This document shows positions 1 to 21,970 of a stretch of DNA of 21,970 nucleotides, piece after piece. How positions within the stretch are numbered: the stretch's first letter is position 1; every line of letters starts with the position of its first letter. Location of the stretch: IMG/VR virus record IMGVR_UViG_3300033182_000867, positions 1 to 21,970 of that record. One strand, written 5' to 3'. The notes beneath the pieces are model-generated. The model saw nothing but the letters and a program-made list of their open reading frames with translations. It ran no database searches and was not told the DNA's origin. Source of the DNA: a virus. The position numbers and the translations under genes are program-made.

Positions 1-1
1 A

Positions 2-451
2 GAAGAAGCATTTAAGCACGAAATCTATATGATTTCTGTGTTTGGCAGGAAAGATTTGGGGACAGGTATTCTTTACAATAAAACTAATGGTGGTGATGGA
101 GTTTCTGGTGCAAAATTACCAAAAACAAAAGAACATAAAGATAAAATAGCAAATGCTCATAAAGGTAAAAAAAGAAAACCATTTAATCAAGAGTGGAAAC
201 AAAAAATAACAAAAAATCTAACCCATAGATATGAGAAGGGACGTGCAAGTTTTGTAGGACAAAATAATGGAATGTCAAAAACTTGGAAAATAACTTTTAA
301 TGATGGGACAGAAATAACTAAAACTGGATTAGCACTTTGGGCAAAAGAAAATGGATATACCAAAGCAGCGATTTATAGAGTAGCAAGTAAAAAGGCAAAT
401 AAGCACAAGGACATTGTGGCAGTTGAGGAAGTGTCACAGGAGACATTGTAA
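2..451 (+). CDS. GIY-YIG homing endonuclease, C-terminal part (5' end outside window)
   Basis: The reading frame is open from base 2, so the gene starts before the window and about 149 residues are visible. The first part, through FGRKDLGTGILYNKTNGGDG, matches the end of the GIY-YIG nuclease domain of phage Seg-type and mobile endonucleases, where a conserved Glu lies just before the Gly/Asn-rich block. A Lys-rich linker follows (KTKEHKDKIANAHKGKK, a NUMOD3-like DNA-binding repeat). A C-terminal helix-turn-helix-like segment (TKTGLALWAKENGYTKAAIYRV) resembles NUMOD1 modules. Known family role: site-specific DNA cleavage that spreads the gene between phage genomes. The catalytic GIY-YIG strands are not in view, so activity cannot be judged. 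Confidence 0.8.
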   Translation, partial: EEAFKHEIYMISVFGRKDLGTGILYNKTNGGDGVSGAKLPKTKEHKDKIANAHKGKKRKPFNQEWKQKITKNLTHRYEKGRASFVGQNNGMSKTWKITFNDGTEITKTGLALWAKENGYTKAAIYRVASKKANKHKDIVAVEEVSQETL

Positions 452-473
452 GGCGCTCTGGATGCCCTATAGT
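446..473 (+). promoter_or_regulatory. possible sigma-70 promoter after the endonuclease gene
   Basis: TTGTAA (446-451) and TATAGT (468-473) are 16 bases apart, directly after the endonuclease stop codon and about 30 bases before the next start. Only partial matches to consensus, so this is tentative. Confidence 0.3.
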
Positions 474-500
474 AACAAGGTATTCAACAAAACACCTTAA

Positions 501-911
501 ATGGCTACAAGAGGAAGAGTGGGTTTGGAACTTGCTGATGGAAGTATTCTCAGCATTTATAGTCATTACGACAATTATCCCGAGTGGGCAGGCCGTATTC
601 TTCGCACCCACTATAATACCCGTAATAAAGTTGAGTCACTTGTGGATGGTGGAGATGTAAGTTGCCTCTGGACTGATAAAGATTGGAATGGAAACGAGTG
701 GAGTGATTGTAAGTATCAAGCACTCACTTATGCAATGCGTGGTGAGGATTGCCCTCCTCGTTATGATGAAACCCGCGAAGAGTTTCTCTCTGATGGTGAA
801 GAATACTCTTACATCTTCACCAGTGCTGGTTGGGTCTGCTATGATATGAATGAGTTCAACGATAATGACCCTGAAATCGTTGAAATCCCTGCCGGAAACC
901 TTGCTGTTTGA
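501..911 (+). CDS. conserved cyanophage protein of unknown function
   Basis: The protein has 136 residues, is acidic and is rich in aromatic residues (YSHYDNYPEW, GEEYSYIFTSAGWVCYDMNEF). I recognise this type of sequence from cyanomyovirus early regions but know no function. The ATG at 501 is the first in frame after the endonuclease gene and starts MATRGRVGLEL; no strong Shine-Dalgarno sequence is visible. No signal peptide, membrane segment or catalytic motif is seen. It is followed after 5 bases by a 41-residue gene, so the two are probably cotranscribed. Confidence 0.75.
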   Translation: MATRGRVGLELADGSILSIYSHYDNYPEWAGRILRTHYNTRNKVESLVDGGDVSCLWTDKDWNGNEWSDCKYQALTYAMRGEDCPPRYDETREEFLSDGEEYSYIFTSAGWVCYDMNEFNDNDPEIVEIPAGNLAV

Positions 912-916
912 TTGAC

Positions 917-1042
917 ATGACCGAACAAGAAAAGATGAACGCACAACTCATTGCTGAGGAGTTTTGGTTGATGGTTGAACGTGAAGCAGCAGAACTTGAG
1001 GTTACTGTTGACTACTACCTTGAAGAGTTCTTCTGTTCGTGA
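917..1042 (+). CDS. very small acidic protein, unknown function
   Basis: A 41-residue frame (MTEQEKMNAQLIAEEFWLMV, then ending YYLEEFFCS) lies between two real genes with 5- and 8-base gaps, so it fills the space as a normal gene of this operon. It is predicted mostly helical and acidic. Nothing in it points to a function. Its small size keeps confidence moderate. Confidence 0.55.
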   Translation: MTEQEKMNAQLIAEEFWLMVEREAAELEVTVDYYLEEFFCS

Positions 1043-1050
1043 TATAATCA

Positions 1051-1308
1051 ATGAGTAATCCATCGGAGACAATGACCAAGTTTTTTTACCTTGTTGAACA
1101 TTTCGTCCCATTTCCTCAATCTGAATATGGTGGCATTTGGAATGTAATCGCTGAAGATGAAAATGAGTGTTTTGATCTGATTGTTCAGAAGGATCAAGAG
1201 TTTAATGTTGAGTATTATCCTCAACTTCGACACAACATTCAAAATGCCCGCACTTATGCTCTTGCCGAAGAACTTGAGTCCCAAATTGTTGAGGAGTTTA
1301 CAACATGA
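1051..1308 (+). CDS. small acidic protein, unknown function
   Basis: It has 85 residues, including YGGIWNVIAEDENECFDLIVQK. The ATG follows a GATATAAT stretch (1041-1048), too close to the start to be its promoter in the usual sense. The stop overlaps the next start as ATGA. This is a typical member of a cyanophage early-gene string and shows no recognisable domain. Confidence 0.7.
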   Translation: MSNPSETMTKFFYLVEHFVPFPQSEYGGIWNVIAEDENECFDLIVQKDQEFNVEYYPQLRHNIQNARTYALAEELESQIVEEFTT

Positions 1309-1607
1309 ATGGTAACTTAGAACCAGAAGAAAGAGTTTATGATTGTGCTGTGCAGGCACAGGGTAAATGGTTAGGTGAACTTGCTATTACTCTTGAAAAA
1401 CTTGGATGGGATAGAGATGATAACATTGCCGTAGAGGTTGGTGGTACTTCAGTGTATGAAATTGATGGTGCTGGTACTAAGTGGGCACCAGTAAAAGGCA
1501 CCCGCAAGTACAACAAAGATGCGTTCATTGTTATCAAGAACCTTGACCGTAATCCTACTGTACCATCACAACCAAACCCAGATTTGAAGGCACATCATGC
1601 AACCTGA
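1305..1607 (+). CDS. hypothetical protein, 100 residues
   Basis: It starts with an ATGA overlap with the previous gene, which fixes the start at 1305 and implies translational coupling. The middle part (LEKLGWDRDDNIAVEVGGTS) looks like a folded mixed alpha/beta protein, and the tail is Pro- and Asn-rich. It overlaps the next gene by 11 bases. I do not recognise a family. Confidence 0.7.
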   Translation: MNGNLEPEERVYDCAVQAQGKWLGELAITLEKLGWDRDDNIAVEVGGTSVYEIDGAGTKWAPVKGTRKYNKDAFIVIKNLDRNPTVPSQPNPDLKAHHAT

Positions 1608-1851
1608 TATGGTAATTTCTTGGGAGCATCATCTCAAGAACAGAAATGTGTGGAAAGTTGAGGTAGAACTTGCCATGCAAGGTGGTGACAGTGATGAACA
1701 ACTTGTTTACACTGTTGAAGTTTATGTAGTGGCACCTACTCAAGCACTTGCTCAATACATTGTTGCTACAATGTATCCAGATTATTCTTACATTGCTGTT
1801 GCAGATGAACCCTGTGAACCTTCTGAAACTCCCCCCTTCATTTCCGCATGA
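1597..1851 (+). CDS. conserved cyanophage protein of unknown function
   Basis: It has 84 residues. The block VEVYVVAPTQALAQYIVATM is a pattern I associate with small conserved cyanophage proteins: a beta strand followed by a helix as in modified-base or translation-related small folds, but no function can be assigned. The ATG at 1597 overlaps the preceding gene by 11 bases. Confidence 0.7.
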   Translation: MQPDMVISWEHHLKNRNVWKVEVELAMQGGDSDEQLVYTVEVYVVAPTQALAQYIVATMYPDYSYIAVADEPCEPSETPPFISA

Positions 1852-2107
1852 ACCACCAAAAGGATACCACTACGAAGTTGAACCATTTCGACGTAATGTT
1901 TGTCGGATTTGCATTGTCAATGATGGTACTTTCTCCTATACTGATGTACCACCTAAGTCCGTCTGGGGATTCTATGATGTTAAAAAGGGAAGGTATTCAG
2001 CGCCTATTAACTACTCCAAGCAAGGAGATCCAGTAGATATTAACGACACCCGTCCATATACTGCGATGCAGTTAAACCTCAATCCTTTGATGGCAGCATT
2101 TCAATGA
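1805..2107 (+). CDS. hypothetical protein, about 100 residues
   Basis: The likely conserved part begins at GYHYEVEPFRRNVCRICIVN and runs to the end. The ATG at 1805 is the closest start upstream of that part. An earlier ATG at 1748 would add a hydrophobic stretch that is really the shadow of the preceding gene. With the chosen start the overlap with the gene before is 47 bases, larger than usual here, so the true start may be a non-ATG codon further in. The stop overlaps the next start as ATGA. Confidence 0.6.
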   Translation: MNPVNLLKLPPSFPHEPPKGYHYEVEPFRRNVCRICIVNDGTFSYTDVPPKSVWGFYDVKKGRYSAPINYSKQGDPVDINDTRPYTAMQLNLNPLMAAFQ

Positions 2108-2364
2108 ACTATATTCCTCAGGTTAATGATTATGTAAAATGGAAGAACCATGAGGGATGGGTGTATTTTAAGTGTGATCAATCTATTAGTATTGAGATAG
2201 GTGTGAAGGATGTTGTGTGTAATCAGGGTACATCTCACAAGAAAAATCACATCTTACTTGTGTGTTCAAACTTTCAATGGAATGAATTAGAATATGTGAA
2301 GAATAGAAGAAATGTAAACCCTGACGAGTACAAATCACAACAGTATAGACACAAAGACCCGTGA
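2104..2364 (+). CDS. conserved cyanophage protein (YVKWKNHEGWVYFKC type)
   Basis: It has 86 residues. The opening, YVKWKNHEGWVYFKCDQSIS, is one I recognise as common in cyanomyovirus genomes; its function is unknown. It reads like a small beta-barrel (SH3-like), which is an inference from the strand pattern only. ATGA overlap with the upstream gene and GTGA overlap with the downstream gene show tight coupling. Confidence 0.8.
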   Translation: MNYIPQVNDYVKWKNHEGWVYFKCDQSISIEIGVKDVVCNQGTSHKKNHILLVCSNFQWNELEYVKNRRNVNPDEYKSQQYRHKDP

Positions 2365-2591
2365 ATAAATTATGGACAGTTTGGAAGTATTCGTTAGGGA
2401 GTTTCAGTGACACAAAAACAGAAAATTATGATGATTGGGTTGCTGTCATTCGCACCTGTATATTTGTTAGTTACATGGTCACTAACACTTTTATTGTATC
2501 TGGAGTATTGAGACACTGGAATGATGTACCAAGTCAATTACATGAAACCAAAGAAGAAAGGTTATGCAAAACAAACAGCAACCTTTCTTAA
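2361..2591 (+). CDS. conserved cyanophage protein with one membrane segment
   Basis: A GTG start at 2361 overlaps the previous stop (GTGA). The 76 residues begin MNKLWTVWKYSLGSFSD and contain a hydrophobic segment, VIRTCIFVSYMVTNTFIVSG (about residues 28-48), long enough for one transmembrane helix. Charged residues lie on both sides. This family is familiar from cyanophages and its role is unknown. Its 3' part is overlapped by the next small gene. Confidence 0.75.
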   Translation: MNKLWTVWKYSLGSFSDTKTENYDDWVAVIRTCIFVSYMVTNTFIVSGVLRHWNDVPSQLHETKEERLCKTNSNLS

Positions 2592-2670
2592 GATTGAAGA
2601 TGCTGTATTCTGGGAAGAGCATGTAAAGAAAAATCTTAATGCAGTGGACACTCAAATCACTGTCCACTAA
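2521..2670 (+). CDS. small conserved cyanophage protein (KKKGYAKQTATFLKIEDAVFWEE type)
   Basis: It has 49 residues if the first of two adjacent ATG codons (2521, 2524) is used. The core QTATFLKIEDAVFWEEHVK matches a small cyanophage family I recognise, in which a strand is followed by an 'IEDAxFWE' helix. It overlaps the membrane-protein gene by 71 bases in another frame. The last codons form one arm of a hairpin (2643-2668), so translation to the end would open that hairpin. Confidence 0.6.
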   Translation: MMYQVNYMKPKKKGYAKQTATFLKIEDAVFWEEHVKKNLNAVDTQITVH

Positions 2671-2712
2671 TCTCCCACAAGACATCAATCTTCTGTATAT
2701 TAAAAGAGTCAA
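2643..2712 (+). promoter_or_regulatory. intergenic cassette 1: hairpin plus 19-base early promoter box
   Basis: AGTGGACA (2643-2650) pairs with TGTCCACT (2661-2668). It is followed at 2694-2712 by the box TGTATATTAAAAGAGTCAA, with the -10 element TATATT at 2696-2701. No good -35 is visible. The box ends 4 bases before the next ATG (2717). Five further copies of the box occur in the window, which is the main reason to call it regulatory. Confidence 0.65.
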
Positions 2713-2716
2713 ACAA

Positions 2717-2872
2717 ATGAATGACATGAGTTACACAATGGAACAGTTCGATCAAGACAAAGAAACTCTTCTCAACTTGATTGCTGATTGTGAAGAACTT
2801 GAAATGCAAGAAAATGGAGATCAGTTCTTCATTCAATGTGATGAATTTAACCAAACCAAGTACACTGTCTGA
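2717..2872 (+). CDS. small acidic protein, unknown function
   Basis: It has 51 residues and begins MNDMSYTMEQFDQDKETLL. The ATG at 2717 was chosen because it is the first after the promoter box; a frame extending to 2639 would read through the hairpin and promoter. The protein is predicted helical then beta (GDQFFIQCDEFNQTKYTV). No domain is recognised. Confidence 0.65.
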   Translation: MNDMSYTMEQFDQDKETLLNLIADCEELEMQENGDQFFIQCDEFNQTKYTV

Positions 2873-2902
2873 ACTCCAACATTGACTATTGATTTTTATC
2901 CA

Positions 2903-3109
2903 ATGACTAATACCACTTTTACAATCAAAGACTCAAAAGCAGCACAACGTCGAGTTGACAATCTTACAAGGGATAATGTAGATTATGATCTCACTACCAA
3001 TGAGGGTAGAAAACTCTTTGGTTACATGTACCTTGATTCTTATACCCAAGAAACCATCCTTTCTCAGGCACAAGGATTAAATCGTGCTCAACGTCGTCAA
3101 AAAAACTGA
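2903..3109 (+). CDS. small basic-tailed protein, unknown function
   Basis: It has 68 residues from the ATG at 2903; a TTG at 2882 would add seven residues. The C-terminus GLNRAQRRQKN is basic and could bind nucleic acid, an inference from composition only. The last 26 bases overlap the next gene in another frame. Confidence 0.65.
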   Translation: MTNTTFTIKDSKAAQRRVDNLTRDNVDYDLTTNEGRKLFGYMYLDSYTQETILSQAQGLNRAQRRQKN

Positions 3110-3347
3110 TTATCATCCTGTGAACTACCCAACTACGACTGTCAACGTCCTGCCACATCTTGAAGACCTCCGCAAAACTTGGAGGCAGCAAGATTTCCGA
3201 TTCACTAAAGAACAACAAGAAGAATATGATATGCTGATGCAAGCACGAAAAGAAAGAGTTAAATGGTTTTATGAAACGAACCGAGTGCAAGTTGGTCCTA
3301 AAGTGATTAAAAAGGCAGAAGAGGCACAAGAGGACCAAGACAGTTAA
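3084..3347 (+). CDS. conserved cyanophage protein, charged helical
   Basis: The part from NYPTTTVNVLPHLEDLRKTW onward is typical of a family I know from cyanophages: strongly charged, probably alpha-helical, rich in Lys and Glu, ending KAEEAQEDQDS. The start is uncertain. GTG at 3084 gives 87 residues and overlaps the previous gene by 26 bases, while GTG at 3120 gives 75 residues and starts VNYPTTT. No ATG is available. Its function is unknown. Confidence 0.7.
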   Translation: MLNVVKKTDYHPVNYPTTTVNVLPHLEDLRKTWRQQDFRFTKEQQEEYDMLMQARKERVKWFYETNRVQVGPKVIKKAEEAQEDQDS

Positions 3348-3354
3348 ACAAGTG

Positions 3355-3394
3355 GCACAGAGGGTCTTCTAGGGGTCTCTCTGTGCTTTATATT
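3355..3394 (+). promoter_or_regulatory. intergenic cassette 2: hairpin touching a -10 element, before the helicase
   Basis: GCACAGAG (3355-3362) pairs with CTCTGTGC (3379-3386) across a 16-base loop. The -10-like TATATT (3389-3394) follows almost at once. The downstream leader does not carry the full AGAGTCAA box. The helicase ATG is at 3416. The hairpin may end the upstream transcript. Confidence 0.5.
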
Positions 3395-3415
3395 ATCTAC
3401 ATCAACACAGCACAC

Positions 3416-4603
3416 ATGATCACTCTTCGTCCACATCAACAGCGCATCATTGATCGTATGGGGAAGTATGATAAAGGTAAAATACTGGTGCCTACTGGCG
3501 GCGGTAAAACTCTCACCATGATTCAGGATACTATTCATCAGCAGGCAATTCCTGTTGGTATTACTACGGTTGTTGTTGCTCCTCGTATTCTCCTTGCAGA
3601 GCAACTTTGCAGTGAGTTTCTTGAGTTGGTATCTACCACATACACCCATGTGATGCACGTTCACAGCGGTGAAACTCACCACTTCAGCACTACCAAAGCA
3701 GACAAAATCCATGTGTTTGCTAACACTGCCCGCGACATGGGTGAGAATGTTATCATCTTTACCACCTACAATTCTCTGCAACGTATTGTTGATGCAGATA
3801 TTGAGGTCAACAACATCTATTTTGACGAGGCACATAACAGTGTAAAGAAGAACTTTTTCCCTGCTACTGAGTTCTTTGCAGAGAACGCAGATCGTTGCTA
3901 TTTCTATACAGCAACCCCTAAACATTCTCTGACTCCTAAGAAACCAGGCATGAATGATACTGAGGTTTATGGTCAGGTTCTTGCTAACATCCCTGCACCT
4001 GAGTTGGTTGAAGGTGGTTATATTCTCCCTCCCAAAGTTGTAGTCAAGCAACTGGAGATGGTGCAAGACAAGCAGAAGATTTATTCCCGTGATTGTGACT
4101 TTCTGATGCAGACCATTGATGATCAGAAGTCTGATAAAGTTCTGGTCTGTGCGCGCACTACCAAACAGATTATTGGTCTTCTGACTGATAGTGACTTTGC
4201 TCTTGATTGTGCCAATCGTGGTATGTCTTGGATGACAATCACATCTAAGACTGGTGCAATCATTGACGGTCAGAAAGTCAATCGTGAGCAATTCTTTGAG
4301 ACACTGAACACTTGGGGTAAAGATCCTGAGAAGAAGTTTATTGTTCTGCACCACTCTATTCTATCTGAAGGTATCAACGTCAGTGGATTGGAAAGTGTTA
4401 TCTTCCTTCGCAACATGGACTACATTGGTATCAGTCAGTCTATCGGTCGTGTGATTCGTTTGGGTGATACTTCTAAGACTTTCGGTCTTGTTTGTGTCCC
4501 TGTTTATGACTCTGTGGGTATCACTACCTCTCGCAAAGTTCAGGCAGTTGTTGATACTGTCTTCCAAAAGGGACTCCCAGCAATCTCGGAGATTCGTCGA
4601 TAA
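3416..4603 (+). CDS. superfamily II DEAH-box helicase
   Basis: This 395-residue protein unwinds or remodels nucleic acid using ATP. Visible motifs in order: Walker A PTGGGKT (residues 26-32), DEAH (137-140), TATPK (165-169, motif III), and QSIGRVIRLG (341-350, motif VI with two arginine fingers), preceded by SEGINVSGLE (motif V). The start follows the promoter at 3389; an in-frame ATG at 3383 lies inside that promoter and is rejected. In T4-like phages this type of helicase (UvsW and relatives) acts in recombination and replication-fork remodelling. This one is shorter than UvsW (about 500 residues), so I do not use that name. It heads a run of DNA-metabolism genes, each with its own promoter cassette. 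Confidence 0.9.
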   Translation: MITLRPHQQRIIDRMGKYDKGKILVPTGGGKTLTMIQDTIHQQAIPVGITTVVVAPRILLAEQLCSEFLELVSTTYTHVMHVHSGETHHFSTTKADKIHVFANTARDMGENVIIFTTYNSLQRIVDADIEVNNIYFDEAHNSVKKNFFPATEFFAENADRCYFYTATPKHSLTPKKPGMNDTEVYGQVLANIPAPELVEGGYILPPKVVVKQLEMVQDKQKIYSRDCDFLMQTIDDQKSDKVLVCARTTKQIIGLLTDSDFALDCANRGMSWMTITSKTGAIIDGQKVNREQFFETLNTWGKDPEKKFIVLHHSILSEGINVSGLESVIFLRNMDYIGISQSIGRVIRLGDTSKTFGLVCVPVYDSVGITTSRKVQAVVDTVFQKGLPAISEIRR

Positions 4604-4605
4604 GG

Positions 4606-4675
4606 TGTGCCAGTTGGTCAAAGTGTCCACCATCCCCCCACAGGGGATGGTTTTCATGTATATTAAAAGAGTCAA
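4606..4675 (+). promoter_or_regulatory. intergenic cassette 3: hairpin plus 19-base box, before the MutH-like gene
   Basis: The words TGTGCCAGTT (4606-4615) and AAAGTGTCCACCA (4620-4632) come first. A 9-base-pair hairpin, ACCATCCCC (4629-4637) with GGGGATGGT (4643-4651), is followed by TTT and could terminate transcription. Then comes the box TGTATATTAAAAGAGTCAA (4657-4675; -10 TATATT 4659-4664). The next ATG is 12 bases further on. Confidence 0.7.
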
Positions 4676-4687
4676 AGGCATCCGATC

Positions 4688-5287
4688 ATGTCCGACAAAC
4701 TTTCCACCATCCAAGCAGTTGCCAAAATTAAGGTAACTGATTTTCGTGGGTTTGGTAAACCCAAAAAGAACAAAGGTTCTCGCGGTCAACTGATTGAGTT
4801 GGCATTGGGTATCCCTAACAGCAGCAAATTGACTGACCTTGTTGATGGTGAGTTAAAAACTTTCATTGTTGGTGAGTCTATTGCAGTCACTTCACTAAAG
4901 CATTGTCTGTCCGACATTATTGACGGAACTGTTGAGTTTGAAGACAGCAAAGTCGGGCAGAAACTTGCACAAACCATTTACGTTGGGTTTACTAGGAACA
5001 ACGATTATGTGGGCACAGAACTTCTTAATAAAGAAGTTGACCCACAACACTATCAAGAACTTGCAGAGGATTATGGTTACATTGCTGCACAGATTAAAGC
5101 AGCATATGCAACAGGCAGTGAACTGCACACTATCACTGGACCGAATAAACTTCTGCAAATTCGCACTAAAGCATCCAAGAATAAATATGGTGAATATACA
5201 CCACTGTGCTATAATGGAGTTGAATTGAAAGACAAATATATGGCATTTTATCTTCTTGCAGACTTCGGAAAAAAGGTTATCAAATGA
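4688..5287 (+). CDS. MutH/Sau3AI-like DNA endonuclease (probable GATC specificity)
   Basis: The protein has 199 residues. Residues 29-58 (start KGSRGQLIELALGIPNSSKL, then GELKTF) match the catalytic core of MutH and Sau3AI: a Glu in the first helix (E37), an Asp (D50) and an E-L-K triad end (E55, K57). The C-terminal part LLQIRTKASKNK (155-166) then AFYLLADF (186-193) matches MutH's LQIRPKA and GFYLKKNF region. MutH nicks unmethylated GATC in hemimethylated DNA, while Sau3AI cuts unmethylated GATC on both strands; this protein has one MutH-like unit. The D-to-E spacing is shorter than in E. coli MutH by about two residues. It overlaps the adenine methylase gene by ATGA, so the pair is coupled. 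Its GATC specificity is inferred from the family, not seen. Confidence 0.8.
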   Translation: MSDKLSTIQAVAKIKVTDFRGFGKPKKNKGSRGQLIELALGIPNSSKLTDLVDGELKTFIVGESIAVTSLKHCLSDIIDGTVEFEDSKVGQKLAQTIYVGFTRNNDYVGTELLNKEVDPQHYQELAEDYGYIAAQIKAAYATGSELHTITGPNKLLQIRTKASKNKYGEYTPLCYNGVELKDKYMAFYLLADFGKKVIK

Positions 5288-5793
5288 CATCAACTGCACT
5301 CAAGGCACTAACAGCAACTACGGGCAATCGTACCGATTGTTGGAATACTCCTGTAGAATTTGTTGGTGATGTTGTTAAGTTCTTCGACGGGCAGATTGAT
5401 ACTGACCCGTGTTGTAATGACATCAACAATCCCAACGTACCTGCCAAGGTTCTTTATACTGAAGAAACGAACGGTTTAGCACATCCGTGGATGGGAAAGG
5501 TTTTTATGAATCACCCTTATTCTGATTCTAAAACCTGGGTTCCTTATGCTGCACTCCAGTATGAAACTGGAAATGCAACAGAAATGGTTCTTCTCATCAA
5601 ACTGGATGTTTCTACCAAATGGTGGAGAGCAATCACCAAATATCCGTGGATTGCTGTCAACAAACGACTAAAGTTTGGTGAAGGTAAAGGTGCTGCACCA
5701 TTTCAGTCTGCTATTGTATATCTTGGCAAAGATCTTGACCGATTTAAGAGTAACTTTGGCAAATATGGCACACTTTATGTGCCAGTTCATTAA
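5284..5793 (+). CDS. Dam-like phage DNA N6-adenine methyltransferase
   Basis: The protein has 169 residues and the layout of the phage N-6-adenine methyltransferase family (the short Dam type): WNTP (20-23) near the start, DPCCN (41-45) at the S-adenosylmethionine site, then the catalytic tetrapeptide NHPY (76-79) where family members have NPPY or DPPY, and SAIVYLG (142-148) near the end. It would methylate adenine in double-stranded DNA. The start ATG overlaps the stop of the MutH-like gene, so translation is coupled. The likely joint role is self-protection against the partner nuclease, or marking of phage DNA. The His in NHPY is unusual but the Asn, Pro and Tyr are kept. A hairpin (TGGCACA 5766-5772 with TGTGCCA 5778-5784) lies at its 3' end. 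Confidence 0.85.
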   Translation: MTSTALKALTATTGNRTDCWNTPVEFVGDVVKFFDGQIDTDPCCNDINNPNVPAKVLYTEETNGLAHPWMGKVFMNHPYSDSKTWVPYAALQYETGNATEMVLLIKLDVSTKWWRAITKYPWIAVNKRLKFGEGKGAAPFQSAIVYLGKDLDRFKSNFGKYGTLYVPVH

Positions 5794-5847
5794 AGTGTCC
5801 ACCAACTTAACCATGCCCACCTGATTCCTGTATATTAAAAGAGTCAA
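5766..5847 (+). promoter_or_regulatory. intergenic cassette 4: hairpin inside gene end plus 19-base box
   Basis: A perfect 7-base-pair hairpin (TGGCACA 5766-5772, TGTGCCA 5778-5784) sits at the methylase gene's 3' end. TGTGCCAGTT (5778-5787), four bases, then AAAGTGTCCACCA (5792-5804) repeat the arrangement found after the helicase gene. The box TGTATATTAAAAGAGTCAA is at 5829-5847 with -10 TATATT at 5831-5836. ATG follows after 12 bases. Confidence 0.65.
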
Positions 5848-5859
5848 CGGAACAAACCT

Positions 5860-6483
5860 ATGAACTTAATTGATCTTCTTGAGACAAAAGTTGATTGGAA
5901 CAAAGTTTTTGGTGTTGTGGAGGATCTTTACAATGATCCTGGATTTACTTCCCGTGCTGATAACTTTATCGTCTCCAGTTCTGTAGAACTTGCACTTGCA
6001 GAGTTTTCTCCACTGTTTCGCGTAGATCAGATTGGATATGATTTTATCTGTGAAGGAACTGATGCTACAGGGGCAGAAATTACTATCATCGGTGAATATA
6101 AAGGGGAAGCAGTTGAACTTAAGATGAGAAAGAAACTGTTTTATTCTCCCCGTGGAAAGAATCCACACAACACACAAGATGTAAAGATGAAGAACTTTCA
6201 GGGTGACAAGAAAACTCTGAAAGATTTTCAAGAGCAAAAAACATTTAACAAACTGATTGTTCTTGACCTTGGTGGTTGGGAACAAAATGACTATAAAGTT
6301 CTTGTTATTGAGGATGAAGTTGCACGGTCTCGTTATTATGAAAAGGGAGATGGTGTCTTCGCAAAGTTTCAACTTGGAGATTACTACAAATGTGATATTG
6401 GAGAGGTAAATCCTGTTCGTTCAGATATTCTTTTGAGTGATATTATTAACGAAGCAAAAAAGAACTGGATTCGTAATCGTTGA
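5860..6483 (+). CDS. possible PD-(D/E)XK nuclease, unknown specificity
   Basis: The protein has 207 residues. I do not recognise a named family. The segment IGYDFICEG (58-66), then EYKGEAVELKMRKK (79-92), has the spacing of a PD-(D/E)XK active site: D61, then E86-L-K88 at the end of a strand. The following part is Lys-rich (DVKMKNFQGDKKTLKDFQEQ) and could contact DNA. A well-ordered strand, NKLIVLDLGG, follows, as expected in the core sheet. Its position just after the GATC nuclease and methylase pair, with its own copy of the same promoter box, suggests related work on DNA. It may equally be an unrelated phage protein with a chance ELK. Confidence 0.6.
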   Translation: MNLIDLLETKVDWNKVFGVVEDLYNDPGFTSRADNFIVSSSVELALAEFSPLFRVDQIGYDFICEGTDATGAEITIIGEYKGEAVELKMRKKLFYSPRGKNPHNTQDVKMKNFQGDKKTLKDFQEQKTFNKLIVLDLGGWEQNDYKVLVIEDEVARSRYYEKGDGVFAKFQLGDYYKCDIGEVNPVRSDILLSDIINEAKKNWIRNR

Positions 6484-6489
6484 TGTGAC

Positions 6490-6546
6490 GGTTGAACAAC
6501 CTGCACACAACCACTTGATTTCTGCCCCATTCTGTGTCATTATTAA
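6490..6546 (+). promoter_or_regulatory. possible promoter and short hairpin before the ligase-like gene
   Basis: GGTTG (6490-6494) pairs with CAACC (6497-6501) over a tiny loop. TTGATT (6515-6520) stands 17 bases before CATTAT (6538-6543), overlapped by TATTAA (6541-6546). No AGAGTCAA box is present and the ATG is at 6550, so the leader would be nearly absent. Weak. Confidence 0.3.
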
Positions 6547-6549
6547 ATC

Positions 6550-7455
6550 ATGAAAAACACGCATCTCCAACACCCCGAAGATTCTATCCTGACGGGTGAT
6601 CTTTCTGTCCTTGATTGGTTCCTCGCTGAGAGTGAACTTTCCGTGAAAATTGATGGTTCTCCTGCTATTGTTTGGGGAACAAATCCTGCAACTGGTAACT
6701 TTTTTGTCGGAACTAAATCTGTCTTCAATAAAGTAAAGATCAAAATCAATGAAACGCATGATGACATTGATCGCAACCATTCTGGGGTTGTTGCTGATAT
6801 ATTACACCATTGTTTTGATTGCCTTCCTGATTACGACGGGATTGTTCAAGGTGATTTTATTGGGTTTGGTGGTGATGATACTTTTTGCCCCAATACGATT
6901 ACTTACATTTTTGATGAAATAATTGACCAGAACATTATCATCGCACCTCATACATTCTATGATACTGTGACGGGTCAACTTAAGGATGCTTTTGTTATTG
7001 ACAAATCTTATCCTTTTGATGATACTGAGACCTGTAAGTTCGTGCAACCCCGTGCATGGCAGATTGATGAAGATTTTGAGGAGATTGTTGGTTTCGCTCG
7101 TCAAATGTCAATGCTGTGTGAGTTCATGAGTGACAAGCAATCACAGCAGATTCAGCAACAACTTAACAGCATCATTCGTGCTGGTTTGGATATTGATGAC
7201 CTGACGCTAGAAGCACTGGCATTTGTGAATGAAATCGACGTGAATGTATTGCGTTTGTGGTCTCTTGTCAAGTCAATCAAGGAGGATATGCTTTATCTCT
7301 GCCGTAATAATGGTCCTAAAGCATACATTGGCAACCGTCAATGTGGTGGCGAAGGTTATGTTCGCACCAACGATTATGGCATGTTCAAGTTAGTTAATCG
7401 TGAGCAATTCTCTCATGCAAACTTTAACAATGGTCGTTTTGCATGTGCCAACTGA
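6550..7455 (+). CDS. ligase-like covalent nucleotidyltransferase (putative RNA or DNA ligase family)
   Basis: The protein has 301 residues. It shows, in the right order, the motifs of the ligase/capping-enzyme superfamily: motif I SVKIDGSP (31-38) with K33 as the candidate AMP-accepting lysine; a Gly-rich VGTKSVF (53-59); motif III DGIVQGDFIG (96-105); motif IV GGEGYV (266-271); motif V MFKLVN (278-283) with K280. The spacing from motif III to IV is long because of an inserted helical region (about 165-255). Known family role: nucleotide transfer to a lysine, then to a nucleic-acid 5' end. Substrate (RNA, DNA or other) cannot be read from the sequence. It sits last in the helicase-nuclease-methylase run. 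Confidence 0.65.
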   Translation: MKNTHLQHPEDSILTGDLSVLDWFLAESELSVKIDGSPAIVWGTNPATGNFFVGTKSVFNKVKIKINETHDDIDRNHSGVVADILHHCFDCLPDYDGIVQGDFIGFGGDDTFCPNTITYIFDEIIDQNIIIAPHTFYDTVTGQLKDAFVIDKSYPFDDTETCKFVQPRAWQIDEDFEEIVGFARQMSMLCEFMSDKQSQQIQQQLNSIIRAGLDIDDLTLEALAFVNEIDVNVLRLWSLVKSIKEDMLYLCRNNGPKAYIGNRQCGGEGYVRTNDYGMFKLVNREQFSHANFNNGRFACAN

Positions 7456-7655
7456 TGAACACTTTCTCTATTGATGACCAACTGGTAATGATCATTGACC
7501 GTCTGAATAGTGCGATCAATGTTTGTTATGAAGCACCTGAAAATGAGGATCAAGGTTATCCTTATGCTACAGGATATTCGCGGTCTGCGATGACTGATGT
7601 AGCAAAAGATTTGAGTGCTATTGTTAAACAAATGCGAGAGGGAGTGGACGGTTGA
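7455..7655 (+). CDS. conserved small cyanophage protein (GYPYATGYSRSAM type)
   Basis: It has 66 residues from the ATG at 7455, which overlaps the previous stop as TGATG; an in-frame ATG at 7443 is less likely. The sequence DDQLVMIIDRLNSAINVCYE then GYPYATGYSRSAM is one I recognise from cyanophages, where it has no known function. It is helical at both ends. Its final codons are part of the hairpin at 7643-7669. Confidence 0.75.
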   Translation: MNTFSIDDQLVMIIDRLNSAINVCYEAPENEDQGYPYATGYSRSAMTDVAKDLSAIVKQMREGVDG

Positions 7656-7713
7656 GAGAACTGTCCACTATCGGTTGATTCGGTCTCGTTTTCGTGTATT
7701 CTATAAGAGTCAA
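7643..7713 (+). promoter_or_regulatory. intergenic cassette 5: 11-base-pair hairpin plus 19-base box
   Basis: A hairpin pairs 7643-7653 with 7659-7669 (AGTGGACGGTT with AACTGTCCACT, one G-U pair, loop GAGAG). TTGATT (7675-7680) lies 16 bases before TATTCT (7697-7702), the best -35 of the box-type promoters. Box TGTATTCTATAAGAGTCAA is at 7695-7713. The leader continues with AAGGGAAC-like purines before the ATG at 7725. Confidence 0.7.
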
Positions 7714-7724
7714 GGGAACACACC

Positions 7725-8111
7725 ATGACAGCAGTTTACTCAAACCCCACTCACATTCGCAACATCATGACTTTCTGTGCTCCACAATACAAGGCAGAAT
7801 ATCTCACTGAATGTTTGATCGAAGTGCTCAACAATCAGTGGAAGGTTGATTCTATTGAATCTGGTCGTTCTGTTTATACTCAACTTGAGTATGAAGTTGG
7901 TCGCAAATATATCAAAGTTTGGTCTTATCTTGTCGGTGATGAAGGAAGAATCAGGGGACGTTCTTGCTGGATGTTCGTTGATAAGAACTCTGGTGAATGT
8001 TACAAACCTGCATCATACAAAGCACCTGCAAAAGGTGTCCGTTATCTGATCACTCAACTGGCAGATAATCCTCACATTTGTGATGCTTACGGTTCGTTCC
8101 TGTATCTCTGA
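7725..8111 (+). CDS. conserved cyanophage protein of unknown function
   Basis: It has 128 residues. The stretch FVDKNSGECYKPASYKAPAK, then GVRYLITQL (near residues 84-112), is typical of a cyanophage family found in many genomes, without a known role. The protein is mixed alpha/beta, with no membrane segment. The start follows cassette 5 with a purine-rich leader. The stop overlaps the next ATG as TGATGA. Confidence 0.8.
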   Translation: MTAVYSNPTHIRNIMTFCAPQYKAEYLTECLIEVLNNQWKVDSIESGRSVYTQLEYEVGRKYIKVWSYLVGDEGRIRGRSCWMFVDKNSGECYKPASYKAPAKGVRYLITQLADNPHICDAYGSFLYL

Positions 8112-8374
8112 TGAACGATCTTTTCACTGACACTATCAACCAACTGAACAAACTTTCTATCTACAAACCGATGCAATTCCAAGTCACACAAATTGAGTTT
8201 GATTTTGAAGATTCTGCTTCCTATGATAAAGAACCAGGATATTTTCAGTCAATTATTGATGAAACTTTAGAAGGAGTTTGGGAAGCATCTGACGAGGAAG
8301 ATCTCATCGAAGAGATCACATGTGCGACAGGTTGGTGTGTTAAATCGATTGATTATCGTCACATTCTTAACTGA
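8111..8374 (+). CDS. acidic hypothetical protein
   Basis: It has 87 residues, strongly acidic in the middle (FDFEDSASYDKEPGYF, then SDEEDLIEEI), with two Cys residues near the end. Coupled to the previous gene by an overlapping start. No family is recognised. Confidence 0.7.
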   Translation: MNDLFTDTINQLNKLSIYKPMQFQVTQIEFDFEDSASYDKEPGYFQSIIDETLEGVWEASDEEDLIEEITCATGWCVKSIDYRHILN

Positions 8375-8379
8375 AAATC

Positions 8380-8574
8380 ATGAACACTGGTTACACTCTC
8401 AACCGAGTTAATTTCACTCAAGGTGAAGAAACTTGCATCCTACATTTCTTACGTCAAGCACAAGAATGTGGGTATCCAAGTAGTAATGAACCCTGGTATC
8501 CATACATTAACAGCATCATCCGAAAGTATTATGATTCTGATGTTAAGGAAGCACAGGAGTTTCAAACACTATGA
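8380..8574 (+). CDS. hypothetical protein, 64 residues
   Basis: It contains EETCILHFLRQAQECGYPSS, then NEPWYPYINSIIRKYYD. Probably helical. The start is an ATG five bases after the preceding stop, and the stop overlaps the next start as ATGA. I do not recognise a function. Confidence 0.7.
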   Translation: MNTGYTLNRVNFTQGEETCILHFLRQAQECGYPSSNEPWYPYINSIIRKYYDSDVKEAQEFQTL

Positions 8575-8717
8575 AATGGGAAGTTAAGTTGTACGTTGGT
8601 GGCAGAGTTTTCACTGAAGAAGTTTATGCCAGCAACTATCGTGATGCAAGAGAAACAGCAACTGCCCGCAATCCTAGGGCAAAGGTGATAGGCGTCAACC
8701 CAATTATCGGAGGTTAG
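8571..8717 (+). CDS. small conserved cyanophage protein (MKWEVKLYVGG type)
   Basis: It has 48 residues, MKWEVKLYVGGRVFTEEVYA followed by a helix (NYRDARETATARNP) and a final strand (AKVIGVNPII). This strand-helix-strand miniprotein is very common in cyanomyoviruses and I recognise it confidently as a family, but its role is not known. ATGA overlap with the gene before it. Confidence 0.8.
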   Translation: MKWEVKLYVGGRVFTEEVYASNYRDARETATARNPRAKVIGVNPIIGG

Positions 8718-8787
8718 CATCATTTAAGGTTTTTCCTGCATCGGGAACGGATTGGATGACCTAGAGAACCCGTCCTTCGGTCTCGTT

Positions 8788-8958
8788 ATGAAAAAAACCC
8801 AAACTAATATCAAAAACGGTATCAACCGATACCGCACGGGGTTTCGGGGTGCGGTATCTTATAGGAGTGGAGGGGAGACCCGCCCGCAATGCACCTTAAC
8901 AGTTGAATCCTATGCGTCTCAAGTTCTGGGAGCCCCGTCAAACCCTGACGGATGCTGA
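8788..8958 (+). CDS. possible small protein overlapping a hairpin-rich region
   Basis: A 56-residue frame (MKKTQTNIKNGINRYRTGFR ... TLTVESYASQVLGAPSNPDGC). The second half looks protein-like, but the frame has no visible ribosome binding site, overlaps the next gene by 47 bases, and covers the inverted repeats at 8819-8858, which would constrain it. It may instead be untranslated leader. Confidence 0.35.
   Translation: MKKTQTNIKNGINRYRTGFRGAVSYRSGGETRPQCTLTVESYASQVLGAPSNPDGC
8819..8858 (+). promoter_or_regulatory. competing inverted repeats in a GC-rich leader (attenuator-like)
   Basis: GGTATC (8819-8824) can pair with GATACC (8829-8834) over a 4-base loop. The same segment extended, GATACCGCAC (8829-8838), pairs perfectly with GTGCGGTATC (8849-8858). 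The two hairpins share one arm and so exclude each other. A purine-rich AGGAGTGGAGGGG follows (8863-8875), then a tiny frame of five codons (ATG at 8889). The layout resembles an attenuator or riboswitch expression platform, but no known class is recognised. Confidence 0.4.
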
Positions 8959-9097
8959 CCTGCCCACGATGTTGAAGATTCTTTACAATCGTGGCGATAT
9001 TGACATGGAATTTTACGAGATTCTGAATGAGACCTGTGAGTCTATTGAGGAACTTGCATGGATTATGAACAAGACTGAGCAGTATGCCAGTCTCTGA
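8912..9097 (+). CDS. acidic hypothetical protein, 61 residues
   Basis: The ATG at 8912 is preferred to a TTG at 8903. The protein (MRLKFWEPRQ ... LPTMLKILYNRGDIDMEFYE ... ELAWIMNKTEQYASL) is helical and acidic. It is the gene that would be controlled by the paired repeats upstream. I do not recognise its family. Confidence 0.65.
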   Translation: MRLKFWEPRQTLTDADLPTMLKILYNRGDIDMEFYEILNETCESIEELAWIMNKTEQYASL

Positions 9098-9106
9098 ACT
9101 GTACCC

Positions 9107-9151
9107 AATTCCCCCCACTGCGGGGGATTCCATGTATTCTATAAGAGTCAA
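9107..9151 (+). promoter_or_regulatory. intergenic cassette 6: C/G-run hairpin plus 19-base box
   Basis: TCCCCC (9110-9115) pairs with GGGGGA (9122-9127), with further weak pairing outside. The box TGTATTCTATAAGAGTCAA lies at 9133-9151, -10 TATTCT at 9135-9140. The hairpin occupies the place where a -35 would be, and no -35 sequence is visible. AAGGAG follows as a Shine-Dalgarno before the ATG at 9165. Confidence 0.65.
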
Positions 9152-9164
9152 AGGAGTTCACCCT

Positions 9165-9392
9165 ATGCAACTTACTTCCAAACGTCATTCTATGGTTGTT
9201 GAGTTTCGTCCACATTCCATTCTGACTGATAAGTTTGTCTACACTTTGAAGTTCAAAGGTGAAACTCAATCCATGCGATTGTTCAACAAAAAAGAGATGA
9301 TTGAAACTGTCAATTCTCGTCTGGACATTCATGGTTATCAGGTGACAGATTTCCTGACTGAACCACAACAATACATGCCCGCATCTTGCTGA
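9165..9392 (+). CDS. small conserved-type phage protein, unknown function
   Basis: It has 75 residues from the ATG at 9165, placed 8 bases after AAGGAG in the promoter leader. A longer frame from 9084 would read through hairpin and promoter and is rejected. The protein has strands (HSMVVEFRPHSI, KFVYTLKFKGETQSMRLF) then a helix. No domain is recognised. Confidence 0.7.
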   Translation: MQLTSKRHSMVVEFRPHSILTDKFVYTLKFKGETQSMRLFNKKEMIETVNSRLDIHGYQVTDFLTEPQQYMPASC

Positions 9393-9396
9393 GTTT

Positions 9397-9603
9397 ATGT
9401 CACTTATCAAATCTTATCTTCACACAAAAATGATGGACAACCTTGAAATGTTGACTGCCCGTGAACAACTCATGGAGGACATTGATTCTATTGTTGAATC
9501 ATATCAATGTGATGAAAACTTTGACATCAACGATTGTGATGACCGTGATGATTTAATCCGTGTTCTGTGTGATGCTGTCTGCAAAAACTTCCCCACTAAA
9601 TGA
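9397..9603 (+). CDS. acidic hypothetical protein, 68 residues
   Basis: Asp-rich in the middle (CDENFDINDCDDRDDLIRVL) and helical at the start (LEMLTAREQLMEDIDSIVES). The stop overlaps the next start as ATGA. Its function is unknown. Confidence 0.7.
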   Translation: MSLIKSYLHTKMMDNLEMLTAREQLMEDIDSIVESYQCDENFDINDCDDRDDLIRVLCDAVCKNFPTK

Positions 9604-9809
9604 CAATGACTAAAGACAACATCATCGACCGTGATGAACTCCAGGAAGCATATGTGAAATCAATTCTTGATGGAATGGATTGGAAAACTATGGAACAGTT
9701 TGTGTATGATACTCTGAATGATAATCTTGACAAGTACACTGTCGATGAATTGATTGAAGAGGTTGATGCTTACTATCCTGAACTTTTGGAGGAAGTTAGT
9801 GATGCTTGA
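9600..9809 (+). CDS. conserved acidic cyanophage protein (TKDNIIDRDELQEAYV type)
   Basis: It has 69 residues, or 67 from the ATG at 9606. TKDNIIDRDELQEAYVKSIL and the end LDKYTVDELIEEVDAYYPEL are typical of a small family seen in several cyanophages. Wholly helical and acidic, with no known function. Its 3' end overlaps the next gene, whose ribosome binding site GGAGG lies inside it. Confidence 0.75.
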   Translation: MTMTKDNIIDRDELQEAYVKSILDGMDWKTMEQFVYDTLNDNLDKYTVDELIEEVDAYYPELLEEVSDA

Positions 9810-9963
9810 GTTTCTGATAGCAACTGCAACAATCGTGGGTCAAGTTAATGTTACTCACGATTACATTCAGACCGACTATCTTACAACAACTGGTGAGATA
9901 GTTACTGTCACTCAGTTCGATGAGACTTTGGGTCTTAATAGTAAAGAAAGGGGAGGTTGTTGA
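9802..9963 (+). CDS. small protein with hydrophobic N-terminus
   Basis: It has 53 residues from the ATG at 9802, 8 bases after GGAGGAAG (9788-9795). This start is far better supported than the in-frame ATG at 9754. The N-terminus MLEFLIATATIVGQV is hydrophobic and could be a short signal or membrane anchor, though it lacks positive residues. The remainder is polar (TTTGEIVTVTQFDETLG). Confidence 0.55.
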   Translation: MLEFLIATATIVGQVNVTHDYIQTDYLTTTGEIVTVTQFDETLGLNSKERGGC

Positions 9964-9981
9964 ACCAGTTGACAAGGTGGC

Positions 9982-10029
9982 ACATGATTCTGGCACAACG
10001 GTCAGAATCATGTATTCTATAAGAGTCAA
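9982..10029 (+). promoter_or_regulatory. intergenic cassette 7: 11-base-pair palindrome merging into 19-base box
   Basis: ACATGATTCTG (9982-9992) pairs perfectly with CAGAATCATGT (10003-10013). The right arm's last bases are the first bases of box TGTATTCTATAAGAGTCAA (10011-10029); the -10 TATTCT is 10013-10018. No run of T follows the hairpin, so it is not a standard terminator. AAAGGAAC precedes the ATG at 10041. Confidence 0.7.
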
Positions 10030-10040
10030 AGGAACACACC

Positions 10041-10277
10041 ATGAACAACACAAACGTCATCACTTTCCGTCAAGCACTCAACATTCTTGAAGAACAGTTT
10101 GATGCAACTTACCGTGGCATTTCTACGGTAAAAGAGATGTCTACTGATCTCATCTCTGCTATTAGTTTTGAGGGTGAAAATCCCGAGACTGTTTATCACA
10201 ATTTTGAGACTAAAGTTGGTCCGAATACTATTGTCAAGGATGATCAAATTATCAAACTTGCTCTTCACTATGTTTGA
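10041..10277 (+). CDS. hypothetical protein, 78 residues
   Basis: It begins MNNTNVITFRQALNILEEQF, then a mixed region (TVYHNFETKVGPNTIVKDDQ). The AAGGAA in the leader 8 bases upstream supports the start. Followed after 2 bases by another small gene. No family is recognised. Confidence 0.7.
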   Translation: MNNTNVITFRQALNILEEQFDATYRGISTVKEMSTDLISAISFEGENPETVYHNFETKVGPNTIVKDDQIIKLALHYV

Positions 10278-10279
10278 TC

Positions 10280-10444
10280 ATGAATAAAAAGACACAACAA
10301 CATCTCTCAATCCCCGAGAATCGCATCAACTATTCTTTTCACTTTCTTGACAATTTCAATGATACTTTTGTTGACTACAAAAAGTGTTATGATGCGATAG
10401 CAAAATGGTCTGACAGACTTGACACTTCGGAGGCACACTTTTGA
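10280..10444 (+). CDS. small hypothetical protein, 54 residues
   Basis: The frame MNKKTQQHLSIPENRINYSF continues HFLDNFNDTFVDYKKCYDAI and ends KWSDRLDTSEAHF. It fits the spacing of the operon (two bases after the previous stop). The end of the gene overlaps another short open frame, so a frameshift or a short overlapping gene is possible. Confidence 0.55.
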   Translation: MNKKTQQHLSIPENRINYSFHFLDNFNDTFVDYKKCYDAIAKWSDRLDTSEAHF

Positions 10445-10499
10445 TGAAGTAACTGAAGAGCAACTTATGCTGCTTCAACAAGAATTAACGGAGGTTTGA
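10419..10499 (+). CDS. possible tiny overlapping frame or frameshifted tail
   Basis: Twenty-six codons from TTG at 10419, LTLRRHTFDEVTEEQLMLLQ then QELTEV. It looks like coding sequence and ends 2 bases before the next ATG, but it lacks an ATG and overlaps the previous gene by 26 bases. It may be the original tail of that gene after a one-base change, or a separate mini-gene. Confidence 0.25.
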   Translation: MTLRRHTFDEVTEEQLMLLQQELTEV

Positions 10500-10501
10500 A
10501 A

Positions 10502-10870
10502 ATGTTATTTGTCTCAGGTAAATCCCCCCATCTCAATCTTACTCACAGTGTGTATGAGTTCTTTACAACCAAATATGAGATTGACAGTGATGTTGAAGTA
10601 TTTCACACTGACCTAAGTGATGATAATGCTTTTGGATTCACTGAGGTCAACGGTGATGAGCAATTCATCCAGATCCACAGCAAATTGAGTGAAAAAGATT
10701 ATGTTATCACTTTGCTCCATGAACTTGTCCACGTCGTGCAAAACGAGCAAGGACTGATTGACGATGATGAGAGAGAACAACAAGCATATGATTTAGAGGG
10801 AGTTCTTTATAGTGAGTTTCTCCACAGTAGTGAACAACAATGTGTGCCACAAGTTCTAGTGTCACAATAA
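10502..10870 (+). CDS. small zincin-like metalloprotease domain protein (HExxH)
   Basis: It has 122 residues. The helix YVITLLHELVHVVQNEQGLI carries HELVH (73-77), the zinc site of zincin metallopeptidases. A downstream acidic helix, DDDEREQQAYDLE (87-99), can supply the third ligand (E92 or E99), as in ImmA/IrrE- or SprT-like phage proteins. The N-terminal half is strand-rich, as expected for the minimal zincin fold. No secretion signal. The start has GGAGG 8 bases upstream (10490-10494). The substrate is unknown; in related minimal domains it is often a regulator or DNA-bound protein. Confidence 0.65.
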   Translation: MLFVSGKSPHLNLTHSVYEFFTTKYEIDSDVEVFHTDLSDDNAFGFTEVNGDEQFIQIHSKLSEKDYVITLLHELVHVVQNEQGLIDDDEREQQAYDLEGVLYSEFLHSSEQQCVPQVLVSQ

Positions 10871-10913
10871 ATGAGCACAACCTTTAATTTGATGTATTGT
10901 TATCTCAAGTCAA
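10843..10913 (+). promoter_or_regulatory. intergenic cassette 8: imperfect hairpin plus diverged box
   Basis: TGTGCCAC (10843-10850) and GTGTCACA (10859-10866) pair at seven of eight positions. The next bases (10863-10883) are repeated exactly at 11775-11795. A diverged box follows, TGTATTGT (10893-10900) with AAGTCAA at 10907-10913. AAAGGAAC precedes the ATG at 10926. Confidence 0.55.
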
Positions 10914-10925
10914 AGGAACACAATC

Positions 10926-11153
10926 ATGACTGCATCATTCACTGACGAACAGATCAATGCCCTTTGTTATCAACCTTATTGGTACAATATGGGACTGGAT
11001 GATCGTATCACACTGCAAGCAATTCTTGAGGAGTACATTGAAGCAAACACCGATGATATGCTTGCCAGTGATGCTAAACACCTTCTGGAGATTGTCCAGA
11101 ATCCTATCTTCAAAAGGTATAAAGATGTGATTCATTGTGGAGTTTCTCATTGA
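10926..11153 (+). CDS. conserved cyanophage protein, unknown function
   Basis: It has 75 residues. It begins MTASFTDEQINALCYQPYWY and continues with acidic helices, LDDRITLQAILEEYIEANTD. I have seen this kind of protein in cyanophage early operons and know no function. The start is supported by AAAGGAA about 8 bases upstream. Confidence 0.7.
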   Translation: MTASFTDEQINALCYQPYWYNMGLDDRITLQAILEEYIEANTDDMLASDAKHLLEIVQNPIFKRYKDVIHCGVSH

Positions 11154-11158
11154 AAATC

Positions 11159-11344
11159 ATGACTGCATTTGTAACACCAAAATCCAAAAAAGCAAAAAAC
11201 AGGTTTTCTAATTTGATGCAAAATCAACCCGAATGTGTGATTGAACAGAACAAAGGTGATCGGGTGTTTCTAACATCTGCCAATGGTAAAAATCATTTCT
11301 GGGTATCACTTATTGATGATAAAGATTGGGAGGTTGAGTTCTAA
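11159..11344 (+). CDS. conserved small cyanophage protein (KSKKAKNRFSNLM type)
   Basis: It has 61 residues from the ATG at 11159, five bases after the previous stop. FVTPKSKKAKNRFSNLMQNQ then GDRVFLTSANGKNHFWVSLI: a basic N-terminal helix and a beta hairpin. The family is widespread in cyanomyoviruses and uncharacterised. The basic start could bind nucleic acid (inference). Confidence 0.8.
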   Translation: MTAFVTPKSKKAKNRFSNLMQNQPECVIEQNKGDRVFLTSANGKNHFWVSLIDDKDWEVEF

Positions 11345-11350
11345 AGAATC

Positions 11351-11408
11351 TGTGCCAATAGTTCTAGTGGCACAAACATTCACCAAAACAGATTAAATCC
11401 TGTATTGT
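11351..11408 (+). promoter_or_regulatory. intergenic cassette 9: TGTGCCA hairpin plus TGTATTGT
   Basis: TGTGCCA (11351-11357) pairs perfectly with TGGCACA (11368-11374). TGTATTGT follows at 11401-11408, as in cassettes 8 and 10; TATTGT would be the -10. The AGTCAA part is not preserved. The next ATG is at 11438. Confidence 0.5.
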
Positions 11409-11437
11409 ATCAACAGTTGAAACTTCAATCTTTCATC

Positions 11438-11725
11438 ATGACTAATTCAACCTTTGTTTGTGTATTGTTTGGGCAGGAAAGTTCAAACAAGTGGTGGAAC
11501 ATTGAAGAGAAGGGATTTGCTTCTGAAAGTAATGCTCAGAAGCATGGATTAGAGATGATGAAGTGTGTTGGAGTTTTAGGGTTTGCAGTATTTGAATCAA
11601 ACGATTATTCATGGAGACCATGTTTCTCTTCTTCTTTACTTCCTAAAGAACATTCTATGGGACACGATGGAAGGGATGGATTTTTTGTTCGATATCCTGA
11701 AAAAATTGTTCTTATTGAAGCATGA
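11438..11725 (+). CDS. hypothetical protein, 95 residues
   Basis: From the ATG at 11438; an in-frame ATG at 11405 falls inside the -10 region. The protein begins MTNSTFVCVLFGQESSNKWW, contains EKGFASESNAQKHGLEMMKC, and ends RYPEKIVLIEA. It looks like a small alpha/beta fold. No family is recognised. Confidence 0.65.
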   Translation: MTNSTFVCVLFGQESSNKWWNIEEKGFASESNAQKHGLEMMKCVGVLGFAVFESNDYSWRPCFSSSLLPKEHSMGHDGRDGFFVRYPEKIVLIEA

Positions 11726-11754
11726 CAATTTTACCCTAGAAAATGTAAAGATTG

Positions 11755-11812
11755 TGTGCCACAAATACAAGTGGCACAATAAATGAGCACAACCTATAAA
11801 ATGATGTATTGT
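11755..11812 (+). promoter_or_regulatory. intergenic cassette 10: perfect TGTGCCAC hairpin plus TGTATTGT
   Basis: TGTGCCAC (11755-11762) pairs with GTGGCACA (11771-11778). The 21 bases 11775-11795 are identical to 10863-10883. TATTGT at 11807-11812 is the likely -10; TATAAA at 11795-11800 is an alternative. Leader of about 55 bases includes a run of ten C. Confidence 0.55.
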
Positions 11813-11842
11813 GTAGAAGTGGTCAAGAGAGACCACAACATT

Positions 11843-11852
11843 CCCCCCCCCC
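11843..11852 (+). repeat. run of ten C in the leader of the next gene
   Basis: Ten C in a row lie between the promoter (11807) and the ATG at 11867. This is the longest G/C run seen in the window. It is either a slippage-prone site or an error-prone position in the assembly. Confidence 0.9.
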
Positions 11853-11866
11853 AAACATTTCTGATC

Positions 11867-12220
11867 ATGCGTAAGATTGAACAGCAGATGATTGATGCCA
11901 TCGACAACAAACAGGACTGGAAATCTGCCAACACTTCTGTTCACTTTAACGAAGAAAACAACGTCTCTATTGTTCGTCTTCACGGCAACAAAATTGCTGA
12001 GGTTGGTAATGATTTTCTGACACTGTTTGATGGTGATCATCAGACCAAAACTACGAAGTCACGATTGAACGCAATTCTTGGTAAGTTTGGTTATACTTGC
12101 GGAACCAAACGTGAGTATGTTTTCCAGAAGCAATTTGAGTGGTTCGTCAACTACTTCAATGCAAAAACTAATCAGATTGAAGTCATTCCTTTTGTTGATG
12201 GTATGATTCTCACTGCATGA
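11867..12220 (+). CDS. conserved cyanophage early protein (MRKIEQQMIDAI type)
   Basis: It has 117 residues from the ATG at 11867. The opening MRKIEQQMIDAIDNKQDWKS and the middle GNKIAEVGNDFLTLFDGDHQ then KSRLNAILGKFG are a family I know well from cyanophages, always short and of unknown function. An upstream in-frame ATG at 11783 would pass through the promoter and C run and is rejected. The protein is alpha/beta with no membrane segment. Confidence 0.8.
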   Translation: MRKIEQQMIDAIDNKQDWKSANTSVHFNEENNVSIVRLHGNKIAEVGNDFLTLFDGDHQTKTTKSRLNAILGKFGYTCGTKREYVFQKQFEWFVNYFNAKTNQIEVIPFVDGMILTA

Positions 12221-12273
12221 TTCTGTCAGTCCTAAGTAAGACTCTAAACTGCTAATGTTTTTTCTTTATTATC

Positions 12274-12459
12274 ATGTTTGACACACAATCCTCTTTTGCT
12301 ACAGTTACACTTAATTGGGAAGAATGGGAGACAATTACTGATGCTCTTGATGACGTGATTAAGGGAAATGAATGGAACGAAGCAGGTGATATTTGTCCCG
12401 ATTGTATTCAGTCTGTTTTCAATAAACTTATGGAAGCAGGTGTGCATGAGGTTGAATAA
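12274..12459 (+). CDS. small acidic cyanophage protein, unknown function
   Basis: It has 61 residues, MFDTQSSFATVTLNWEEWET, then ALDDVIKGNEWNEAGDICPD: one strand followed by acidic helices with a CPDC pair (redox or metal site possible). No Shine-Dalgarno; the leader just before the ATG is pyrimidine-rich (TTTTTTCTTTATTATC). Confidence 0.7.
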   Translation: MFDTQSSFATVTLNWEEWETITDALDDVIKGNEWNEAGDICPDCIQSVFNKLMEAGVHEVE

Positions 12460-12564
12460 TTATCTCACTTAAGTAACACTCTAGGCAGTACAGAATTGGG
12501 TGACTGATTCACAACGTAAGACCTAGATTTAACCAAACCAAACTATCACTTTTCTTTTCTAATC

Positions 12565-12711
12565 ATGTCCAAGGAAGTAATGATCGGTATGCTGAAAGTT
12601 GCCAAGAATGGTAATGATCTGCTCGCAATTCTTGACTCTCTTGTTGAGAATGAACCCGAACAATCTACCACTGATGCAGTTAGTTTCAGTGGTCAACCTG
12701 TGAACTTCTGA
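12565..12711 (+). CDS. small helical protein, unknown function
   Basis: It has 48 residues: MSKEVMIGMLKVAKNGNDLL, a second helix (AILDSLVENE) and a disordered tail. Similar short proteins occur in cyanophages. The leader is again pyrimidine-rich (CTTTTCTTTTCTAATC) and without a Shine-Dalgarno. A strong terminator follows 9 bases after the stop. Confidence 0.65.
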   Translation: MSKEVMIGMLKVAKNGNDLLAILDSLVENEPEQSTTDAVSFSGQPVNF

Positions 12712-12720
12712 TAACATGTA

Positions 12721-12746
12721 AGGGGGCATAAAAACCCCCTTTTTTT
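12721..12746 (+). terminator. strong rho-independent terminator ending the early gene string
   Basis: AGGGGG (12721-12726) pairs with CCCCCT (12735-12740), loop of eight, followed by six more T. An overlapping alternative fold pairs GCATAAAAA with TTTTTATGC. This is the clearest terminator in the window and marks the end of the small-gene region. Confidence 0.9.
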
Positions 12747-12904
12747 ATGCGAATATATAAAGATTATGCTTTTTTTATATTAAAAAAGGTTTTTTAAATG
12801 TATATGCGTTGTTTATATCGTTCTTGAGAATGTTCTCTTTTGATGTACTCAGCAGTGTATCTGGGGTGTCTTTGTAGTTACTTTGTGGGTCTTTTTATTC
12901 TCAA

Positions 12905-12956
12905 TTAAATGTGTCTGAGAGTCGCAACTTATGTCCTTTTAAATGTGTCTGAGAGT
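12905..12956. repeat. two direct copies of TTAAATGTGTCTGAGAGT
   Basis: Exact 18-base copies at 12905-12922 and 12939-12956, 34 bases apart from start to start. Read on the minus strand they lie just downstream of the promoter at 13002-12973. Role unknown: binding site pair or RNA element. Confidence 0.85.
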
Positions 12957-12972
12957 AGTGATCTCGGGCAGC

Positions 12973-13002
12973 AGTTTATCACACTCTCGCAGAAAATGTC
13001 AA
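12973..13002 (-). promoter_or_regulatory. minus-strand sigma-70 promoter
   Basis: On the minus strand TTGACA (13002-12997) and TAAACT (12978-12973) are 18 bases apart. Transcription would run leftward across the two 18-base repeats and then antisense to the last small gene. No ATG occurs on the minus strand for about 200 bases downstream. Confidence 0.5.
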
Positions 13003-13077
13003 GACCCCCGATATAAATTTTTGTGGGGATTGACACGCAAAAACTATCAGTCCTTCTAATAAATAACAGGTGGAAGA

Positions 13078-13106
13078 TTGACAATATCTCTCAGACATTC
13101 TATACT
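13078..13106 (+). promoter_or_regulatory. sigma-70 promoter, TTGACA-17-TATACT
   Basis: Perfect -35 (13078-13083), 17-base spacer, -10 TATACT (13101-13106). It drives the gene at 13134, whose leader carries ACGGAG as a ribosome binding site. Confidence 0.85.
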
Positions 13107-13133
13107 GCTTAAGTATCACCAACGGAGTCAATC

Positions 13134-13310
13134 ATGTCAGTCGCTATCAGTCAGGCACAGAAGCAACGTTATAGAATCACCCTGGATTTAGAGGTGATGG
13201 ATGACTTCGACCCGTATCAGATTCACTGGGAAGATCTTTTTGAACTGGAAGGATCTGAGAGGGTTATTGATAGTTACGTAGAGGACCTGAGTACACCTGT
13301 CCGTTGGTAA
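13134..13310 (+). CDS. small conserved cyanophage protein (YRITLDLEVMDDFDP type)
   Basis: It has 58 residues: QRYRITLDLEVMDDFDPYQI, then HWEDLFELEGSE and VEDLSTPVRW at the end. I recognise this as a small protein family of marine cyanophages. A beta strand and an acidic helix are likely; function unknown. The start follows GGAG in ACGGAGTCAATC by a few bases. It has its own near-consensus promoter, so it is likely to be expressed early and strongly. Confidence 0.8.
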   Translation: MSVAISQAQKQRYRITLDLEVMDDFDPYQIHWEDLFELEGSERVIDSYVEDLSTPVRW

Positions 13311-13483
13311 TTGCAGGGTAGTTTGTATAAAGAACTAAGCACATTTTTTTGATTCTGGTAGGATTAGTGTGCCAGTGAGATTTCCGTCACACGATATAAG
13401 CATAGGGGTCAAAATGTCCTATTGTGTACACATCGGAGGGGGATCACATTCAACCCTCCACTAACACTTTCCGTCAGTCAATC
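13311..13483 (+). promoter_or_regulatory. leader region with GATATAAG and a GGAGGG/CCCTCC hairpin
   Basis: GATATAAG at 13393-13400 is a possible -10 without a good -35. GGAGGG (13435-13440) pairs with CCCTCC (13454-13459), 24 bases before the ATG at 13484. TGTGCCA, the word used in earlier hairpins, appears at 13368. No gene fits in this stretch. Confidence 0.4.
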
Positions 13484-13720
13484 ATGTCCGTCACAGTGTT
13501 CACAATCTCCCCCGAAATGCAGTCCACTTGGGATGACACTATGGGGCAAATGTGTGCCTTCGTTAATGACACAAATGCCGACGTAGATATGGCATACGAT
13601 TGGGTATGTGAGATGCTCGACATTTCCTCCTTTGTTGATAACGAACGTGCATGGGATTCGTTCTACAAAACCTGGGAATCTTGCGACAATCGTAACACCA
13701 TGGAGTACAGAATTGACTGA
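13484..13720 (+). CDS. small acidic protein, unknown function
   Basis: It has 78 residues from the ATG at 13484; the start context GTCAATCATGTC is almost the same as at 13134. MSVTVFTISPEMQSTWDDTM, then an acidic helical middle and aromatic-rich end (AWDSFYKTWESCDNR). An upstream in-frame ATG at 13424 precedes the hairpin and is less likely. No family is recognised. Confidence 0.65.
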   Translation: MSVTVFTISPEMQSTWDDTMGQMCAFVNDTNADVDMAYDWVCEMLDISSFVDNERAWDSFYKTWESCDNRNTMEYRID

Positions 13721-13736
13721 GTAAGTAACACGAACC

Positions 13737-13770
13737 GTGGGGGCACTAAGTAACACGAACTGCCCCCCAC
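13737..13770 (+). terminator. strong hairpin GTGGGGGCA / TGCCCCCCAC
   Basis: GTGGGGGCA (13737-13745) pairs with TGCCCCCCAC (13761-13770), one C bulged. The loop carries TAAGTAACACGAAC, itself a second copy of the bases just before the stem. No T run follows directly, so termination is likely but not certain. Confidence 0.6.
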
Positions 13771-13776
13771 CAGTTC

Positions 13777-13806
13777 TTTACACAATCACCGAAATGTGCT
13801 ATAGTA
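13777..13806 (+). promoter_or_regulatory. sigma-70 promoter, TTTACA-17-TATAGT
   Basis: TTTACA (13777-13782), 17 bases, TATAGT (13800-13805). Directly after a terminator hairpin. The transcript would begin with the repeated AT-rich block and reach the next gene after about 200 bases. Confidence 0.7.
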
Positions 13807-13890
13807 TTAGTAATAACGAACAATCGTAATCGTTCAGTATTAGTAATAACACAGTATTATTATTTGTTTGTTATTGTTATTATCGTCGCG
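13803..13890. repeat. AT-rich direct repeats with dyad symmetry
   Basis: AGTATTAGTAATAAC occurs at 13803-13817 and 13836-13850, and AGTATTATTATT at 13853. TAATAAC in the second copy can pair with GTTATTA further on (13876-13882). Such blocks occur in origins and operators; which applies here is unknown. Confidence 0.7.
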
Positions 13891-14009
13891 TTGCCCCCGT
13901 ATATAAAAAACCCTAACTACCCTAACCTACAGAGGTGACAGATCGACCTCGATATATAATGCGAAGATCATTTTCGTGTTTGGAAAAAAATTTCCCACAA
14001 AAAATTTTT

Positions 14010-14225
14010 ATGGAAAAGGTTTATCACATTTACGCAAAGAAAGAATGTTTATATAACAATCTCTCTGAGGAACAATTTAATAATACATGGGAGAGCCTCA
14101 GGGGCATGGTTGGTTTAATGAAAACCGATTATGAACTTGAGGATTTGTCATATGAGGAATGTTATCGCCCCCTTGGAGTACGTTCGGATAATACGACAGA
14201 ACCAGAGGGAAGTGATTCATACTGA
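14010..14225 (+). CDS. conserved cyanophage protein (MEKVYHIYAKKECLY type)
   Basis: It has 71 residues from the ATG at 14010: MEKVYHIYAKKECLYNNLSE, then TWESLRGMVGLMKTDYELED. I recognise this as a widespread small cyanophage protein of unknown function. Longer starts (ATG at 13959, GTG at 13935) would add a Lys/Phe-rich extension not typical of the family. TATATAAT at 13953-13960 is a possible -10. Confidence 0.75.
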   Translation: MEKVYHIYAKKECLYNNLSEEQFNNTWESLRGMVGLMKTDYELEDLSYEECYRPLGVRSDNTTEPEGSDSY

Positions 14226-14240
14226 ACGAAGTGAAGTAGA

Positions 14241-14260
14241 GGAAACCGATCTAGGTTTCC
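14241..14260 (+). terminator. perfect 7-base-pair hairpin GGAAACC / GGTTTCC
   Basis: GGAAACC (14241-14247), loop GATCTA, GGTTTCC (14254-14260), four bases before the -35 of the next promoter. No T run; a terminator or insulator before the promoter. Confidence 0.55.
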
Positions 14261-14264
14261 GATA

Positions 14265-14293
14265 TTGACATCATACATACACCGTACTATAAT
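14265..14293 (+). promoter_or_regulatory. consensus sigma-70 promoter, TTGACA-17-TATAAT
   Basis: Both hexamers match consensus exactly (14265-14270, 14288-14293) with the optimal 17-base spacer. The transcript would start near 14300 and carry the glycosyltransferase gene. Confidence 0.9.
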
Positions 14294-14316
14294 TGAACTG
14301 AAGTAATTTCAAAAAC

Positions 14317-15084
14317 ATGGCAAAAGGATTTACTATTAAGGCAAATGCCCCCAAGAAGAAAAAGGAAGAATGGGATATTGCTGCGATCAAGGAGAGGATG
14401 AAAGGTAAGACCATTGTGTTTTGCCTTCCTGGTCGTGGATGTTCTTTCATTTTTCTGAAGAACTTTGTACAACTGTGCTTTGACATGGTTCAGAACGGAA
14501 TGAGTATCCAGATCAGTCAGGACTACTCATCTATGGTTAACTTTGCACGTTGTAAGTGTTTAGGTGCAAATGTACTGCGTGGACCTAACCAAATTCCCTG
14601 GGATGGTAAACTGAAGTATGACTATCAACTGTGGATTGACTCAGACATTGTTTTTGATACAAACAAGTTCTGGCAGTTGTGTGATCTTGCAATCAATGCA
14701 GAAGGTGAAGAGAAGGAAGTAGTTGCTGGATGGTATGCCACTGAAGATGGACACACAACTTCTGTCGCACACTGGTTGGAAGAAGATGATTTCCGTAAGA
14801 ATGGTGGAGTGATGAATCACGAAACTGTCGAATCCATTTCCAAACGAAAGAAACCATTTACTGTTGACTACACTGGTTTTGGATGGGTATTGATCAAGAA
14901 CGGTGTCTTTGAGAATCTTGAGTATCCTTGGTTTGCTCCTAAGATGCAGGTCTTTGAGAGTGGAAATGTACAGGACATGTGTGGTGAGGATGTCTCATTC
15001 TGTCTTGATGCAAAGGAAGCAGGATTTGAGATCTGGTGTGACCCTCGCATTCGTGTTGGTCATGAAAAAACTCGGGTTATCTGA
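14317..15084 (+). CDS. GT-A type glycosyltransferase
   Basis: The protein has 255 residues. WIDSDIVFD (106-114) contains the DxD metal- and nucleotide-sugar-binding motif (D108, D110). GED (223-225) fits the catalytic acidic region, and VGH (247-249) the C-terminal His ligand of GT-A enzymes. KTIVFCLPGRG (31-41) is the first strand of the nucleotide-binding fold. Likely role: transfer of a sugar to a phage structure, DNA base or host surface; the acceptor cannot be told. The N-terminus is basic (KKKKEEW). It has its own consensus host-type promoter and lies next to the structural module. Confidence 0.8.
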   Translation: MAKGFTIKANAPKKKKEEWDIAAIKERMKGKTIVFCLPGRGCSFIFLKNFVQLCFDMVQNGMSIQISQDYSSMVNFARCKCLGANVLRGPNQIPWDGKLKYDYQLWIDSDIVFDTNKFWQLCDLAINAEGEEKEVVAGWYATEDGHTTSVAHWLEEDDFRKNGGVMNHETVESISKRKKPFTVDYTGFGWVLIKNGVFENLEYPWFAPKMQVFESGNVQDMCGEDVSFCLDAKEAGFEIWCDPRIRVGHEKTRVI

Positions 15085-15090
15085 TATAAT
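15085..15090 (+). promoter_or_regulatory. TATAAT after the glycosyltransferase gene
   Basis: TATAAT one base after the stop codon, without a good -35. It lies 14 bases or so before the hairpin at 15100, so its product may be terminated early unless the hairpin is bypassed. Confidence 0.3.
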
Positions 15091-15099
15091 AGACTGTAT

Positions 15100-15130
15100 G
15101 GAGGGGTTCGGTCCCTCCCCTCGTTTCTCG
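15100..15130 (+). terminator. hairpin GGAGGG / CCCTCC followed by a T-rich stretch
   Basis: GGAGGG (15100-15105), loop of seven, CCCTCC (15113-15118), then CCTCGTTTCTCG. Likely terminator of the glycosyltransferase transcript. Confidence 0.6.
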
Positions 15131-15146
15131 TATTAAATTAAAAGTT

Positions 15147-15281
15147 ATGGCAATGATGAAAGGGGGAAGTTATATCCCCGGCAAACCGAAGAAAACTCGT
15201 CAAGGTTCTGGAAAGAATACTCTTTACTCAGCAACGTCTCGTAACAGAGCAAAAAAGAAGTATCGTGGTCAGGGTCGTTAA
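15147..15281 (+). CDS. tiny basic conserved cyanophage protein
   Basis: It has 44 residues: MAMMKGGSYIPGKPKKTRQG, then SATSRNRAKKKYRGQGR. About one third of residues are Lys or Arg, with no acidic residue. Such proteins are present in many T4-like cyanophages near the late genes. The charge suggests nucleic-acid binding or packaging (inference). No strong Shine-Dalgarno before the ATG at 15147. Confidence 0.75.
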   Translation: MAMMKGGSYIPGKPKKTRQGSGKNTLYSATSRNRAKKKYRGQGR

Positions 15282-15306
15282 ATAGGAGCAGTTACATTAA
15301 TACATA

Positions 15307-15981
15307 ATGGCTGCTTTAATCTGTAACCTTCCTTCAGTTGAAGTATGGGTAAGAAAAGAATATCTCACTGATCATCAATCTGGTCATGGTGAATTTGTTA
15401 AAGGCGTCTGGGTATCGTGTAAGTCGATACCTGGGCGCACTTTTTATTTTGAGACGTATTTGCCGGAATATGCGGCAATGTATGATAAACTACCTATCAG
15501 TGCGTTTGTGTCTGCTCCAGAGGTTCCTAGCCCCGATATGGATCTTCCTAACCTACAGTTCTGGAATTGTATGGACTATGGTGTAGTTGCAGTTACGAAG
15601 CAGTTTATTGGTAGTATGGATTATGAACTGTACACAAGGGACTTTGGTATTCAGAAGGGCACTTACATCTGTACTATAGATAATTACCATCAGGATCCTG
15701 AAGTGATTGATTATGCAACTAGTGAAAATCCTGCAGAACATAAGTCACATAACCTGATTGAACTTGAAAATGGACAGTATGCACTGTATCCTAACAATAG
15801 AATGCGTATCTATGACAATAGTTTGACACCTGTTGAACCAAAACAACCTGATTTTAAGGTTTCGACTCAATATTATCAAGTTGAAAATGGTTTTGAACGT
15901 CTTGGTATGGGTCGTGAGGACGAATATTTTTGGAAAACTGCTAAAGAAAGAGAAAATTCACACAAGGACATCATCGGATGA
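15307..15981 (+). CDS. conserved cyanophage protein (CNLPSVEVWVRKEYL type), unknown function
   Basis: The protein has 224 residues. The sequence, with LPSVEVWVRKEYLTDHQSGH at the start and DLPNLQFWNCMDYG and ELYTRDFGIQKGTYICTIDN in the middle, is one I recognise as highly conserved among T4-like cyanophages, just upstream of gene 25. It is beta-rich, so a structural or assembly role is possible, but not shown. AGGAG at 15286 lies 17 bases before the ATG. Confidence 0.8.
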   Translation: MAALICNLPSVEVWVRKEYLTDHQSGHGEFVKGVWVSCKSIPGRTFYFETYLPEYAAMYDKLPISAFVSAPEVPSPDMDLPNLQFWNCMDYGVVAVTKQFIGSMDYELYTRDFGIQKGTYICTIDNYHQDPEVIDYATSENPAEHKSHNLIELENGQYALYPNNRMRIYDNSLTPVEPKQPDFKVSTQYYQVENGFERLGMGREDEYFWKTAKERENSHKDIIG

Positions 15982-16139
15982 CTACTGAACACGATTTTTT
16001 AGACAATTTGGGCAATCATCAGCATCAAAAAATGCTTCGTGAGATTGCAAATGACGATTTGACACCCAAAAAACGGGATTCTGTCGAAGAAACTGAATTT
16101 TTTGAAAATGAAACGAATCCAGAACCTCTTTATGAGTAG
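15978..16139 (+). CDS. small acidic protein coupled to the preceding gene
   Basis: It has 53 residues, MTTEHDFLDNLGNHQHQKML, with an acidic tail (VEETEFFENETNPEPLYE). The start overlaps the previous stop (ATGA), so it is translationally coupled. Function unknown. Confidence 0.65.
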   Translation: MTTEHDFLDNLGNHQHQKMLREIANDDLTPKKRDSVEETEFFENETNPEPLYE

Positions 16140-16153
16140 ATAATTCAAAATTG

Positions 16154-16174
16154 CCTTAATAAATAAGGTATAAT
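16154..16174 (+). promoter_or_regulatory. late promoter (ATAAATA) before gene 25
   Basis: ATAAATA (16159-16165) matches the T4-type late promoter -10 used in cyanophages. It is set in a palindrome, CCTTAATAAATAAGG (16154-16168), and followed by TATAAT (16169-16174). It precedes the gp25 start by 22 bases. Confidence 0.7.
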
Positions 16175-16186
16175 CGCCGGATTTTT

Positions 16187-16588
16187 GTGCCTTTAGAACG
16201 GGTTAGTCAAGGTTTTAAGGACCTTAGTATGACATTTCAGAGAAATCCTCTGAATGATGACCTGATTGCGCTTAAAAATGAAACCGCAATATCACGTTCG
16301 ATAAGAAATATTGTATTTACGGTGCCTGGAGAACGGTTTTTTGACAATGATTTTGGTTCTAACATCTCCAGGTCTCTTTTTGAGAACTTAGACAACATCT
16401 CTGCTAATACAATTAGGGAAGAGATTACTCAATCTATCCTAAATTATGAACCAAGAGTTGAATTAGCAAGAGTAAATGTCCGACCAAACTTTGATAACAA
16501 TGAGTTTAATGTAACAATCATCTATGAAATCATAGGTGCTGACGTTCCACCACAAGAATTACAATTTGTTTTGCAACCAACTAGGTAA
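16187..16588 (+). CDS. 25: gp25-like baseplate wedge subunit
   Basis: The protein has 133 residues. The GTG at 16187 gives MPLERVSQGFKDLSMTFQRN, the typical N-terminus of cyanophage gp25; the later ATG at 16229 would cut it off. The block ISRSIRNIVFTVPGERFFDN and the EPR in NYEPRVELARV (about residues 87-97) are the conserved lysozyme-like gp25 fold features shared with type VI secretion sheath proteins. Role: part of the inner baseplate, joining sheath and wedge. It stands two bases before gene 6, as in T4-like cyanophages. Confidence 0.92.
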   Translation: MPLERVSQGFKDLSMTFQRNPLNDDLIALKNETAISRSIRNIVFTVPGERFFDNDFGSNISRSLFENLDNISANTIREEITQSILNYEPRVELARVNVRPNFDNNEFNVTIIYEIIGADVPPQELQFVLQPTR

Positions 16589-16590
16589 AG

Positions 16591-18654
16591 ATGCCATTAT
16601 CCAACTTCGCTAACCTGGATTTTGAACAGGTTAAGACAACTCTTAGAGAATATCTAAAAGAAAACTCTAAATTTACGGATTATGACTTTGAGGGGTCTAA
16701 CCTCTCAACGATTTTGAACGTTTTGGCATACAATACCTATATTACTTCATACAATGCCAACATGGTTGCGAATGAAGTATTCATTGATAGTGCGACATTA
16801 AGAGAAAATGTCGTTTCTTTAGCAAGAAATATTGGATATTTACCAAAATCAAGAAAAGCAGCAAGAGGAGTTATAAGTTTTTCTGTAAATACGGAAGGTA
16901 TAACCCCAACACCATCAAATCTTACCCTTAAAAAGGGAATTGTTGCAACTTCATCAGGTTCTTTTGGAAAACAATCATATGTTTTCTCAATTTTAGAGGA
17001 TATTACAGTTCCTGTTTTTGATAATACAGCATCATTTACTAATATATCAATTTATGAGGGATCTCTTTTAACATCTAACTTCACTGTTAATGCTAGAGAT
17101 CCAAATCAAAAGTTTATTTTAGATAATATTGGTATTGACACTGATTTAATGACAGTATCAGTTCGACCAAACGAACAATCAAGCAGAACTGTCAAATATA
17201 GTCGTCAAGACAGTTTATTTGATGTTGAATCTGATTCAAAAGTATATTATCTTCAAGAATCGGATGATGAAAGATATGAAGTTATTTTTGGTGACGGAAT
17301 TTTTGGAAATAAGTTAGAAGATAACAATTTTATCACTATTGATTATATGACATCAAGTGGTGATTCCGCAAATGGAGTATCAAAATTCAAATATGCCGGA
17401 AAATTAGTTTATACTCGTAATTCTCAAGAATATACAGTAACTTCTGGCATCAGTGCTGTTGCAACGGGTATAAATGCGTCTGGAGGAGAACCAATTGAAT
17501 CTGTTGAGTCAATTAAGAAATATGCACCAAGAATTTATGCCTCACAAAACCGTGCATTGACTGCAAATGACTATGAAACCTTGATTCCAGCAAAAATTTA
17601 TCCAGAAACGGAGTCAATTTCTGTTTTTGGTGGTGAAGAACTGATTCCTCCACAATATGGAAAGGTTTTTATCAGTATTAAACCCAGATTTGGTGATTTT
17701 CTTCCAAATTTGATCAAAGAAAACATCAAATTGAAGTTAAAAAAATATGCTGTTGCTGGAATTGTCCCAGAAATCCTTGATTTGAAGTATTTGTACTTGG
17801 AACTCGACAGCAAGGTTTATTATAATTCAAATTTAGCCCCATCAGCAACTGCAGTATCAACAATTGTACAGAATAATGCTGTAAAATATGCAGAATCTTC
17901 AGAGATGAATCAATATGGTGCAAGATTCAAATATAGTAAGTTTTTGAACATAATTGACAATAGCCACGAAGCTGTTACATCTAACATAACTCTTGTCAGA
18001 ATGAGAAGAGATCTGAGAGTTGTTTTAAATACTTTTGCAGAGTATCAAATTGGATTTGGCAATGAGTTCCATATTAAGAGTATGGACGGATATAATATAA
18101 AATCATCAGCATTTAGAGTAGCAGGAATTTCTCAAAATGTTTACATGTCTGATGTTCCAGACACTAATAGAATAACCGGATCTATTTTCTTCTTTACTTT
18201 ACCAACAATTGGATCTCAATCTCCAACAATCGTCAGACGTAACGTTGGAACGATCAATTATGCAGGTGGAGTTATTACTTTAAATCCCGTCAACATTCTT
18301 GCAGGAAAACTAAAAGACGGTGTTGACACAATTGAAATTGAAGCAGTCCCTCATTCAAATGATGTTGTCGGATTACAGGATTTATATTTGCAACTAGATA
18401 TAAGTGGGAGTAATTTTGAAACTGTTATTGATGAAATATCATCTGGTTTGGATCCCTCAGCATCCAATTACCTAGTATCATCAAGTTATCCAAATGGCAA
18501 TTTAGTCAGGTCTGGAGGTCCTTCATCAACCGCATCACTTGATACCACAGGAGCAAACGGTAGATCTACCGTAGCAACACCTACAACCACCGCTACAACA
18601 TCAACCAGTACGATATCAACATCAGGAAGTTCTTCCAGTTCACCCACATACTAA
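16591..18654 (+). CDS. 6: gp6-like baseplate wedge subunit
   Basis: The protein has 687 residues. The N-terminus MPLSNFANLDFEQVKTTLRE, then YDFEGSNLSTILNVLAYNTY and SLARNIGYLPKSRKAARGVI, is typical of gp6 (the baseplate J-like family). gp6 dimerises around the hub and forms the inner ring that opens during contraction. The size is close to T4 gp6 (660). The last 46 residues (642-687) are almost only Ser, Thr, Gly and Ala with no charged residues except one Asp and one Arg, an unusual appended tail. It follows gp25 directly and shares its late transcript. Confidence 0.93.
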   Translation: MPLSNFANLDFEQVKTTLREYLKENSKFTDYDFEGSNLSTILNVLAYNTYITSYNANMVANEVFIDSATLRENVVSLARNIGYLPKSRKAARGVISFSVNTEGITPTPSNLTLKKGIVATSSGSFGKQSYVFSILEDITVPVFDNTASFTNISIYEGSLLTSNFTVNARDPNQKFILDNIGIDTDLMTVSVRPNEQSSRTVKYSRQDSLFDVESDSKVYYLQESDDERYEVIFGDGIFGNKLEDNNFITIDYMTSSGDSANGVSKFKYAGKLVYTRNSQEYTVTSGISAVATGINASGGEPIESVESIKKYAPRIYASQNRALTANDYETLIPAKIYPETESISVFGGEELIPPQYGKVFISIKPRFGDFLPNLIKENIKLKLKKYAVAGIVPEILDLKYLYLELDSKVYYNSNLAPSATAVSTIVQNNAVKYAESSEMNQYGARFKYSKFLNIIDNSHEAVTSNITLVRMRRDLRVVLNTFAEYQIGFGNEFHIKSMDGYNIKSSAFRVAGISQNVYMSDVPDTNRITGSIFFFTLPTIGSQSPTIVRRNVGTINYAGGVITLNPVNILAGKLKDGVDTIEIEAVPHSNDVVGLQDLYLQLDISGSNFETVIDEISSGLDPSASNYLVSSSYPNGNLVRSGGPSSTASLDTTGANGRSTVATPTTTATTSTSTISTSGSSSSSPTY

Positions 18655-18671
18655 GACGATAAATTCATAAA

Positions 18672-21600
18672 ATGTCAGAAAGTAGAATTCAGTTTAATGC
18701 TATTGTCGCAAGTCAACTTCCCGCATATGTGCGAGAAGATTACCCTTTAGTATCTGATTTTCTAAAGCAGTATTATCTTGGTCAAGAGTATCAGGGTGGT
18801 CCAATTGATTTGATTCAGAATATTGATAAGTACATAAAATTAGATAATAACACTAATCTGACTTACAGTGTTGTTCTTGCAGAGGATATAACATTTTATG
18901 ATGATACAATCAAAGTCGATCCTGGAAAGTCCCCAGAGGGAACAAAAGGTTTTCCTGATACTTATGGACTTTTAAAAATTGAAGATGAAGTAATTACATA
19001 TACTGGGAAAACTGATTATTCTTTTACAGGATGTTCTAGAGGATTTGTTGGCATAACATCTTACAGAAATGAATTCAAACAAGAGGAAGTTCTTTTTGAA
19101 TCAAATGATGCGGATGATCATGATGCTGGAGTAACTATTGAAAATTTAAGTTGCTTATTCTTAAAAGAGTTTTTACTTAAGGTAAAGCATCAACTTCTTC
19201 CTGGATTAGAAGATAGGTCTTTAGTAAGTGATTTAAATGAAAATATATTCATAAAACAATCAAAAGATTTTTACCTCAGTAAAGGAACTGATACTTCTTT
19301 CAAAATTTTATTCAAAGCACTATATGGTAAAGATGTTTCCGTTATAAGACCATCAGATAATCTTTTAACACCATCTAATTCAAATTATCGAGTTGTAAAT
19401 GAATTAGTTGTCGAAGCAATTTCTGGTAATCCAGAAGAGTTAGATAATGCAACTTTATATCAAGATGCATACAAGTTTGATAGTGGTTCTAATAAAGCAT
19501 ATGCTCCAGTAATTTCAATTGATAAAATCGAAGTTGGATATGGTAAATCTTACTATCGTCTTGGATATGATGGTGGATATAATAGAGACGTTGGAGTTGA
19601 TGGATCAGTATACGGAAATTTTGTTGTAGAGGCATCGACTAAAGTTATCGGAAATGTTTCTGCAGGGTCTACTATCATCGACGTTGACTCTACAGTTGGA
19701 TTTGGAAGCACTGGAGAACTGTATGTAACGTATGAAAATACTACAACTGGATTTGTCTCATATACATCAAAATCATTAACACAATTTTTTGGAGTTACTA
19801 ACTTAACATCAAAAATATCTGACGCAGCAACAATTGGAATTAACACTTTTGCATATGGCAGATCATCAGTTAATCAAGAACTCATAAGAGTTAGAATATC
19901 ATCAGTTCTTGATAATGTAAAAATACCAGAAAATGTTATTTCTGCAGAAAGACAAACCACTGCTAGAGTTACTGACTTAGGGATTAACGAAAGCACTTTT
20001 AAAACAAATAAGTGGTTTTATAATGTTTCGCCATCCTATAAGGTATCAAAAGTAGAATTAATTGATATTTCCGATTATACGTACAAGATTACACTAAATG
20101 TAAAAAATTATTTAAAACCTGGAAATAAGATCGGTGTTGTTTTAAATGATGGTACAGAATTAGAGTCCACAATTGTAAGCATTTCTGATGAAAAAACTTT
20201 TAATATTCGTGGACAAGGACGTTTAAATGAAGATACTGTCCAAAAGATTAAAAGAAGAATTCAAAAAGGATCTTCAAGCAATTTTCCAAAAATTCAACAA
20301 TTTTCTACAGATGTTGATGCATTATTCAAAAATGATGATGGAAATTATGTGGTTGCCTCACCATCACTTCCAACTTACAATGCTCAACCAATTGAAATAA
20401 CTCCTAGGCAATTTAAATTTTCTGGAACTTTTTCTGGAACTTCATTTTTAGTATCACCTGGTGTTGAGCATGGATTCTACACTGGAGACGCAATATATTA
20501 CAAAGCTAGAACAGTTAGTCAAAGTTATATTGATGGTAATGGATCTGTAGCAACCAGATCTGTTAGAGATACTGCACTATTTGATGATGGTTTGTATTTT
20601 GTTCAAAGAGTTGATGGATTTACTTTAAAATTTGCTAAAAGCAGAAATGACATTTACAATTCTAAATTTATTTCTGTAGATACAGAAGTAACAATAACAG
20701 ATAGTGTTATTGAACCATATGAGTTTTATGGTAAAACATTAAAACCACAAAAGATTTTAAGAGAAGTATGCGATCCAGAATCTGATGGAACGGTAACTGA
20801 AACAGAACCAGGTTTTACTGGAATATTGGTAAATGGTGTAGAAATATTAAACTACAAATCAAAAGATTTTATTGCATATGGTGAAATTGAAAAGATAGAT
20901 GTTTTGTCTCCAGGAGGGAATGTTGACGTTGTAAATGTACCAAATCTTTTAATTAGTGACCCTGTTGGAACTGGTGCAACTGGACACTTATCTGTTTCTG
21001 GTTCTCTTAGAGAGGTAATGATAAAAGATCCTGGATTTGATTATTTGTCAACTCCAACGATTAAGGTTACTGGAGGAAATGGAGAGGGAGCGGTATGTCA
21101 AGTTGACATGAAACTAATTGATCATGCTCCTGAGTTTGCCACAGATATTGTATCTGCTGAGGTTGTTGTTGGTATTTCCTCTACACAATCTAGGATTGGA
21201 TTTTCTACCTATCACAAGTTTAGAAATGCAGAACAGGTCATTTATAAAACTAGTGATCAGCAAGGAGTTGCAGGTATAGTTACTAACTCTTCTTATTTTG
21301 TTTCTGTAATTGATAATACAACAGTTAGATTGCATAAAACACAAGAAGATGCTATCGTTGGATTAAACACCGTATTTTTAACTGATTTTGGAATAGGTAG
21401 ACACTCACTTCAGTCAGTAAATAAAAAATCAGTAATTAGTGCAATTAATGTTGTTAATGGTGGATCTGGATACGAAAATAAAAAGAAAACTGCTCCTGCT
21501 GCAACAGGAATCAATACTGCAACTAATACGATTTCCATCACCAATCATGATTACAATACAGGAGAGTTAATTAAGTATACTTGTGTAGGAACACCAGTTA

Positions 21601-21970
21601 CCGGACTTAATGTTAATCAGGAATATTATGTAACAACAATTGATCAAAACTCATTTAAGTTATCATCTGTTGGGGTTAGTTCTGATAAGGAATTTTTCTA
21701 TAGAACTAAACAATATGTTAATTTAGAATCTGTTGGGGTAGGAACTCACGTATTTAACTATCCTGATATAGCAGTTACTGTCTCTGGAGAGGTAGGAATT
21801 TCATCCATTGGGTTAGAGACCTTTAAAGCAGAAATAGAACCTATTTTTAGAGGATCTATAACGGGTGTTCATATCGAAAACGGAGGAGTTGGATATGGTT
21901 CATCTGAAATTTTAAATTACCAGCATCAACCACAAATTACAGTTCAGCAAGGAAAAAATGCTCAGGTAAG
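18672..21970 (+). CDS. large virion structural protein, likely baseplate (3' end outside window)
   Basis: Open from the ATG at 18672 to the window end, at least 1099 residues. The N-terminus MSESRIQFNAIVASQLPAYV, then FLKQYYLGQEYQGGPIDLIQ, is typical of the large protein that follows gp6 in cyanomyoviruses; T4 has gp7 at this place, but I cannot show homology. Motifs such as VITYTGKTDYSFTGCSRGFV (residues about 113-132) are typical of phage virion proteins. The second half is made of beta-rich modules with GG-x-GY turns (21033, 21461, 21884) and a repeated unit beginning near 20460, 21210 and 21540. Probable location: outer baseplate or base of the fibres. No frameshift was found when the frame was checked codon by codon. 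Confidence 0.88.
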   Translation, partial: MSESRIQFNAIVASQLPAYVREDYPLVSDFLKQYYLGQEYQGGPIDLIQNIDKYIKLDNNTNLTYSVVLAEDITFYDDTIKVDPGKSPEGTKGFPDTYGLLKIEDEVITYTGKTDYSFTGCSRGFVGITSYRNEFKQEEVLFESNDADDHDAGVTIENLSCLFLKEFLLKVKHQLLPGLEDRSLVSDLNENIFIKQSKDFYLSKGTDTSFKILFKALYGKDVSVIRPSDNLLTPSNSNYRVVNELVVEAISGNPEELDNATLYQDAYKFDSGSNKAYAPVISIDKIEVGYGKSYYRLGYDGGYNRDVGVDGSVYGNFVVEASTKVIGNVSAGSTIIDVDSTVGFGSTGELYVTYENTTTGFVSYTSKSLTQFFGVTNLTSKISDAATIGINTFAYGRSSVNQELIRVRISSVLDNVKIPENVISAERQTTARVTDLGINESTFKTNKWFYNVSPSYKVSKVELIDISDYTYKITLNVKNYLKPGNKIGVVLNDGTELESTIVSISDEKTFNIRGQGRLNEDTVQKIKRRIQKGSSSNFPKIQQFSTDVDALFKNDDGNYVVASPSLPTYNAQPIEITPRQFKFSGTFSGTSFLVSPGVEHGFYTGDAIYYKARTVSQSYIDGNGSVATRSVRDTALFDDGLYFVQRVDGFTLKFAKSRNDIYNSKFISVDTEVTITDSVIEPYEFYGKTLKPQKILREVCDPESDGTVTETEPGFTGILVNGVEILNYKSKDFIAYGEIEKIDVLSPGGNVDVVNVPNLLISDPVGTGATGHLSVSGSLREVMIKDPGFDYLSTPTIKVTGGNGEGAVCQVDMKLIDHAPEFATDIVSAEVVVGISSTQSRIGFSTYHKFRNAEQVIYKTSDQQGVAGIVTNSSYFVSVIDNTTVRLHKTQEDAIVGLNTVFLTDFGIGRHSLQSVNKKSVISAINVVNGGSGYENKKKTAPAATGINTATNTISITNHDYNTGELIKYTCVGTPVTGLNVNQEYYVTTIDQNSFKLSSVGVSSDKEFFYRTKQYVNLESVGVGTHVFNYPDIAVTVSGEVGISSIGLETFKAEIEPIFRGSITGVHIENGGVGYGSSEILNYQHQPQITVQQGKNAQV

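Follow-up and report, generated by a model that had tools for sequence, protein, structure and literature searches.

The window analysed here, the whole 21,970-nt stretch of the IMG/VR virus record IMGVR_UViG_3300033182_000867, carries a gene for a predicted MutH-fold nuclease followed by a gene for an adenine methylase of the T1 Dam family, both on the plus strand and enclosed by two direct repeats of ~86 nt whose starts are 1172 nt apart (Table 1). The order of the region is helicase, repeat, nuclease, methylase, repeat and ORF207. An earlier note on this DNA had described a Dam-like adenine methylase that is coupled to the nuclease and starts on its stop codon; the two reading frames indeed overlap in this way (ATGA), and the match of the second product to PF05869 bears out the Dam-like assignment.

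Table 1. Features of the nuclease–methylase locus in the window
Feature	Position	Strand	Evidence or remark
Left flank: SF2 helicase, phrog_16, outside the cassette	3383–4603	+	ResIII E 4.7e-16; phrog_16 E 1.1e-59
Left direct repeat, ~86 nt, holds the promoter-like motif TGTATATTAAAAGAGTCAAAGG just before the nuclease ATG	4606–4690	+	Repeat families; empty-site alignment; motif scan
Predicted MutH-fold nuclease gene, phrog_15364, 199 aa	4688–5287	+	ORF; NCBIfam MutH; AlphaFold fold match; invariant residues
PF05869 (T1 Dam family) adenine methylase gene, 169 aa	5284–5793	+	PF05869 E 9.8e-16; TIGR01712 E 1.2e-14
Right direct repeat, overlapping the 3' end of the methylase gene, with the same motif ahead of the next gene	5778–5863	+	L332 and L333 have one copy here
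Right flank: ORF207, 207 aa, family not assigned	5860–6483	+	Adjoins the helicase in L332 and L333

The nuclease falls by phrog assignment into phrog_15364, a family to which no function had been assigned. Its residues 25–198 match the NCBIfam MutH model NF003458 (E 1.2e-7; E 1e-8 for the homologue in phage S-CAM7) with a score of 31.1 bits, which lies below the curated equivalog cut-off of 243 and places the protein outside MutH proper. An AlphaFold model built from 42 homologues (pLDDT 82, pTM 0.81) had MutH as its top Foldseek match (E 4.7e-7); in structural comparison with VIA it aligned with MutH 2aor at Z 15.0 (183 residues, rmsd 2.9) and with the N-terminal and C-terminal domains of Sau3AI at Z 13.0 and Z 10.4, while other restriction enzymes reached Z values of at most 7.6. 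The comparison with MutH and Sau3AI that the earlier note had called for thus came out in its favour, and the confident match to a different fold family that would have spoken against it did not appear. The core residues it had named, E37, D50, E55 and K57, are all present, and in a HMMER alignment to Haemophilus influenzae MutH (2aoq) they correspond to the catalytic E56, D70, E77 and K79. In the same register R159, K161, Y188 and K92 fall on MutH R184, K186, Y212 and K116, and all eight nuclease residues are invariant among the 42 homologues. MutH positions were counted along the printed alignment as the chain index plus 8. As the alignment, made with a six-row profile, has an E value of 0.64, this register rests on the fold and not on the score. 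A profile of the 42 homologues did not match MutH among PDB sequences, and because the sequence profiles are this weak against the PDB, it is the fold and the NCBIfam match that carry the case. R184, K186 and K116 of MutH have functional roles. Its Tyr212 has been published as the methylation-sensing residue (PMC3848065).

Judged from the model and the conserved positions, the MutH fold and the E-D-E-K set are confirmed, which makes the product a predicted nuclease of the MutH/Sau3AI superfamily; by analogy, it would be catalytically active and specific for GATC. With 199 residues it forms a single domain and so departs from the Sau3AI type, which has two MutH-like domains in a long chain. None of the PADLOC models matched it. 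A divergent MutH-like branch (25–28% identity) was seen in the same neighbourhood in two relatives (L120, 3994–4662; L125, 4224–4901), in both of which a ParB-like gene separates it from the PF05869 methylase. A patterned scan of genome contigs for chromosomal homologues returned one contig, from a Rhodobacteraceae MAG and with neither of the two methylases nearby, and identified no bacterial source of the nuclease.

The window methylase scored 58.3 bits against PF05869 (gathering cut-off 28.1) and is therefore a member of this family, as is T1 Dam (YP_003925.1, 236 bits), with which it shares about 31–33% identity. The family may, we assume, also include non-specific enzymes. Motif IV of the window enzyme reads NHPY instead of the canonical NPPY and is invariant among the 10 relatives aligned; the PF05869 member from phage PT11-V22 has NHPF, which indicates that NPPY is not strictly family-defining. 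Among solved structures no credible match to the methylase was found, and the phage collection contained no isolate with the PF05869 clade of the window, all 409 matches being below 60% identity. GATC methylation has been demonstrated for T1 Dam, whose sequence is not significantly similar to that of E. coli Dam (PMC10470545). By analogy with T1 Dam, the window methylase would modify GATC.

Comparison with relatives delimited the cassette. In two records (L332 and L333), with about 79% and 86% identity to the window on the two sides, the helicase is followed by one intergenic repeat and then by ORF207, and the nuclease and methylase are both absent. Judged from the single repeat at this empty site, the nuclease and the methylase appear to be gained or lost as a unit by exchange between direct repeats. 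ORF207 was considered as a third member of the cassette and rejected, L332 and L333 having it without the pair. Further downstream, at 6550–7455, lies the gene of a DUF6267 protein whose sequence contains KIDGSP, a ligase-like motif; many relatives have a homologue of it beside their MutH-like gene. At the core of the repeat is a motif resembling GTGTATATTAAAAGAGTCAAAGGAA that precedes six window genes (at 2693, 4656, 5828, 7694, 9132 and 10010), all on the plus strand and none on the other, against 0.05 copies expected from shuffled sequences. This intergenic motif probably acts as an early promoter and also offers a substrate for the exchange of modules.

The clean empty site, with one repeat copy against the two that flank the cassette in the window, and the repeated swapping of the halves described below would also suit a selfish, homing-like element. 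Its nuclease would break the DNA of cassette-free relatives in co-infection, repair guided by the repeats would copy the cassette into them, and the methylase would be the antidote. We regard this as highly improbable: a four-base site would be cut everywhere, so that the empty site would not be singled out for cleavage, and since the repeat motif stands before six genes, ordinary repeat-mediated module exchange is enough. In its biochemistry such an element overlaps a restriction-modification-like pair.

In tblastn searches, 25 records of Synechococcus phages had the nuclease at 60–69% identity. In all of them it co-occurs with a Dam of the D12 class, unlike the PF05869 type of the window, and in 24 of the 25 the D12 gene lies directly upstream. 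In S-8S29 the two are fused into one 492-aa ORF (L005, 3119–4597), the annotation of which mentions only a DNA adenine methylase; in S-CAM7 the D12 gene is located elsewhere in the genome, away from the MutH-like gene. Compared with E. coli Dam, the cyanophage D12 methylase gives a match of E 3e-84 and conserves the NGLxRYN loop. A search with it yielded 64 cyanophage records at an identity of at least 60%, many of them near-identical isolates or RefSeq/GenBank duplicates, and each of the 64 carries exactly one nuclease, either the MutH-like (25) or a PF20472-like one of phrog_6124 (39), with no record having both or neither. S-IOM18 and S-RIM8 are examples with the MutH-like nuclease, ACG-2014b and S-RIM12 examples with the PF20472-like one. 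For this pairing the listed accessions were compared with totals by organism name; 60 of the 64 D12 records were among the matches listed, and two of the other four were checked directly.

The alternative nuclease, phrog_6124, matches the PD-(D/E)XK nuclease family PF20472 (E 1.4e-6); one PF20472-like gene lies at 5582–6004 of record L103. Its AlphaFold model (pLDDT 88) had a Foldseek match to BstEII (E 2.5e-4) and resembled a broad set of PD-(D/E)XK enzymes with a best Z of 9.7; MutH was absent among the matches listed, which by itself excludes nothing. By sequence profile and predicted fold, phrog_6124 is thus a putative PD-(D/E)XK nuclease of a sequence family other than the MutH-like one. 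In more distant phages PF20472-like nucleases adjoin other methylases or none, so a nuclease of this family need not be GATC-specific when it is the partner. In one record (L304, 4989–6420) the PF20472-like nuclease gene is overlapped by one of the Mom family (PF25680, E 3.2e-11), which is another kind of DNA modification partner.

To extend the comparison beyond isolates, we took a census of 134 IMG/VR methylase neighbourhoods, non-redundant at the DNA level and including the window. The D12 methylase was accompanied by the MutH-like nuclease in 20 and by the PF20472-like one in 11, the PF05869 methylase by the MutH-like in 25 and by the PF20472-like in 28, and a nuclease was absent within the fetched flank in 50. 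Neither both nucleases nor both methylases occurred together in any of the 134. Likewise, when 18 long records were searched with all four profiles, seven had a methylase with the MutH-like nuclease, five a methylase with the PF20472-like one and none had two of either kind; D12 alone was found in two short records and the PF20472-like nuclease without either methylase in three. The PF05869 gene usually overlaps whichever nuclease precedes it, and ATGA-type overlaps recur in many cyanophage contigs. Often a ParB-like gene (phrog_2558) is found close to the pair or between its two members (L101, 5000–5998; L130, 4447–5478; L001, 1992–3047). One of the 18 long records, the 236-kb phage record L140, has the PF05869 methylase and neither nuclease family.

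All four pairings of the two methylase families with the two nuclease families occur, the window having one of them, and each partner has been replaced by an unrelated enzyme. Quick trees were used to count these replacements. Along the PF05869 tree, which long branches leave uncertain in detail, there are at least 10 switches of nuclease type, six of them forced by well-supported branches, and along the D12 tree at least six (five so forced). The methylase type switches at least three times along the MutH-like tree and at least four times along the PF20472-like tree (two forced). Close relatives of the window methylase carry either nuclease. The modular exchange of both halves, together with the empty site, is a stronger finding than the pair itself.

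Could the two genes be neighbours merely through shared early expression, the nuclease serving general phage DNA metabolism (recombination, nucleotide scavenging or packaging) and the methylase solely the evasion of host restriction? Methylases without a nearby nuclease do exist (the 50 of 134 neighbourhoods and L140), and many freshwater relatives have more than 10 kb between the nuclease and the D12 methylase. We nevertheless consider this unlikely, because all 64 D12 isolate records have exactly one of the two nucleases, one fusion and a conserved overlap join the partners, the two nucleases are never found together and the pair is missing as a unit at the empty site. The pairing of nuclease and methylase is selected, not accidental. 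The overlap, the fusion, the 64 of 64 records and the census show a linked nuclease and methyltransferase conserved as a pair, as in type II restriction-modification systems.

Another function to be weighed is methyl-directed mismatch repair or strand marking by the phage, in which the methylase would mark old strands and the MutH-like enzyme would nick the new strand together with MutS and MutL of the host. The nuclease is single-domain like MutH and unlike the two-domain Sau3AI, and MutS and MutL, the partners of MutH, are both present in cyanobacteria, although MutH itself reportedly occurs in a group of gamma-proteobacteria only (PMC4390886). The earlier note had seen neither MutS nor MutL in view, and the same holds for relatives: a search of 25 relative records, seven of them isolate phage genomes scanned over their full length, gave no MutS, and a search of 13 gave no MutL, the positive controls being detected both times. 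Their absence makes mismatch repair unlikely, and the replacement of the MutH-like gene by that of an unrelated PD-(D/E)XK nuclease counts against it as well, since such a swap is not expected if docking on MutL is required. Overall, we judge this function quite unlikely.

MutH, Sau3AI and E. coli Dam all act on GATC. That two unrelated families of GATC methylases alternate beside one family of MutH-like nucleases points to one shared site, and a GATC site common to the nuclease and the methylases would best explain the alternation. MutH hardly cuts fully methylated GATC (PMC3848065). The window contains 79 GATC sites (~3.6 per kb, observed/expected 0.65); special avoidance of GATC was considered and rejected, several other palindromes having similar ratios. 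AGCT (2 sites, observed/expected 0.07) and GGCC (1 site, 0.10) are nearly absent from positions 1–21970, possibly a trace of host restriction.

Taken together, the pair probably is a GATC restriction-modification-like cassette of a T4-like cyanophage, directed against non-self DNA of the host or of a rival. The host of the window phage would, judging from its relatives, be a cyanobacterium. Nuclease and methylase would be co-transcribed and translationally coupled through the ATGA overlap; the methylase would methylate phage DNA at the adenine of GATC and thereby protect it, and the MutH-fold nuclease would nick or break DNA with unmethylated GATC sites, that is, DNA other than the phage's own, be it the host chromosome or a co-infecting phage. 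At ~3.6 sites per kb, the phage's own GATC sites would need such protection. The GATC methylase DmtA is present in nearly all cyanobacteria except picocyanobacteria (PMC4390886), and as the latter are reported to be without it, the DNA of marine Synechococcus should be open to a GATC nuclease. The data fit attack on the host and exclusion of rivals alike. We favour this cassette over mismatch repair on the basis of the co-occurrence, the fusion, the swapping of methylase types and the absence of MutS and MutL from complete relatives.

Several observations count against the cassette. MutH alone is a weak nickase that is stimulated by MutL, and in the PF05869 operons the nuclease gene comes first, an unusual order for a toxic restriction enzyme. 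The low identity to T1 Dam, the NHPY motif and the methylases without a nearby nuclease, in 50 of the 134 neighbourhoods and in L140, likewise speak against it, as do the ordinary frequency of GATC in the window and the different or absent methylases beside PF20472-like nucleases of more distant phages. Of the restriction-modification-like unit proposed in the earlier note, the MutH/Sau3AI kinship and the Dam coupling stand and have gained comparative support, and cutting, the GATC site and the target are predictions that follow from them; the note identified the parts correctly and probably also the nature of the unit.

Lytic cyanophages degrade and recycle host DNA, and to our knowledge it is not settled by what means a phage that lacks modified bases leaves its own genome intact. 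A GATC nuclease guarded by a methylase would be a directly testable answer. More tentatively, the cassette could be a restriction-modification module whose GATC target is fixed and whose halves (D12 or PF05869; MutH-like or PF20472) are independently interchangeable, and which distinguishes self from non-self DNA in place of T4-style base hypermodification. Such a kit of cutter and marker, its halves repeatedly exchanged, hints at a way in which cyanophages might distinguish their own DNA from host or rival DNA. Moreover, the two-by-two exchange of unrelated nucleases and methylases would amount to a natural experiment on the assembly of restriction-modification pairs, and phrog_15364 and phrog_6124, formerly without function, gain a concrete functional proposal.

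In the literature covered, which was incomplete, we found no paper on cyanophages with MutH, on cyanophages with Dam and GATC or on such a phage-encoded system. The nuclease resembles MutH and Sau3AI in fold (Z 15 and 13), in the catalytic E, D, E and K and in the equivalents of R184, K186 and Y212, and MutH also in its single domain of 199 aa. It differs from MutH in its score (31 bits against the cut-off of 243) and in that MutS and MutL are encoded neither nearby nor in relatives, from Sau3AI in lacking the second domain, and from both in its linkage to phage methylases of two unrelated types. With T1 Dam the window methylase has the Pfam family in common (33% identity over 100 aa), but no MutH-like neighbour is annotated in T1 and the cyanophage clade has NHPY as motif IV. 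The alternative methylase of the MutH-like nucleases is a close homologue of Dam, of the D12 class like E. coli Dam and DpnM, whereas the window has PF05869 in its place. Among viruses, the chlorovirus CviAI system is one for recycling host DNA, and the GATC system of melbournevirus (mel_015/mel_016) has been argued to exclude rivals (PMC7253447). Both likewise join an adjacent adenine methylase to a GATC nuclease proposed to act on host or rival DNA, GATC being the predicted site in our case; they belong to viruses of eukaryotes and have CviAI-type nucleases, whereas the cassette described here is found in a bacteriophage, has a MutH-type nuclease and consists of independently exchangeable halves. 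If our reading is true, it would be the bacteriophage counterpart of the restriction-modification systems of chloroviruses and marseilleviruses.
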